This document shows positions 1 to 64,000 of a stretch of DNA of 64,000 nt, one piece after another. A program made the position numbers and the translations under genes. Position 1 is the first letter of the stretch. The number at the start of each line of letters is the position of its first letter. Below the pieces are notes generated by a model, which searched no databases, was not told the origin of the DNA, and was given only the letters and a program-made list of their open reading frames with translations. Source of the DNA: Heyndrickxia coagulans 36D1 (lineage in GTDB: Bacteria; Bacillota; Bacilli; Bacillales; Bacillaceae_C); NCBI RefSeq assembly GCF_000169195.2, contig NC_016023.1, positions 1-64,000 on the forward strand. The letters are read 5' to 3'.

Positions 1-738
1 TGTGACAAGCGTACCGATATCGTCGGAATAAGTGGACCGGATGCGGATCGGCACTTTCGACTGCATCGCGATTTCAACGGCGCGCGGATGGATCACTTTT
101 GCGCCCTGATAAGCCATATTGCAGACCTCGTTATACGTGACAACCTGAAGCTTCCGCGCATTTTCGGCAATCCGCGGGTCAGCTGTCATGATGCCTTCCA
201 CATCGGTAAAAATATCAATCCACTCCGCCTGAAGCGCAGCACCGAGCGCCGCAGCGGATGTGTCACTGCCCCCGCGTCCGAGCGTAGTTACGTCCCCGTC
301 TTTTGCGGCTCCCTGAAATCCTGCAACGACGACAACATCGTGCAGTTTCAGCTCACGCAGGACACGGTCGCACTTCATGTCCGTGATTTTCGCATTGGTA
401 TGCTCCGCGTTCGTGCGGAAACCGGCTTGCGCGCCGGTCAGGGCACACGCGCTGATGCCGTGCGCGTTTAACAGATTGGCAAACACAAGGCTGGAGATGA
501 TTTCGCCGGTTGACAACAGCAAATCCTGCTCACGCCTGCTTAAACAGGTGTCGGAGCCGCCAACGAGCGACAGGAGCGTATCTGTTGCATACGGTTCCCC
601 TTTGCGGCCCATCGCCGAAACGACGGCAACCACCTTATAGCCTTCTTCCAGTGCTTTTTCTACATGATGTTTGGCATGCATTCTTGCATCATGATCCCGT
701 ACGGATGTGCCGCCGAATTTTTGGACAACGATTTTCAA
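1..738 (-). CDS. dapG: aspartokinase I (5' part, runs off the window)
   Basis: Phosphorylates aspartate, the first step of the diaminopimelate/lysine/threonine pathway. The visible N-terminal 246 residues begin KIVVQKFGGTSV, the aspartokinase signature, and include the TTLGRGGSDTSA nucleotide/substrate loop. The C-terminal ACT domains lie outside the window. The start is a TTG at 738, chosen because the family begins one residue before KIVVQKFGG and because AGAGGTG sits just upstream. It follows asd, as in B. subtilis asd-dapG-dapA, which favours the DAP-sensitive isozyme DapG over LysC. That isozyme assignment rests on context alone. Confidence 0.93.
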   Translation of the reverse strand, partial: MKIVVQKFGGTSVRDHDARMHAKHHVEKALEEGYKVVAVVSAMGRKGEPYATDTLLSLVGGSDTCLSRREQDLLLSTGEIISSLVFANLLNAHGISACALTGAQAGFRTNAEHTNAKITDMKCDRVLRELKLHDVVVVAGFQGAAKDGDVTTLGRGGSDTSAAALGAALQAEWIDIFTDVEGIMTADPRIAENARKLQVVTYNEVCNMAYQGAKVIHPRAVEIAMQSKVPIRIRSTYSDDIGTLVT

Positions 739-842
739 TGAAGAACACCTCTGTTATGAACTGATAAATAAGAACAGTGATTCCGGTAACGTGCGGGCTT
801 TGCCGGCCGTTTTTTTGCCAAGGGCCGTTTTAAGGGCCGGCC

Positions 843-881
843 GTTTTTAAACCGTTCCCTTCCCGGCCGGAAAGGAAACGG
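843..881 (-). terminator. hairpin downstream of asd, probable weak terminator
   Basis: On the minus strand a 13-bp stem (852-864 with 869-881, two G-U pairs) closes a GGCC loop and is followed by TTTAAAAA. The U-run is short, so read-through into dapG is likely. The next 60 bases carry three copies of an AAAACGGCC unit that can form further GGCC-cored hairpins. No gene is seen in 739-1005. Confidence 0.45.
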
Positions 882-1005
882 CATACGTGTCCATAAAATA
901 TATCGAGAAATGGAACCCTCTTCGATACCGGATTCCGGCATAACTTTTCTTTCCTTATATCTTATCACCAATATTGCAAAAAGGTCAGCCTAAATTGTCC
1001 CCAAA

Positions 1006-2053
1006 TCAGATGAGCCCCATCCTGATCAGGCTTTCCGCAATCTGGATGGAATTTGAGGCAGCGCCTTTCAGCAAATTGTCGGAAACAACCCACATATGGA
1101 ATCCGTTGTCTTCATCCGGGTCTTTGCGGATCCGCCCGACAAAAAGTGTCATACTTGCCGACCGCATTGACGGCCATCGGGTAAATCTGTTCTTCGGGGC
1201 GGTCTTCCAGCACAACACCGGACGCAGACGCGATCACTTCCCGGATCTGCCCGGCATTTATGCCGCCCTTTTCGGTTTCAAAATAAACCGATTCCGAGTG
1301 GCCGGTTGCAACCGGAATCCGGACGCATGTGGCGGAAACTTTTAATTCCGGCATATGCATGATTTTTTTCGTTTCGTTGATCATTTTCATTTCTTCAAAT
1401 GTAAAGCCGTTGTCCGTAAACACATCGATTTGCGGGATGGCATTAAACGCAATCTGGTAATGCTTTTTGTCACCTTTTACCGGCAGTACATGCGGCTCGT
1501 AAGTCTGCCCTTCAAGCAACGCCTTCGTCTCGTCGTTCAGCTCCTGGATGGCAGCCGCGCCCGAACCGGAGACAGCCTGGTACGTGGAAACGAGCACCCG
1601 CTTCAGGCCGAAATTTTTGCGGACGGGTTCCAACGCAACAACCATCTGGATCGTCGAGCAGTTCGGATTGGCGATGATGCCGTTATGTTTTTGAATGTCT
1701 TCTTCGTTTACTTCCGGGACCACAAGCGGCACTTCTGGGTCCATGCGGAAGGCGCTCGTATTGTCAATGACAATTGCCCCGCGTTTCACCGCTTCCGGCG
1801 CAAACTTTTTCGACACGCTCCCGCCTGCGCTGAAAAGGGCGATATCCACTCCTTCAAAGCTTTCCGGCACCGCTTCTTGGACCGTAATTTCTTCCCCGTT
1901 TACCGTTATTTTTTTGCCGGCGGAACGCGAAGATGACAGCAGCGTCAATTTGTTATACGGAAATTTGCGGTTTACCAAAGTTTTAATCATTTGCTGGCCG
2001 ACAGCGCCGGTTGCCCCGACAACAGCTACGTGATAACCTGATGTGTTTGCCAT
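1006..2053 (-). CDS. asd: aspartate-semialdehyde dehydrogenase, apparent frameshift near the 3' end
   Basis: Reduces aspartyl phosphate to aspartate semialdehyde with NADPH. The N-terminal GATGAVGQQ nucleotide loop, the active-site Cys132 in NPNCSTIQ and the [12 protein letters not shown] region are intact. The reading frame runs from ATG 2053 (preceded by GGAAGGGG) to a stop at 1112 after 313 residues. Its last nine residues are unrelated to the family. The expected end ([15 protein letters not shown] through the last residues MGLI) continues in the next frame to 1006. Removing one base from the five-T tract at 1141-1145 restores a 348-residue protein, the usual length. Because the product is needed for lysine, cell wall and dipicolinate, a sequencing error is more likely than a dead gene. 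Confidence 0.93.
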
Positions 2054-2103
2054 TGGCGTATTCCCCTTCCAATTCCAAAACCAAATTCATTTTTATAGCT
2101 ATT

Positions 2104-2112
2104 ATTGTATCA
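2104..2112 (-). promoter_or_regulatory. possible extended -10 promoter of asd
   Basis: The minus strand reads TGATACAAT, an extended sigma-A -10 element (TGn plus TACAAT), about 50 bases ahead of the asd start. No good -35 lies at the usual distance. B. subtilis asd has its own promoter, which makes one here plausible. Confidence 0.35.
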
Positions 2113-2157
2113 CAAGTCTTCCGGCACCGTGTGTATTTTTTTAATTTTAAATCGGTT

Positions 2158-2763
2158 TCAATTTGATTTTCCGTCGCGGAAACGTTCGACAATGACAGGC
2201 TGGATTTGTTTCCCCTCGAGTGCAAGCGAAACCGTATCGACAAGGGCAGTCATTCTCGCCACCATTGAATTCGGTTTGTTGACCGGGTCGTCCTGCCCGT
2301 ACGGAATAAAATAGATGTTTTTCGTTGCCATCAGCCGCATCAAATTCACGCCGTTTAATCCGAGCGCATCATTGGTCGAAATGCCGAGCACAACCGGTTT
2401 CAAATTGCGGAGCGTCGCTTTTGCCGCCATTAGCACTGGGGAATCAGTGAGTGCATTAGCCAGCTTGCTCATCGTAAATCCGGTCAGGGGCGCAATCACC
2501 ATGCAGTCAAGCGGCAAGGTTGGCCCGAGCGGCTCGGCTTCAACAATCGAATCAATCGCTTTTTGCCCGGTGCATTTTTCGATTTTTTCCACCCATTCCG
2601 AGCCTTTGCCGAATCTTGTATCCGTCGTTTTCACTGTGTGCGTGACAACCGGGATGACTTCTGCCCCCAATGCCACGAGCTTTTCAATTTCAGGAAAAAC
2701 AGCCGCGTAAGTGCAATGGGAGCCGGTTAAGCCGAAGCCGATTCTTTTACCCTTTACATCCAT
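2158..2763 (-). CDS. dpaB: dipicolinate synthase subunit B
   Basis: Flavoprotein-like subunit of dipicolinate synthase, which converts the dihydrodipicolinate-pathway intermediate to dipicolinic acid in the mother cell during sporulation. The 201-residue product starts MDVKGKRIGFGLTGSHCTY and carries the flavoprotein-fold segments MVIAPLTGFTMSKLANALTD and NIYFIPYGQDDP typical of SpoVFB. It overlaps the end of dpaA by 10 bases, so the two are probably translationally coupled. Length matches the family (about 200 residues). Confidence 0.96.
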   Translation of the reverse strand: MDVKGKRIGFGLTGSHCTYAAVFPEIEKLVALGAEVIPVVTHTVKTTDTRFGKGSEWVEKIEKCTGQKAIDSIVEAEPLGPTLPLDCMVIAPLTGFTMSKLANALTDSPVLMAAKATLRNLKPVVLGISTNDALGLNGVNLMRLMATKNIYFIPYGQDDPVNKPNSMVARMTALVDTVSLALEGKQIQPVIVERFRDGKSN

Positions 2764-3662
2764 GGCGATGACCCCTTTCTTTTTAAAACGTCTTCTTCAA
2801 TCAGCCGGCCGAGCACATTTCCGAGTATCCGCCCAGCTGTTTTTGGCGCGACAATGCCGGGCAGGCTCGGTGCCAGCATCGCTTTAATGCCGCGCTTTTC
2901 GGCATATCGGAAATCCGTCCCGCCCGGTTTGGAGGCAATATCCAGAATGAGCGTATGCGAAGGCATCTTTTGGATAACGGATGCATTGACGATCAAGTGT
3001 GGAACCGTATTAATGCAGATGTCAATGTCTTTTACTTCCTGTTCAAGATCGTTTAAATGAAAAGGCGCAAGTCCCATCTCCGTTATCCTCGCAAGATGTT
3101 CGCTTTTTCTCGCGCCGACTTTCACCTTCGCACCGAGATAGTGGAAAGCACGGGCAACGCTCATTCCGACCCTGCCAAGGCCGAGGACGGCAACGTTTGA
3201 GCCGTGAATCGTAAATTCCGTGTTCTGGATGGCCATCATGATCGTTCCTTCAACGGTCGGAATCGAATTATAGATGGCCACATCGTCCCGTTCGAATAGT
3301 TTCACAAGGCGGCGGCCCGCTTTTTTCGCAATTTGTTCCAAATAAGGATTACTGATGCCGGTATAGATTGTAAAATAAGGCGGCGTTTCAGCCAGCATAT
3401 CACCGGTCAGCACAACTTCTTCGTTTGAAAAAATCAAATCGATTTTCCCGTCATCCGCTGTCCCGGTAATCGGCAAAATGACGCAATCCATTTCCGAAAA
3501 CCGGATATCTTTAAATTTTTCTTTCGTGACGCCGGAATACACAAAATCAAGCTGTTCAAATCCGATCAATGAAATTTTCGCATCGAGATCCGCAAGTTTC
3601 CGGATCACTTCCAATTGGCGCGCATCTCCGCCTATGATGGCAATTTGGACGCCGGTCAACAA
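2754..3662 (-). CDS. dpaA: dipicolinate synthase subunit A
   Basis: NAD(P)-binding subunit of dipicolinate synthase, active in the sporulating mother cell. The product begins MLTGVQIAIIGGDARQLEV and has a second nucleotide-binding loop, VLGLGRVGMSVARAF, near residue 160. The TTG start at 3662 is chosen because the family begins MLTG and because AAGGTGAGG lies immediately upstream. In-frame ATGs further upstream would add a tail not seen in relatives. At 302 residues it is of normal length. A sigma-K-like promoter precedes it, and dpaB follows with an overlap. Confidence 0.95.
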   Translation of the reverse strand: MLTGVQIAIIGGDARQLEVIRKLADLDAKISLIGFEQLDFVYSGVTKEKFKDIRFSEMDCVILPITGTADDGKIDLIFSNEEVVLTGDMLAETPPYFTIYTGISNPYLEQIAKKAGRRLVKLFERDDVAIYNSIPTVEGTIMMAIQNTEFTIHGSNVAVLGLGRVGMSVARAFHYLGAKVKVGARKSEHLARITEMGLAPFHLNDLEQEVKDIDICINTVPHLIVNASVIQKMPSHTLILDIASKPGGTDFRYAEKRGIKAMLAPSLPGIVAPKTAGRILGNVLGRLIEEDVLKRKGSSPWM

Positions 3663-3687
3663 ATGCCTCACCTTCTTTTCCATGTGC

Positions 3688-3703
3688 ATGGGGAATTCCC
3701 CAT
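3688..3703. repeat. 16-bp perfect palindrome at the dpaA promoter
   Basis: ATGGGGAATTCCCCAT is fully self-complementary. It abuts the downstream edge of the predicted sigma-K -10 and covers the expected transcription start and first transcribed bases of dpaA. It could be an operator or a 5' RNA hairpin. Confidence 0.6.
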
Positions 3704-3730
3704 ATCTTATGGCGGCAGCATGTTTTTTGT
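3703..3730 (-). promoter_or_regulatory. sigma-K-type promoter of dpaA-dpaB
   Basis: On the minus strand CATAAGATA (3703-3711) matches the sigma-K -10 consensus CATANNNTA, with AC at 3729-3730 seventeen bases upstream as the -35. The predicted start leaves a leader of roughly 34 bases before the TTG of dpaA. The B. subtilis spoVF operon is known to be read by sigma-K RNA polymerase. Confidence 0.7.
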
Positions 3731-3735
3731 GAAAA

Positions 3736-3782
3736 AAGGCAAAGAAAAATGCCGGAATACCCGGCATGCTTCTTTGCCTTTT
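3736..3782 (-). terminator. Rho-independent terminator after ymxH
   Basis: A long hairpin pairs AAAGGCAAAGAA with TTCTTTGCCTTT, with an inner ATGCCGG/CCGGCAT stem, and ends in a T-run on the minus strand. It directly follows the ymxH stop codon and separates it from the sporulation promoter. Confidence 0.85.
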
Positions 3783-4027
3783 TAATAGCTGTACTGGTTT
3801 TCAGGCACTTCCAAAATCATCATATCGGCACCAATCGTTCTGATCCGGTTCCACGGGACGCGGATCTCGTTCGCCTGTTTTTTAAACCGCCTTCCGACCG
3901 GGATGATCAGGGCCTCCACTTTTCCGCTCGCTTCATCAATTTCAAGGTCCGTTGCGCCCAATACCCCGAGCCGTTCCGCTTTTTTAAAATCGACCATTTC
4001 TTTTCCGCTGAGTTCGCTGAGCCGCAT
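3782..4027 (-). CDS. ymxH: YlmC/YmxH-family PRC-barrel protein
   Basis: Small PRC-barrel protein of unknown molecular role, conserved next to mlpA in Bacillus. The 81 residues start MRLSELSGKEMVDFKKAERLG and contain the family core DLEIDEASGKVEALIIP and VPWNRIRTIGADMM. The ATG at 4027 is chosen because AAGGGGGAA sits 5-7 bases upstream and the family begins MRxSEL. An ATG seven codons further upstream lacks a ribosome site. In B. subtilis it is linked with sporulation gene expression, but no function can be read from the sequence. Confidence 0.88.
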   Translation of the reverse strand: MRLSELSGKEMVDFKKAERLGVLGATDLEIDEASGKVEALIIPVGRRFKKQANEIRVPWNRIRTIGADMMILEVPENQYSY

Positions 4028-4093
4028 ATTCCCCCTTCTTTCTCTCATGGACTGATTCCATTTTATGCGGGGGATGGAAAAGATATGCCGTCT

Positions 4094-5332
4094 TTAAGAC
4101 AACCGCTCCGGCAATTTTCCGTCCGGGCTGATTAAAGATGCCGAATACGGTTTGGAGAAAATCTCCCTCGCACAAGCATTGACTTTTTCCACGGTGACAC
4201 GGTCGATTTCCTCGAGCATTTCATCAAGCGAACGGTGCTTCTTTAATAACAGTTCGTTCTTTCCGTTCCGGCTCATGCGGCTGTTCGTGCTTTCCAGGCT
4301 GAGCATGAGGTTCCCTTTTAACTGTTCCTTGCAGTTTCGCACTTCTTTTTCTGTTACCCCTTTTGCTTTCAGCGTCTGCAGCGTCTCCTGCACCGTCTCA
4401 AACAGCTCGTCCAATTGGGAGGCGCCCGTTCCGCCGTAAATCGTTAAAATGCCGCTGTCCTTATAGGCGGTATGGTAGGAATACACCGAATATGCAAGCC
4501 CCCGCTGTTCCCGCACATTTTGGAAAAGGCGGGAGGACATGCTGCCGCCTAATATATTATTCAGGACAATCAGCTCATAAATATCGTCACTGCCGATTTT
4601 CTTCCCCTCAAATCCGAGGCAGAGATGGGCCTGTTCTGTTTCTTTTTTGCGCGCAAGGTCATTCGTATGAAAAACGGCCGTTTCGCCGCCTGTCTCTTCC
4701 TTCCCGCCTTCATAGGAACCGAACAACGCTTCAATCTCCTTTACGAAAGACGGCAGCACATTGCCGGCAACGGAGACGACAACGCGGTCAGGGGTATACA
4801 TATCATATACATATTGATGGAGATCGTCGCTCGTAAACGATGCAAGCGTTTCTTCCGTCCCTAAAATCGGATAGCCGAGCGGATGGTTTTCATAAATGGC
4901 CTTGCCAAGCAAATCGTGGACAATATCGTCCGGCGTATCTTCATACATTTTGATTTCTTCATTGACAACGCTTTTTTCGCGTTCCATTTCATCTTCTGAA
5001 AAAGTGGAGTGGAAAAACATGTCCGACAGAATTTCAAGCGCGAGCGGTGCATGCGTGTCGAGCACTTTCGCATAAAAGCATGTATATTCTTTCGACGTAA
5101 AAGCATTCACCTGGCCGCCAATGGCATCAAAGGCCTCGGCAATGTCTTTTGCGCTCCTTTTTTCCGTCCCTTTGAAAAACATATGCTCAAGAAAATGGGA
5201 AATGCCATTGTTTTTTTCATTTTCATTTCTCGAACCGGTGCCGATCCAAATGCCGATCGCAACCGAACGGACAGTTGGAATTTCTTCCAGTACAATCCTC
5301 AAGCCGTTATGGCAAGTATATTTTTGTATCAT
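4094..5332 (-). CDS. mlpA: M16-family zinc metalloprotease
   Basis: Processing-peptidase-like protease (YmxG/MlpA). The inverted zinc motif HFLEH appears near residue 46 in GISHFLEHMFFKGTEKR, and the downstream Glu is in SVVNEEIKMYED. The C-terminal half is the inactive M16C domain, and 412 residues is normal. The ATG at 5332 follows GAGGAGG, and the start MIQKYTCHNGLRIVLE is typical. It lies between ylxY and ymxH as in B. subtilis, where MlpA has been reported to affect protease gene regulation. Confidence 0.94.
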   Translation of the reverse strand: MIQKYTCHNGLRIVLEEIPTVRSVAIGIWIGTGSRNENEKNNGISHFLEHMFFKGTEKRSAKDIAEAFDAIGGQVNAFTSKEYTCFYAKVLDTHAPLALEILSDMFFHSTFSEDEMEREKSVVNEEIKMYEDTPDDIVHDLLGKAIYENHPLGYPILGTEETLASFTSDDLHQYVYDMYTPDRVVVSVAGNVLPSFVKEIEALFGSYEGGKEETGGETAVFHTNDLARKKETEQAHLCLGFEGKKIGSDDIYELIVLNNILGGSMSSRLFQNVREQRGLAYSVYSYHTAYKDSGILTIYGGTGASQLDELFETVQETLQTLKAKGVTEKEVRNCKEQLKGNLMLSLESTNSRMSRNGKNELLLKKHRSLDEMLEEIDRVTVEKVNACAREIFSKPYSASLISPDGKLPERLS

Positions 5333-5356
5333 GTTGTGCCTCCTCGCAGTCTCATT

Positions 5357-6364
5357 TCACTCTGTGCCGTCTTTTGTATCAGCGGGATCCTTTTCGCTGT
5401 TTAAAAATGTTCCGTCCTCATTTTTAATGATTCTTTCCTCATCGAGCAATTTTGAAACGGTTCCGACTTGTAAATTTTTCTTTTCCAGCCTGGCAATCAA
5501 CGGTTCCAACGCTTTCGCTGTAGAAGCGGTCGGATGCATTAAAATAAGCGAACCGCCCTGTGCTTTCGCAGTCACGCGCTCTACAATCGTCTCCGGGGAG
5601 GGGTTCTGCCAGTCGACCGTATCGACCGTCCACATGATCGTTTCCATTCCCATTGATTTTGCGATGCTTACCGCTTCATCCCGGTAACTGCCGCTTGGCG
5701 GGGCAAACCACTTCACTTTTTCTTCCGTAATCGCTTCAAGCACCCGGTTTGTCTTCACCAGCTGGCTTTTGATCTTTGATTCCGGCAAAGTGCTAAAATC
5801 GGGGTGGGTATAGGAATGGTTCCCGGTTTCATGCCCGCCGCTTACAATCATGCGGGCAAGCTCAGGGTTTTCTTTTGCCCATCGCCCCTCTAAGAAAAAG
5901 GTAGCATGAAGATGATGCTTTTTTAAAGTTTTTAGCATATCCGGCAAATATTCATTCCCCCATGCGACATTGATTAAAAAAGCAACCATTGGTTTATCCG
6001 GATTTCCCGTATAGACGGGGGCCGGGTCCAGATCTTTAAGGTGGACGGCAGGGGGAATTTGTTTAAATACCAGTTTGCGTTCGTCGTAACGGCCGTCCTG
6101 TTTCATTTTCGAGTAAGAAGCTTTTTTGTCCACTTCCACCCCGTTATAGCCGGGGATCGCCTTCCAAACCCTGTCAATCTTGGCATTTTCCGGCGGACGG
6201 TAAAACCGTTCTGCAGCCTGTTCAATTTTTTCCTGAAGCTCGTTCTCTTTTGTGCTAAAGGCGGCCCGCTCCTGCAAATACCGGGTGGAAAGCGGATTTC
6301 CCGCAAGCAACAATGCTAGAATAGCAATCAAGCCAAGCGCAATCAAGCGTTTTGCTTTATTCAC
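5357..6364 (-). CDS. ylxY: polysaccharide deacetylase-like protein YlxY
   Basis: NodB-type deacetylase of the sporulation-associated YlxY family. The 335-residue product starts with a membrane anchor/signal segment (LIALGLIAILALLLAGN). The NodB core has ATFFLEGRWAKENPELARM, GHETGNHSYTHPDF and WFAPPSGSYRD. The usual first metal Asp motif (TFDD) is replaced here by AFLINVAWGN, as seen in YlxY-type proteins, so enzymatic activity is uncertain. A GTG at 6364 is chosen because AAGAAGGGGGAA precedes it. It lies between pnp and mlpA. Confidence 0.92.
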   Translation of the reverse strand: MNKAKRLIALGLIAILALLLAGNPLSTRYLQERAAFSTKENELQEKIEQAAERFYRPPENAKIDRVWKAIPGYNGVEVDKKASYSKMKQDGRYDERKLVFKQIPPAVHLKDLDPAPVYTGNPDKPMVAFLINVAWGNEYLPDMLKTLKKHHLHATFFLEGRWAKENPELARMIVSGGHETGNHSYTHPDFSTLPESKIKSQLVKTNRVLEAITEEKVKWFAPPSGSYRDEAVSIAKSMGMETIMWTVDTVDWQNPSPETIVERVTAKAQGGSLILMHPTASTAKALEPLIARLEKKNLQVGTVSKLLDEERIIKNEDGTFLNSEKDPADTKDGTE

Positions 6365-6433
6365 GTTATTTTCCCCCTTCTTTAAAAAAAGTATGAAAAG
6401 GGAAAGGGGCATAGAACGGGCGCGCGGGACAAA

Positions 6434-6460
6434 TAAAAAAAGCCAGGGCTCCCTGACTTT
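6434..6460 (-). terminator. Rho-independent terminator after pnp
   Basis: On the minus strand AGTCAGG pairs with CCTGGCT across a 4-base loop, followed by seven T. The hairpin begins three bases after the pnp stop. Confidence 0.88.
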
Positions 6461-6462
6461 CA

Positions 6463-8577
6463 TCACGATTTATTTTCTTTTTTTTGCTGCTCCTTTAAAA
6501 CAGCTTTGCGGGAAAGGTTGATGCGCCCGTGGCTGTCAATATCCGTCACTTTGACCAGAATTTCATCGCCGATTTTGACAACATCTTCGACTTTCCGGAC
6601 GCGTTCTTCGGCGAGTTCGGAAATGTGGACAAGGCCGTCTTTGCCGTTAAAGATTTCCACAAAAGCGCCAAATTTTTCGATCCGTTTTACTTTACCGAGA
6701 TAAACCTTGCCGACTTCGACTTCCCGGACAATATCCTCAATCAATTTCTTCGCTTTGTTGTTTGCCTCTTCGTCCGTCGAAGAAATAAAGATGGTGCCAT
6801 CCTGTTCAATGTCAATTTTCACGCCGGTTTCGTCAATGATTTTATTGATTTGTTTACCGCTTGGCCCGATGACGTCGCGGATTTTATCCGGATGAATGGT
6901 CATCGTTAAAATCTTCGGCGCATAGACGGACAAATGGTCACGTGTTTTCGAAATCGTCGACATCATATGGTCGAGAATCTGCATTCTGCCCTTTCTCGCC
7001 TGCTGCAACGCTTCTTCCAGTATCTCCCTTGACAGTCCTGCAATTTTAATATCCATTTGCAGCGCGGTGACGCCCTTCGACGTGCCGGCCACTTTAAAGT
7101 CCATATCGCCGAGATGGTCTTCCATGCCCTGGATATCGGTTAAAATCGTATAATGTTCGCCGGATTTCACAAGCCCCATCGCAATCCCAGCAACCGGCGC
7201 TTTAATCGGAATGCCGGCATCCATCATGGCAAGGGTGGATGCGCAAATGCTTGCCTGTGAAGTGGAGCCGTTCGATTCGAGCACCTCGGATACAAGCCGG
7301 ATCGTGTACGGAAATTCTTTTTCATCCGGAATGACCGGTTCCAGCGCACGTTCACCCAGTGCCCCGTGCCCGATTTCGCGGCGGCCCGGCCCTCTCATTG
7401 GCCCGGTTTCCCCGACGCTGAATGAAGGGAAATTGTAATGGTGCATAAACCGTTTTGACTCTTCAATGCCGAGCCCGTCCAAAATTTGCACGTCGCCTAA
7501 AGCGCCTAACGTACAAATGCTTAAAGCCTGTGTTTGCCCGCGGGTAAACAACCCGGAACCGTGCGTGCGCGGCAAAACCCCGACTTCGGAGGAAAGCGGC
7601 CGGATTTCATCGATTTTGCGGCCGTCCGGGCGAATTTTATCGACCGTGATCAGCTTGCGGACTTCTTCTTTTTCAATATCGTGCAAAATTTGTTTAACCT
7701 GCTTGACCGTTTCTTCATCGGCTTCTTCTGCTTCAAATTGGGCAAGCACCTCATCGCCCACTTTTCTGATCGCTTCTTCGCGCGCTTTCTTCTCATGAAC
7801 CTGGATGGCTTCAATCATTTTTTTCCGGCACATGCCGCTGACTTTTTCCACCAGTTCTTCGTCAAGTTCGAACAATTCGACAGCCATTTTCTCTTTTCCG
7901 ATTTCTGCCACAATTTTTTCCTGGAAAGCAATCAGGCGCTTGATTTCCTCATGCCCGAACATGATCGCTTCAAGCATCACTTCTTCCGGCACTTCTTTCG
8001 CACCCGCTTCAACCATATTAATGGCGTCTTTTGTGCCGGCAACGGTTAAATGGATGTCGCTTTTTTCCATCTGTTCCACGGTCGGGTTGATGAGGAACTT
8101 GCCGTCCACCCTTCCGACGATGACGCCGGCAATCGGGCCTTCAAACGGAATATCGGAGACGGAAAGTGCGAGCGAAGACCCGAGCATCGCGGCCATTTCC
8201 GGCGTGCAGTCCTGGTCGACGCTCATGACCATACTGACAACCTGCACTTCATTGCGGAAGCCGTCGGCAAAGAGCGGGCGGATCGGCCTGTCAATCAGCC
8301 GACTTGACAAAATGGCTTTTTCGCTCGGGCGCCCTTCTCTTTTGATAAAGCCGCCCGGAATTTTCCCGACAGCATATAGCCGTTCCTCATAATTTACGGT
8401 CAGTGGAAAAAAGTCCACATTTTTCGGTTCTTTAGAAGCGGTTGCTGTACTGAGGACAGCCGTTTCGCCGTAACGGACGAGTGCAGCACCGTTTGCCTGT
8501 TTTGCGAGCTGGCCGATCTCCACGGTGAGCGGGCGGCCGGCCCAATCTATCGTATAGGTATGTTTATCCTGTACCAT
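6463..8577 (-). CDS. pnp: polynucleotide phosphorylase
   Basis: 3'-5' exoribonuclease that degrades RNA phosphorolytically and is a core RNA-turnover enzyme of Bacillus. Two RNase PH domains flank an all-helical linker (residues about 210-320). The catalytic second domain carries [17 protein letters not shown] and [14 protein letters not shown]. The C-terminus has a KH domain ([16 protein letters not shown]) and an S1 domain ([19 protein letters not shown]). The 704-residue length is normal. It sits immediately downstream of rpsO, the common bacterial arrangement, but behind rpsO's own terminator. Confidence 0.98.
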
Positions 8578-8644
8578 ACAGATGAAAATCTCCTTTCTTT
8601 TTGCCTATATTGTTTCACATTTATGCAAAGATAAGCACGGGTAA

Positions 8645-8662
8645 TGATTCAAAAACGAATCA
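8645..8662 (-). promoter_or_regulatory. small hairpin in the pnp upstream region
   Basis: TGATTC and GAATCA flank a 6-base loop about 70 bases ahead of the pnp start. No convincing sigma-A promoter was found between rpsO and pnp, so this element may be in a read-through leader. Its role is unknown. Confidence 0.3.
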
Positions 8663-8763
8663 ACCGTTTGCTATGTATGTACAAGCCGCGCCAGGTCAGT
8701 GCGAAAACCCGGCGGCAATTTGAAATACATCTGTTCCCAAAATTAAGGGGGGAAAAACACATT

Positions 8764-8790
8764 GCAAAAAAGCGGGAATACTCCCGCTTT
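8764..8790 (-). terminator. Rho-independent terminator after rpsO
   Basis: On the minus strand AGCGGGA pairs with TCCCGCT across an ATAC-type loop and is followed by six T. It lies about 20 bases after the rpsO stop. Confidence 0.88.
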
Positions 8791-8807
8791 TTGCATTCTG
8801 CATTTTT

Positions 8808-9077
8808 TTATCGGCGCAAGCCCAGCCGGTTAATCAATTCACGGTAACGATGCACATCTTTATTGCGCAGATAGGTCAACAAATTACGCCGTCTCCCTAC
8901 CATTTTCATCAAGCCGCGGCGTGAATGGTGGTCTTTTTTATGGACACGCAAATGATCGTTCAATTTGTTGATTTCTTCTGTCAATACAGCAATTTGCACT
9001 TCCGGAGAACCGGTATCGTTCTCGTGGATTTTAAATTGGTTGATGATTTCATTTTTACGTTCTTTTGAAATCGCCAT
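8808..9077 (-). CDS. rpsO: 30S ribosomal protein S15
   Basis: Small-subunit protein that binds 16S rRNA early in assembly. The 89 residues include [20 protein letters not shown] and [19 protein letters not shown]-type conserved segments, ending [13 protein letters not shown]. The ATG at 9077 is chosen because AGAGGAGGTG lies eight bases upstream and the family begins MAISxERK. An in-frame ATG three codons upstream is too close to that site. Confidence 0.98.
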
Positions 9078-9084
9078 CCTGTTC

Positions 9085-9160
9085 ACCTCCTCTGTTTCCT
9101 ATCCCCTGTTGCCGAGCAGGCGTCGGTGAGTCGCGCTGCCAAGCACAGGTTCCGGTACTG
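9085..9160 (-). promoter_or_regulatory. structured rpsO leader, candidate S15 autoregulatory site
   Basis: Between the promoter and the ribosome site the leader can pair CCTGT with ACAGG around an inner GCCxGCxCGGC hairpin, close to the Shine-Dalgarno sequence. S15 represses its own mRNA through leader structures in several bacteria, including Geobacillus. The fold here was judged by eye only. Confidence 0.4.
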
Positions 9161-9164
9161 TAAT

Positions 9165-9193
9165 AGAATACTACTTTTTCGCACAAAACTCAA
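9165..9193 (-). promoter_or_regulatory. sigma-A promoter of rpsO
   Basis: On the minus strand TTGAGT (9188-9193) is separated by 17 bases from TATTCT (9165-9170). It overlaps the last codons of ribC and leaves a leader of about 80 bases. Confidence 0.55.
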
Positions 9194-10152
9194 GTAGCAG
9201 TTCCCTGTTTTTCAAAGTAACGCCTTGCTGCCGTTTCATCCCGTTTCATTTCTTCAATCAAGTCCTCCACGCGGGCGAACTTTTTCTCTTCGCGGATGCG
9301 CGCAAGCCATTTGACAACTGCTTCTTCCCCGTAAATGGTATCGGAAAAATCAAGCAGATACACTTCTGTCGTTTTTTCATATTCTTCCGGATTTTTAAAC
9401 GTAGGATTGTAGCCAATGCTGCATAAGCCGTTATGCCACGTATCCGCGACCTTCATTTGCACAATGTATACCCCGTTTGGCGGCAGCATATACGACGCGG
9501 TAAGCTTTAGATTTGCCGTTGGAAACCCGAGCTGTCGTCCCCGCTTCTCCCCATGGACGACAATGCCTTTGATCTCATAATCGCGCCCGAGCAGCGGCTT
9601 CACTTCCCCGACTTTTCCTTCCCTGATTTTTGACCGGATCAGGGTGGAGCTGACTTTTTCCCCGGTATTTTCAAGGGCCAGTTTTTCAATCACCGTAATC
9701 CCGAACCTGCCGTTTGCATATTCAGGGAGATTCTCCATATTGCCTTTCCCGAATTTGCCGTATGTATAATCAAAACCAGCAACAACATGTTTCACACCGA
9801 GTGCGGCCAGATATTGGTCGACAAATTGCTGCGGCAAAAGAGACGCAAAACGGGAGGTAAAACGGACGACGAACAGATAATCGACACCAAGTTTTTCAAT
9901 CAACTTGATCTTGTCTTCAAGCGGTGTAATCAGTTCAATGCCATCCTTTTTCTTTCCCAGCACAATAGAAGGATGGGGTTCAAATGTCATGACGGCGCTT
10001 TTCCATCCGTTTTTTTCAGCGATCCCGCGGGCTGTTTTAATCACTTTCTGATGTCCGAGATGGATGCCGTCAAAATAACCCAATGCGATGGCAAGCGGCG
10101 GAAAATCGCCGGGTTTAAAGGAATGGGGATGATGGACCGTTATTGTTTTCAA
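9190..10152 (-). CDS. ribC: bifunctional riboflavin kinase / FMN adenylyltransferase
   Basis: Makes FMN and then FAD from riboflavin. The N-terminal nucleotidyltransferase domain has GYFDGIHLGHQKVI (residues about 26-40) and the segment VSSTLIRSKIREG. The C-terminal riboflavin kinase domain starts around residue 185 with GEKRGRQLGFPTANL and contains NGLCSIGYNPTF. The start is a TTG at 10152 behind AAAAGGTGAG. The protein has 320 residues, the usual RibF/RibC length. It ends the truB-ribC pair and overlaps the rpsO promoter. Confidence 0.96.
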   Translation of the reverse strand: MKTITVHHPHSFKPGDFPPLAIALGYFDGIHLGHQKVIKTARGIAEKNGWKSAVMTFEPHPSIVLGKKKDGIELITPLEDKIKLIEKLGVDYLFVVRFTSRFASLLPQQFVDQYLAALGVKHVVAGFDYTYGKFGKGNMENLPEYANGRFGITVIEKLALENTGEKVSSTLIRSKIREGKVGEVKPLLGRDYEIKGIVVHGEKRGRQLGFPTANLKLTASYMLPPNGVYIVQMKVADTWHNGLCSIGYNPTFKNPEEYEKTTEVYLLDFSDTIYGEEAVVKWLARIREEKKFARVEDLIEEMKRDETAARRYFEKQGTAT

Positions 10153-10190
10153 AATTTCTCACCTTTTCCCTTTTACAAATTGAAGCAGCC

Positions 10191-10222
10191 GCCTTCCTTG
10201 TTTTATACCCGGAAGGCTTTTT
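10191..10222 (+). terminator. plus-strand-oriented terminator-like hairpin between truB and ribC
   Basis: GCCTTCC (10191-10197) and GGAAGGC (10211-10217) are followed on the plus strand by TTTTTATAT. On the minus strand, where the genes are read, no T-run follows. It would stop antisense rather than sense transcription, or act as a plain hairpin ahead of ribC. Confidence 0.5.
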
Positions 10223-11123
10223 ATATCACTTTCGCCGGTTTGATAAAGCCGGGCCTGCCGGAATGCGCCACGTATACCGCGAGTATTTTTCCGCGGAAAA
10301 AGACAGCAAGCCTGTCTCCTGTTTCCGGCCAGGTCTCCGGTTTTTTCAACACGGCACCGTTCTTTACTTTCTCTGCTAATGTATCACTAATTTCCCATTT
10401 CGGCAAATGGCGGATCCCGGCCTCGAGCGGGTAGAGCAGGCTTTCCCTGTCGCCGGTTTCCGCGGCTTTTTCAATCTCCTGAAAGGTGGCGCATTGTTCC
10501 TTTGAAAAACCGCCTGCTTCAATTCTTGTAAGATTGGACATATGTGCCGGATAGCCGAGCTTTTCTCCGATCATAACAGCAAGCGTGCGGATATAGGTGC
10601 CTTTGCTGCATGAAGCGCGGAAACGGAACGACACAACCGGCCCTTCAAAATATTCCCGCCCGTCCAATAGTTCAAGGCTGTAAATTTGCACATTCCTTTT
10701 AGGGCGTTCCACTTCGATGCCCGCCCGCGCATATTCATACAACCTTCTTCCGTTCACCTTGACGGCGGAAAACATCGGCGGGATCTGGGTAATATGCCCG
10801 GTAAACGAAGCGAGTGCGGCTAAAATTTCTTCCCGGCTGATCGGCCGGCTAATTTCCTTTTTTTCAATGATATCGCCGGAAGCATCTTCTGTCGTCGTTG
10901 AAATCCCGATCGTTGCTTCACCTTCGTAAGTTTTGCCGGCATCCTGAAGGTATTCGGCAATCTTTGTCGCACGCCCGATGCAAACCGGGAGGACCCCTTC
11001 CACATCCGGATCAAGCGTGCCGGTATGGCCTGCTTTTTTTGTGCCGAAAAGCTTCCGGATTTTAAAAACACAGTCATGGGAAGTCATCCCCGCCGGTTTC
11101 CAGAGCGGTAAAATGCCATCCAT
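10221..11123 (-). CDS. truB: tRNA pseudouridine-55 synthase
   Basis: Isomerises U55 in the T-loop of tRNAs. The catalytic Asp is in GHTGTLDPDVEGVLP (residues about 35-49). YEYARAGIEVERP, SCSKGTYIRTLAVMIGEKLG and the C-terminal PUA-like region follow. The ATG at 11123 starts MDGILPLWKPAGMTSHDC, the family start, behind AAAGGAAGTGG. Thirteen further in-frame codons upstream are not supported. It is preceded by a terminator-like hairpin after rbfA. Confidence 0.96.
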   Translation of the reverse strand: MDGILPLWKPAGMTSHDCVFKIRKLFGTKKAGHTGTLDPDVEGVLPVCIGRATKIAEYLQDAGKTYEGEATIGISTTTEDASGDIIEKKEISRPISREEILAALASFTGHITQIPPMFSAVKVNGRRLYEYARAGIEVERPKRNVQIYSLELLDGREYFEGPVVSFRFRASCSKGTYIRTLAVMIGEKLGYPAHMSNLTRIEAGGFSKEQCATFQEIEKAAETGDRESLLYPLEAGIRHLPKWEISDTLAEKVKNGAVLKKPETWPETGDRLAVFFRGKILAVYVAHSGRPGFIKPAKVI

Positions 11124-11159
11124 GGCGCCACTTCCTTTCGCAAATCCAATAGAATCACT

Positions 11160-11209
11160 CAAAAAAAGGAAACTTACCGAACCGTGTTCCGGCTCCGATC
11201 AGTTTCCTG
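11160..11209 (-). terminator. terminator or attenuator between rbfA and truB
   Basis: On the minus strand AGGAAACT pairs with AGTTTCCT around a 26-base GC-rich loop and is followed by seven T. It lies just past the rbfA stop and about 40 bases before truB, so it probably lowers expression of truB-ribC relative to the nusA-infB genes. Confidence 0.75.
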
Positions 11210-11215
11210 AAACAT

Positions 11216-11563
11216 TCATTCATCCGTGTCATGGATTTTTTTGATCAGCGTCTCAATGCGGTTGCCGTATTCGATGGATTCATCGATTTCAAAAATCAGT
11301 TCAGGCGTTTTGCGGAGCCGGATCCTTTTGCCAACTTCCGAGCGGATAAAGCCTTTTGCTTTTTCCAGGCCGTCAAGGGTGTCTTTCTTTTGTACCTCAT
11401 CGCCGAGGACGGTGAGGTACACTTTTGCCTGCTGAAGATCGCCTGTTACTTCCACATCGGTTACAGTGACAAAGCCGACACGCGGATCTTTTAGTTTTCG
11501 CCCGATAATGTCGCTCAGCTCTTTTTTCATTTGCTCGCCAACCCTATTTGCACGAAGATTCAT
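11216..11563 (-). CDS. rbfA: ribosome-binding factor A
   Basis: 30S maturation factor with a KH-like fold that helps process the 5' end of 16S rRNA. The 115 residues begin [20 protein letters not shown] and contain [20 protein letters not shown]. The ATG at 11563 follows GAGGTG at good spacing, and the codon before it is an in-frame TTG. It lies downstream of infB and ylxP as in B. subtilis. Confidence 0.95.
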
Positions 11564-11577
11564 CAATCACACCTCAT

Positions 11578-11856
11578 TTATAGCCATTCAATATTTGTTT
11601 CAAGACGCTCCCATTCAGGGAAGGAATCCAGAAAGAGAATTGCCCGCTGCAATTCTCTTTCAGCCGCCGCCCGGCTTGAAGCAACGGTCACGACTTCAAC
11701 GAGGGTCCGCTGCCAGGCATCCTGGAAATCCATTTCACCGGCTGCAACATTATATTTTTGCTTTAGCCGCGTCAATATTCTTTGCAGCACTGCCCTTTTT
11801 TCTTTCAATGAACGGGCATCATAAATGCGAAATTCGCAACGGGCGCTCCCAATCAT
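11578..11856 (-). CDS. ylxP: DUF503 family protein YlxP
   Basis: Small conserved protein with no established function, always near infB and rbfA in Bacillus, so a link to translation or ribosome assembly is inferred from context only. The 92 residues contain the DUF503 segment [23 protein letters not shown] and [16 protein letters not shown]. Its ATG overlaps the infB stop in an ATGA junction, suggesting coupling. Confidence 0.92.
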
Positions 11857-14381
11857 GCTCTTTCAATTTCCTCCATGATAAAGGACTCGATGACATCTCC
11901 TTCTTTGATGTCATTAAAGTTTTTAATCGTAATCCCGCATTCATATCCCTGGTTGACTTCTTTCACATCATCTTTATAGCGTTTCAGCGTATCAATTACA
12001 CCTTCATAAATGACCACGCCGTCACGGATGACGCGCACGCCGCTGTCACGGGTGATTTTTCCGTCGGTGACATAGCCGCCCGCAATCGTGCCGATCCGTG
12101 ATACTTTAAACGTCTGCCGCACTTCAACCTGGCCGATGATTTTTTCTTTGTATTCCGGATCAAGCATCCCTTTCATGGCAGATTCGATTTCTTCGATCGC
12201 TTTGTAGATAATGCGGTGCAGGCGGATATCCACTTTTTCCGTTTCGGCTGCGCGTTTGGCGTTATTATCCGGGCGGACATTAAAGCCAATAATAATCGCA
12301 TTCGAAGCGGAAGCAAGCGTCACATCGGATTCATTAATCGCGCCGACGCCCGTATGGATAACGTTAATGTTGACGCCCTCCACATCAATCTTTTGCAAAG
12401 CGGCGGTCAATGCTTCTACAGAGCCTTGCACATCCGCTTTGACAATCACATTTAATTCTTTCATTTCCCCTTGCTTCATTTGCTCAAACAACGTGTCAAG
12501 GCTGACGCGCGCGGTTTCGTTACGGTGCGCCTGGACAGCCTGTTGTTTCCGCGCTTCCCCGACCTGGCGGGCTGTTTTCTCATCTTCAAAGACAACAAAA
12601 CGGTCGCCGGCTTCCGGTACATCATTTAAACCGGTAATTTCAACAGGCGTGGACGGCCCTGCTTCTTTCACGCGACGGCCGAGATCATTGACCATCGCAC
12701 GGACGCGCCCGTAAGTGTGACCGACTACAATCGGGTCGCCGATGCGCAAAGTGCCGTTTTGTACGAGCAAAGTGGCAACCGGGCCCCTGCCTTTATCAAG
12801 GCGCGCTTCAATAACCGAACCGAGTGCGCGGCGGTTCGGGTTTGCTTTCAGTTCTTCCACTTCGCTGACAAGCAAAATCATTTCAAGCAGATTGTCAATC
12901 CCTTCACCGGTTAGAGCAGAAATCGGGACAAAAATCGTATCCCCGCCCCAGTCTTCCGGAACCAGATTGTATTCCGTCAGTTCCTGCATGACTCGTTCGG
13001 GGTTCGCTGTCGGTTTATCAATTTTATTGACCGCAACAATGATCGGAACGCCGGCTGCTTTCGCGTGGTTAATGGCTTCCACTGTCTGCGGCTTCACGCC
13101 GTCATCGGCAGCAACAACAAGCACGGTAATGTCCGTCACTTGCGCCCCCCGCGCACGCATTGTTGTAAAGGCTTCATGCCCCGGCGTGTCTAAAAATGTA
13201 ATTTTTTTGCCGCCTACTTTCACCTGGTATGCACCGATATGCTGGGTAATCCCGCCTGCTTCTCCGGCGGTGACTTTTGTATGGCGGATGGAATCGAGCG
13301 TTGTCGTTTTCCCATGGTCAACATGGCCCATAATGGTGACAACCGGCGGGCGGACTTCGAGGTCTTCTTCACGGTCTTCCGTAAAATACGTTTCCAGATC
13401 CGTCTGGTCAACGATCACTTTTTCTTCCACTTCAACGCCGTATTCCGAAGCAATCAGTTCAATGGCGTCTTTGTCAAGCTGCTGGTTGATCGTTGCCGCA
13501 ACGCCGAGCAGGAACAGTTTTTTAATAATTTCGGAAGGTTCCCTGTAGAGCTTCTTCGCAAGTTCCGCAACGGTCAGCGATTCTGTGAACGTAATTTTTT
13601 CAGGCAGTTCTTTTACCTTTTGGACCGGCTGCGGCTGCGGTTTGAAGTTTTTATTTTTCCGGTTATTTTTCTTTTGTTTGTTAAACGGCCGTCCGTTGTT
13701 GCCGCGGTTTCCGTTATTGCTACGGTTTCCATTGCCACTGTTGCGGTTATTCCCGTTGTTCCGGCTGTTCCCGCTGTTTTGATTATTCCTGTTGTTGCCC
13801 GCGGCTTGGGTGTTTCCATTGCTCCGGTTGTTGCTTGTGTTCTGGCTGTTTCCGTTATTCCGGTTGTTACTTGCAGCCTGGCTTTTTTCGTTATTCCGGT
13901 TGTTGCTTGCGGCCTGGGTGTTTCCATTGCTCCGGTTGTTGCCGCCGGTTTGGCCGTTCCTGTTATTCCGATTGTTGCCGCCCGTTCTGCTCTTCCCATC
14001 GCTGCGGTTGCTGCCGCCAGAGCGGTTATTGTTATTGTTTCTGCTGTTTCCGTTATCCCCTTGGTTTTTGCTGTTTTGGCCGTTTCCGTGATTCGGCTTC
14101 TGGTTTTCGCGCCGGGTGCGGTTTTCGGGTTTGTTTCCTTGTCGGTCCCCGGTTTCGGACCTGGTGCTTCTTTCATTTCTGGTCGGCCCGTTTTGCCCGT
14201 TTTTCTTGCCATCCTGCTGATTTTTGCCGCTGTAAACCGTATCCAGCTTCCTTACTGTTTCCCCATCGATCATTGACATATGATTGGATACCTCTATATT
14301 CATTTGTTTTAGTTTCGTGATAATTTCCTTACTTGATGTATGATGAGCTTTCGCATATTCGTAAACACGTATTTTGCTCAT
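11853..14381 (-). CDS. infB: translation initiation factor IF-2
   Basis: GTPase that places initiator tRNA on the 30S subunit. The N-terminal IF2 domain (residues 1-50, [18 protein letters not shown]) is followed by a 200-residue low-complexity linker (about 51-250) made almost only of N, G, R, S, Q, T and K. Residues 133-204 of it are six tandem 12-residue repeats. A second IF2_N domain lies at about 255-305. The GTPase has GHVDHGKT (352-359), DTPGHE and NKID, and the C-terminal C1/C2 domains follow. The 842 residues exceed B. subtilis IF-2 (about 716), mostly because of the linker. Confidence 0.97.
13770..13985 (-). repeat. 36-bp coding minisatellite in infB (six copies)
   Basis: Codons 133-204 of infB form six tandem 12-residue units of the pattern x-x-[S/G]-N-N-R-[N/S]-N-x-x-x-Q (the last unit ends G). 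At DNA level the 36-base units are clearly related but diverged. Flanking sequence on both sides is the same kind of Asn/Gly-rich composition without the strict period. Confidence 0.85.
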
Positions 14382-14395
14382 GTCGTCACCCCCAC

Positions 14396-14704
14396 CTATG
14401 ATTCATCGAGCAGTTCAGCAAGTTTTTCCGCAAATCCGCGGTCACTTACTGCCACTGCGACTCTCGCCTCTTTCCCAATGGCTTTTCCAAGCATTTCCCT
14501 CGTCTCTATCCACCGTACCGGTACATGATAGAAACGGCATTTGTCTAACAATTTTTTTGACGTATTGGATGAGGCATCTTTTGAAAGCAATACAAGTTTT
14601 GCCTGGCCTGCCCGGATTTCTTTCAGGACAGGCTCCTCTCCCGAAACGATCTTTCCTGCCTTGAACGCAAGGCCTAAAAGGGACATTGCCTGCTTCCCGT
14701 TCAT
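14396..14704 (-). CDS. ylxQ: L7Ae-family ribosomal-type protein YlxQ
   Basis: RNA-binding protein of the L7Ae/L30e/Gadd45 fold that binds kink-turns. The 102 residues begin [24 protein letters not shown] and contain [16 protein letters not shown]. Its start overlaps the rnpM stop (ATGA). It lies between rnpM and infB, the standard nusA-operon position. Its cellular target is not evident. Confidence 0.93.
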
Positions 14705-14994
14705 GATTTTTGTTTATTCTCCTTTTTTTCCTTTTGAATAAACGCGATGATTTCATCGTAAAAAGCATCTTCTACAGCGGCACCAAGATGGGATGAGAGA
14801 ATATTTTTTTTCTTTGCCAACAGCACCGCTTCCTCGTCTTTTGAAAGATAGGCGCCTCTTCCTGACTTTTTCCCGGTCGGGTCAATCGAAACATCGCCTT
14901 CCTTGGAACGGACGATACGGACCATTTCTTTTTTCGGTTTCATTTCTCCCGTTGCTACGCATTTTCTCATCGGAATTTTCTTACGTGTCGCCAT
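14701..14994 (-). CDS. rnpM: YlxR family RNA-binding protein (RNase P modulator)
   Basis: DUF448 protein, recently described in B. subtilis as a modulator of RNase P. The 97 residues begin MATRKKIPMRKCVATGEMKPK and contain VRSKEGDVSIDPTGKKSGRGAYLS, the conserved basic surface. ATG 14994 is chosen because AAGGAG lies ten bases upstream and matches the family start. A GTG three codons earlier is possible. It follows nusA by a few bases. Confidence 0.93.
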   Translation of the reverse strand: MATRKKIPMRKCVATGEMKPKKEMVRIVRSKEGDVSIDPTGKKSGRGAYLSKDEEAVLLAKKKNILSSHLGAAVEDAFYDEIIAFIQKEKKENKQKS

Positions 14995-15006
14995 CAGCCC
15001 CACTCC

Positions 15007-16206
15007 TTATTCGATCTCTTCATCTTTCCCACCGTTTTCAGGCAGATCCGCTTCTTTCGCATCCGGTACGGCCAGTGCTTCGGAAGTGCGGCCGGCATCA
15101 TCGTCATCAAAAAGCCCCGGTGTTTCCCCGTCTATGTCATCATTGGTTTCAGAACGCGGATAAATGCCTGACTCCCTTGCATCCGTTTCGCTCTTAATAT
15201 CAATTTTCCAGCCTGTGAGTTTCGCGGCAAGCCGGGCGTTTTGGCCGCGTTTCCCGATTGCAAGCGACAGCTGGTAATCCGGAACGATGACCGTTGTAGC
15301 CTTATTGTTTTCGTCAACAAGCACATCAAGCACTTTTGCAGGGCTTAACGCATTTGCTACAAATTTAGCCGGGTCGTCCGACCATTTTACAATATCAATC
15401 TTTTCCCCGTGAAGTTCATTTACAATCGCCTGGACGCGCTGCCCTTTAGGCCCGACGCATGCGCCGACAGGATCAACCTCCGGGCGGTCGGTGTAAACCG
15501 AAATTTTCGAACGGTCCCCTGCTTCGCGGGCGATCGAACGGATTTCTACGATGCCATCGTAAATTTCCGGCACTTCAAGTTCAAACAGCCGTTTTAAAAG
15601 GCCGGGATGGGTGCGCGAGACAAAAATTTGCGGCCCCTTTGTTGTCCGTTCGACTTTTGTAATGTAGACCTTAATCCGGTCATGCGGGTTGTACGTTTCA
15701 TTCGGGGATTGTTCCCCCGGCGGCAGCAGTGCTTCTGTTTTTCCGAGGCTGACATACGTAAAACGCGGATCTTTCCGCTGCACAATCCCGGTCATGACCT
15801 CGTCTTCACGGTCGATAAATTGATTGTAAATGATTCCCCGTTCCGCTTCCCGGACGCGCTGCGTGACAACCTGTTTTGCTGTCTGTGCGGCGATCCGGCC
15901 AAAATCTTTCGGCGTGACTTCCAATTCGACAACATCGCCGATTTCATAAGACGGATTGATTTTCTGGGCATCTTCAAGCGAAATTTCAAGGCGCGGGTCA
16001 AATACTTCTTCAACCACGTCTTTACGCGCGAACACACGGATCGTCCCGTTCGCCAGATTTAAATCCGTCCTTACATTCTGTGCCTGGTTAAAATTGCGGC
16101 GGTATGCCGATACAAGCGCGGCTTCGATGGCTTCAACGAGCACATCCCGCGAAATTCCTTTTTCTTTTTCAAGTATCGTAAGCGCATCTACCAGTTCTGA
16201 GCTCAT
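15007..16206 (-). CDS. nusA: transcription termination/antitermination factor NusA
   Basis: RNA polymerase-associated factor that promotes pausing and intrinsic termination. The N-terminal polymerase-binding domain ([21 protein letters not shown]) is followed by S1 (about residues 135-200) and two KH domains ([20 protein letters not shown] and [20 protein letters not shown]). The short acidic tail ends in EE-rich sequence, normal for Bacillus NusA, which lacks the C-terminal repeats of E. coli. The ATG at 16206 is chosen for its GAAGGGGGATCC upstream and family fit. A strong hairpin lies in the operon leader. Confidence 0.97.
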
Positions 16207-16248
16207 GGAAATTGGATCCCCCTTCATTTTTTGAAAAATGATGCATTT

Positions 16249-16716
16249 TTAAAATTCAACGGCAAGCCGTGCGTTGGCCACTTTGTCATACGGAATTTCC
16301 TTCTCGATTTTCTTCGTTTTCACTTTACATTCTAATGTTAGGCACCCGTTGTGAAAAGCAATCAATTTTCCCTGGAACGTTTTCTCCCCGTCAAGCGGTT
16401 CATACGTTTTCACGAGGACGGTCCGGCCGACAGCACGTTCAAAGTCACGCGCTTTTTTTAACGGGCGTTCCGCACCCGGGGAGGAAACCTCAAGGAAATA
16501 ATTATGGGGAATCGGGTCCACTTCATCGAGCTTTTCCCCGAGCCGTTCGCTGACGAGCCCGCATTCTTCGATATCGACCCCGTTTTCTTTGTCAATATAC
16601 ACGCGAAGAAACCAGTTTTTTCCTTCTTTGACGTATTCGATATCAACAAGTTCAAGGCCGAGCCCTTCCACAACCGGGGATGCCAGTTGTTCCACCACTT
16701 CAACGACTTTACTCAT
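16249..16716 (-). CDS. rimP: ribosome maturation factor RimP
   Basis: Assists 30S assembly around S12/central pseudoknot. The 155 residues begin [25 protein letters not shown] in shape, with [37 protein letters not shown] and a C-terminal SH3-like domain. The ATG at 16716 follows TGAGGAGGTC. The in-frame codons upstream reach back into the leader hairpin and are not coding. First gene of the nusA operon. Confidence 0.96.
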
Positions 16717-16740
16717 GCTGACCTCCTCAAAAATCCGATT

Positions 16741-16779
16741 TAAAACACGAAAGAGCGGGGTGATGGCCCCACTCTTTCG
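16741..16779 (-). terminator. intrinsic terminator in the rimP-nusA leader (attenuator candidate)
   Basis: On the minus strand a 13-bp stem (CGAAAGAGTGGGG with CCCCGCTCTTTCG, one G-U pair) and 6-base loop are followed by TGTTTTA. It lies downstream of the predicted rimP promoter and 25 bases upstream of the rimP start, so it is inside the operon's own leader as well as behind polC. A NusA-responsive leader terminator has been reported for B. subtilis nusA, as I recall. Confidence 0.8.
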
Positions 16780-16812
16780 CACGAGCGTTTATCCGTAGTA
16801 TTTCCATAAAAA

Positions 16813-16841
16813 ACTATACCATAACAGGCAAAAAAAAGCAA
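16813..16841 (-). promoter_or_regulatory. sigma-A promoter of the rimP-nusA-infB operon
   Basis: On the minus strand TTGCTT (16836-16841) and TATAGT (16813-16818) are 17 bases apart, and TGG immediately precedes the -10 (extended -10). It lies in the 145-base gap between polC and rimP. Confidence 0.65.
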
Positions 16842-16861
16842 ACAGCGGGCTTTAACCGTAT

Positions 16862-19800
16862 TTAGAAAAGCGACAGCTGGTTCTGCTCCGGCAGCGACTC
16901 TAAGCAGCCGTGCCCGTCAAGGTATTCCATAATCGTTTTGGAGACTTTTCCGCGGCGCTGCAAGTCTTCTTTAGAAAGGAATTCGCCTTCTTCGCGCGCT
17001 TTTACGATATTGACCGCAGCGTTTGTACCAAGACCCGGAATCGCATTAAACGGCGGAATGAGCGAATCGCCGTCAATGACAAACTTGTCTGCTTCCGACC
17101 GGTACAAATCAATCGGCTGGAAGCGGAAGCCGCGCGCCGTCATTTCAAGCGCCAGTTCGAGCACGGTCAGCAAACTTTTCTCCTTCGCCGATGCGTCCAT
17201 CCCTTTTGCATTAATTTCACTGATTTTTGCCTTGATGGAATTCGAGCCGTGGATCATGACATCGAGATCGAAATCCTCCGCGCGCACCGTAAAATACGTC
17301 GCATAGTAGATCAGCGGATGGTACACCTTGAAGTAAGCGATCCTTACCGCCATCAGCACATAGGCGGTGGCATGGGCTTTCGGGAACATGTATTTAATCT
17401 TTTTGCACGATTCAATATACCAATTCGGCACGTTTTGCTTGATCATTTCCTCTTCCATTTCAGGCGTGAGCCCTTTCCCTTTCCGTACCGATTCCATAAT
17501 TTTAAAAGCAAGGGAGGGCTCTAAGCCCTGATAGATTAAATAGACCATAATATCGTCCCGGCAGCCGATTACTTCAGGCAGGGTGCAGGTGCCGTTTTGG
17601 ATCAGTTCCTGGGCGTTGCCGAGCCATACGTCCGTTCCGTGCGAAAGCCCTGAAATCTGGACCAGTTCGGCAAAAGTCGTCGGCTTTGTATCTTCCAGCA
17701 TCTGGCGCACAAACTTTGTGCCAAATTCCGGAATACCGAGCGTGCCGGTTTTACACATAATCTGCTCTTCCGTAACCCCGAGCGGTTCCGGCCCACTGAA
17801 AATTTTCATCACTTCCGGGTCATCGGTCGGGATCGTTTTCGGGTCAATCCCGCTTAAGTCCTGGAGCATGCGGATGACGGTCGGATCATCGTGCCCGAGT
17901 ATATCAAGCTTCAAAATATTATCGTGGATCGAGTGGAAATCAAAATGCGTTGTCCGCCATTCCGAATTGTGATCGTCCGCCGGATACTGGATCGGCGTAA
18001 AATCGTATATATCCATATAATCCGGGACGACGATAATGCCGCCCGGATGCTGGCCGGTCGTCCGTTTCACCCCGGTGCAGCCCTGGACAAGCCGGTCAAT
18101 TTCCGCGCTCCGGAATGTCAGGTTATGGTCCTGGGCATACCCTTTTACATAGCCGTAGGCCGTTTTTTCCGCAACCGTGCCGATCGTGCCGGCGCGGTAT
18201 ACATACTCTTCGCCGAACAACACTTTTGTATAGGCGTGGGCGCGCGGCTGGTAATCGCCCGAAAAGTTCAGGTCAATATCCGGCACCTTGTCCCCTTTAA
18301 AGCCAAGGAACGTTTCAAACGGAATATCATGGCCGTCTTTTTTGTATTTTGCCCCGCACGCCGGGCAGTTTTTATCCGGCAGGTCAAAACCGGAACCGAC
18401 CGAACCGTCATTGAAAAACTCGGAATGCTTGCAGTTCGGGCACACATAATGCGGCGGGAGCGGGTTGACTTCGGTGATTTCCGTCATCGTTGCAACAAGC
18501 GAAGAGCCGACAGACCCCCGCGAACCGACAAGGTAACCGTCATTCAATGATTTCTTGACAAGTTTATGGGCAATCAGATAAATGACCGCAAATCCGTGGC
18601 CGATAATGCTTTTTAGCTCTTTTTCAAGCCGTGCTTCGACGATTTCGGGAAGCGGGTCCCCGTAAATCATCTTCGCGCGCTTATAGCTTTGCTCGCGGAT
18701 TTCTTCTTCCGCCCCTTCAATTTTCGGCGTGTACAACTCATCTTTTACCGGCTTGACGTCCTCGATTAAGCCGGCAATTTTATTCGTGTTGTCAACCACG
18801 ATTTCTTTTGCCTTTTCTTCGCCTAAAAACGAGAAGCATGCAAGCATTTCATCCGTCGTGCGGAAATGCACGTCCGGCAGCCGGTGCCGGTTCAGCGGAT
18901 TGGCACCGCCCTGGGAGCTGATCAGGATTTTCCGGTAAATTTTGTCTTCGGGGTTTAAATAATGGACATTGCCTGTTGCGACAACCGGCAGATTTAATTT
19001 TTCCCCGAGCCTGACGATTTTCGTGATGATTTCTTCAAGCGCCTTTTCATCCCTTATCAGTTCCTGGTCGATGAGCGGGGCGTACACTTCTTTCGGATGG
19101 ACTTCAAGATAATCATAAAAGCGGGCGATCTCCTCTACTTCCGCCGGATCTTTCTGCATCATGCCTTCAAATACTTCGCCTTTGTCACAGCCGGACCCGA
19201 CGAGAATGCCTTCCCGGTACTTTTGCAGCTCGGAACGCGGAATACGCGGCACACGGTAAAAGTAATCGATATGGGAAAGAGAAATCAGTTTAAATAAATT
19301 TTTCAAGCCTTCCTGCGTCCGGACAAGCAGCGTGCAGTGCGACGGGCGCGCCCGCTTGTACGCGCCGCCTTCCCCCATATACTGGTTCAGCTCGTCATGG
19401 TATGTGATCCCCCGGTTACGGGCGTCTTTCAGCATTTTTAAAAAGATTTGTCCTGTTGCTTCCGTATCGTAGATTGCGCGGTGGTGCTGGGTCAGTTCCA
19501 CATTGAATTTTTTCGCGAGCGTGTTCAGCCGGTAGTTTTTGAAATCCGGATATAAAAACCGTCCGAGTTCGAGCGTATCAATGACGGGGTTATTGGATTT
19601 CGGCAGCCCGGCTTTTTTCAGGCCAACGTTTAAAAACCCGATGTCGAACGAAGCATTGTGGGCTACAAGCACCGCGTCGCCAATCCATTCATTGTATTCT
19701 TTCAACACTTCGGAAATGTCCGGCGCATCTTTTAACATATCGTCGGTAATATGGGTCAGCTCAATAATCGTATTGGACAGCGGACGTCCGGGATTGGCAA

Positions 19801-21190
19801 ACCGTTCAAACGTATCGACCACTTCGCCGTCTTGGATTTTCACCGCAGCGATTTCGATGATCGTATCATAAACGGCAGATAATCCCGTTGTTTCAACGTC
19901 AAAGACGACATATGTCGCTTCATCAAGGTGGACGTGCGCATCATTATAGGCAATCGGCACCCCGTCGTCGACAAGATTGGCTTCAACGCCGAAGATGACT
20001 TTTATACCGTTCTTTTTGCCGGCGCTGTAAGCTTCCGGAAAACTTTGCGCGACGGCGTGGTCTGTGATCGCAATCGCCGGATGGCCCCATTTTTTTGCCT
20101 GGGCGACAAGGGTAGACGCGGAAGTGACCGCATCCATCTGGCTCATCGGCGTATGGAGATGGAGTTCGACCCGCTTCTCATTTTCCGGCGCATGGTCTTT
20201 CCGGACGCGCGGGGCTACTTCAGAAAGATCGTTGGCGATCATGACCAGATCACGGACAAACGTATCGTTCTGGATGCTGCCGCGCGCACGCAGCCACATC
20301 CCTTTCTTCACGCGGGCAAATTGTGCGGCATCTTCCTTATCCCGCGAAAACATCTTCACGAGAATGGAGCTCGTATAATCGGTGATTTTTAACGTCAAAA
20401 GCGTCCGCCCGCTGCGCAGTTCTTTCGTTTCGACGTCAAACACATAGCCTTCCACCGTAATCCGCCGTTCTTCATCAACAATCTCGGAAAGGCGGCGGAT
20501 ATCATCATCGGGCGGGATTCTCAGCCCGATCATAAGCGGTCCCGCGTCGTGCGTTTCTTCCCCGCTCTGTTGCTCATTCACGTGCTTCTGCATTTCGAGA
20601 ACGGCCTGTTTTGCCCGTTCCTCATCTTCTTTTTTCTTTTCTTCCATAAATTTGGCGTATGCTTCACTTGCTTCAGGTGCCGCCGAAATTTCCGTGTCAA
20701 ACATCAGCTGCGGAAAACCGGCCCGTTCGTAAAAACGGACGATCCATTCCCCGTATTTTTGTTTTAATGTCGCTGCTTCCGGTTCATTGCGGCCGGTTAC
20801 CACCAGCTTATTGCCGGAAAGTGACGGCACCTGCTCCGCAAGTAGGGACAAAAGCATCGGCGACATGCCTTCCAGTTCTCCTAGGCACGCTTTCCAGTAA
20901 TCGGCAATCAGCGCCGGCCCAAAAGAAGGGTCTTTCGCCCGGATTGAAAAACGGACGTCGGCAATATGCTGAAAAGCCTGGCGCAAACGGGTTGTAAATG
21001 TCAAGTACACTTCAAAGGGGAGAATTTTTTCGAGCAAAAAATAAAAATGCCATCGCTTTGACTGGCGTTCCACAACTAGTTTTTCAATTTCTCCGTATTT
21101 AAAATGCTCGTAAAACCTGTCATCAAGCAGTTCCAGCTGCCGGAGCAAAATCTGGAACCTTTCTTTCTTTCCGGCGGGATTTTCAATCAT
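16862..21190 (-). CDS. polC: DNA polymerase III alpha subunit, PolC type
   Basis: Gram-positive replicative polymerase with built-in proofreading. Order: N-terminal domains (about 1-230), OB fold ([20 protein letters not shown]), PHP segment ([16 protein letters not shown]), inserted DnaQ-type exonuclease ([31 protein letters not shown]), second PHP part, a zinc module (CPNC...CPAC), the palm with [18 protein letters not shown], and the C-terminal QNQLSLF end that binds the clamp. The ATG at 21190 follows GGGAGAGG. An ATG five codons earlier has no spacing to its ribosome site. Length (1442 residues) is normal. Confidence 0.98.
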
Positions 21191-21228
21191 CTTGTCCTCT
21201 CCCATCCTTTTTCATTCAATCTATCTTT

Positions 21229-21257
21229 ATCTTAAAAAACAAGCGTCCCGAATGCAA
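21229..21257 (-). promoter_or_regulatory. possible sigma-A promoter of polC
   Basis: On the minus strand TTGCAT (21252-21257) and TAAGAT (21229-21234) are 17 bases apart, about 40 bases before polC. Matches are moderate (3/6 and 4/6). Confidence 0.4.
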
Positions 21258-21343
21258 TCTTTCCGGAATTTTTCCCGGTAGTGTTGAAAGGTTCGGGTGT
21301 TGAAATTTTCCAGGCAAAACATTTTCTGCCTCTTTTTTGCAGG

Positions 21344-21380
21344 AAAAGAAGAGAAGCACCGGCCGGTAAGCCGATGCCCC
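21344..21380 (-). terminator. terminator after proS
   Basis: On the minus strand GCATCGGC pairs with GCCGGTGC (one G-U) and is followed by the pyrimidine-rich TTCTCTTCTTTTCC. It directly follows the proS stop, and its U-run is interrupted by C. Confidence 0.6.
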
Positions 21381-21382
21381 TG

Positions 21383-23092
21383 TCATGAAGCAAGTTGTGC
21401 TAAAATATTAGAAATTGTCTCGGCCAAATCCTCTTTTTTCACTTCGAGCACTTCCCCGGTTTTTCTGATTTTCACTTCGACGATGCCTTCCGCCGCTTTT
21501 TTCCCGACGGTTACCCGGACAGGCAGGCCGATCAGGTCGGAATCCGCAAATTTCACACCCGGGCGCTCGTTTCTGTCATCCATCAAGACGGTAAACTGCT
21601 TTTCAAGTTCCGCATGGAGCGATTCTGCAAGGGCGGATTGTTGGGCATCCTTCATATTTACCGGAACGAGATGCACGTCAAACGGCGCCAGATTGACAGG
21701 CCAAACAAGCCCTTTATCATCGTTATGCTGTTCGCACACTGCTGTTAAAGTGCGGGAGACACCAATCCCGTAACACCCCATCAACATGACCTGCTCCCTG
21801 CCGTTTTCGTCTAAAAAGGCGGCGTGCATGGCCTCACTGTATTTTGTGCCGAGTTTGAAAATATGCCCGACCTCTATGCCGCGTGCAAACCGGATCGTTC
21901 CCTTTCCGTCCGGTGACGGGTCGCCTTCCTGGATATTGCGGAGATCCCCGTATAGATCGACGCGGTAATCCCTCTCCGGATTCGCATTCACATAGTGGAA
22001 GTCATTCTCATTGGCACCGCAAATGCCGTTGACTACATAGCGGACGGCGTGATCGGCCAAAATCCGGATCTGTTCCGGCGCGCCGACAGGGCCGAGCGAA
22101 CCGGGATCCGCCCCCATGATCGACTTGATGGCTTCCGGATCTGCCATTTCAATCGTTTCAGAACCGAGAAGATGTTTGACTTTGACTTCATTTACGTCAT
22201 GATCGCCCCTGACCAGCACAATGACATATTCATCATCCGCTTTCAGCACAAGGGTCTTCAGGCATTTTTCAGGATCTGCCTTTAGAAAGTCCGCAATTTG
22301 CGCGATCGTTCTTTGCCCCGGGGTCGGAATTTTTTCGAGCGGTTTTTCCGCTTCATCCGGCTTTGTGTAAACGGTCTTCACTTCCGCCATTTCAATATTT
22401 GCCGCATAATCGGATGAGTCGGAATACGCAATGGTGTCTTCCCCGATTTCAGACAGCACCATAAACTCCTGCGTATCTTTCCCGCCGATCGCGCCCGAGT
22501 CCGCCAATACGGCGCGGAAATCCAGTTTGCACCGCGAGAATATATTGGTATAAGCCCGATACATATCCTTATACGTCTCATCAAGGCTCTCTTTGTTGGC
22601 ATGGAAAGAATACGCGTCTTTCATGATGAATTCCCGTCCGCGCAGCAAGCCGAAACGCGGGCGCTTTTCATCCCGAAATTTCGTTTGAATTTGGTATAAA
22701 GAAAGCGGCAGGCGTTTATACGATTTTACTTCGTTCCGAATTAAACTTGTGATCACTTCTTCATGCGTCGGCCCGAGCGCAAAGTCCCGTTCATGCCGGT
22801 CCTTAAGGCGCATCAAATCCGGCCCGTAAGAATACCAGCGCCCCGATTCCTGCCACAATTCCGCCGGCTGGAGGGACGGCATCAGCAATTCCATGGAACC
22901 GATAGCTTCCAATTCTTCGCGGATAATCGCTTCAATTTTATGTAAGACTTTTTTCGCGAGCGGCAAATACGTATAAACACCGCTTGCAATTTGCCGTATG
23001 TAACCGGCACGGAGCAGCAGCTGATGGCTTTTCACCTCGGCTTCTGCCGGTACGTCCCGCAATGTCGGAATAAACAATTTGCTCTGTTTCAT
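21383..23092 (-). CDS. proS: prolyl-tRNA synthetase
   Basis: Charges tRNA-Pro. Class II motifs: [18 protein letters not shown] (motif 1 region), [23 protein letters not shown] with [17 protein letters not shown] (motif 2) and [14 protein letters not shown] (motif 3). Between motifs 2 and 3 is the YbaK-like editing insertion (about 230-390), so this is the bacterial long form. The anticodon-binding domain is at the C-terminus. The ATG at 23092 is chosen because the family starts M-[RK]-Q-S and because GGGAG precedes it. No T-box leader was seen. Confidence 0.97.
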
Positions 23093-23425
23093 ACATCGCA
23101 CTCCCGTATTCATTTATTATAGATCAGTCGCGTTGATTACGTTCCTTCGTTTCTATTCCCCCGATTCAGCAAACCAGGTCCAAGGTTGGATGGTAAGAGA
23201 TTGTAAATCAAAAGCCGGGCCAGGGTGCTAGAAATGCAGATTTTAAAAGGGATCCGCACGGTAAAAATACGAAGATTTGGCGTTGCTTGTGAAGACGAGC
23301 GGGCCAAACCGGGCTAATGGCGGATCAAAAATGCAAATCCATTTTATAACCGTCTCCGTAAAGCAGGTAAGGAAGCAGGCCCTTTTGCAACAGGGCCCGC
23401 TGGAACCCCCTCGAAACCGGAAACT
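23093..23425 (-). other. non-coding gap between rasP and proS
   Basis: No gene is supported here. The rasP-proximal end (23380-23406) has a hairpin pairing GCGGGCCCT with AGGGCCTGC on the minus strand, followed only by TTCCTT, a weak terminator. A perfect TATAAT at 23116-23121 lies about 25 bases before proS but has no clear -35. The characteristic T-box antiterminator sequence was looked for and not found. Confidence 0.6.
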
Positions 23426-24685
23426 TTACAGGAAAAATCTTTGGATATCATTCCAGGTGACAATAATCATCAACAGCATCAGAAGCGCAAAACCGATAAA
23501 ATGGACGATGCCTTCTTTTTGCCGGTCAATCGGTTTGCCCCGCAATGCTTCGATGCCGAAAAACAGCAGCCTGCCGCCATCTAAAGCCGGCAGCGGGAGC
23601 AGGTTCATAATCCCGATGTTGATGCTCAACAATCCTGCCCATTTAAACAAATAAATGATGCCCGACTTGGCGACGGTCTCTGTTGATTTGTAAATGCCGA
23701 CAGGGCCTGACAGCATATCAATGGAAAAGCCGCCGCTGATCAGGTGGCCAAGCAGTTTAAAAATTTCCACCGTCCAAACGTATGTCTGTGTAATGCCGTA
23801 CGTGGCTACTTTCAGCGGGGAATGGTCAACCGGGCTGGTCACGCCGATTCTCCCGATGGTCTTCCCGTCCTCTGAAATGCTTTTTGGCGTCACCGGAATG
23901 TCCATTGTTTTGCCGTTCCGTTCCACTGTAAACGTAATTTTTTCATCAGGGTGTTTTTGGATCACGTCGACAATGTCATTCCACGTCGAGATTTCGGCAC
24001 CGTCAATGCTGATCACTGTATCCCCTTTATGCAGCCCGGCCTTTGCCGCAGCACTGTCCTTGACAACCGTTCCGAGCACCGGATCGGTCATCGGCACCCC
24101 CTGCACCACGGCCATAAGGGTAAAGACAAGGGCTGCCAGAACGAAATTCATGAGCGGGCCCGCAAAAATCGTGAGCGCCCGCTTCCCAAGCGATTTGGAG
24201 GCAAACTGGCGGTCCCAAGGCGCGATTTGCATTTCCATCCGGTCTTCGACAAGCACGGCATCCCTTTTCACTTTAAACGTCCGGAGGTGTTCATCATCGC
24301 CTTCTTCATAGCCTTTGATTACAAGCGCACGTTCCAGATCTGCAGATTCCGTTTCAATCATGCGCAATCCGGTATACCGGTCTTTTCCGTTCACCACGAT
24401 TTTTTCAACGGCTTCGTTTTCATCGAAAAGCAGCCCAACCCGCTGGCCTGGCTTCAACTCCGGCATATCCGGGTCTTCCCCCGCCATCCGTACGTATCCG
24501 CCGATCGGAAGCAGGCGGACGGTATACTGCGTTTCGTTTTTCTTAAACGAAAGGATCTTCGGGCCGAATCCGATCGCAAATTCGCGGCATAAAATCCCGG
24601 CTTTTTTGGCAACAAAGAAATGCCCGGCTTCATGGAAAATGACAAGTGAACCAAAAATCAAAATAAAGGCTATAACTGTCGTCAA
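23426..24685 (-). CDS. rasP: site-2 intramembrane zinc metalloprotease RasP
   Basis: Cleaves membrane-embedded anti-sigma factors and remnant signal peptides. The zinc-binding HEAGH is in the first membrane helix (about residues 18-22). A PDZ domain follows around 190-270 (AAAKAGLHKGDTVISIDG), and the third metal ligand is in NLLPLPALDGGRLLFFGIE. There are four membrane helices, with the last near WNDIQRFFL. The TTG start at 24685 follows AAGGTGG. Upstream dxr and cdsA suggest a shared envelope/isoprenoid cluster, as in B. subtilis. Confidence 0.97.
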   Translation of the reverse strand: MTTVIAFILIFGSLVIFHEAGHFFVAKKAGILCREFAIGFGPKILSFKKNETQYTVRLLPIGGYVRMAGEDPDMPELKPGQRVGLLFDENEAVEKIVVNGKDRYTGLRMIETESADLERALVIKGYEEGDDEHLRTFKVKRDAVLVEDRMEMQIAPWDRQFASKSLGKRALTIFAGPLMNFVLAALVFTLMAVVQGVPMTDPVLGTVVKDSAAAKAGLHKGDTVISIDGAEISTWNDIVDVIQKHPDEKITFTVERNGKTMDIPVTPKSISEDGKTIGRIGVTSPVDHSPLKVATYGITQTYVWTVEIFKLLGHLISGGFSIDMLSGPVGIYKSTETVAKSGIIYLFKWAGLLSINIGIMNLLPLPALDGGRLLFFGIEALRGKPIDRQKEGIVHFIGFALLMLLMIIVTWNDIQRFFL

Positions 24686-24748
24686 ATGAATACCACCTTA
24701 CTTTAAAATAGTCTCCGCCTTTTTCAGGAACTCCGGGCAAGCTCCCGC

Positions 24749-25894
24749 TTATATGAGCGAGGCCACATAGTCCCGCGTCTCACGGTCAACGGCCCAGATC
24801 GTTTCCAAATCAGGGTGTATAATTACATTATGCCTTGCAAGCGCCTTTTCAATCAACTGATCAATTTGCAAAAACGAAATTTTTTCCTGCAAAAAGGCAT
24901 GGACCGCCACCTCATTGGCCGCATTCAGCACGGCCGGCATCGATCCGCCGGCTTTTCCGGCTTCATAGGCAAGTTTCAGGCAGTAAAAGCGTTCTTCATC
25001 CATTTTTTCAAAATGAAGCCGGCCGATTTCCGCCAAATCGAGCCGCTTTGCATCCGGTAGCGGCAACCTTTTTGGAAATCCGAGCGCATATTGAATCGGG
25101 ATGCGCATATCGGGCATCCCGAGCTGCGCCTTTACGCTGCTGTCACGGAATTCGACGAGAGAGTGGATGATGCTTTCGCGGTGCAGGATAGTATCAATTT
25201 TTTCAAAGGGAAGGCCGAACAGCCAGTGTGCTTCAATGACTTCGAGCCCTTTATTCATCATTGTTGCCGAATCAACCGTGATTTTGGCGCCCATCGACCA
25301 ATTCGGGTGGTTCAGCGCATCTTTTACGGTGACGGTTTCAAGCTGTTCCCTTGTATAATCACGGAAACTGCCGCCGGATGCGGTAATGATGAGCCGTTCG
25401 ATCTCATCCCGGTTTTCCCCTTGCAAACATTGAAAAATGGCGGAATGCTCGCTGTCGATCGGAAGAATTTCAGTTTCGGCGCGCCTTGCTGCATCCATCA
25501 CGAGGTGGCCAGCTGTGACGAGCGTTTCTTTATTGGCGATCGCAACAGTTTTCCCCGCCCGGATCGCCTCCAAAGTCGGCAACAGCCCGACACTGCCAAG
25601 CACCGCATTGACCAAAATATCCGATTCGGCATATACCGCCGTTTCGACCATCCCTTTTTCCCCGTAGAGCACAACCGGGCTGTCCCCGAATTCGGTTTTC
25701 AGCCGGGCACAGTCTTCTTTGTCAGCGACAGAGACAAGCGCCGGATGAAACTCCGAAATAATTTTCCTCGTTAAATTGAGATTTCTCCCTGCTGAAAAGG
25801 CCGCGAGCCGGAATGCTTCCGGATGGTTCCGGATCACATCCAGCGTTTGTGTACCAATGGAGCCCGTCGCCCCCAATAAGCTGATTTGCTTCAA
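24749..25894 (-). CDS. dxr: 1-deoxy-D-xylulose-5-phosphate reductoisomerase
   Basis: Second step of the MEP isoprenoid pathway, making MEP from DXP with NADPH. The nucleotide loop [16 protein letters not shown] is at the N-terminus. Metal and substrate residues lie in [16 protein letters not shown] and [10 protein letters not shown], with [27 protein letters not shown] following. The TTG start at 25894 has AGAGGTGG upstream. 381 residues is normal. Confidence 0.97.
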
Positions 25895-25912
25895 TGCTAT
25901 CCACCTCTTTTT

Positions 25913-26716
25913 CTATCCCGCCATCATTTTTAAAAAATGGATAAGCGGGAGGACAAACAATAAACTGTCAAAGCGGTCCAAAATGCCGCCGTGCCCGGGC
26001 AGGATTTTCCCTGCGTCTTTTACCCCGTAATGCCGTTTATACGCGGATTCCACCAAATCCCCGATCTGGCCGAAAACGGAGAGGACGACCGTGGACACCA
26101 TGAGCCGCCCGAGCCCGAGGCCGATATTGGAATAGAAAAAAAACAGCACAGCAACAATGACCGCACACAGTACGCCGCCAAGCGCGCCTTCAACCGTTTT
26201 ATTCGGGCTGATCTCTGGCCACAGCTTATGCTTTCCAAAAGCCCGTCCGACGAAATAAGCGCCGGAATCCGTTGCCCAAATGAGAAACAGGGCGTAAAAA
26301 ATATAGGTTATGCCCGCATCTGGCGCATTTCTTGTTTCAATAAAATAATAAAAGCCGATGCCAACGTAGATGGCGGACAAAATGTGGAAACCAGCCTGCT
26401 CAAATGTAAACCGGTTTTTCGTCACCACCATGTAGGCAAGAAAAAGCAGCACGATCATATACACCAATTCAAGCTTTGAAAAGCCTGTTTGTGCGATGAC
26501 ATGCATATACTTTGATGGAAATAAAATCAGCCAAAGCAGCAGGACGGAAAGGAGGCCGCCAAAGGAAAAAAATGACTGTTTTCCCATCCGCAACAGCTCG
26601 TATAGCGCAACGGTCGCCATGGCATACACGAGCAGCGCAAACGGCCATCTCCCGTATATCACAAAAGGAATAAAAAAAGCTGCTGCCACGATGGCTGTAA
26701 TGATTCTTTGCTTCAT
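25913..26716 (-). CDS. cdsA: phosphatidate cytidylyltransferase
   Basis: Makes CDP-diacylglycerol for phospholipid synthesis, in the cytoplasmic membrane. There are about seven to eight hydrophobic helices, and the family signature is near the C-terminus: SPNKTVEGALGGVL and KRHYGVKDAGKILPGHGGILDRFDSL with the metal-binding Asp. Its start overlaps the uppS stop (ATGA). Confidence 0.96.
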   Translation of the reverse strand: MKQRIITAIVAAAFFIPFVIYGRWPFALLVYAMATVALYELLRMGKQSFFSFGGLLSVLLLWLILFPSKYMHVIAQTGFSKLELVYMIVLLFLAYMVVTKNRFTFEQAGFHILSAIYVGIGFYYFIETRNAPDAGITYIFYALFLIWATDSGAYFVGRAFGKHKLWPEISPNKTVEGALGGVLCAVIVAVLFFFYSNIGLGLGRLMVSTVVLSVFGQIGDLVESAYKRHYGVKDAGKILPGHGGILDRFDSLLFVLPLIHFLKMMAG

Positions 26717-27507
26717 TCAGACTGCTCCTCACTTTTTAAACCGCCGTATCTTCGGGAACGTTTTTGATATTCTTCAATCGCACTTAAAAAATGTTCCTCA
26801 TTAAAATCCGGCCATAACACATCGGTAAACACAAACTCCGTATACGCCAGCTGCCACAACATAAAATTGCTGAGCCGGATTTCCCCGCTCGTCCGGATTA
26901 AAAGGTCGGGGTCCTGCAGGCCGTGCGTCATTAAGTACTGGTGGAACACTTCCTCGGTCAGCTCGTTTTCATTCATTATACCATTTTTTACATCCATTAA
27001 AATATTTCTCACGGCGCGCATAATTTCATCCCTGCTCCCGTAGTTCAACGCAAAATTGAGAATCAGCCCGTCGTTTTGCGCCGTTTCACTGATCGCTTTA
27101 TTGATGGCCCTTTGAGTATGAAGCGGGATTTTTTCTTTGCACCCCATCATCTGCACTTTCACATTTTCCGCTTTCAGCTCGGGAAGATAAGTGGATAAAA
27201 ATTCTTCCGGCAGCTTCATTAAGTATTCCACTTCTAATTTTGGCCGTTTCCAGTTTTCTGTTGAAAAAGCATACAGCGTCAATACTTTGATTCCGAGCCG
27301 GTTGGCGATACGGGTAATTTTCCGGACGGTTTTCATGCCTTCGTGATGGCCGGCCACCCGCGGCAAATGGCGTTTTTTCGCCCATCTTCCGTTGCCGTCC
27401 ATGATGATGGCGACATGTTCCGGGATGGCGGCAGCTTTCACTTTTTCGCCGCGGGTTGTCGTGTCGCGGCCTTCTTTATCGAAAGATTTCCATCTTTTTA
27501 AATTCAT
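26713..27507 (-). CDS. uppS: undecaprenyl diphosphate synthase
   Basis: cis-Prenyltransferase that makes the C55 lipid carrier for wall synthesis. The catalytic Asp is in IIMDGNGRWAKKRHLPR. RVAGHHEGMKTVR, LYAFSTENWKRP and LIRTSGEIRLSNFMLWQLAYTEF are all intact. ATG 27507 (MNLKRWKSF) lies 11 bases after GGAGGG, and a GTG two codons earlier (27513) has tighter spacing and may be the real start. Longer upstream in-frame sequence is not family-like. Confidence 0.95.
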   Translation of the reverse strand: MNLKRWKSFDKEGRDTTTRGEKVKAAAIPEHVAIIMDGNGRWAKKRHLPRVAGHHEGMKTVRKITRIANRLGIKVLTLYAFSTENWKRPKLEVEYLMKLPEEFLSTYLPELKAENVKVQMMGCKEKIPLHTQRAINKAISETAQNDGLILNFALNYGSRDEIMRAVRNILMDVKNGIMNENELTEEVFHQYLMTHGLQDPDLLIRTSGEIRLSNFMLWQLAYTEFVFTDVLWPDFNEEHFLSAIEEYQKRSRRYGGLKSEEQSE

Positions 27508-27627
27508 ATGCACATTTGCCCTCCAAATGGTATCCGCCTGCAACTTTATGCACGGTACCGCGGCCATACGTGTTCAGTCGTTTCCGGCAAAAGTGGTATG
27601 ACCTTTGTATTCCATTTGCCAACCTCT

Positions 27628-27656
27628 ATTATAGAGAAAATGGATGCGTTTGTGTA
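27628..27656 (-). promoter_or_regulatory. sigma-A promoter of uppS-cdsA-dxr-rasP
   Basis: On the minus strand TACACA (27651-27656, 4/6) and a perfect TATAAT (27628-27633) are 17 bases apart, about 115 bases before uppS. Confidence 0.6.
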
Positions 27657-27821
27657 GTTCTGTTTTTTAAACGATCCGGCCATTTGGTTTGGGGGTGTAT
27701 GGAAAACCGGCTTTGTATCCCCTTTTAAACGCGTGTGTAGCCCCATTTTCCGGCAATATGACAGGATTTTAGAACCGGAACATTCCATGCTCCCGGGAAA
27801 AGCGCGCACTGATAACATAAT

Positions 27822-27860
27822 AAAAAACTTCCATCGGCCGCTTGCCAACGGAAGTTTTTT
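27822..27860 (-). terminator. Rho-independent terminator after frr
   Basis: AAAAAACTTCC and GGAAGTTTTTT form a strong stem with a 17-base GC-rich loop and terminal T-run on the minus strand, just past the frr stop. Confidence 0.9.
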
Positions 27861-27869
27861 GTCCGGCAG

Positions 27870-28426
27870 TCAGACTTCCATAATTTCCTGCTCTTTTGTT
27901 TTTGTCATTTTATCGATTTTTTGAATGTGCTGGTCGGTGATTTTCTGAACGTCTTCCGCGAAACCACGATGCTCATCTTCTGTAATCTCACCGTTTTTCT
28001 CCTGCTTTTTCAGTTCATCATTGGCATCGCGGCGCACGTTACGGATGGCAACTTTTGCTTCTTCCGCTTCTTTTTTGATGAGCTTCACCAGTTCTTTTCT
28101 ACGTTCTTCCGTTAAAGGCGGGATGGAAAGGCGGATTACGGAACCGTCATTATTCGGCGTAAGGCCGAGATCCGATTTTAAAATGGCCCTTTCAATTTCA
28201 CCCAGCACCGTTTTATCATACGGCTGGATCACCATCAGGCGCGCTTCCGGCACGGAAATGGACGCAAGCTGGTTTACAGGTGTCCTAGCGCCGTAGTAAT
28301 CTATCGTGATTTTATCGAGCAGGGCCGCGTTTGCACGCCCCGCACGGATGGAGCCGAGTTCGCGCTGAAAAGCCTGGATTGCTTTTGCCATTTTATCTTT
28401 TGCAGTGTCAATGACCTGATTTGCCA

Positions 28427-28427
<1 letters not shown>
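27870..28427 (-). CDS. frr: ribosome recycling factor
   Basis: Splits post-termination ribosomes with EF-G. The 185 residues contain [48 protein letters not shown] and [13 protein letters not shown], ending QEIMEV. Two ATGs in a row (28430, 28427) follow AGGGGG, and the second has the better spacing. The first overlaps the pyrH stop. Confidence 0.97.
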
Positions 28428-29170
<743 letters not shown>

Positions 29171-29182
29171 TTATGTAAAATT

Positions 29183-29222
29183 GCCCCGGTCCATCTTTGC
29201 CGGTAAACGGGGCGTTTTTTTT
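29183..29222 (+). terminator. plus-strand-oriented terminator-like hairpin ahead of pyrH
   Basis: GCCCCG (29183-29188) and CGGGGC (29208-29213), with an inner CCGG/CCGG pair, are followed on the plus strand by a run of eight T. On the minus strand only AATTTTAC follows, so it would work poorly as a sense terminator. Confidence 0.6.
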
Positions 29223-29245
29223 GCAAGGTTAAAATCCTGCCTTCT

Positions 29246-29281
29246 TTTAAAAAGAGGAACACACTGTGTTCCCCTTTTAAA
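29246..29281 (-). terminator. Rho-independent terminator after tsf
   Basis: AAAAGGGGAACA and TGTTCCTCTTTT form a near-perfect stem ending in a T-run on the minus strand, right after the tsf stop. Confidence 0.88.
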
Positions 29282-29282
29282 A

Positions 29283-30167
29283 CTAGTTTTTCTTCACTTG
29301 ATTCATGACTTCTTCAGCAAAGTTTTCCTGGCGTTTTTCAATGCCTTCGCCGACTTCATAACGGACAAAATCTGCCACTTTTGCATTATGGGAAGCGACG
29401 AACTGCCCAACCGTTTGATCCGGATTTTTGACAAACGCCTGGTCTGCCACACAAATTTCCTCGAAGTATTTCTTCAAGCGTCCTTCCACCATTTTTTCCA
29501 CAATCTTTTCCGGTTTGCCTTCGTTCAGCGCCTGTTGTTTTAATACTTCGCGTTCATGGGCCACTTCTTCTTCCGAAACCTGGTCGCGGGAGATGTATTT
29601 CGGATTCATCGCTGCAACATGAAGGGCAACGTCTTTTGCAACAGAAGCATCGGTTGTGCCTTCAAGAACAGTGAGCACACCGATACGGCCGCCCATGTGG
29701 AGGTATTCGCCGAACGCACCGTTATCCGTTTTCGTTTTCAGGGCAAAACGGCGGAGCGAAATTTTTTCACCGATTTTGGAAATCGCCTGTGTAATAAAAT
29801 CATTGACAGTCGATCCGTTTGCCATTGTTGATTGTAAAGCGGCATCCAGATCGGCCGGTTTGCTTTGAAGCAAATGTTCAGCGATTTCTTTTACAAGGTT
29901 TTGGAATTCTGCATTTTTTGCAACAAAGTCTGTTTCGGCATTGACTTCGAGAATGACGGCGTGGTTGCCTTCGCTTAATACGTAAGTGGTTCCTTCTGCA
30001 GCAACGCGGTCTGCCTTTTTCGCCGCTTTTGCGATCCCTTTTTCACGAAGATAGTCCACCGCTTTTTCCATATCGCCGTTCGTTTCCGTCAGCGCTTTTT
30101 TGCAATCCATCATGCCTGCGCCGGTTTTTTCACGAAGTTCTTTCACCATTTGAGCTGTAATTGCCAT
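29283..30167 (-). CDS. tsf: elongation factor Ts
   Basis: Nucleotide exchange factor for EF-Tu. The N-terminal UBA-like domain [20 protein letters not shown] is followed by the TDFV motif in ETDFVAKN (residues about 79-86), which contacts EF-Tu. [15 protein letters not shown] follows. 294 residues is normal, and AAGGAGG lies ahead of the ATG at 30167. Confidence 0.98.
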
Positions 30168-30202
30168 CGGATTTCCTCCTTCAAGTTTATGTACGTCTCC
30201 CT

Positions 30203-30243
30203 AAAAAAAGGTGATAAGCACAAACCTTCTTATCACCTTTTTT
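30203..30243 (-). terminator. terminator between rpsB and tsf
   Basis: AAAGGTGATAAG and CTTATCACCTTT form a 12-bp or longer stem with a 9-base loop, followed by seven T on the minus strand. It sits 55 bases after rpsB and 36 before tsf, so partial read-through probably sets the tsf:rpsB ratio. Confidence 0.88.
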
Positions 30244-30298
30244 ATTGGGATATTTTGGGTAAGGTGCGGCCGCTGTCAAACCCCGGCCGGAAAACGGA

Positions 30299-31054
30299 TC
30301 AGGCTTCGACAGTCGTTTCTTCCGTGCCCGCTGCTTCGCCGGATTCGGCCGGAACTTCAGCGGCACCTTCTTCGCCCTGTTTTGCTTCCACAATAGCATC
30401 CGCCATTTTGCTGGTCAAAAGTTTGACCGCACGGATCGCATCATCGTTTGCCGGAATGACATAGTCAATTTCATCCGGATCGCAGTTTGTATCCACAATC
30501 CCGATAATCGGAATGTTTAATTTTCTTGCTTCCGCTACCGCGATGCGTTCTTTGCGCGGATCGATTACAAACAATGCATCCGGCAGGTTCCGCATATCTT
30601 TAATGCCGCCAAGGAATTTCACCAAACGGTCGTGTTCTTTTTTCAACTGGACGACTTCTTTTTTCGGAAGGACATCAAATGTGCCGTCTTCTTCCATTTT
30701 TTCGATTTGTTTCAAACGGTCAATCCGTTTTTGGATCGTTTCAAAGTTGGTTAAGGTTCCGCCAAGCCAGCGGTGGTTCACGTAAAACATGCCGGAACGT
30801 TCCGCTTCATCTTTAACGGATTCCTGCGCCTGTTTTTTCGTGCCGACGAACAGAATATTTCCGCCGTTGCCTGCAAGATCTTTTACAAAGTTATAAGCTT
30901 CTTCTACTTTTTTGACCGTTTTTTGCAGGTCAATAATATAGATGCCGTTCCGTTCCGTGAAAATGTATTTTTTCATTTTCGGGTTCCAGCGGCGCGTCTG
31001 GTGGCCGAAATGGACACCGGCTTCGAGCAGTTGTTTCATTGAGATTACTGACAT
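30299..31054 (-). CDS. rpsB: 30S ribosomal protein S2
   Basis: Small-subunit protein S2. [57 protein letters not shown] and [12 protein letters not shown] are all conserved. The ATG at 31054 follows AGGAGG, and in-frame codons upstream belong to the leader. The last 25 residues are an acidic Ala/Glu-rich tail, common but variable in S2. Confidence 0.98.
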
Positions 31055-31166
31055 TTTATTTCCTCCTATGGTTTTTTTCCTCCGCCCCAATCCTTTTCAA
31101 AAGGAGACCGCTTAAAAGCAGCACCGTCCTTTAAATCATGAAGCGTGTGTGATAACACCAACGATT

Positions 31167-31195
31167 ACTATACCATAAAAAAAAATGCGAATCAA
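31167..31195 (-). promoter_or_regulatory. sigma-A promoter of rpsB
   Basis: On the minus strand TTGATT (31190-31195) and TATAGT (31167-31172) are 17 bases apart, and TGG precedes the -10. It gives rpsB a leader of about 105 bases, independent of the upstream fla/che operon. Confidence 0.75.
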
Positions 31196-31198
31196 GCA

Positions 31199-31744
31199 TT
31201 ATCCGCGTCCTGTCTGAAATTTGAGAAGCAGCTCGATTTCCGTGCGGCCTTTATTTAATTTTTGGGCAATTTCATCAACAGTATACCCGTTTTGTTGCAA
31301 ATCATTCACTTTTTGCAAAAGGCTTTTTTCTTCCTGAAGCTGCCCATCGCTTTGTTCCCCTGAAATTTGCCGGGCCGCATTCCGGTACGCCCGGTTTGCG
31401 GATACCTGGATGAGCGCACCTGACTTCAGTTCCGCTGTTTCTTCTGTCTCAGGCGGCTGTTTTGTTTCCGAACCCGGCTGTCCCGTTTCCGGCCCTGCTT
31501 TTTCCGCCGGGCTTGCCTCTTTCATCCTGCCTGCTTTCATTTTTTTGATGAAAGCATCGTTTTCTTCTTTTAACTCCATCAGGTATACGGAAAAGATGTC
31601 TTCAATTTCTTTCACCATTTTATTGACGTTTTGTTCTGCCCGGGCAAAGCGGTTTTGCCGTAAATAGAGCAGGATGATGGCAAAAATGGAGAGCACATTA
31701 AATAGGAAAGAAAGAATGAGGAAAAAAATAACCGTTTGATTCAC
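31199..31744 (-). CDS. swrB: swarming motility protein SwrB
   Basis: Last gene of the fla/che operon. SwrB activates flagellar type III export and assembly in B. subtilis. The 181 residues have one N-terminal membrane helix (VIFFLILSFLFNVLSIFAIILLY), a charged coiled segment, a Pro/Glu-rich linker and a C-terminal helix-turn-helix-like segment (GYTVDEIAQKLNKGRTEIELLLKF). The GTG start at 31744 sits unusually close to AGAGGGG, only 2-4 bases away, so the exact start is uncertain. Position after sigD supports the name. Confidence 0.85.
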   Translation of the reverse strand: MNQTVIFFLILSFLFNVLSIFAIILLYLRQNRFARAEQNVNKMVKEIEDIFSVYLMELKEENDAFIKKMKAGRMKEASPAEKAGPETGQPGSETKQPPETEETAELKSGALIQVSANRAYRNAARQISGEQSDGQLQEEKSLLQKVNDLQQNGYTVDEIAQKLNKGRTEIELLLKFQTGRG

Positions 31745-31753
31745 CCCCTCTGA

Positions 31754-32527
31754 TTACAGCAGCCGTTTTTCCAAAATATTCCGCAGTTTGTAAATGGCCT
31801 TCGAATGGATCTGGGAAATCCGGGAAGTGGAAAGCCCCATCACTTCGCCGATTTCTGTCAGCGTGCATTCTTCCTGATAAAAGAGGCTCAGCACAAGCTG
31901 CTCTTTTTCCGACAGGGCACGGATGGCCTCCGCCAGTTCCTTTACGGTTTCCTTTTTTTCCAGCTCGGATTCCGGCTGGCCGGCATTCCTGTCCCCGGAC
32001 ACGAACCGGGATGCTGCTTCCGGTTCATCATTATCGGTGCCCGTTTCTTCAATCGACAGGACATTGGCAAAAAACTGTTCATTCATCGTTGTGCAGACTT
32101 CCGTTTCTTCCATGCCAAGCTCCAAAGCGACTTCTTTTGGAGAAACGGTGCGCAAGTATTTCTGCTCGAGACTTTCAATGGCGCTTTCAATTTTTTTCGC
32201 TTTTTCCCTTGTGCCTCTTGACAGCCAGTCTTCTTTCCGCAGGCCGTCCAAAATCGCGCCGCGGATCCGAAAAGAAGCATATGTATCAAATCTCAGTTCG
32301 CGGGACGGATCAAATTTGTTTAATGAATCCAAAAGCCCGAACATGCCAAGGCTTTTTAAATCCTCTTTTGACACGTTGCGGGGAAGCCCGGCGGCAATTC
32401 TTTGGACATGGAAAGAAACAAGCGGCATATATCTTTTCACAAGGGCATTTCCGGCTTCCGGATCACGGGATTTAAGCCACAAATCCCAATCTTTCTGCTC
32501 CTCACCCTGTTTTGGCTCCTCCGCCAT
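31754..32527 (-). CDS. sigD: RNA polymerase sigma factor SigD (sigma-28/FliA type)
   Basis: Directs transcription of late flagellar, chemotaxis and autolysin genes. Region 2 is at about residues 25-95 (YMPLVSFHVQRIAAGLPRNV, LKSLGMFGLLDSLNKFDPSRELRFDTYASFRIRGAILDGLRKEDW), region 3 follows, and region 4 is at the C-terminus (TLTEIGEVMGLSTSRISQIHSKAI). Its distal location in the operon is the known B. subtilis arrangement and makes its level depend on read-through of about 27 kb. Confidence 0.97.
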   Translation of the reverse strand: MAEEPKQGEEQKDWDLWLKSRDPEAGNALVKRYMPLVSFHVQRIAAGLPRNVSKEDLKSLGMFGLLDSLNKFDPSRELRFDTYASFRIRGAILDGLRKEDWLSRGTREKAKKIESAIESLEQKYLRTVSPKEVALELGMEETEVCTTMNEQFFANVLSIEETGTDNDEPEAASRFVSGDRNAGQPESELEKKETVKELAEAIRALSEKEQLVLSLFYQEECTLTEIGEVMGLSTSRISQIHSKAIYKLRNILEKRLL

Positions 32528-32581
32528 ATCGCATCCCTCCTTGTTGCCATCGCTTTTCCCGAAAACAAAGGGGCGGCCTCG

Positions 32582-33082
32582 TCATATTTCGACAGAACCC
32601 TGGTTGACCGTTCTCACGGTCAGTACGGCATTTCCCGGGTTAAATTCAATCGTGCGGCCGCTTTTTCCCCCGGTATCTTCGGCCACCAATTGAATGCGGT
32701 ACTTTTTCAGTTCCTGTTTTACAGCCTCGACATTGCGCGGCCCGATCCGCATCGCTTCATTCATGGAAGAAAAAGAAAACATTTCGGCTCCGCCGGCGAT
32801 TTTTGCTAGCAGTCTGCTCTGGTGGCAGCCTGCGCTTTTCAGCATGCCGATCAGTTCAAAAATAGCGGTATCCGCAAATTTTGCTTTATTCATATGCTCT
32901 CCATTCTTCGCAATGAAGGATGAAGGCAGCATTACATGGGCAAGCCCGGCTGTTTTAGCCGGCAAATCGTACAAAACGACGCCAACGCATGAGCCAAGCC
33001 CGGTTGTCCTGATCAGGCCGGGAGAAGTGACGATCTTCATTTCCGCAATGCCCACTTTGACAATGTTCATTTCGCTATCCAT
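32582..33082 (-). CDS. cheD: chemoreceptor glutamine deamidase CheD
   Basis: Deamidates receptor glutamines and interacts with CheC in Bacillus. The Cys-His pair is visible: Cys32 in GLGSCVGVVLYD and His49 in GLAHVMLP, with NIRIGPRNVEA-like sequence downstream. The start overlaps the cheC stop by 8 bases and follows AAGGG. 166 residues is normal. Confidence 0.96.
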   Translation of the reverse strand: MDSEMNIVKVGIAEMKIVTSPGLIRTTGLGSCVGVVLYDLPAKTAGLAHVMLPSSFIAKNGEHMNKAKFADTAIFELIGMLKSAGCHQSRLLAKIAGGAEMFSFSSMNEAMRIGPRNVEAVKQELKKYRIQLVAEDTGGKSGRTIEFNPGNAVLTVRTVNQGSVEI

Positions 33083-33713
33083 CTAATTCAACCCTTAGCG
33101 CACGGAATAGGATTTCATAAGAATCCGGATCCGGAAAGAGGAAAAAATGCCCCTTCATATCGGAATTTTCCGCCTGCTCATCGCTCAGCACTGTATCAAT
33201 CACGATGGCATAATCGCTGACCTGGGACAGTTCAATCAAACCATAGCTGATAATGGAACCGAACATATCAATGCTGAGTGCCGGGACGGAAGGCAGCATA
33301 TCCAGCTTCGTAAAATCGGAAAGCGCCGTTAAATAAGACCCCGACAAAATATTGCCCAGTTCCAGCATCGCCGACAGCCCGAGCTCCGGGTATGGCGGCT
33401 TTTCAAAGGAGAACGACGGATCCTCGATCATTTCTTTAATGAATCTTTCGCCCTGGGCAACCGGCACGATGAAAAAAATATTGCCGGGCGCATCGCCTTC
33501 AATCCGCAAAAACACGCTCACCACAACGAGCTCAGCGCCGCCGATCAGCTCCATAATTTCTTCAAAGGAGGCAATATGGACATCCGGGACCGTCATTTTG
33601 ATTTTTTTATGCAGCAATTTGGAAAGCGCCGTTGCGGCATGTCCCGCTCCGATATTCCCGATTTCTTTTAAGACATCAAGGTGAAGATTTGTGATTTTAT
33701 TTTTAATATCCAT
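33075..33713 (-). CDS. cheC: CheY-P phosphatase CheC
   Basis: Dephosphorylates CheY-P, stimulated by CheD. Two copies of the active-site pattern [D/S]xxxExxN are present: D13-E17-N20 in LDVLKEIGNIGAGHA and the second in GLSAMLELGNILSGSYL. 212 residues, an ATG at 33713 behind AGGGG. It follows cheW and precedes cheD as in B. subtilis. Confidence 0.96.
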   Translation of the reverse strand: MDIKNKITNLHLDVLKEIGNIGAGHAATALSKLLHKKIKMTVPDVHIASFEEIMELIGGAELVVVSVFLRIEGDAPGNIFFIVPVAQGERFIKEMIEDPSFSFEKPPYPELGLSAMLELGNILSGSYLTALSDFTKLDMLPSVPALSIDMFGSIISYGLIELSQVSDYAIVIDTVLSDEQAENSDMKGHFFLFPDPDSYEILFRALRVELDG

Positions 33714-33724
33714 TTAAAATACCC

Positions 33725-34153
33725 CTATTGTAATGGCGTTAAAGTTTTTTCTAAATCAAGCAGCAGCAAAAGCCTCTGGTTTATATTCGCCACACCGGAA
33801 ATAAAGTCCTCTTTGCCCGCGTTTACCACTTCCGGCTCGGGTTCCACTTTTTTTTCGTCGATATCCAGAACATCCGTCGCCTCGTCCACAATTAGGCCCG
33901 TTTCAATTTCTCCAAACCGGACGATGATCAGCTTGCGTTCCTCCTTATCAGCGTCCGTGTCATCCTCCATGCCAAACCGTTTTTTCAGATCAATGACCGG
34001 AATAATGATACCGCGTAAATTCATCACGCCAAGTATAAAAGGAGCGGTAAGCGGCACTCTTGTAATATGCTGCAGCTTTTCAATGGCCAAAACCTGCGTA
34101 ACCGGCAGGGCATACTCTTTATCATTCAACTGAAATACGATCACTTTCTCCAA
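33725..34153 (-). CDS. cheW: chemotaxis coupling protein CheW
   Basis: Links receptors to the CheA kinase. The single CheW SH3-like double domain contains ITRVPLTAPFILGVMNLRGIIIPVIDLKKRFG and GLIVDEATDVLDI. The TTG at 34153 (MEKVIVFQLNDKEYALPV) has AAAGAGG nine bases upstream. A TTG three codons earlier (34162) directly abuts that site and is less likely. Confidence 0.94.
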   Translation of the reverse strand: MEKVIVFQLNDKEYALPVTQVLAIEKLQHITRVPLTAPFILGVMNLRGIIIPVIDLKKRFGMEDDTDADKEERKLIIVRFGEIETGLIVDEATDVLDIDEKKVEPEPEVVNAGKEDFISGVANINQRLLLLLDLEKTLTPLQ

Positions 34154-34205
34154 CGATCTCAACCTCTTTCCTGGGCAATGAAATGGGCGGCAAGCGCCTT
34201 GTTTT

Positions 34206-36260
34206 CTATTTGATCAGCGCATTGCTGTCGATGATAAGGGCAACCTGGCCGTTTCCAAGAATGGTGGCGCCTGATATGGCAAATACATTCGTTAAATAAT
34301 TTCCTAAAGATTTTAATACGATTTCCTGCTGGCCGATAAAGGCGTCCACCACAAATGCAGCCAGTTTTTCCCCTTTTCGCACAATCAGTACGGAGACATA
34401 TTCATCATTTTGCTTTGCATCCGGAACTTCAAATATTTCATTCAAAAAGACAAGCGGCACCACTTTGCCCCGGAAATCGATCACTTTTTGGTGATGCGCT
34501 TTTAATATTTCGCCCTTCTTAATAATGGCCGTCTCTACAATAGAGGATAACGGAACAGCATATTTTTCCGTCCCGATTTCCACAAGCATGACGGAAATGA
34601 TCGATAAGGTAAGCGGCAGCTGAATCGTAAAGACGGACCCGCGCCCTTCTGCGGAATGGACAGAAATCGAGCCGCCCAATGATTGAATGGTTGATTTCAC
34701 CACATCCAGCCCGACACCCCGGCCGGAAATATCGGATACATGGTCAGCGGTTGAAAAACCGGATTCAAAAATCAGGTTATAAATCTGGCTGTCTGTTAAA
34801 CTGCCGGCTTCTTCCTTTTTGACAATGCCTTTTTCAATGGCTTTTTCCAACACTTTTTCACGGTTAATGCCGGCGCCGTCGTCTTCAATTTCTATAAACA
34901 CATGGTTGCCGCTGTGATAAGCTTTTAACGTAATGGTTCCTGTTTCCGGCTTCCCTGCCCGCTTTCTTTCTTCCGGCTGTTCAATGCCGTGGTCGCACGA
35001 ATTCCGGATCAGATGGACAAGCGGGTCGCCGATTTCATCAATGACGGTGCGGTCCAGTTCTGTTTCGGCGCCGATAATGTCGAGATCCATTTTTTTGTGC
35101 AATTCTCTTGCCAGCTGGCGGACAAGCCGCGGAAAACGGTTAAACACCGTTTCGACCGGCACCATCCGCATGTTCAAAATAATCGTTTGCAAGTCGCCGG
35201 AAATTCTGGACATCCTTTCAACGGTTTCATTGAGCTCCGGATGGTTCACTTCTTTTGCAATTTGTTCGAGGCGCCCGCGGTCAATGACCAGCTCTTCAAA
35301 TAGATTCAGCAGATTATCCAGCCGCTCGATGTTCACACGGATCGTCTTGGTTGTATGTTTCTGTTTTTGCGGATGCTTTTTTGCCGGTTTTTGCGGATGC
35401 TTTTCCGCTGCGTCCGGTGCTGCCTGTTTTTTCTGCTCTGGTTCTGCCGGTTTCTCCGATTCTGCCGTTTCCGGGTGTTGACCGCGCCCATCCTGCTTTG
35501 TGAGAGTCACGGTGCTTGCTTTAACATCTTCAATCTCTGACACCTTGCAGATTTTTTCGCGAATCTCTTCCCTGTCTTCTTTTGAGATCAGTGTCACTTT
35601 AAATTCATTGTCAAACTGTTCTTCTTCCAGCTGGTCGGCCGGCGGATCGGAATGGATGATCTCGCCGCATTTTTCAAGGATATCAAAGACCATGAATACC
35701 CGCGCCGCTTTTAATAGGCAGTCGCTGCGCAATTTTACCGTGAACTGGTAACAGTTGTACCCTTGTTCTTCCGATTGAACAATCACGGCCTGTTCGTACT
35801 GGTCAAATTCGTCTTCCTCTGTTTCCGCCTTTTCCGCTGTCGCAGCTGAAGTTTCTTTCTCCGTCTTCTTCTCTCCGGCTGAACCATGATCTACCGCTTC
35901 GAGGCGGGCGATCGTCCCGCTCACATCCAATTTGCCGTCCCCACCGTTTGCAACCGATTCCACCATCGCTTCCAGATGGTCCACCGCAGTAAAAATCACA
36001 TCGATAATGTCCGGGGTTACAGACAGCTTCCCGTTCCGGATGGCATCAAGCACATTTTCCATCTTATGGGTCAGATTGGCGAGATCTTCATACCCCATTG
36101 TTGCCGACATCCCTTTCAATGTGTGGGCGGAACGGAAAATTTCATTGACAATTTGCAAGTCATCCGGGCTTTTTTCAAGTAGCAGCACATTTTCGTTTAA
36201 CGACTGGATATGTTCCCTGCTTTCTTCAATAAACACTTCCAAGTACTGGCTCATTTCCAT
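34206..36260 (-). CDS. cheA: chemotaxis histidine kinase CheA
   Basis: Autophosphorylating kinase of the chemosensory array. Domains: P1 Hpt with the phospho-His in FRSAHTLKGMSATMGY (about residue 46), P2 CheY-binding (about 155-245), a basic/Pro linker containing a duplicated KKHPQK, P3 dimerisation (INIERLDNLLNLFEELVIDRGRL-type), P4 HATPase (LVHLIRNSCDHGIE, DDGAGIN, GRGVGLDVVKS) and a P5 CheW-like C-terminus. 684 residues is close to the B. subtilis length. All catalytic boxes look intact. Confidence 0.97.
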   Translation of the reverse strand: MEMSQYLEVFIEESREHIQSLNENVLLLEKSPDDLQIVNEIFRSAHTLKGMSATMGYEDLANLTHKMENVLDAIRNGKLSVTPDIIDVIFTAVDHLEAMVESVANGGDGKLDVSGTIARLEAVDHGSAGEKKTEKETSAATAEKAETEEDEFDQYEQAVIVQSEEQGYNCYQFTVKLRSDCLLKAARVFMVFDILEKCGEIIHSDPPADQLEEEQFDNEFKVTLISKEDREEIREKICKVSEIEDVKASTVTLTKQDGRGQHPETAESEKPAEPEQKKQAAPDAAEKHPQKPAKKHPQKQKHTTKTIRVNIERLDNLLNLFEELVIDRGRLEQIAKEVNHPELNETVERMSRISGDLQTIILNMRMVPVETVFNRFPRLVRQLARELHKKMDLDIIGAETELDRTVIDEIGDPLVHLIRNSCDHGIEQPEERKRAGKPETGTITLKAYHSGNHVFIEIEDDGAGINREKVLEKAIEKGIVKKEEAGSLTDSQIYNLIFESGFSTADHVSDISGRGVGLDVVKSTIQSLGGSISVHSAEGRGSVFTIQLPLTLSIISVMLVEIGTEKYAVPLSSIVETAIIKKGEILKAHHQKVIDFRGKVVPLVFLNEIFEVPDAKQNDEYVSVLIVRKGEKLAAFVVDAFIGQQEIVLKSLGNYLTNVFAISGATILGNGQVALIIDSNALIK
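35363..35404. repeat. 18-bp direct repeat in the CheA P2-P3 linker
   Basis: GTTTTTGCGGATGCTTTT occurs at 35363-35380 and again at 35387-35404 on the plus strand, a 24-base period. It encodes a duplicated KKHPQK-type motif in the flexible linker, so a change in copy number would stay in frame. Confidence 0.85.
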
Positions 36261-36272
36261 CTATACCACACC

Positions 36273-36932
36273 CTAATCACTAATAAATTTCATGATTGCC
36301 TCCGCAATTTTTTCCAGCGGCAAAACTTCATCCACCACTTTCGCGGCAATGGCACTTCTCGGCATGCCGTAAACGATGCAGCTTTCTTCCGCTTCGGCAA
36401 TCGCTCTTACGTGCCCGCGATTCTTTAAGGCGATCAAACCTTTTGTTCCGTCTGAACCCATCCCGGTCATGATGATGGCAAGTGTTTCATAGTTTTTTAG
36501 CATGCTCACCGATTCAAATGTTTTATCCACAGCCGGCCTGTGCCCGTTAACCGGCGCGGATTGCTCAAGCTGGATAAAGAGATGTGCGCCGTGCGCCTCC
36601 ACGCCCATATGGAAGTCCCCGGGCGCAATATAAACCGCCCCCGGCTTGAGCATTTCGCCATCCTCGGCTTCTTTCACCCTGATGTTTGAAATGGCATTCA
36701 GCCGGTTGGCAAGCGACTTTGTAAATCCGCTTGGCATATGCTGGACAACCAGAACGGGCGCTTCCAAATTCCCGGGCAGGGAAGAAAGAACGGTTTGCAG
36801 GGCGCGCGGGCCTCCGGTCGATGTTCCGATGCAAACCAATTTTTTCTGTGCTATCCGTCCGCTTTGAACAGGATCGGACAAAGGTTGCGTGTTTTTTTCC
36901 GGTTCGCTTCCTTTACGTTTTTCCCATTTCAC
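36273..36932 (-). CDS. cheB: CheB methylesterase catalytic domain without a receiver domain
   Basis: Removes methyl groups from chemoreceptors. The 219 residues hold a complete C-terminal esterase domain: Ser38 in GTSTGG, His65 in VVQHMPSGF and Asp161 in MTGMGSDGTKG, spaced as in full CheB. Normal CheB is about 350 residues with an N-terminal CheY-like receiver. Here only about 30 linker-like residues precede the catalytic fold. The gene has its own GTG start at 36932 with AGGGGG seven bases upstream. Only 59 bases separate it from flhG, too few to hide a receiver in another frame. Control by phosphorylation is therefore lost. Confidence 0.94.
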   Translation of the reverse strand: MKWEKRKGSEPEKNTQPLSDPVQSGRIAQKKLVCIGTSTGGPRALQTVLSSLPGNLEAPVLVVQHMPSGFTKSLANRLNAISNIRVKEAEDGEMLKPGAVYIAPGDFHMGVEAHGAHLFIQLEQSAPVNGHRPAVDKTFESVSMLKNYETLAIIMTGMGSDGTKGLIALKNRGHVRAIAEAEESCIVYGMPRSAIAAKVVDEVLPLEKIAEAIMKFISD

Positions 36933-36991
36933 AAATCTGCCCCCTGTTTTTCAAAACTGTCATTTCATTGCCCTGTTATTGTCATGCATGT

Positions 36992-37852
36992 TTAAGATTT
37001 CAACAAAAGCCCCCTCAGTTTCCGCATAAATACCGGTGCGCGCTGGCTGGGCCCGTCCGAATTGCCGGATACATAGCGGTTAAGCAATTCATCGATTCTT
37101 CTTGCAGCCGCTGAATGTGGAAATGCACTGTAAAACGGCAGCTGCCTTGATACAGCTTTTTTTACATGCGCATCTTCCGGCACAACGCCGAGAATGTTCA
37201 CTTCTTTCCCTAAAAATTTCTTAACTGTAAATTGAAGCCGGTTTAACGTCAACATCCCGTCTTTTTCTTTTTCCGCCCGGTTGCAAATTAAATAAAGGGG
37301 GGCGCTGAATTGCTGCATGTAAATATATTTCATCATCGAATAAGCATCGGTAATCGCTGTCGGCTCAGGTGTTGTGACAATAAAAATATCATCAGCCGAA
37401 AGCAAAATTTTAAGGCTTGATGGCGCGGCGCCGGCACCCATATCGAAAATGATGTAATCAAAATCATACTGGAGCAGTTCGAGCTCTGTGACAAGCCTGG
37501 TTACAGCAGCTTCTTCCATCTCGACAATCTGGGCAAACCCGTTGCCGGCAGAAATATAAGAAATACCGGCCGGCCCGTCGCATATCATTTGGGCAAGTGG
37601 GATATTCCGGTTGATAAAGTCCGAGATCGTGTATGGTGCGTCAAGCCCGAGAAGGACGTGGATATTGCCCATGCCGACATCCAGGTCAAATAAAAGGACT
37701 TTTTTTCCCCTTTCTGCAAGTGCCATTGCCAAATTGACCGAGATGTTGGACTTCCCGACGCCGCCCTTTCCACTTGCGACTGCAAGCGTTTTTGCCGGAA
37801 TCCCGTGTTGCATTTTTAACTTTGCGCGCAGCTGTTCTGCCTGGTCTCTCAT
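36992..37852 (-). CDS. flhG: MinD-like ATPase FlhG (YlxH)
   Basis: Controls flagellar number and placement with FlhF. The deviant Walker A motif ASGKGGVGKSNISVNLAM starts near residue 26, and VLLFDLDVGMGNIHVLLG and DYIIFDMGAGA follow. The N-terminal activator segment (DQAEQLRAKL) resembles the FlhF-stimulating helix. The start overlaps the flhF stop (ATGA). 286 residues. Confidence 0.96.
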   Translation of the reverse strand: MRDQAEQLRAKLKMQHGIPAKTLAVASGKGGVGKSNISVNLAMALAERGKKVLLFDLDVGMGNIHVLLGLDAPYTISDFINRNIPLAQMICDGPAGISYISAGNGFAQIVEMEEAAVTRLVTELELLQYDFDYIIFDMGAGAAPSSLKILLSADDIFIVTTPEPTAITDAYSMMKYIYMQQFSAPLYLICNRAEKEKDGMLTLNRLQFTVKKFLGKEVNILGVVPEDAHVKKAVSRQLPFYSAFPHSAAARRIDELLNRYVSGNSDGPSQRAPVFMRKLRGLLLKS

Positions 37853-38976
37853 TTGTCGTTCTCCCCAAATACGTATTCGGCAAAAATACCGGGGGTTGCC
37901 TCGAGCATATCATCAGGGACATCCTGGCCGTTTGTCACATAAGCACAGCCTTTTCCATACTGTTCCATTAAATTGATCGCAGCGCCGTAAGTGGATGTCT
38001 CATCCAGCTTGGTGAAAATAAACCGGTCAATCCTGATGCTTTGAAAACTGTCAAAAACGGCTTTCATATCTTTCTCTTTCATCGTTAACGACAACGTCAG
38101 AAAGGTTTCCATTTCCGCATGAAAATCGATGAGTCCTGAAAGCTCGCGGACATATTGCAGCTCCCTGTAATTCCGGCCGGCGGTATCGATAAAAACACGG
38201 TCAAAATCGGAAAATTTTTCGATCGCTTTTTTGAAATCGGACAATTTATAGACCACTTCGAGCGGCACATTCAGCAGGTTTGCATACGTTTTTAATTGTT
38301 CAATCGCTGCAATCCGATACGTATCCGTTGTAATGAAAGCAATTTTTTCTTTTTTTTCGAGCACGGCCTGTGCAGCCATTTTGGCGAGTGTCGTCGTTTT
38401 GCCGACACCGGTTGGGCCGATCAGGTTCACGTACTTTTTCTGGCTCCCCCCGTATGTCAAATGGGCGAGCTTTTTTTGAAGCAGTGCCTTCGCCTGCTTT
38501 AAAATTTCGTTTTCCGTCAGATTGCCGTTTGCTTTCTCCCATTCTTCATACAGGGCATCTCCGATCACAACCAGCAGCGATTCATCCAGCCCTTGCTGCA
38601 AACCTGTGTTTAATCGTTTTTGAATCGGCAGTGGATACTTTTGGTAAGCGGGATTCCCAAATTTCGACACTTCCTGGACCACTTTTTTCAGCGCTGCGAT
38701 TTCTTTTTGCAGGCTTTCTTTTTCTGAACGGACGGAGGCATCCGGTGCGCGCGCAGGTTTTTCACCACGGGCAGGGGCCGTTTGTACCGGACTGTTTTTC
38801 CCGGCATCCGGGTCAACGGCTGCAATTACTTCGATGTTCCGCTTTTTCATAAATCCAAGAAAGCCTTTGTGCTGGACCACTTTTGAATTTAAAATGACGG
38901 CCTGGTCCCCAAGCTCAAGACGGATCTGTTTCATTGCTTCAGACATATTGGGCGCCATAAACTTTTTAATTTTCAT
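37849..38976 (-). CDS. flhF: SRP-type GTPase FlhF
   Basis: Polar/flagellar positioning GTPase. An N-terminal basic domain (KIKKFMAPNMSEAMKQIRLELG) is followed by N and G domains with the P-loop [45 protein letters not shown] and TKLDETSTYGA. 375 residues, start overlapping the flhA stop. FlhG follows directly. Confidence 0.97.
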   Translation of the reverse strand: MKIKKFMAPNMSEAMKQIRLELGDQAVILNSKVVQHKGFLGFMKKRNIEVIAAVDPDAGKNSPVQTAPARGEKPARAPDASVRSEKESLQKEIAALKKVVQEVSKFGNPAYQKYPLPIQKRLNTGLQQGLDESLLVVIGDALYEEWEKANGNLTENEILKQAKALLQKKLAHLTYGGSQKKYVNLIGPTGVGKTTTLAKMAAQAVLEKKEKIAFITTDTYRIAAIEQLKTYANLLNVPLEVVYKLSDFKKAIEKFSDFDRVFIDTAGRNYRELQYVRELSGLIDFHAEMETFLTLSLTMKEKDMKAVFDSFQSIRIDRFIFTKLDETSTYGAAINLMEQYGKGCAYVTNGQDVPDDMLEATPGIFAEYVFGENDK

Positions 38977-41015
38977 TCTATGTTCACCAGCCCTGTGCTT
39001 TGTACCTCAACGTTTGCTTCCAGTTCATTATAGGAAAGAACCGGCACCTGAGGAAAGAACCGTTCAATCATTTGCCGCAAATACATGCGGATGGCAGGCG
39101 AACAAAGGATGACCGCGGAACTGCCGGTAAGCGATACCCTCTCAACCTGCTGTGCAACGGATTCCACAATTTTTTGCGACACGGACGGGTCCAGGGAAAG
39201 ATAATTGCCATGTTCCGTACGCTGGATGCCATCCGCAATCAATTTCTCTACTTTCCCCGAAACGGTGATGACTTTTAATTGCCCGTCTTGCGCATATTGC
39301 GCCGTAATTTGCCGCGCGAGACTTTGGCGGGCGTATTCCGTCAGCAAATCGGTATCTGTTGTTAATTTACCATAGTCGGCTAACGTTTCAAAGATAATCG
39401 GCAGTTTTCGGATGGAAACATTTTCTTTCAAAAGATTCGCCAGCACTTTTTGGATCTCGCCGACGGACAACGGGTTCGGTGTTACCTCTTCCACAAGCAC
39501 CGGGTACGACTCTTTCAAATGGTCAATCAACGCTTTTGTTTCCTGCCTTCCAAGCAGCATATACGCGTTTTGCCGGATCGTTTCCGTAATATGGGTCGAG
39601 ACAACCGTCGGGGGGTCCACGACCGTATAGCCCATCATTTCCGCCTGTTCTTTTTGTTCTTCCGTCACCCATTTTGCCGGCATTCCGAAAGCCGGCTCGA
39701 CCGTCTCAATACCTTCAACGGAGCCGTCATCTTCGCCGGGCGCCATCGCTAAATAATGGTCGAGAAGAAGCTCGCCTTTGGCAAGTTCATTCCCGTTAAT
39801 TTTCAACCGGTACTCATTCGGCTCAAGCTGGATATTATCGCGGATCCGGACAACCGGAATGACAATGCCGAGTTCGATGGCGAGCTGCCTGCGGATCATG
39901 ACAATCCTGTCAAGCAAATCGCCCCCCTGGTTGGCATCCACAAGCGGGATCAGGCCGTAGCCGAATTCGAATTCGATCGGGTCAATATCGAGCAGGCTCA
40001 TGACGCTTTCCGGGCTTTTCAATTCCTCAGGCTGGAGTTCTTCCGCTTTCTCCGCGCTTTCCTGTTCCGTCTTTTTCGGGACTTGCTGGAGCCGGAAACC
40101 GCCGATGAACAGAGCCGCTGCCACCGTCATGGTTAAAAAATCATTAATCGGTGTAAACAAGCCGAGCAGAAAGATCGTGCCTCCCGCGACATACAGCATT
40201 TTTGGGTAGGACAGCATCTGCGCCATTACGTCCTGGCCAAGATTGCCGTCTGATGCCGCCCTCGTGACCACGATCCCGGTTGCTGTCGAAATGAGCAGAG
40301 CCGGCACCTGGCTGACAATGCCGTCGCCAACGGTCATCAGCGAAAACTGGCTCGCGGCATCACTAATGGAGAGGCCGAGCTGGGTCATGCCGATAATGAT
40401 CCCGAAAATAAGATTAATGAGAACGATAATGATGCTGGCAATCGCATCGCCTTTGACAAATTTGCTGGCACCGTCCATTGCGCCGTAAAAGTCTGCTTCC
40501 CGGCTGACTTTTTCCCGGCGGGCGCGCGCCTCCTGATCGGATATCATACCGGCATTCAAGTCCGCATCAATGCTCATTTGCTTGCCCGGCATCGCATCGA
40601 GCGTGAACCGGGCCGCCACTTCAGCCACCCGTTCAGCGCCTTTTGTAATTACAATAAATTGGATAATAATCAAAATCGTAAAGACGACAAGCCCGACGAC
40701 GATGTTGCCGCCGACAACGAACGATCCGAACGTCTCAATGACCCCGCCGGCATTGCCGGTGGAAAGGATCGAGCGGGTGGTTGAGATATTCAGCCCGAGC
40801 CGGAATAAGGTTAAAATGAGCAGCAATGACGGAAAGACGGAAAACTGAAGCGGCTCTTTCATATTCATTGAGATTAAAAGTACCATCAATGCAAGAGAAA
40901 TATTACATATAATTAAAAAGCTCAATGCCCATGTCGGAAAAGGGATAATCAGCATGGTGACGATTAAAATGACACCTGCGATCACGGGAATATCTCTCAA
41001 ATCTCTTGCACTCAT
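38973..41015 (-). CDS. flhA: flagellar export gate protein FlhA
   Basis: Large subunit of the flagellar type III export gate. Eight membrane helices occupy residues 1-310, with the cytoplasmic loop signature TKGAERVAEVAARFTLDAMPGKQM between helices 4 and 5. The C-terminal cytoplasmic domain (about 340-680) forms the nonameric ring. The ATG at 41015 follows GTTAGGAG. 680 residues is normal. Confidence 0.97.
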   Translation of the reverse strand: MSARDLRDIPVIAGVILIVTMLIIPFPTWALSFLIICNISLALMVLLISMNMKEPLQFSVFPSLLLILTLFRLGLNISTTRSILSTGNAGGVIETFGSFVVGGNIVVGLVVFTILIIIQFIVITKGAERVAEVAARFTLDAMPGKQMSIDADLNAGMISDQEARARREKVSREADFYGAMDGASKFVKGDAIASIIIVLINLIFGIIIGMTQLGLSISDAASQFSLMTVGDGIVSQVPALLISTATGIVVTRAASDGNLGQDVMAQMLSYPKMLYVAGGTIFLLGLFTPINDFLTMTVAAALFIGGFRLQQVPKKTEQESAEKAEELQPEELKSPESVMSLLDIDPIEFEFGYGLIPLVDANQGGDLLDRIVMIRRQLAIELGIVIPVVRIRDNIQLEPNEYRLKINGNELAKGELLLDHYLAMAPGEDDGSVEGIETVEPAFGMPAKWVTEEQKEQAEMMGYTVVDPPTVVSTHITETIRQNAYMLLGRQETKALIDHLKESYPVLVEEVTPNPLSVGEIQKVLANLLKENVSIRKLPIIFETLADYGKLTTDTDLLTEYARQSLARQITAQYAQDGQLKVITVSGKVEKLIADGIQRTEHGNYLSLDPSVSQKIVESVAQQVERVSLTGSSAVILCSPAIRMYLRQMIERFFPQVPVLSYNELEANVEVQSTGLVNIE

Positions 41016-41046
41016 ACGGTTTCTCTCCTAACTTGCATGAAAAAGC

Positions 41047-42129
41047 TTAAATTATATGCTTGATTTTGTATACGTACGCCAAAATTTCCGCTACTGCTTT
41101 AAAAAACTGTTCCGGAATGCGTCCGCCAACTTCCACCTGCTCATAAAGCGCCCTTGCCAGCGGCCGGTTTTCCAGCATGACAATGTCATGCTCTTTTGCG
41201 ATCGATTTGATTTTTTGGGCAAGGAAGTCCGCTCCTTTTGCCACAACGATGGGCGCATCGCTCTTTGTTTCATCGTAGCGGAGGCAGACGGCAAAATGCG
41301 TTGGGTTCGTAATGACGACATCGGCGTTCGGCACTTCCTGCATCATTCTCCGCATCGCCATTTCGCGTTGCTTTTGCCTGATTTTTGATTTAATCAGCGG
41401 GTCGCCTTCCATATTTTTAAATTCTTCCTTGATTTCCTGCTTGGACATCCGGATATTTTTTTCAAAATCGAAACGCTGGTACAAGTAATCAAGAACGGCG
41501 AGCACAAACAGGGCAACAGAAGCGCTGATGCCGGTTATGGCGGCGAGATGCCCGACTGCAGCCAGCGTATCGCCCGCGCTTTTAAACGGCAGGCCTGAAA
41601 TATCCTGGATATTGGCCCAAATGACGTAAAAAGCAACAACGCCGACCACCGCCATTTTTAAAACGGATTTTAACAATTCCACAAGCGCCCGGATCGAAAA
41701 AATCCGTTTTAATCCGGCGACGGGATTGATTTTGTTTATATTCGGTTTCAGCCCTTCACCGGTAAAAAGGAGGCCGGTTTGGGCCACATTTCCTACCACG
41801 CCGGCCAAAAGGGCAACGGCCATAACCGGCAAAAGCATCGAAGCCAGCTGTTTCATGACGCCGGTCATCAATTTGCCAACGCTTTGCTCCGTGACATCCT
41901 GCAGCATATATTTTGAAAAAGCCTGGCGAAAGAGTGCCATCATCGGGCTTCCGATCGAGGAGGCCCCGAAATACAAGAACAGAAACACCGCAAGAAGCAT
42001 GACAGCCGTTACGATATCCTGGCTTTTGGCTGTCTGCCCCTTTTTGCGGGCATCACGCCGCTTTTTCGGCGTTGCCTTTTCTGTTTTCTCCCCTGCGAAA
42101 AACTGCAAATCGAGTGAGAGGTGCTTCAA
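41047..42129 (-). CDS. flhB: flagellar export switch protein FlhB
   Basis: Substrate-specificity switch of flagellar export. Four membrane helices are followed by a cytoplasmic domain with the self-cleavage motif NPTH in VVITNPTHFAVCLRYDE. The basic linker KSKIRQKQREMAMRRMMQEVP is conserved. The TTG at 42129 is chosen because GGGGGG precedes it and relatives start just before VDLQFFAGEKTEKATPKK-like sequence. The TTG overlaps the fliR stop codon. 360 residues. Confidence 0.95.
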   Translation of the reverse strand: MKHLSLDLQFFAGEKTEKATPKKRRDARKKGQTAKSQDIVTAVMLLAVFLFLYFGASSIGSPMMALFRQAFSKYMLQDVTEQSVGKLMTGVMKQLASMLLPVMAVALLAGVVGNVAQTGLLFTGEGLKPNINKINPVAGLKRIFSIRALVELLKSVLKMAVVGVVAFYVIWANIQDISGLPFKSAGDTLAAVGHLAAITGISASVALFVLAVLDYLYQRFDFEKNIRMSKQEIKEEFKNMEGDPLIKSKIRQKQREMAMRRMMQEVPNADVVITNPTHFAVCLRYDETKSDAPIVVAKGADFLAQKIKSIAKEHDIVMLENRPLARALYEQVEVGGRIPEQFFKAVAEILAYVYKIKHII

Positions 42130-42905
42130 ACGGATCCCCCCAACAGTGCCATACAATTCCGCATCGCAACAAACATCCATTCAAACAAATGTTCAACCGC
42201 GATATAAATCGTGCCCATTGCCACCGCCAGCGCGATCAAACTAACGGCAATTTTGACCGGAAAGCCGACCACAAAAATATTAAGTTGCGGTACGGTCCGG
42301 GCGATGATGCCAAGCGCAATGTCCGTTAAAAACAGGACGGCGACAACAGGTGCCGACATTTGAAAAGCGACGAGAAAGACACGGGCCAAAAGGGTTGCCA
42401 AATATTTTGCGAGATTGAAAGACCCGAGATGGACCCATGCCTGATCGAGCGGGATAAACGAATAGCTGTAATAAATCCCGTCCAAAAGCAAGTGGTGCCC
42501 GTTCAGGGAAAGCAATAAAAGCAGCGCAAAAGTGTACAAATATTCCCCGGTAAGTGGCGTTTGCGCCCCTGATTGCGGATCAATCACATTGGCCATGGAA
42601 AACCCTGCCTGAAAATCGATAAACGTACCGGCCAATTGCACGGCCGACAAAATGAAATAGGCTACAAAGCCAAGCAGCAGGCCGACAAGTGCTTCTTTAA
42701 TCATCAGCATAAAATAGGCGCCATCCATGGTGAACGGTTTGGCATGGATCGTGTATGTCACAAGGACGGACAAAAAGAAGCCAAGGCCGATCCGGAACCG
42801 GGCCGGTACGCTCCTGTGGGAAAATAACGGCATCATGATAAAAAAAGTGGTGACCCTAATGAAAACGAGTAAAAATATGCTGAATGACGGAATCAGTTCA
42901 TCCAT
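42126..42905 (-). CDS. fliR: flagellar export protein FliR
   Basis: Membrane component of the export gate core. The 259 residues form about six hydrophobic helices, with RVTTFFIMMPLFSHRSVPARFRIGLGFFLSV and FQAGFSMANVIDPQSGAQTPLTGEYLY typical of the family. The ATG at 42905 has only a weak site (TAGGTT) and starts three bases after the fliQ stop, so translation may depend on fliQ. Confidence 0.96.
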   Translation of the reverse strand: MDELIPSFSIFLLVFIRVTTFFIMMPLFSHRSVPARFRIGLGFFLSVLVTYTIHAKPFTMDGAYFMLMIKEALVGLLLGFVAYFILSAVQLAGTFIDFQAGFSMANVIDPQSGAQTPLTGEYLYTFALLLLLSLNGHHLLLDGIYYSYSFIPLDQAWVHLGSFNLAKYLATLLARVFLVAFQMSAPVVAVLFLTDIALGIIARTVPQLNIFVVGFPVKIAVSLIALAVAMGTIYIAVEHLFEWMFVAMRNCMALLGGSV

Positions 42906-42908
42906 ATG

Positions 42909-43178
42909 TTAACCTATATATTGTGTTAAATTGGATAAAATTTCTTTTGTGTATGTAAGCATGTGGCTTAGCATCCACGGGCCAAGCAGTACAAGGCCGA
43001 GCAGCACCGCAACAATTTTCGGGACAAATGCCAGCGTCTGTTCCTGGATTTGCGTTGCAGCCTGGAAGATACTGACAATCATACCGACGACAAGCGCAAT
43101 CAATAAAAGCGGACCGCAGACCATAAAGGTCACCATGATGCCTTTTTCGGCCAGTGAAATGACCATTTCCTCACTCAA
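42909..43178 (-). CDS. fliQ: flagellar export protein FliQ
   Basis: Two-helix gate component. The 89 residues contain MVISLAEKGIMVTFMVCGPLL and AATQIQEQTLAFVPKIVAVLL. The TTG at 43178 (MSEEMVISLAEK) has AAGAAGGTGA at good spacing and matches relatives. A GTG three codons upstream lies inside that site. Confidence 0.95.
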   Translation of the reverse strand: MSEEMVISLAEKGIMVTFMVCGPLLLIALVVGMIVSIFQAATQIQEQTLAFVPKIVAVLLGLVLLGPWMLSHMLTYTKEILSNLTQYIG

Positions 43179-43192
43179 TCCATTCACCTTCT

Positions 43193-43858
43193 TTAAAAAC
43201 TTTCAAGCAGCGACTTCACAACAAGATACCATCCGTCCACGAGCACAAACAGTAAGATTTTAAAAGGCAGCGAGATCATCACAGGCGGCAGCATCATCAT
43301 TCCCATCGACATCAGGACACTTGCCACGACCATATCGATGACAAGAAAAGGAATGAAAATCATGAAGCCCATTTGAAAAGCCGTCTTTAATTCGCTGATT
43401 GTAAATGCCGGAACAAGGGTTGTCATTGGAATATCCTGCACCGACTTAGGCTGCTTTTTATGGGCATAATCCAAAAACAGCTGCAAGTCTTTCTGCCGGG
43501 TCTCTTTCGCCATAAATTCCTTAAACGGCTTCTGGGCTTTGTCATAAGCCTCTTCCAGCGTCAGTTTATCATGGAACAACGGCGTGAGCGCCTGTTTATT
43601 TACCTGTTGAAACGTCGGAGCCATGATAAAAAACGTCAGAAACAGCGCAAGGCCTACGATCACCTGATTCGGTGGGGCTGTCTGCGTGCCGAGCGAAGTC
43701 CGGACAAAAGACAGGACAATGACAATCCGCGTAAAAGAAGTCAATAGGATTAAAATGCTCGGTGCCAATGAAAGAACGGTCATAAGCAAAAGGATTTTGA
43801 CCGAAAGGGAAACGGTATCGCCGGATGTGCTGCTTAATGTATTCAACAACTCATTCAT
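43193..43858 (-). CDS. fliP: flagellar export protein FliP
   Basis: Core pore subunit of the export gate. TSFTRIVIVLSFVRTSLGTQTAPPNQVIVGLALFLTFF is the family signature region, with FMIFIPFLVIDMVVASVLMSMGMMMLPPV near the C-terminus. At 221 residues the protein is of Bacillus length and begins directly with a short N-terminus. It overlaps fliO. Confidence 0.96.
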   Translation of the reverse strand: MNELLNTLSSTSGDTVSLSVKILLLMTVLSLAPSILILLTSFTRIVIVLSFVRTSLGTQTAPPNQVIVGLALFLTFFIMAPTFQQVNKQALTPLFHDKLTLEEAYDKAQKPFKEFMAKETRQKDLQLFLDYAHKKQPKSVQDIPMTTLVPAFTISELKTAFQMGFMIFIPFLVIDMVVASVLMSMGMMMLPPVMISLPFKILLFVLVDGWYLVVKSLLESF

Positions 43859-44534
43859 CGTTCTGTTTCTCCTTCTCCCTTTGTTCCAGTTCTTTCATCG
43901 CCTGCGCCCGCTCCTCCCTGATCGCGCTAATTTGCGACTTCAGCAAATGCCCGAACGGGGTTGCTTCTGTTTTTGCCCCAGTTTCCCTGTTTTTCACCGC
44001 TTTTATGAGCCTTGTCGCAATATCGCGCGGTTCCAGTTGCTGCTCGAGCTTTTGATTGTACTGGTCAACGAACTGCCTGACCTCTTCCTCGTCATCAATT
44101 TCTTTGACAAGCTGCACATCGTCCCCGACACCTAAAATAAGAATCCTGTCGCCCGCTTTTACAATTTGCAGCGACTTATTTCCGCCCAAAGGCGTGCCGC
44201 CGAAATTCTGTATCATTTTACTGCTTTGATAGGCACGGCTTCTTTTGTTGACAAATTTTAAAACAAAGTATAGTAAACAAATCACGAAAATAAGTGCGAG
44301 GATCATCCGCGCAATATCCCCGAAGGTTACCGCCGGATTTGCCGTTTCCGATTGTGTAGCCTGGCTTTCGGATTTTCCGTCCGTTTGTTTTTGACACTGT
44401 TTCGGATGGTCGATACATTCTTTCACATTTCCGTTAAAAGAAGCCGCGAGGGCATTGCCGGGTGCCGAAAACCCGTACAGCAGGCACAGCAGAATCCCAA
44501 ACAGCAAAAGCCCCTTCGTCACTTGGCTTTGCAA
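43851..44534 (-). CDS. fliO: flagellar biosynthesis protein FliO/FliZ
   Basis: Assembly factor for the FliP ring. The 227 residues have an N-terminal signal-like helix (GLLLFGILLCLLYGFSAPGNALA), a short periplasm-facing Cys-containing segment, a membrane helix (IARMILALIFVICLLYFVLKFV) and a cytoplasmic domain with SLQIVKAGDRILILGVGDDVQLVKEI. The TTG start at 44534 is about 11 bases after AGGAAGGTG. B. subtilis calls it fliZ. Confidence 0.92.
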   Translation of the reverse strand: MQSQVTKGLLLFGILLCLLYGFSAPGNALAASFNGNVKECIDHPKQCQKQTDGKSESQATQSETANPAVTFGDIARMILALIFVICLLYFVLKFVNKRSRAYQSSKMIQNFGGTPLGGNKSLQIVKAGDRILILGVGDDVQLVKEIDDEEEVRQFVDQYNQKLEQQLEPRDIATRLIKAVKNRETGAKTEATPFGHLLKSQISAIREERAQAMKELEQREKEKQNDE

Positions 44535-44558
44535 ATCATTGTCACCTTCCTGGCATCG

Positions 44559-44921
44559 TCAGCCGAGCGTTTTTTGGATGGCCTCAATTACACGGTCAGC
44601 TTGGAACGGTTTGACGATAAAGTCTTTTGCACCGGCCTGGATGGCATCAATGACCATCGCCTGCTGGCCCATTGCCGAACACATGATGACTTTTGCATCC
44701 GGGTCGATTTTTTTAATTTCCTTCAGCGCGCTGATCCCGTCCACTTCCGGCATTGTAATATCCATTGTCACAAGATCCGGCCGGTGTTCCTTATATTTTT
44801 CGATTGCTTGTGCGCCGTCTCCCGCTTCAGCGACAACGTCATATCCGTTTTTTGTCAGAATGTCTTTAATCATCATGCGCATAAACGCAGCGTCATCTAC
44901 AATCAAAATTTTCTTTGCCAT
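44559..44921 (-). CDS. cheY: chemotaxis response regulator CheY
   Basis: Single receiver domain that binds the motor switch. Acidic pocket D9/D10, phosphorylated D54 in LVTMDITMPEVDG, S82 and K104 in FIVKPF are all present. 120 residues, behind GGGGGAAG. It is the only receiver domain in the fla/che operon, because CheB has lost its own. Confidence 0.97.
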   Translation of the reverse strand: MAKKILIVDDAAFMRMMIKDILTKNGYDVVAEAGDGAQAIEKYKEHRPDLVTMDITMPEVDGISALKEIKKIDPDAKVIMCSAMGQQAMVIDAIQAGAKDFIVKPFQADRVIEAIQKTLG

Positions 44922-44936
44922 TTGGATCTTCCCCCA

Positions 44937-46055
44937 TTATCTCAGTTTTTTCAGCCGGTCTTTCTGGCTCACGATATCTGTCACACGCACACCGAAGTTC
45001 TCATCAATCACCACCACTTCCCCAATGGCAATTAACTGATGGTTGATGAGAATATCCACGGGTTCTCCGGCGAGCTTGTCCAGTTCCACAATGGAGCCGG
45101 CGCCCATCTCAAGAATTTCCCTTACTGTTTTCGATGTCCTGCCCAGTTCAACAGTCACTTCAAGCGGGATATCAAGGAGCATGTCCAGATTTTTCGTTTC
45201 AACGCGCGGCGCTGTTTCTTCAAAACTCGTAAAAACAGCTGGCTGCACATTTTGGTACATCTCCTGTTTTGCTGCATTTTGAGCAGGCTCAGCCGGTTTT
45301 TCCGCAGCATGGCCGCGCATATTTTGATCCGGCTGCTTTTCCTCTGCTTTTTTTTCAGCTTCGGCGGGTTGTTCAGGATGAATGAGATCGCGCGCCAGTT
45401 TTTTCGCAAACGAAAGCGGCAACAGCTGCATGATCTGCGAATCGATTAATGACCCGATCATAATCCGGAACGAGACTTTCACAAGCAAATCCTGGTCCGG
45501 AAGCTTGTCCGTGCCTTCGCCTTCCAAAATATTTAAAAGTGAAACGGCCGGCGGGGAAATATCGATTCTTTTATTAAAAACCGTAGACATCGAGGTAGCG
45601 GCAGAACCCATCATCTGATTCATCGCTTCCTGTACCGCGCTCAAATGGATCTCATCCAGTTCGCTGCTCGGATTTTCGCCGGTTCCGCCCAGCATCAAGT
45701 CGGCAATAATGGCGGCATCGGATTGTTTAATGACGAGCACATTCACGCCGGAAAAGCCCTCCGTGTATTTCACCTGAATGGCCACGTAAGGATGCGGAAA
45801 TTCATCCGCCAGTTTGTCGTGCCGGACAATGCTGACCTCAGGCGTTGTAATTTCAACTTTTTGTGAAAGCAGGGTGGACAATGCCGTCGCAGAGCTCCCG
45901 AACGAAATGTTACCAATTTCCCCAAGCGCATCCCTTTCCATGGAATCGAGATAATCTTCCACACGGAGGGAATCTTTGGCGCTTGCGTCTTCCAGATTTG
46001 CAGTGCCGTTAAGAAGGGCATCAATTTCTTCTTGCGACAGCATATCATCGCTCAT
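44937..46055 (-). CDS. fliY: flagellar switch phosphatase FliY
   Basis: Switch protein fusing a CheY-P phosphatase and a FliN domain. The N-terminus MSDDMLSQEEIDALLNG resembles the CheY-binding peptide. Two phosphatase motifs follow, D-E-N in RDALGEIGNISFG and S-E-N in SAVQEAMNQMMGSAA. A Glu/Gln-rich linker (about 210-270) leads to the C-terminal SpoA/FliN domain (DIPLEVTVELGRTSKTVREIL). 372 residues, overlapping fliM. Confidence 0.96.
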   Translation of the reverse strand: MSDDMLSQEEIDALLNGTANLEDASAKDSLRVEDYLDSMERDALGEIGNISFGSSATALSTLLSQKVEITTPEVSIVRHDKLADEFPHPYVAIQVKYTEGFSGVNVLVIKQSDAAIIADLMLGGTGENPSSELDEIHLSAVQEAMNQMMGSAATSMSTVFNKRIDISPPAVSLLNILEGEGTDKLPDQDLLVKVSFRIMIGSLIDSQIMQLLPLSFAKKLARDLIHPEQPAEAEKKAEEKQPDQNMRGHAAEKPAEPAQNAAKQEMYQNVQPAVFTSFEETAPRVETKNLDMLLDIPLEVTVELGRTSKTVREILEMGAGSIVELDKLAGEPVDILINHQLIAIGEVVVIDENFGVRVTDIVSQKDRLKKLR

Positions 46056-47046
46056 ACTGTTCTTCTTCCCCTTCCTCTATGATATCAAGGATTTGGACAG
46101 CCATTTTAGTGCCTTGCTTGCCCGGCTGCCCAATGAATTTCGGAATTTTATCCACCTTGACAACCAACGGCTCTTCAATGGTTTGGTTCAGCCGTATACA
46201 GTCGCCAATTTCCAGATTCAGAAAATCTTCAATTTTTATTGTTGCCGTCCCCAGTTCGGCGGTGAGCGGCACTTTTGCCTCCTTAATGCCTTCTTCGAGC
46301 AGGCGGATATTATTCGGGTCCGGTTCCTTTCCGGCGTGCTGCATCCAATAATGCCCGGACAATTTCGGCATCATCGGGTCAAGCACCACTTGCGGCAGGC
46401 ATAAATTGATCATGCCGCTTGTATCGCCGATGGTCGTGTTGAGAGAAATGACGACCACGGTTTCATTCGGAGAAATCATCTGCAGAAACTGCGGATTGAC
46501 TTCCAGTTCAGTCAGAAAGGGATTGATTTCGATGATCTCGCTCCACGCTTCCTTTAACTGGTCGATGGTCTGGTCAAAAATTCTCGTCATGATTTTCTTT
46601 TCAATCTCAGTGAGTTTGTCAATTTTATTGATGCTTTCCCCGTACCCTCCCAACACACGATCCATCATCGTATAGGCAATGTTCGGGTTAATTTCCATAA
46701 TAATATTCCCGTCAAGCGGGGGAACTTCATAAACCGTCAAAAGCGTCATTTTCGGTATCGAACGGATAAATTCCTCATACGGAATCTGGTCAGCCGATGC
46801 AACGGAAATCTGCACGTAAGTCCGGAGCTGGGCAGATAAAAAGGTTGTCAGAATCCTTGAGAAGTTTTCATGAATTCTTGTCAGGCTTCTGATCTGGTCT
46901 TTTGAAAACCGGAGTGCCCGCTTGAAATCATATACTTTGACTTTCCGGGTTTCCTCTTTTTTTATTTCCTCCGCGTTCATTTCCCCCGTTGACAGGGCGG
47001 ATAGCAGCGCATCAATTTCAGACTGCGATAAAATATCTTCCGGCAA
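46045..47046 (-). CDS. fliM: flagellar motor switch protein FliM
   Basis: Binds CheY-P and sets rotation direction. The N-terminal CheY-binding peptide is ILSQSEIDALLSAL, the CheC-like middle domain contains YDFKRALRFSKDQIRSLTRIHENF and NPNIAYTMMDRVLGG, and the C-terminal SpoA domain ends near residue 320. The TTG at 47046 has AAGGGGGGTGG six bases upstream and gives the family-length 333 residues. An in-frame ATG 25 codons upstream is not supported. Confidence 0.95.
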   Translation of the reverse strand: MPEDILSQSEIDALLSALSTGEMNAEEIKKEETRKVKVYDFKRALRFSKDQIRSLTRIHENFSRILTTFLSAQLRTYVQISVASADQIPYEEFIRSIPKMTLLTVYEVPPLDGNIIMEINPNIAYTMMDRVLGGYGESINKIDKLTEIEKKIMTRIFDQTIDQLKEAWSEIIEINPFLTELEVNPQFLQMISPNETVVVISLNTTIGDTSGMINLCLPQVVLDPMMPKLSGHYWMQHAGKEPDPNNIRLLEEGIKEAKVPLTAELGTATIKIEDFLNLEIGDCIRLNQTIEEPLVVKVDKIPKFIGQPGKQGTKMAVQILDIIEEGEEEQYER

Positions 47047-47154
47047 GTTTACCCACCCCCCTTGTTTACATACAGGCACAGGGGCCGGACTGCCTGCTGC
47101 GGCACTGCCTGTTTGCTGCACTCTGCCTTTATTGCTTCAACAGGCGGCATACTT

Positions 47155-47577
47155 TTATTGGATAACAAAGGAAGTAATATATACATTTACAACTTCGCCG
47201 TCCTGCATCATTTTATTTAACCGGTTTTTTATGTCTGTTTTGAACTTTTGTTTCCCCTTTTCAGCTTGCAAATCCTGCATGTTCATATTTGACAGCTCGT
47301 CAATCATAATGTCTTTGATTTGAAAATCTCTTTTTGTCAGTTCATCTTTTGCTTTTTTATTGTTTCCTTCAATTTTGATGGCAATCTGGACGATGTGGTT
47401 GTCTTTCAGATTGGTTGTCATCGTGTCAATGTCCACGGAAGAATCGACAACTTCATCAATGTTTGGCCCTTTTGCCTTTGTTGCCTCGTTCGATTTATAG
47501 ATGACGATGATGGTGATGATGCCGGCCAGTAAAATGACGGAAATCATCACAAGCATGATCCGCACCATTTTATTCAT
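47155..47577 (-). CDS. fliL: flagellar basal body-associated protein FliL
   Basis: Single-pass membrane protein around the motor, affecting stator function. One N-terminal helix (IMLVMISVILLAGIITIIVIY) is followed by an extracytoplasmic domain. The 140 residues end EVVNVYITSFVIQ, typical of FliL. Its ATG overlaps the swrD stop (ATGA). The 108-base gap to fliM holds GC-rich repeats of CAGGCAGT but no gene. Confidence 0.95.
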   Translation of the reverse strand: MNKMVRIMLVMISVILLAGIITIIVIYKSNEATKAKGPNIDEVVDSSVDIDTMTTNLKDNHIVQIAIKIEGNNKKAKDELTKRDFQIKDIMIDELSNMNMQDLQAEKGKQKFKTDIKNRLNKMMQDGEVVNVYITSFVIQ

Positions 47578-47789
47578 TCCGGCCCCTCCTCCCCGGTATT
47601 TCTTCCAAGCAAAGAAACAGACCGGAAAAAGGCGGTCACTTTTTGCTCGATTTCTTTGCTCGACTCCCTAACAATATAAGCGTGTCCGTTTGTCAGGATG
47701 ATTCTTGTATCCGGCATGCTTTCCACCGTTTCAATATGAATGGCGTTAATCCAGAATGCCCTGCCGTTTAATTTTGTCACTTCAATCAC
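47574..47789 (-). CDS. swrD: FlbD-family protein SwrD
   Basis: Small protein that raises flagellar motor power in B. subtilis swarming. The 71 residues begin MIEVTKLNGRAFWINAIHIETVES and contain RIILTNGHAYIVRES, the FlbD core. The GTG start at 47789 has no adjacent ribosome site. A purine-rich run lies upstream but is separated by a strong hairpin. Confidence 0.93.
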   Translation of the reverse strand: MIEVTKLNGRAFWINAIHIETVESMPDTRIILTNGHAYIVRESSKEIEQKVTAFFRSVSLLGRNTGEEGPE

Positions 47790-47796
47790 ATTATGC

Positions 47797-47820
47797 GGGC
47801 CGGGGCTAGAGCCCTGGCCC
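47797..47820 (-). promoter_or_regulatory. hairpin between ribosome site and swrD start
   Basis: On the minus strand GGGCCAGGGCT pairs with AGCCCCGGCCC (one mismatch) with almost no loop. GGGGGAAGG lies immediately upstream and GCATAAT then GTG immediately downstream. No T-run follows, so it is not a terminator. Confidence 0.6.
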
Positions 47821-47828
47821 CCTTCCCC

Positions 47829-48593
47829 CTATCGTTTCAGATTGACAAGTTCCTGCAGAATTTCATCGGATGTCGTAATAATTCTTGTATTCGCCTGAAA
47901 CCCGCGTTCTGCTACGATCATATTGGTCAACTCTTCCGACAGGTCGACATTGGACATTTCGAGATAGCCGGATTTGATTGTGCCTGCACCGTTTTGTCCC
48001 GGCTGGCTTACTGTGACCGTCCCCGCATTGGAATTCGTTGTGGTATATAAATTACCGCCGACTTTTGTCAGCCCGGCAGGATTCTGGAAAGTGGCAATGC
48101 TGATTGTTCCAATTGTATTGCCATCCTGATCGGTAATGGTTCCGTCTGTTGCGACTGAAAAGCTTTTGACATTTGCGCCAAGGGTGATGGCTTGTCCATT
48201 TGTACCCAGCACAGTAAAACCTTCTGAATTGACGAGTCTTCTGTTATCATCAAAGTAAAAATTGCCGGCACGCGTATAGTACGTGTTGTTGCCATCGGCT
48301 ACTCTGAAATATCCGTCTCCTGTAATCGCAAAGTCAAGGGGACGCCCCGTTGATTCCGGACTTCCTGAAGTATCAACGGTATCAATTGAACCGATCTGAG
48401 ACCCAAGGCCTACCTGCTGGGCGCTTGTGCCGGGCGTCGCGCTGGCTAGCGTCTGGCTGATCGCATCTTTAAACGTCACACGCCCTTTTTTGTACCCGTA
48501 AGTATTCACATTTGCGATGTTGTTTCCGATTGTATCAAGTTCTGTTTGAAAGTTTTTCATGCCGCTTACACCTGAATATAATGAACGTAACAT
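47829..48593 (-). CDS. flgE: flagellar hook protein FlgE (FlgG-like)
   Basis: Hook-family rod/hook protein. The N-terminal motif MLRSLYSGVSGMKNFQTELDTIGNNIANVNTYGYK-type sequence, the core ITGDGYFRV and YTRAGNFYFDDNRRLVNSEG, and the C-terminal coiled coil SNVDLSEELTNMIVAERGFQANTRII are complete. 254 residues is close to B. subtilis FlgE, which is short and FlgG-like in sequence. AGAGGGG precedes the ATG. Confidence 0.95.
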   Translation of the reverse strand: MLRSLYSGVSGMKNFQTELDTIGNNIANVNTYGYKKGRVTFKDAISQTLASATPGTSAQQVGLGSQIGSIDTVDTSGSPESTGRPLDFAITGDGYFRVADGNNTYYTRAGNFYFDDNRRLVNSEGFTVLGTNGQAITLGANVKSFSVATDGTITDQDGNTIGTISIATFQNPAGLTKVGGNLYTTTNSNAGTVTVSQPGQNGAGTIKSGYLEMSNVDLSEELTNMIVAERGFQANTRIITTSDEILQELVNLKR

Positions 48594-48620
48594 TGCATTA
48601 ACCCCTCTCCATTTTTGTTT

Positions 48621-49076
48621 TCAGCTGCGTCTGTCATTCGGCAGCTGCGGCCTTCCTTCCGGTCCGGCCGGTGATTCTAAAATGATGGCGCCGTTAATAT
48701 TGCTGAAAATTTGGGAACCGGCTTCACTTCGGTCCATTGCAGTAATCACGGTTGCATTTTTTGCGCTGACGATCAGCGCGACATCATCTGCCAAGACCAG
48801 TGTCTCATCCAACCCTTTTTGCTTTGCCTCCGCCACCTTTTCGCTGATCTGTTTCCAAGTGGAATCGTCCAGTTCAATCCCCCGTTCCTGCAGCCTTTCG
48901 CCGGCGTGTTTGCTGATTTTTAATGTGGCTGGTTCAGACTGCCCGGACAATGCCTGCTTGAAATAATCCGAAAAATGGCCGGTTTGGTTCTTCCCCTGGC
49001 CGGATTCTCGCGTTCCATCAAGAGAACGCACAGGCGCGGTTCGCTGCAATGGAATGGACGGATAGGATTGATCCAT
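48621..49076 (-). CDS. flagellar operon protein, TIGR02530-like
   Basis: Conserved flagellar-operon protein of unknown role, found between flgD and flgE in many Firmicutes but not, as I recall, in B. subtilis 168. The 151 residues have a basic, disordered N-terminus and the family core SKHAGERLQERGIELDDSTW, KAKQKGLDETLVLADDVALIVSAKNATVITAMD-like sequence. The ATG follows AGGAAGTG. The C-terminus is short and polar, with no signal or membrane segment. Confidence 0.85.
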   Translation of the reverse strand: MDQSYPSIPLQRTAPVRSLDGTRESGQGKNQTGHFSDYFKQALSGQSEPATLKISKHAGERLQERGIELDDSTWKQISEKVAEAKQKGLDETLVLADDVALIVSAKNATVITAMDRSEAGSQIFSNINGAIILESPAGPEGRPQLPNDRRS

Positions 49077-49087
49077 TCAATCACTTC

Positions 49088-49735
49088 CTAGTTTGCAATT
49101 TTCGTAAGCTGCCCGCTTGCGGCTTTTTGCCCGTTATCAAGTGTAAAGACGAGGCTGCCGTTTTGGATGGCAACGGCACTGACCGAAGCTGTTTCTTCTT
49201 TTCCGGCATCATTTGTATAGGCCACTTTTTTTCCAATCAAATGGCTTGCCTGAATCAATGCTGCTTCTTTTGAAGTGTTGCTATTGATCCCTCTCATATC
49301 GGAAGAACTGATTTTCGTTCCGTCATCCAGCGTGAAGGTAACTGCATTGTCATCCCCAAACGAAATGCCGGTAATCGTCCCGGTTCCCGACTTAACGGAT
49401 GCTGTTCCGTCATCTGCTGTTTCCGTTTTTTCCCAGGAAACCGTTCTCCCGATATATTGTGTATACGCAATTTGCTGCGATTGCTGCGAAAGTTTGATCA
49501 GATTGTCGATATCGTTTTTCAGATTGGTCATTTGCTCCAATGAAGAGAACTGCGCCATTTGTGAGACAAATTGCGTGTCGTCCATTGGCTTGGTCGGATC
49601 CTGGTTTTGAAGTTGGGCAATCAATATTTTCAAAAAAGCATCTTTATCCAACGTCTTACTCCCCGTACGCGTGCTGGTAGCTGTATTTTGATTGCTTAAC
49701 AGCAGGCTTGGGTCAATAATAGAAGTCAAAGTCAT
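49088..49735 (-). CDS. flgD: flagellar hook assembly protein FlgD
   Basis: Cap that guides hook subunit assembly. The N-terminal conserved block LDKDAFLKILIAQLQNQDPTKPMDDTQFVSQMAQFSSLEQMTN is complete and the C-terminal Ig/tudor-like domain is variable. 215 residues, longer than the about 140 of B. subtilis FlgD because of this C-terminal part. TAGGTG precedes the ATG. Confidence 0.94.
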   Translation of the reverse strand: MTLTSIIDPSLLLSNQNTATSTRTGSKTLDKDAFLKILIAQLQNQDPTKPMDDTQFVSQMAQFSSLEQMTNLKNDIDNLIKLSQQSQQIAYTQYIGRTVSWEKTETADDGTASVKSGTGTITGISFGDDNAVTFTLDDGTKISSSDMRGINSNTSKEAALIQASHLIGKKVAYTNDAGKEETASVSAVAIQNGSLVFTLDNGQKAASGQLTKIAN

Positions 49736-49740
49736 TTCAC

Positions 49741-51858
49741 CTACGCTTCCGCATCAATCATATTGTTTTCGAGCATGGCCGAGAAATGTCCCGGTTCCGG
49801 GTTTTCCCGACGTTTTTGCTGCTGTTGCCGTTGTTCGCGGCCCCCGCTGTCCCCGGGCTGGCCGTGGGCGGTTTGTGCCGCTGTGTCACGGTATTCAATA
49901 TCCATTTTTGTTAACTGGACCTGCTGGCCTGCCAAAGCATGTTTAAGCTGCTGCAGCTGGGAATCAAGCAAATCTTTTGCCGCACCAGTGTCTGTCAGTA
50001 TCTTTGCTGCCAGTTTTCCGTCCTGCTCAAGCAATTCCACGCGCAAAGAACCGAGGTTTTCAGGTTCAAGCCGGATCAACAGCCTGTTTGCGCCTTTATG
50101 GCTGGAATAGGCCGCCTTTTGAATGATATTGGCGAATTCCTGGACAAACTGCCGGTACGAAACCGGATTATGTTTTTCGCCGGTGTAAAGGACGAGCTGT
50201 TCCACTTTGCCCGAGAGTGAAAATGCCGGGGCTGTATTGCCGTTCCCGTTTATTTCTTCTGCTGCTTGAAGATGGCTGCTGTTATGCGCAACGGGGCTTC
50301 TTTTTCCGGTTTCCCATCCGTTTGCCAATCCATCTTCGGTGCTATCGTTTCCGGATTGTCCTGTCTGCTGGATTTCCCGGGAAAAATCCAATGCGGCATG
50401 CCGGCTGCTGTCTTCTAGTTTTCCGTTTTCCTGCTGGGGACCCGCATTTTGGCCTGGCACAGCAATCCGGCCATTTTCACCAGCTGTTGCCTGCGTCTTC
50501 ACCCTGCCGTTGCTTCCCGGTATCCCGTCTTCCATGAGCTCAATATGCTGGCTTGCAGTGGCCTGCACCTCATCAGCCGTTGCTTTTAGTGCCTTGAGCT
50601 GGCTGCCATCTGCAGGCTGCCCGGTATTTGCCTCTGGATGGGCGGTCGTTTGCACACTGGGCGCCTGATTTTGCAATGGCCCGCCTGTCCTGCTTTCACT
50701 TGGCGCATTGCCCCGAATCGCTGCTTTGCCATTTTGCGCGTCCGCTCCTGAAGTACCCGCCTGCAGCGGTTTTGCAGCCGGATTCCCAGCATTTTCATCC
50801 GCGGCGACGGATTCTGCTGCCAGACTAAACGGCACCCCTTCCTGCCGGGATGAGCGGCCATCCTTTGATAAGGCTTCCGTCACTTCATTGTTGTCTGTTT
50901 GTAGCAGTGCTGTTCCGGTGGTGCCCGTGCCTGCAGCAGCCGGTTCGCTTCTTTCATTTGCCGGCAATACCGCTTCGTTCATTTCCGGAATCGCCCCATT
51001 TGCAGAAACTGGGCCGTTTTGAAGCAATACCTGGTTACTTTCCCGTCCATTTTGCGCCGAGTTGGCATGATCCGGATTGGAAGCCATTCCTAGAGCCGCG
51101 GCAGCTGGAGATAAAGGAAGAACAGGTGCTTTTTTAAACAGCGATGGATCCGCCTTTCCGCCGGATAAATGCAAATAAGCAGTTTTTAATATTTCTTCTT
51201 TTACGGCAATGCCCGGCTGTTGCGGCGCGCTTGAAACCGTCTGCCCCGCGTTTAGCGCATCTGCTGAAATGGCCTTGAGAAAACGGCCGATTTTTTCGGA
51301 CAACTGGGCTAATTGTTCCGTTGTCTGCATCATGTTGATGCCTGCTGCTGTATTTTCGGGAAACGTTTTTAGAACAGCCCCCACCTGCCTGAGCAATGTT
51401 TCCGCATCTTCAAGTCCGAGCTTTATTAAAGACGGGACTGGCATGGAGGCGAGCATTTGCGCCATATTCATGATGGCAGCTGCGGCATCGCCTGTTTCGA
51501 TGGCCGTTTTTGTTTCTTGTATCTTTTTTTTGCTGTTTTCGTCTTCAGCGCCGGCAAACCGCACCAGCCGGTTGAAAAGAGCGGAAATGGTCTGCATATC
51601 AGCCCCTTCTTCCTGGCTTCCATCTTCTCTAGCCTGTTCCGTTGCCCCGGCCTTTTCCGTTAAAACCGCGACAATCCTTTGTTGAAGCTTTTGGCAAACA
51701 TCCACTGCCTCCTCGTTTTCCGGCATCCGGCCGCTGTCCTGGCCGGCAAGGCTCAATTGCTGAAAAAACCCGGATGGCTGCGTCTGCAGCTGTGCGCCAG
51801 CCGTTTGCGTACTTGGCGGAGAAAATGGTACAGCCTGAAGAGCCGAATTTACATTCAT
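49741..51858 (-). CDS. fliK: flagellar hook-length control protein FliK
   Basis: Secreted ruler that sets hook length and switches export specificity. Only the C-terminal Flg_hook domain is conserved (about residues 560-660: LLIRLEPENLGSLRVELLEQDGKLAAKILTDTG). The first 550 residues are low-complexity and Ala/Gln/Asn/Gly-rich. At 705 residues it is much longer than B. subtilis FliK (487), which would predict a longer ruler. The ATG at 51858 follows GGAGGTG. Confidence 0.93.
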   Translation of the reverse strand: MNVNSALQAVPFSPPSTQTAGAQLQTQPSGFFQQLSLAGQDSGRMPENEEAVDVCQKLQQRIVAVLTEKAGATEQAREDGSQEEGADMQTISALFNRLVRFAGAEDENSKKKIQETKTAIETGDAAAAIMNMAQMLASMPVPSLIKLGLEDAETLLRQVGAVLKTFPENTAAGINMMQTTEQLAQLSEKIGRFLKAISADALNAGQTVSSAPQQPGIAVKEEILKTAYLHLSGGKADPSLFKKAPVLPLSPAAAALGMASNPDHANSAQNGRESNQVLLQNGPVSANGAIPEMNEAVLPANERSEPAAAGTGTTGTALLQTDNNEVTEALSKDGRSSRQEGVPFSLAAESVAADENAGNPAAKPLQAGTSGADAQNGKAAIRGNAPSESRTGGPLQNQAPSVQTTAHPEANTGQPADGSQLKALKATADEVQATASQHIELMEDGIPGSNGRVKTQATAGENGRIAVPGQNAGPQQENGKLEDSSRHAALDFSREIQQTGQSGNDSTEDGLANGWETGKRSPVAHNSSHLQAAEEINGNGNTAPAFSLSGKVEQLVLYTGEKHNPVSYRQFVQEFANIIQKAAYSSHKGANRLLIRLEPENLGSLRVELLEQDGKLAAKILTDTGAAKDLLDSQLQQLKHALAGQQVQLTKMDIEYRDTAAQTAHGQPGDSGGREQRQQQQKRRENPEPGHFSAMLENNMIDAEA

Positions 51859-51890
51859 GTTTTCACCTCCTTTCAAGTTTAATGGATGGC

Positions 51891-52514
51891 TTATGATCCT
51901 GTACGCCCGAGCATTTGGGTGTATTTTGCTGCTTTATCGGCACTCATTTTTTCAAGGACGTTCGCCAATGTTTCCGAACTGAGCTGGGAAAGGATCCCCG
52001 TTGCTTCCTGATCGCTCATTTTTTGAATAATGGCAGCCGCATTTTCCGGATTCATATTTTCATAGGTGCTTGCGATTTCTTTTAATTTTTTCTGATTGGC
52101 TGCCTGTTGTTGCTGGGCTTTCTTCAATTGCTGCTTCAGATCAGAGACGGTTTGTTTCATTTTCAAATTGTTCTGTTGGCTTTTGTCCAGTTCGGATTGC
52201 AGCTTGCTGATTTCTTTGTCTTTTTCTGACGCCTGTTTTTGTAAAGAACGGATCTGGCTTTTATACTGTGTTTCACTGAACGTGCCGCTTTGCTTCTTCC
52301 CTTTTTCATTCCCGCCTGTGCCAAATATCCCGGTCACCTGATGGGCGAGGCCCGATGCTTTACTGATCACATTGACACCCGAGATAGTAGCGATAATGAT
52401 CGCCATCGCGGTGGCAAACAGTAGCGGAATCAGGATCACGTAAAAAAACCACTGCAGTTTACCGCCTTTTTTTTCTTCTGCTGCTGTCTCGATTTCTTCC
52501 ATTTGTTTGCGCAT
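51891..52514 (-). CDS. ylxF: MgtE_N-domain flagellar protein YlxF
   Basis: Flagellar-operon protein of the MotE/YlxF type. The 207 residues have one N-terminal membrane helix (WFFYVILIPLLFATAMAIIIATI), a long coiled coil (about 85-155) and a C-terminal MgtE_N-like helical domain (AAAIIQKMSDQEATGILSQLSSETLANVLEKM). Precise role unknown; position between fliJ and fliK is conserved. Confidence 0.9.
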   Translation of the reverse strand: MRKQMEEIETAAEEKKGGKLQWFFYVILIPLLFATAMAIIIATISGVNVISKASGLAHQVTGIFGTGGNEKGKKQSGTFSETQYKSQIRSLQKQASEKDKEISKLQSELDKSQQNNLKMKQTVSDLKQQLKKAQQQQAANQKKLKEIASTYENMNPENAAAIIQKMSDQEATGILSQLSSETLANVLEKMSADKAAKYTQMLGRTGS

Positions 52515-52536
52515 AACATCACCCGGTTTTCAGGCT

Positions 52537-52971
52537 TTAGTGATAAAAAGTCTGGGTTGAAATTTCATCTGCCTGCTTTTCTTCCTGTATTTTCAGTTTC
52601 ATCAGAAAACGGCCATAATCTTTGTCTTTCAGTTTTTCGTATTTTTTGACTTCTATATTTTTCTCCTGCAGTTTCTGCTGATGCCAGTTCATCCGGTTTC
52701 GTGCATTCATGACGAGGCTCTGATAATAATGGATTGATTTTTCAATATCATCAATAAACCGCCGGTAATGCCGGATTTCCTGGACGGAAAGGCCCGCTTT
52801 CATTTTTTCAGCCTGGTGGGCTTCCAGGTCTTCTTTCTTTTTCAAAAGCGCGTACAGCTCCCGGGCCACATTTTCAAATGCCTGTACCGCATTTTTGTAT
52901 GCACTGAGCGCCTCGTCTTTTTCCTTTTCTTTGACATCAAGGATTTTCTCGAATTTATAATGATAATTCAT
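52537..52971 (-). CDS. fliJ: flagellar export chaperone FliJ
   Basis: Coiled-coil stalk that links the FliI ATPase to the export gate. The 144 residues are almost entirely helical and charged, beginning MNYHYKFEKILDVKEKEKDE. The ATG at 52971 overlaps the fliI stop (ATGA). A GTG two codons upstream is less likely. Confidence 0.93.
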   Translation of the reverse strand: MNYHYKFEKILDVKEKEKDEALSAYKNAVQAFENVARELYALLKKKEDLEAHQAEKMKAGLSVQEIRHYRRFIDDIEKSIHYYQSLVMNARNRMNWHQQKLQEKNIEVKKYEKLKDKDYGRFLMKLKIQEEKQADEISTQTFYH

Positions 52972-54293
52972 GCCCACTCACCCGTTTCCGCAAGTCCGAT
53001 TAAAGCCCGGATACTGCTTTCCATACTATAGGTTTCGTCGGTGCTTTGTTTGATAAAAGAAACGATTTTCGGATAGCGTTCGATCGCTTCATCAATTTCT
53101 TTTGATGCGCCCGGTTTATAAGCGCCGATATTGATCAGGTCCTCTGAATTCAAATAAGTGCTTAACTGTTCGCGAATCTTTTCTGCGGCTTTTTTGTGTG
53201 CAGGACTGGCAAGTTGGCTCATCAGTCGGCTAACGCTTTTTAAAATATTGATAGCCGGGTATTGCCCTTTATTTGCCAAATCCCTGTCCAGAACAAAATG
53301 CCCGTCTAAAATGCCGCGCACCGTATCGGCAATCGGTTCATTCAAATCATCCCCGTCGACAAGCACGGTGTAGATCCCGGTAATCGTGCCGGACTCATTT
53401 GTTCCGGTCCTTTCCAAAAGTTTCGGCAAAATCGCGAAAACGGACGGGGTATATCCTTTTGTAGCCGGCGGTTCCCCCGTTGCCAGTCCGACTTCACGCT
53501 GGGCCATCGCGACCCGGGTAACCGAGTCCATCATAAACATGACATTTAGCCCCTGGTCCCTGAAATATTCCGCTATCGCTGTTGCTGTATAGGCGCCTTT
53601 AATCCGCATCAATGCCGGCTGGTCGCTTGTTGCCACGACAACAATGGACTTTTTTAAACCTTCAGGGCCGAGATCTTGTTCAATAAATTCCCTTACTTCC
53701 CTGCCCCGCTCCCCGATTAGGGCGATCACATTCAGATCGGCATTTGTGTTGCGTGCAATCATGCCGAGCAGGGTGCTTTTGCCGACGCCGCTTCCAGCAA
53801 ATATGCCGATCCGCTGGCCTTTTCCAACCGTCAGCAGACTGTCGATCGCGCGGACGCCAAGCTCAATCGGTTCCCTGATCGGCGGGCGCTTGAGCGGGTT
53901 GGGGGGCGTCCGGTCGATCGGAATCGGTTTTAGGCCGGCGGGAAGCGGGGAATGGTCGAGCGGCACGCCCAAAGGATCAATGACTTTCCCCAACAGCCGT
54001 GGGCCTGCTTTCACCCGCATCGGTTTCCCTGTTGCTTCCACAAGGCTGCCGGGAGAAATTTCTTGGATGTTCGTATAAGGCATTAAAATAACATTCCCGT
54101 CACGGAACCCGACAACTTCGGCAATGATTTTTTTCGTATTTTTTTTGTTATCCACATGAATATAACAGACGTCACCGATGGAGCTTTCCGGCCCGAGTGA
54201 TTCGATCATTAAGCCGATCACTCTTTTTACTTTTCCGTAATGTTTAAACGTCCCAATTTCGGGTATATAGTCTAAGAGATCGGTTGCTTTCAT
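52968..54293 (-). CDS. fliI: flagellum-specific ATPase FliI
   Basis: Hexameric F1-beta-like ATPase of the export apparatus. Walker A GIFAGSGVGKSTLLGMIAR (about residue 160), NVIALIGERGREVREFIE, Walker B NVMFMMDSVTRVAMAQREVGL and PSVFAILPKLLERTG are present. 441 residues. Start overlaps the fliH stop (ATGA). Confidence 0.97.
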   Translation of the reverse strand: MKATDLLDYIPEIGTFKHYGKVKRVIGLMIESLGPESSIGDVCYIHVDNKKNTKKIIAEVVGFRDGNVILMPYTNIQEISPGSLVEATGKPMRVKAGPRLLGKVIDPLGVPLDHSPLPAGLKPIPIDRTPPNPLKRPPIREPIELGVRAIDSLLTVGKGQRIGIFAGSGVGKSTLLGMIARNTNADLNVIALIGERGREVREFIEQDLGPEGLKKSIVVVATSDQPALMRIKGAYTATAIAEYFRDQGLNVMFMMDSVTRVAMAQREVGLATGEPPATKGYTPSVFAILPKLLERTGTNESGTITGIYTVLVDGDDLNEPIADTVRGILDGHFVLDRDLANKGQYPAINILKSVSRLMSQLASPAHKKAAEKIREQLSTYLNSEDLINIGAYKPGASKEIDEAIERYPKIVSFIKQSTDETYSMESSIRALIGLAETGEWA

Positions 54294-55042
54294 TCCGCAT
54301 CCTCCCCGATCAGTTCCAAAAGCTTTGCCTTAAGTTCAGACAGCTGGCTGTCAATGCTTGCATCAATCCTGCCGCTGCCGCTTTCAATATAGACCTGGTA
54401 CGGTTCAAGCGAATCATCCGGGTAGACATAGCATTTTGTATCGTTCGGGAAGAGGGCATCCAGTTCTTCCTTGTTGTCCATGACGAAGGCGTACTGCCCC
54501 GGATGGATATGGAGATCGACTTCTTTATACCCAGTCGCTTCTTTTAATACGTTTTTTACGATGGCAAACATTTTTTCGGGGGATGTTTCAAGTGTGTCTT
54601 GCAAAATTTTCCCCGCTGCTTTCATCGCAATTTCCAAAATATCTTTTTCCGATGCTTCTAAATGTTTTTTGAACGCCTCTTTGGAACGGTTGACGATGTC
54701 AATGGACTCGTTTAAATGGTCGCGGATGCTTTCAAACCCTTCCTTGCGGCCATCTGCATAACCGGCTTCAAACCCTTGGCGCTGTGCTTGTTCGGTGAGC
54801 TTTGCTTTTTCCTGCTCCCACTGTTTTTTCTCTTCGGCAATTTGCCGGCGTACTGCTTCTGCTTCTTTTTGACTGTCTAAAAGCAGGCGCTCTGCCTCGG
54901 TTTGATATTTTGCGAAAATATCCTCTTTCACAGCGGTTGCATCTCCCGTTTCTTCGGGCAAAGCCGGGAGCCGGCGCACGCTGATTACGCGCATTTTGGA
55001 AACAACACCTGCATCTTGCTTTGTTTTAATAATATTAGACAA
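54290..55042 (-). CDS. fliH: flagellar assembly protein FliH
   Basis: Peripheral stalk regulator of FliI. The 250 residues begin MSNIIKTKQDAG, then a Glu/Lys-rich coiled coil (about 45-100) and the HrpE/YscL-like C-terminal domain (VDLHIHPGQYAFVMDNKEELDALFPNDTKC). The TTG at 55042 matches the family start MSNIIK and overlaps the fliG end. GGAGG lies about 11 bases upstream, inside fliG. Confidence 0.93.
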   Translation of the reverse strand: MSNIIKTKQDAGVVSKMRVISVRRLPALPEETGDATAVKEDIFAKYQTEAERLLLDSQKEAEAVRRQIAEEKKQWEQEKAKLTEQAQRQGFEAGYADGRKEGFESIRDHLNESIDIVNRSKEAFKKHLEASEKDILEIAMKAAGKILQDTLETSPEKMFAIVKNVLKEATGYKEVDLHIHPGQYAFVMDNKEELDALFPNDTKCYVYPDDSLEPYQVYIESGSGRIDASIDSQLSELKAKLLELIGEDAE

Positions 55043-56048
55043 TGATGTCGTCGCCTCCGTTCCTTGCGATAATGATTTCGCCGCTGTCTTCCAGCCTGCG
55101 GATAATGGACACAATTCTCGACTGGGCTTCTTCGACTTCACGCAGCCGCACCGGGCCCATATATTCCATTTCTTCTTTCATGGAATCGGCCATCCGTTGC
55201 GACATATTGCGGAAAATAATTTCTTTTACTTCGTCGCTTGAGACTTTCAGTGCAAGAAGCAGGTCTTCATTTTCGCATTCGCGGATGACGCGCTGAATGG
55301 AACGATTGTCAAGGGTGACGATATCTTCAAATACAAACATTCGTTTTTTGATTTCTTCGGCAAGTTCGGGATCTTTCTGTTCCAGCGAGTCAAGGATCGT
55401 TTTCTCTGTCGTACGATCGACCCCGTTCAACACTTCGACAACGGATTCCACCCCGCCTGTCTGCGTATAATCCTGTGTCACCGTCGCGGACAGCTTTCTT
55501 TCCAAAATGGCTTCCACTTCGCTGATAATTTCAGGGGATGTGCCTTCCATTAAGGCAATTCTTCTGGCAATGTCCCCCTGCATTTCAGGCGGAAGCTCGG
55601 AAAGAATCTGCCCGGCTTTTTCCGGATCCAGGTAGGACAGAATCAAGGCGATCGTCTGCGGGTGTTCATCCTGGATAAAATTCAGAATCTGGGCCGCATC
55701 TGCTTTTCTAGCAAAATCAAACGGGCGCACCTGCAGCGATGAAGTGAGCCGGTTGATGATGGATGCCGCCTGTTCCGGGCCGAGTGCTTTTTCGAGAATC
55801 ATTTTGGCATAACCGATACCGCCCTGGGTAATATAGTCCTGTGCCAAAGCAATATGGTGAAATTCGGTCAGCACTTTTTCCTTCGTGTCATTGTCGACTT
55901 TTCTGACGCCTGAGATTTCCAGCGTCAGCTTTTCGATTTCTTCTTCTGTTAAATGTTTGTAGACGGATGCCGATACGTCCGGGCCGAGAGAAATCAAGAG
56001 AATGGCTGCTTTTTCTTTGCCGGATAATGTTTTTTCTTTACTTGCCAT
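55035..56048 (-). CDS. fliG: flagellar motor switch protein FliG
   Basis: Rotor protein that contacts the stator. The N-terminal MS-ring-binding domain (GKEKAAILLISLGPDVSASVYKHL), the central domain with EHPQTIALILSYLDP, and the C-terminal torque helix with charged residues (FVFEDIVTLDNRSIQRVIRECENEDLLLALK) are all intact. 337 residues, AGGAGG ahead of the ATG. Confidence 0.97.
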   Translation of the reverse strand: MASKEKTLSGKEKAAILLISLGPDVSASVYKHLTEEEIEKLTLEISGVRKVDNDTKEKVLTEFHHIALAQDYITQGGIGYAKMILEKALGPEQAASIINRLTSSLQVRPFDFARKADAAQILNFIQDEHPQTIALILSYLDPEKAGQILSELPPEMQGDIARRIALMEGTSPEIISEVEAILERKLSATVTQDYTQTGGVESVVEVLNGVDRTTEKTILDSLEQKDPELAEEIKKRMFVFEDIVTLDNRSIQRVIRECENEDLLLALKVSSDEVKEIIFRNMSQRMADSMKEEMEYMGPVRLREVEEAQSRIVSIIRRLEDSGEIIIARNGGDDIIV

Positions 56049-56060
56049 CTTGTTTCCCTC

Positions 56061-57650
56061 CTATTCTTCGGAAAGCCATGACCGCAATAATTTTGCAAAC
56101 TCATCCGGTTTTTCCTTTGCCATTTTTTCAAGCTGTTTCCGCCTTGCTGAAGCGTCGGTTTCCTGTTCCTCATTTACGTCCGGAATGCGGGGCGGTGCCG
56201 GTTTTTCCGGCGTTTCTTCCGCCATCTCTTCTTCAGCCTCCGAAGCGGCCCGCCTTCTGTTGCGGATCATGAAGAAGATGAGCCCGGCTATCACGAGAAG
56301 CAAACCTCCGCCAATCGCGTATACCCACCACGGAATCGAAGCTTTTTTCGCCTTCTCCGGCGCATTGGCTGCAAATGGCTGGACGGAAACTGCGATTTTA
56401 TCGGCAACCGTTTGATTGGTCAGCCTTGTGCCGCTTGACTTGTCAATCGACGTTCTGACAATCGTAGAAAGCATCGATTTAATATCTTTTAACCGGGAAG
56501 CGGGCAAGGAAGACCGTTTTGTTCTGACCGGCGGCTCGACCATGACTTCTATGCCGAGATCGCGGATTTTGTACGGGCTCTCTGTAATTTTCCGTTTAAT
56601 CCGGTTTACTTCGTAGTTGATCGTGTCACTTGTTTTGGAATACGTCCCGTTCCCGTTCGACCCGGATACATACGAAGAGCCGACAGAATCTGTACTGCCA
56701 GATGGCGTTCCGGCTGCTGCGCCTGTACCCTGGTATGTTTCCTGGATTTTTTTGGCGCTGATTTCAATGCCTTTCATATTCGTCTTATCAACCGGTTCAA
56801 CGAGATCTTCCTCGCGTTTTTCCTGCGTAAAATCGATATCCGCTGTAACGGTGACAACCGCTTTTCCTGCACCCATCAGTGTGGAAAGCATCGTTTGCAC
56901 CTGCTGCTGAATATCCCGTTCAATTTGTTTTTTGATCGCCTGCTGCTGTGTATAAGCATTTCCGGAAGAATTTGAAGAATTTAAGTCATAGTACTCAAAA
57001 TTCTGGTTCATAATGACGATATTATCGGTAGGAAGATTCGGAACGCTTTTTGAAACAAGATTGTAAACGGCTTTTATCTGGTTTTGGTCCAATTCATAAC
57101 CGGGTTTTAACGTCAGGACAACCGATGCGGAAGCTTTTGCCTGGCTGTCGGCTACGAAGACGCTTTGGTTCGGAAGATTGATCATCACCTTTGCTTTTTC
57201 GACGCCGTCCATCTGTTCAATCAGATTTTCCAGTTCCGTCTGCATCGCATCGAGCTTTACGACGTTAAATTCATTGTCTGTCATCCCGAATTTTGCATTC
57301 TGGCTGAAAAAAGAATAGTCGATGCTGCCGGTCTTTGGCAGCCCTTTTGCAGCCAATGTGACTTTCAAATCGTCCACCTGGTCTTCAGGCACTTCGATCG
57401 TTTTGCCACCATCCGTGATTTTGGACGGTACGCCTTCCTGGTCCAGTTCGTCCTTGATGGATCCTGTTTCGGAGACATCCAGCCCGCTGTAGAGCGGCGC
57501 GTATTTTGTTTTTGTCATAAAATAAGTGATTCCGGCAGCAAGTACCAGCATAAGGGCAACGGCGGATATGCCGATTGTTTTCTGCTTCTTGCTCCTGCTT
57601 TTCCAAAACCCCTTCAGGTTTTGAAAAGATTGTTTTAACTTTTCATTCAT
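56061..57650 (-). CDS. fliF: flagellar MS-ring protein FliF
   Basis: Forms the membrane ring on which the flagellum is built. Two membrane helices: IGISAVALMLVLAAGITYFM near residue 30 and WWVYAIGGGLLLVIAGLIFFMI near 440. The secretin-like RBM domains lie between (PDQVDDLKVTLAAKGLP-type and KAKVMINLPNQSVFVADSQAKASASV). The cytoplasmic FliG-binding tail ends KLLRSWLSEE. Of two adjacent ATGs, 57650 has the better spacing to GGGGG. Confidence 0.96.
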   Translation of the reverse strand: MNEKLKQSFQNLKGFWKSRSKKQKTIGISAVALMLVLAAGITYFMTKTKYAPLYSGLDVSETGSIKDELDQEGVPSKITDGGKTIEVPEDQVDDLKVTLAAKGLPKTGSIDYSFFSQNAKFGMTDNEFNVVKLDAMQTELENLIEQMDGVEKAKVMINLPNQSVFVADSQAKASASVVLTLKPGYELDQNQIKAVYNLVSKSVPNLPTDNIVIMNQNFEYYDLNSSNSSGNAYTQQQAIKKQIERDIQQQVQTMLSTLMGAGKAVVTVTADIDFTQEKREEDLVEPVDKTNMKGIEISAKKIQETYQGTGAAAGTPSGSTDSVGSSYVSGSNGNGTYSKTSDTINYEVNRIKRKITESPYKIRDLGIEVMVEPPVRTKRSSLPASRLKDIKSMLSTIVRTSIDKSSGTRLTNQTVADKIAVSVQPFAANAPEKAKKASIPWWVYAIGGGLLLVIAGLIFFMIRNRRRAASEAEEEMAEETPEKPAPPRIPDVNEEQETDASARRKQLEKMAKEKPDEFAKLLRSWLSEE

Positions 57651-57801
57651 CATTATCCCCCGGGATAAAAAATTCACGGTGTTTCATCAATAGAACAGTC
57701 GGACAGCAAACGTTCCGGCATCCTTTTCGCCTTTAGGGCAGACGGAAAGGATCCGGGCGTTACGGCCGGGAAACGGCTTTTATGTACGCCGGATCAGAAC
57801 G

Positions 57802-58113
57802 TTATACTTGCATCTGCATCATTTCTTTATAGCCTTCGACTGCTTTATTTCGGACTTCCAGTGCCGTCTGCATCGAAAGGTTTGCTTTTTGTACGGCGAC
57901 CATTACCTGGTACAGGTCCACATTTTCGCCGTTCGATAGTTTTGTGATCATGGTGTCGGAATTGTTCTGCTGTTTGTTCAGTTCATTGACAGACTGCTTC
58001 AGCAGGTCCGAAAATGAAACGGAGCCGTTAGCGGACGAAGCGGCGCCCGCTGATTTTGGCGACAGCCCGCTGAAACTTGCGGACGGCGTCTGGCTGATTG
58101 GTTGGACAGCCAC
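57802..58113 (-). CDS. fliE: flagellar hook-basal body protein FliE
   Basis: Links the MS ring to the rod. The 103 residues end with the conserved block NGENVDLYQVMVAVQKANLSMQTALEVRNKAVEGYKEMMQMQV. The start is GTG 58113 behind GGAGG at eight bases. The 151-base gap to fliF carries no terminator with a proper T-run. Confidence 0.95.
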   Translation of the reverse strand: MAVQPISQTPSASFSGLSPKSAGAASSANGSVSFSDLLKQSVNELNKQQNNSDTMITKLSNGENVDLYQVMVAVQKANLSMQTALEVRNKAVEGYKEMMQMQV

Positions 58114-58149
58114 ATCATTCGCCTCCTTTCATATGCGGAATTTTCTCTG

Positions 58150-58599
58150 TTATTGGCCGAGTTCGAGCGTCTTCATCAGCATCGCTTTGGAAGCATTCAG
58201 CGCCGTGACATTGGCTTCATACGAGCGGGTGGCGCTGATCATACCGGTCATTTCCGTTAAAAGATCCACATTTGGTTTTGTCACATATCCGTTTGCATCC
58301 GCATCAGGATCATCCGGATTGTATTCTTTTTTAAAATCGCTGTTATCTTCGACAATGCCGGCCACCTGGACGCCGGACCCAGCACCCTGCATTCCGAGTT
58401 TCGAACGAAATATGGAGGCAAAAGAACCGCCTCCTGCAGCAAGTACCACTTCTTTCCGGCGGTATGGCTGCCATTTCCCATTTACATACGTATCTCTTGT
58501 TGTATCAGCGTTCGCAATATTGGAAGAGATGACATCCATCCGCAGGCGCTGTGCCGATAAGGCTTCAGAAGAAATGTTCATTCCGGTAAACATGGACAT
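58150..58599 (-). CDS. flgC: flagellar basal-body rod protein FlgC
   Basis: Proximal rod subunit. The N-terminal coil SSEALSAQRLRMDVISSNIANADTTRD and C-terminal coil VDLLTEMTGMISATRSYEANVTALNASKAMLMKTLELGQ are complete. 149 residues, ATG behind AGAGGAGG. Confidence 0.96.
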   Translation of the reverse strand: MSMFTGMNISSEALSAQRLRMDVISSNIANADTTRDTYVNGKWQPYRRKEVVLAAGGGSFASIFRSKLGMQGAGSGVQVAGIVEDNSDFKKEYNPDDPDADANGYVTKPNVDLLTEMTGMISATRSYEANVTALNASKAMLMKTLELGQ

Positions 58600-58600
58600 C

Positions 58601-58990
58601 TTACTGTCCTCCTCTCACGACATTTAATAAGGATGAGAGCTTTCCCTTTTCGAGCTCAATCAGTGACTCGTAATAAATCTGGTTGCTGGCAAGGTTCGCC
58701 ATTTCGGTATCGATGTCAACACTGTTGCCATTGCTGTTGTAAGTGGTGCCGGATTCCGTCACGATTTCTGAACTTGAATCCCCGGCAGAAAAACGGAAGT
58801 GCCGGGGGTCGGTCCGGGTCGCTGAAATGGCATTGACCGAATCCTCCAGCACATTTTTAAAACTGACATCCTGCGCCTTATAATTCGGTGTATCCGCATT
58901 GGCAATATTGTTTGAAATCACTTTCTGTCGGAGCGAAGCATACTGCAATGCATGCTCAAGCGACCGCAACGTATTGGAAGAGAGACTCAT
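58601..58990 (-). CDS. flgB: flagellar basal-body rod protein FlgB
   Basis: Proximal rod subunit and first gene of the fla/che operon. The 129 residues include QYASLRQKVISNNIANADTPNYKAQDV and the C-terminal coil VDIDTEMANLASNQIYYESLIELEKGKLSSLLNVV. ATG 58990 has GAGGTG seven bases upstream and gives the family length. In-frame codons further upstream lie in the AT-rich leader. Confidence 0.96.
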   Translation of the reverse strand: MSLSSNTLRSLEHALQYASLRQKVISNNIANADTPNYKAQDVSFKNVLEDSVNAISATRTDPRHFRFSAGDSSSEIVTESGTTYNSNGNSVDIDTEMANLASNQIYYESLIELEKGKLSSLLNVVRGGQ

Positions 58991-59106
58991 CAATGGACAC
59001 CTCATTACATAAACTTGACATTTTTTTCTTTTATACGACAAATTGTTTGCTATTTTTTATTTTAATTATTTCATAACGGGCTGTAAATGAACATATTCTT
59101 AAATCA

Positions 59107-59122
59107 CAAAAAAATTTTTTTG
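59107..59122. repeat. 16-bp perfect A/T palindrome upstream of flgB
   Basis: CAAAAAAATTTTTTTG is fully self-complementary, 117 bases ahead of flgB. It could be a bent-DNA or protein-binding element. Confidence 0.6.
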
Positions 59123-59281
59123 ATAGTAGGACTTTTGGATTAATCCCTTACTCCCACACCGCGAAAAAGATGCCGAAAAATTTTTCAAGCACCTTAATAC
59201 ACCTAGGATTACAAAAATTTACAATTACTAGGAAACACTATTGGAAGGTCGGATTTCCTTAAATTTTATCAGTATCTATAT

Positions 59282-59321
59282 ATTGGTATTTATGTGTTTT
59301 TATGGTAAATTAAATACCAAT
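59282..59321. repeat. 11-bp perfect inverted repeat downstream of codY
   Basis: ATTGGTATTTA (59282-59292) and TAAATACCAAT (59311-59321) are exact inverted copies with an 18-base spacer. It lies directly beyond the codY terminator and on the predicted upstream edge of the fla/che control region. Confidence 0.8.
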
Positions 59322-59322
59322 A

Positions 59323-59354
59323 AAAAAAAGGATACGAATCGTATCCTTTTTTGG
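59323..59354 (-). terminator. Rho-independent terminator after codY
   Basis: AGGATACG and CGTATCCT form a stem flanked by an A-run and T-run on either side, so it could work in both directions. It lies about 26 bases beyond the codY stop. Confidence 0.88.
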
Positions 59355-59379
59355 CGCAAATTGCCGTAAAGCTTATCCG

Positions 59380-60159
59380 TTAGTTAGAACGGACTTTTTC
59401 CAGTTCAACGAGGAATTTGTTATTCAATACTTTAATATAGGTCCCTTTCATGCCAAGGGAACGGGATTCAATGACCCCTGCGCTCTCCAGTTTACGCAGC
59501 GCATTCACGATGACAGAGCGGGTAATGCCAACGCGGTCCGCAATTTTGGACGCGACAAGCAGGCCTTCCTTCCCGTTTAATTCTTCAAAAATATGCTCAA
59601 TGGCTTCCAGCTCGCTGTAGGACAAAGAACTGATGGCCATTTGCACGACCGCTTTGCTGCGCGCTTCTTCTTCAATTTCTTCTGTTTTTTCGCGGAGGAT
59701 TTCCATGCCGACAACCGTCGCACTGTATTCTGCCAAAACAAGATCTTCGTCATCGAATTCCCGCTCAAGACGAGCCAGAATCAACGTACCGATTCTTTCC
59801 CCGCCGCCGACGATCGGAACAATCGTTGTCAGGCCTTTTTCAAACAGGTCTTTGTTTTCAATCGGAAATGCCGTGTACTCACTTTCAATCGTCAAATTGG
59901 ATGAGGTTTCCGTAATGTTAAACAGGCTGTTCGTGTATTCTTCCGGAAACTGGCGGTCTTCAAACATTTGTTTCATCCGCTCGTTTTCAATTTTCTGGTT
60001 GATGGCGAGACCGAGTAATTTCCCGCGGCGGCTGACGATGTAAATATTGGCCTCAATCACATCGCTCAGCGTTTCCGCCATTTCTTTAAAATTCACCGGA
60101 CGTCCGGCTGCTTTTTGCAACATCGAATTAATTTTCCTTGTTTTATCTAACAAACTCAT
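59380..60159 (-). CDS. codY: GTP- and branched-chain-amino-acid-sensing repressor CodY
   Basis: Global repressor of nutrient-limitation genes, including the fla/che operon in B. subtilis. The N-terminal GAF domain (about 1-150) binds branched-chain amino acids. The C-terminal winged helix contains [41 protein letters not shown], nearly identical across Bacillus. The ATG at 60159 ([14 protein letters not shown]) has AGGAGG seven bases upstream. 259 residues. Confidence 0.98.
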
Positions 60160-60273
60160 TTCCATTCCTCCTAGATTGATTCGGTATTTGAACTGCATTG
60201 AATTGCCGGGACCTGCCGCAAAAGAGAGAAAGCCTTCATTACACGTCTACCCTTATCCGATTTTTCAAAACGG

Positions 60274-61692
60274 TTATAAAATATACTGGCTTAAATCTTT
60301 GTTCTGTGAAATCGCACCGAGCTTTTCGTCCACATACTGCGGGGTGATGGACACTTTTTCCAAATGGATGTCCGGTGCTTCGAAAGACAGATCTTCAAGC
60401 AGTTTTTCCATGATGGTATGAAGTCTTCTCGCCCCGATATTATCGGTATTTTGGTTCACTTCAAAAGCAATTTCAGCAATTCTGGTAATAGCTTCGTCAG
60501 AAAATTCTATTTGTATACCTTCTGTTTCCAATAATGCAATATATTGTTTTACCAGGGCATTATCCGGCTCGACAAGAATTTTGACAAAATCGCTGACGGT
60601 CAGTTTCTCAAGCTCCACTCTGATCGGGAATCGTCCCTGCAGTTCGGGGATCAGATCGGACGGTTTTGCCATATGAAAAGCGCCGGCAGCAATAAACAAA
60701 ATATAATCCGTTTTAATGGAGCCGTATTTTGTGACAACCGTCGATCCTTCGACAATCGGCAGAATATCCCGCTGGACGCCTTCCCTCGATACGTCCGCTT
60801 GGGACCCGTTCCCGTTTTTGGAGGCAATTTTGTCAATTTCGTCAATGAAGATAATGCCGGTTTGTTCTGCCCGGAAAATGGCTTCCTGGGTCACTTCGTC
60901 CATGTCGATCAGTTTCTGTGCCTCATCCTGTGCAAGCACTTTTCTTGCTTCCCTGACCGGCAATTTCCGCCGTTTTGTTTTTTTCGGTAGCAGATTGCCA
61001 AGCGCGTCCTGCACACTCATGCCCATTTGTTCCATGCCGGAACCCTGGAACAAATCAAACATGGACGAAGCCTGCTCTTCCACTTCCACGGTAACCGGTT
61101 CATCTTCCAGTTCACCGTTTAAGAGCTTTTCCCGTATACGCTGTTTCTGTTCCCTTTTGGAGTATTCTTCCTCCTCTTCATCCGGTGCCGTGTCCTGCTG
61201 CCCGCCGCCGCCAAAAATCATTTCAAACGGGTTTTTGAAATTCCCTTGCTTCTTCCGCGACGGGACAAGCAAATCGACGAGGCGTTCATTTGCATTTTTC
61301 TCCGCCTGATCGCGCACGCCGTTCATTTTTTCCTCTTTTACAAGCCGGACAGCCGTCTCGACAAGGTCGCGTACCATCGACTCCACATCCCGGCCGACAT
61401 ATCCGACTTCCGTAAACTTCGTGGCTTCTACTTTGACGAACGGGGCACCGACAAGCCGTGCCATTCTTCTTGCGATTTCCGTCTTTCCGACACCGGTCGG
61501 CCCGATCATCAAAATGTTTTTCGGAATAATTTCTTCCCGCATTTTTTCAGACAGTAGGCTTCTTCTGTAACGGTTCCTGAGCGCCACGGCAACAGCCCGC
61601 TTTGCTTCTTTCTGGCCGACAATATACTGGTCCAGGCGCTCAACAATCTGCCTTGGTGTCAAACTGTTTGTTTTTCTAAACGTGTTGGCCAA
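60274..61692 (-). CDS. hslU: HslU/ClpY AAA+ unfoldase
   Basis: ATPase ring of the HslVU (ClpYQ) protease. Walker [15 protein letters not shown], the pore-associated loop [15 protein letters not shown], Walker [13 protein letters not shown] and sensor [13 protein letters not shown]-like [14 protein letters not shown] are present. The intermediate domain is about residues 110-260, and the C-terminus ends SQYIL, which inserts into HslV. The TTG at 61692 has AAAGGAGTG upstream. 472 residues is normal. Confidence 0.96.
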
Positions 61693-61739
61693 TCCGCTCA
61701 CTCCTTTATGGAAATATACCGGTACGGGAACCTTTCCGC

Positions 61740-62282
61740 TTATAGTTCTTCCACGATAATGTTTGAATTTGTAAATACACAAATTTCAGATGCGATTTCA
61801 AGGGAAGCCCGCGCAATTTCTTTTGCGGTGAAGTTCTCTGCCGCATGCCGTTTCAGTGCACGGCCGGCAGCGAGCGCGTAATTGCCGCCCGAGCCGATAG
61901 CGAGGATGCCGTCATCCGGTTCAATGACTTCCCCCGTTCCCGAGACAAGCAGCAAATTGTTTTCATCCATGACAATCAGCATCGCTTCGAGCTTTCGGAG
62001 CACTTTATCGCTTCTCCACATTTTGGCCAGTTCCACTGCTGCCCGCGTCAGGTTGCCGTTATATTCCTGCAGTTTTCCTTCAAACATTTCGGAAAGCGTA
62101 AAAGCATCCGCAACCGAGCCGGCAAAACCGGCCAGCACTTTTCCGTTAAACAGCCGGCGGACTTTTTTGGCCGTATTTTTCATCACGACAGAGTTTCCGA
62201 GCGTCACCTGCCCATCCCCAGCCATTGCACTTTTTCCGTTATGGCGGATGGCAAATATTGTGGTTGCGTGAAAATCACCCAT
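61740..62282 (-). CDS. hslV: HslV/ClpQ peptidase
   Basis: Proteasome-like peptidase partner of HslU. The 180 residues begin [51 protein letters not shown] and [20 protein letters not shown] follow. Thr7 aligns with the catalytic N-terminal Thr of E. coli HslV. B. subtilis ClpQ instead has Ser2 after the Met and is reported as an N-terminal serine protease; here residue 2 is Gly. AGGAGGTG precedes the ATG. Confidence 0.96.
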
Positions 62283-62324
62283 ATCAGCACCTCCTATGTA
62301 ATCAAAGCGAACCGCCTTGCATTG

Positions 62325-63227
62325 CTATGCTCTCGGGTGGTAAGCCATATAAGTTTGCCGCAAATGCTCCTTGGTTACATGTGTGTAGACTTGCGTGGAA
62401 GACAAGCTTTCATGCCCAAGAAGGTCCTGTACTGTGCGCAAATCAGCCCCATGGTTCAGCAAATGGGTTGCAAATGTATGCCGCAACATGTGTGGATGAA
62501 TTTTTCCGGTCAGTGCCGCTTTTTTGATCATTTCATTTAAAATATAGCGGACACCTTTATCGGTCAATGCGCCGCCGCGTGCATTTACAAATAAATAGGG
62601 ATGGTCTTCTTTACCGCGCATCAACGTTTTCCGTGCATGCGCCATATAATCCGAAACGGCTTCCCCTGCAAAATGGCCGAACAGCACGATCCGTTCTTTT
62701 TTTCCTTTCCCTTTTACATGGATCGTCTCGAATTCAAAATCAATATCCTGCAACCGAATATTGACGCATTCGCTCACGCGGATGCCGGTCGCATACAGGA
62801 TTTCGAGCAAAGCACGGTTGCGCCGGGACAGTGCATCATCGCCTTCACATGCCGCAAACAGTTGCTCCATTTCTTCCTCATAAAAAAATTTGGGCAGGCG
62901 CTTATGTTGTTTCGGCTGTGATAAAAGTGCAAAGGGATTTTCTTTGACGATTCTCTCCCGCATCAGGAATTTGAAAAAACTGCGAATGCTGGATATTTTC
63001 CGTGCTACCGTGGCGCGGCTGTATCCGTGTTCATGCAACATTGTCAAATACAGTCTCCCTGCCGGATACCCCACCTCGTCCAGCGAGGCAATCCCCTGTG
63101 CGGTTAAAAACGCAAAAAAATCCTCCAGGTCCAGGCGATAAAATTTGATTGTGTATGCGGAATAGTTTTTCTCCACTTGCATGTATTCCATAAAAGAAAG
63201 CAAATAGCCGGACAGTTCGCCGTTCAT
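62325..63227 (-). CDS. xerC: tyrosine recombinase XerC (CodV)
   Basis: Resolves chromosome dimers with XerD. The N-terminal SAM-like domain (FMEYMQVEKNYSAYTIKFYRLDL) is followed by the catalytic domain: Arg in ATGIRVSECV, Lys in HVKGKGKKERIV, the HxxR in HMLRHTFATHLLNHGADLRTVQ, and the nucleophile Tyr in STQVYTHVTKEHL. 300 residues. First gene of the xerC-hslVU-codY operon. The start follows GAGGTG. Confidence 0.97.
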   Translation of the reverse strand: MNGELSGYLLSFMEYMQVEKNYSAYTIKFYRLDLEDFFAFLTAQGIASLDEVGYPAGRLYLTMLHEHGYSRATVARKISSIRSFFKFLMRERIVKENPFALLSQPKQHKRLPKFFYEEEMEQLFAACEGDDALSRRNRALLEILYATGIRVSECVNIRLQDIDFEFETIHVKGKGKKERIVLFGHFAGEAVSDYMAHARKTLMRGKEDHPYLFVNARGGALTDKGVRYILNEMIKKAALTGKIHPHMLRHTFATHLLNHGADLRTVQDLLGHESLSSTQVYTHVTKEHLRQTYMAYHPRA

Positions 63228-63335
63228 CTGTTTAACACCTCACATGTGCGGGGAAACGGGCCTGCTTTACGCCACTCTTCACGTTGATAGACAACAATAG
63301 GCTTTCCGGGGTTATTGCCATTTTTTTCAGCCGGT

Positions 63336-63384
63336 AAAACGGCCCGGACAAACCCGCCAGCCGGGCTTTTTGCGCCGGTCCGGG
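63336..63384 (-). promoter_or_regulatory. competing hairpins in the xerC operon leader
   Basis: Two pairings share the segment at 63342-63349: GCCCGG with CCGGGC (63361-63366), followed by CGTTTT on the minus strand, and CCCGGAC with GTCCGGG (63378-63384). The first is terminator-like, the second would exclude it. This is an eye-read attenuator candidate. Confidence 0.3.
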
Positions 63385-63478
63385 TATCCGTAAGCCCCGG
63401 CTTGCGCCAACCGAAACCCCGTCTCCCGCCGGCTCATATGCTTCGAAGCCAAGGGACGGCATTCGGAAATCCGGTTAA

Positions 63479-63508
63479 ATCATAACACATTTCCGGATCG
63501 GATTGCAA
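63479..63508 (-). promoter_or_regulatory. sigma-A promoter of xerC-hslVU-codY
   Basis: On the minus strand TTGCAA (63503-63508) and TATGAT (63479-63484) are 18 bases apart, and TGT precedes the -10 (extended -10). Confidence 0.6.
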
Positions 63509-63801
63509 CGAATGTTACATATTTTTCATAAATTTTCGAATTGTCCTTTTGACTGGCGCTTCCTGCCGTGAAAAGCCGGGAATGCCGTTTATTGAAAAGC
63601 TTTTGGCCGCTGCCCGCCAACGATTCGGGAATTCTGTCGTTTTTTGTCGCAACTGTCCTTTAAGCATTTTACAACAGCTGCTCCAAGAAGTAAAAGAATA
63701 AGATGCATTTTCTCGTAAAAATGTAAATATTCATTTTGATCAACCGGAACTTTGCCGCCCGCTCCACGCAAGGCCGCCAAAGTTCCGGCAAGGTCGATCA
63801 T

Positions 63802-64000
63802 TACTTCACCGACTGCTCTTTATAGTCACAGTGCACACATTGGATCTGCGTCCCTTTTTTCAGCTTTTTTTCAACGAGCATGTCGCCGCACTTCGGGCAC
63901 TTCCTGCCAACCGGCTTATCCCAAGAGACAAAATCACATTCCGGATAACGGTCGCACCCGTAAAAAATGCGGTTTTTCTTTGTTTTCCGCTCAATGATTT
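63802..64000 (-). CDS. topA: DNA topoisomerase I (3' end, rest outside the window)
   Basis: Relaxes negative supercoils. Only the C-terminal 65 residues are present: a zinc-ribbon module with [24 protein letters not shown] and CVHCDYKE, ending EQSVK. This is the typical TopA C-terminal zinc finger (DRYPxCDFVSW). Position ahead of xerC-hslVU-codY fits topA in B. subtilis. Confidence 0.93.

Follow-up and report, generated by a model that had tools for sequence, protein, structure and literature searches.

The single cheB gene of Heyndrickxia coagulans 36D1 encodes a protein of 219 residues that consists of the catalytic domain without the receiver, inside an otherwise intact Bacillus-type fla/che operon. 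This short cheB is a settled gene form and not a broken end, because all sampled genomes of the genus carry it, no detached receiver was found in the genome, diverged pairs of short-form genes are under purifying selection, and the protein has a full predicted fold. Phylogenetic evidence suggests that the receiver has been lost repeatedly among Bacillus-type relatives. The reading that we consider quite probable is that of a working, settled methylesterase whose receiver was deleted on the stem of the genus, whose activity would be free of phosphorylation by CheA, and beside which feedback would run through CheY-P/CheC/CheD and CheV.

A catalytic-domain CheB behind flhG

The window, meaning the whole stretch of 64,000 nucleotides that was analyzed, contains the features listed in Table 1. 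Pfam finds only CheB_methylest in the 219-aa CheB (residues 33-213, 2.4e-66); the match to this model (PF01339) scores 223 bits against a cut-off of 24 and spans model positions 1-174 of 174, a full-length domain. Pfam returned no match to Response_reg in the protein, which lacks the N-terminal receiver with its phospho-Asp found in canonical two-domain CheB, and the alignment to the NCBIfam CheB model starts at model position 149 of 357 with a score under the cut-off. Ser38, His65, and Asp161 align with the triad of solved CheB catalytic domains, and the triad is kept in 31/31 short-form CheBs compared. Searching the stretch between flhG and the catalytic domain by tblastn with three receiver queries gave no remnant at E<=1. 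From the flhG stop at 36992 there are 59 bases to cheB, and 12 bases separate cheB from cheA; the cheB ribosome site, AGGGGGC, ends six bases upstream of the GTG, and a scan of the 59-base gap found no promoter- or terminator-like sites. The first-pass annotation had described a CheB reduced to its catalytic domain with the triad intact, a gap to flhG with no room for a receiver, and a settled gene with its own GTG and a good ribosome site in an otherwise intact operon, and each of these points was borne out.

Table 1. Coordinates in the window of the receiverless cheB, its parts, and the surrounding fla/che genes
Feature	Position	Strand	Basis
cheB, receiverless, 219 aa, GTG start	36273..36932	-	ORF list, Pfam
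CheB N-terminal residues 1-29, charged, predicted disordered	36846..36932	-	pLDDT about 55; neither helix nor strand
CheB catalytic domain, residues 30-219	36276..36845	-	Pfam, AlphaFold, Foldseek
Catalytic Ser38 codon	36819..36821	-	Alignments
Catalytic His65 codon	36738..36740	-	Alignments
Catalytic Asp161 codon	36450..36452	-	Alignments
flhG-cheB gap, 59 bases, with ribosome site 36939-36945	36933..36991	-	
flhG, MinD/ParA-type ATPase	36992..37852	-	Pfam
cheA: Hpt, P2, dimerization, ATPase, and CheW-like domains	34206..36260	-	Pfam
cheW	33725..34162	-	Pfam
cheC	33075..33713	-	Pfam, NCBIfam
cheD	32582..33082	-	Pfam
Sigma-70 family factor	31754..32527	-	Domain search
cheY, 120 aa	44559..44921	-	
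fliY: CheC domains and FliN C-terminal domain	44937..46055	-	Domain search

The local order is flhG-cheB-cheA-cheW-cheC-cheD-sigma factor, within a Bacillus-type arrangement of flhA-flhF-flhG-cheB-cheA-cheW-cheC-cheD, with CheY and FliY encoded upstream and CheV and CheR elsewhere. We take the order from flhA to cheD to be that of B. subtilis; the gene that we call flhG is named from its position and similarity, and the sigma-70 family factor presumably occupies the position of sigD.

The AlphaFold2 model of the 219-aa CheB has a mean pLDDT of 91.5, with values of 94-99 in blocks from residue 31 onward, and Foldseek superposes it on 1chd with an rmsd of 1.2 and on 3sft with an rmsd of 1.0. The modeled protein is a complete CheB catalytic fold with a disordered tail of 29 residues. 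The counterpart of this tail is far shorter or nearly absent in most relatives from the related genus g5, and we read residues 1-29 as what is left of the linker between the two domains.

Chemotaxis proteins of the genome and control of the short CheB

The first-pass annotation had proposed searching the genome for a second full CheB, a detached CheB receiver, and CheR. A whole-genome search of the 3.55-Mb single contig returned one CheB match and no second CheB; two CheR matches are present, and the cheA gene at 34206..36260 is the sole CheA match. None of the 24 receivers examined in the genome looks like a detached CheB receiver: the best scores against CheB receivers, 42%, belong to CheY and to the product of a CheY-like gene next to ccdA, as compared with 48-83% for 87 canonical in-place CheB receivers of other genomes, and a detached receiver was rejected on these values. 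The CheY-like gene (L037; G000:C1:3233566-3233901) is a second single-domain receiver, immediately 3′ of a ccdA-like gene. We presume it to be of the yneI/ccdB type of B. subtilis and probably old and general. With two CheY-like single-domain receivers in the genome, phosphorylation control could conceivably act in trans, by binding of CheY, the ccdA-adjacent protein, or CheV to the catalytic domain; we regard this as very improbable, given that neither CheY-like receiver is of the CheB type by similarity and that the ccdA-adjacent one, in a setting like that of B. subtilis yneI/ccdB, probably has an old and general role.

One of the two CheR matches (at 2673304) adjoins a hybrid histidine kinase and a receiver-phosphatase protein (L039, L046; G000:C1:2672416-2675133), a module that we take to resemble the RsbK/RsbM/RsbY stress module of B. 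cereus. Another genome of the set, G008, has as its sole CheR matches two partial, overlapping frames (G008:C1:3333806-3334335), and its cheR looks split. The present genome has 12 MCP matches. No CheB-binding pentapeptide was seen by eye in the last 30 residues of the 12 MCP C-termini, and losing the site where receiver and linker join, which serves as the tether, would therefore be expected to cost little.

CheC, CheD, FliY, and CheY are encoded within the window, and CheV (L054) outside it, at 237809. CheV comprises a CheW-like part and a receiver in which the acidic residues, phospho-Asp, and Lys are in place, as judged by eye. The first-pass statement that CheA-P would feed only CheY fails on this point, since CheV gives CheA-P at least two sinks.

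In two-domain CheB the receiver is described as covering the active site until phosphorylation (PMC8609364), and an engineered E. coli CheBc (residues 147-349) is described as behaving much like phosphorylated CheB in a network that still adapts (PMC5809149). Because the receiver covers the active site in solved CheB and CheBc acts approximately as the phosphorylated enzyme, it is a reasonable inference that the 219-aa CheB is constitutively open and active; its methylesterase substrates would presumably be the receptors. With the active site uncovered, the rate of demethylation would be set by the amount of CheB and the shape of the receptors and not by CheA phosphorylation, and activity-dependent feedback would be left to CheA-P acting via CheY-P/CheC/CheD and via CheV, a role that their presence and the B. 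subtilis literature point to.

E. coli cells with CheBc are reported to show bimodal kinase activity and badly reduced spreading in soft agar (PMC5809149), for which reason the short form should cost something unless the feedback has been replaced. Since CheBc strains chemotax poorly without feedback, some control of the enzyme might be expected, and the catalytic domain could be restrained by another partner: CheD, a protein bound to the receptors, or the N-terminal tail of the short CheB itself. Regulation would then have moved and not gone. The adjacent cheC and cheD genes would suit such an arrangement, but the model shows the tail as disordered, most g5 relatives nearly lack it, and the usual marker-gene order surrounds the short genes of the family with no new neighbor among the markers compared; we think it unlikely. 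An enzyme free of phosphorylation control, with CheY-P/CheC/CheD and CheV providing feedback, remains the reading we prefer.

Receiver loss among relatives

The short cheB is present in 5/5 sampled genomes of the genus (one assembly per species), with GTG or TTG starts in roughly equal place. Four short frames from other genomes of the order (L168 in G206, L171 in G162, L184 in G322, and L185 in G379) are broken cheB frames with receiver DNA present, which may be assembly errors or incipient losses and were left out of the count of losses given below. They illustrate how an assembly or sequencing artifact can arise; for the present gene the chance of one is negligible, as the receiver DNA itself is absent from the five assemblies of the genus.

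The spacing between the flhG stop and the CheB catalytic domain was measured at 114 loci that have both genes, and its distribution is bimodal. The short class comprises 23 loci at 14-243 bp, or 21 distinct ones because L078 and L092 are named records of G010 and G018 already in the set, and has a receiver match in none at E<=1. The long class comprises 91 loci at >=466 bp, of which two have a decayed receiver and two a broken frame, and has a receiver match in every one; these receiver-bearing CheBs likewise lie behind flhG and differ by the receiver and linker. Among the best 80 named matches, which are the nearest relatives, three loci are short: Lederbergia citrea, Niallia endozanthoxylica, and a record labeled Bacillus subtilis DE0224. 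The catalytic domain is 49-65% identical to the present CheB in 55 named matches, the three short ones among them.

The short cheB genes are under purifying selection. Estimated by a simple counting method over the stretch aligned to the present CheB, with some dS values over 1, dN/dS is 0.06-0.18 in eight short-form pairs (dS 0.53-1.41) and 0.055-0.091 in four receiver-form pairs. The nearest short pairs give 0.40 (G000-G003, dS 0.04) and 0.21 (G011-G022, dS 0.15), and since the short-form values lie overall above those of the receiver-form pairs, selection is perhaps somewhat relaxed. The raised values of the two nearest pairs would also fit a vestigial gene that is irrelevant to receptor adaptation and is being lost, as would the lack of a CheB match in 15/15 f21 and 11/15 f23 genomes of the order sample, where CheB appears dispensable. 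That the present gene is such a remnant is highly doubtful in view of the triad intact in every short form compared, the low dN/dS of the eight better diverged pairs, and its retention in the operon, where it has a ribosome site to itself.

In a family sample of 34 genomes, CheB is encoded in the fla/che operon of 28; it is short in 20 of these, has a decayed receiver in 2, and is canonical in 6. The remaining six (G028-G033, genus g7; L162-L167) were left out, their CheB, together with CheA and CheW, being encoded in another che cluster, which also contains receptors and cheR and has no fla match nearby. An even draw of 397 genomes from the order gave a CheB match in 348, and at least 23 of these, from eight families, have a receiverless CheB, 13 in the same family as the present genome and 10 in seven others (G040, G048, G066, G106, G174, G291, G311, G204, G282, and G323). 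These order-sample counts are lower bounds, to which a second CheB in a genome may add. All ten short cheB genes outside the family have flagellar and che genes around them, and a search of about 1 kb upstream of each gave no receiver at E<=1e-4, a tighter cut-off than that applied to the 114 loci (E<=1). CheB catalytic matches also occur in frames of ~950-1200 aa, probably large fusion proteins, in G038, G051, G083, G148, G259, G271, and others; the six named genomes carry an ordinary-length cheB as well.

The decayed receivers, an INTERMEDIATE, belong to G015 and G024 of genus g5. Their six key receiver columns read SDDSRP and SDDSRY: Ser stands where the acid pair has its first Asp, Arg is aligned to the conserved Lys, and the phospho-Asp is kept. 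DDDSKP is complete in 90/99 long CheBs, and 97/99 have an acidic residue in the first column and retain the second Asp, phospho-Asp, Lys, and Pro.

Mapped on a tree of FlhA, CheC, and CheD (a quick tree of 123 rows with several long branches, 31 rows being short and 2 decayed, and the short genomes from outside the family having been chosen for being short), receiver state changes 11 times, 9 of these forced by well-supported branches; L128 is absent from this tree and L171 from the first tree built. A quick 40-row marker tree rejects a single clade of the 20 short forms of the family (p 6e-8) and a single clade of its short and decayed forms (p 0.0045), and does not reject a joint loss in the present genus and G005 (p 0.121) or a common clade for the 14 short forms in g5 (p 0.086). 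On the catalytic-domain tree alone, which is too short to decide, one origin of the short forms of the family has p 0.104. For the present gene, the receiver would have been lost by deletion on the stem of the genus, possibly jointly with one sister genus, represented by G005. A wider reading, which we put forward tentatively as plausible and somewhat short of probable, is that phosphorylation control of CheB is dispensable in Bacillus-type chemotaxis and has been dropped about ten times independently, sometimes via a decayed receiver, with CheY-P/CheC/CheD and CheV already closing the loop.

Three possible correlates of receiver loss were examined and dropped. Loss of CheA as a cause was rejected for the genomes searched, exactly one CheA match being found in 44/44 of them. 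In six genomes, five with the short form and one with the long form, cheB is followed by no cheA or cheW match and CheA is encoded elsewhere (L178, L179, and L180 in G174, G291, and G311; L182, L183, and L186 in G282, G323, and G107). At catalytic-domain position 69 a residue other than Gly occurs in 23/33 short or decayed rows versus 6/90 receiver rows; an independent-pairs test gave a median p of 0.22 for this site and the lowest median p among the 84 sites tested was 0.125, so that we do not claim convergent change after receiver loss, and the present CheB keeps Gly69. The median number of MCP matches is 8.5 in 20 short genomes versus 15.5 in 6 receiver-bearing ones (23 and 12 in the decayed pair), and with few independent events we do not claim fewer receptors with the short form.

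Comparison with known receiverless CheBs

Receiverless CheBs are already known, and it is their repeated origin within Bacillus-type operons that we did not find in print: a full-text search covering a minority of the subscription journals returned no report of a receiverless CheB in such an operon. The CheB of Campylobacter jejuni is described as lacking the receiver domain (PMC3879368, PMC340952, PMC2147049), and the F3 class of Campylobacterota is described as first defined by a set of markers that includes a receiverless CheB (PMC9321776). As far as these accounts go, C. jejuni and the F3 class share with the present system a CheB without receiver and the presence of CheV, and the class differs in a CheA with an added receiver, a cheVAW core operon, and an auxiliary CheB. 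Here CheA has only the Pfam domains Hpt, P2, H-kinase_dim, HATPase_c, and CheW, CheV lies at a distance from cheA and cheW, and cheB shares a Bacillus-type fla/che operon with the genes for CheC and CheD.

The Frz system of Myxococcus xanthus governs gliding-type motility and not flagella. FrzG of this species is listed with a degenerate receiver, much like G015 and G024, and CheBa (185 aa) is tabulated as a catalytic domain alone, like the present CheB (PMC4546325, PMC3945109); unlike for the present cheB, no che operon is listed for CheBa.

Receiver loss is more general than a single genome, and one domain dropped repeatedly in one type of pathway makes the case worth taking to the bench. 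To our knowledge, E. coli has no CheC, CheD, or CheV. A modeling paper on B. subtilis from 2004 treats the role of CheB phosphorylation as unknown and cites the receiverless CheB of C. jejuni (PMC340952). The natural, repeated losses in Bacillus-type operons are ready-made experiments on that role. They stand in contrast to the artificial E. coli CheBc, a truncation at the same domain as in the present CheB, which is reported to make kinase activity bimodal and to impair chemotaxis in soft agar (PMC5809149).
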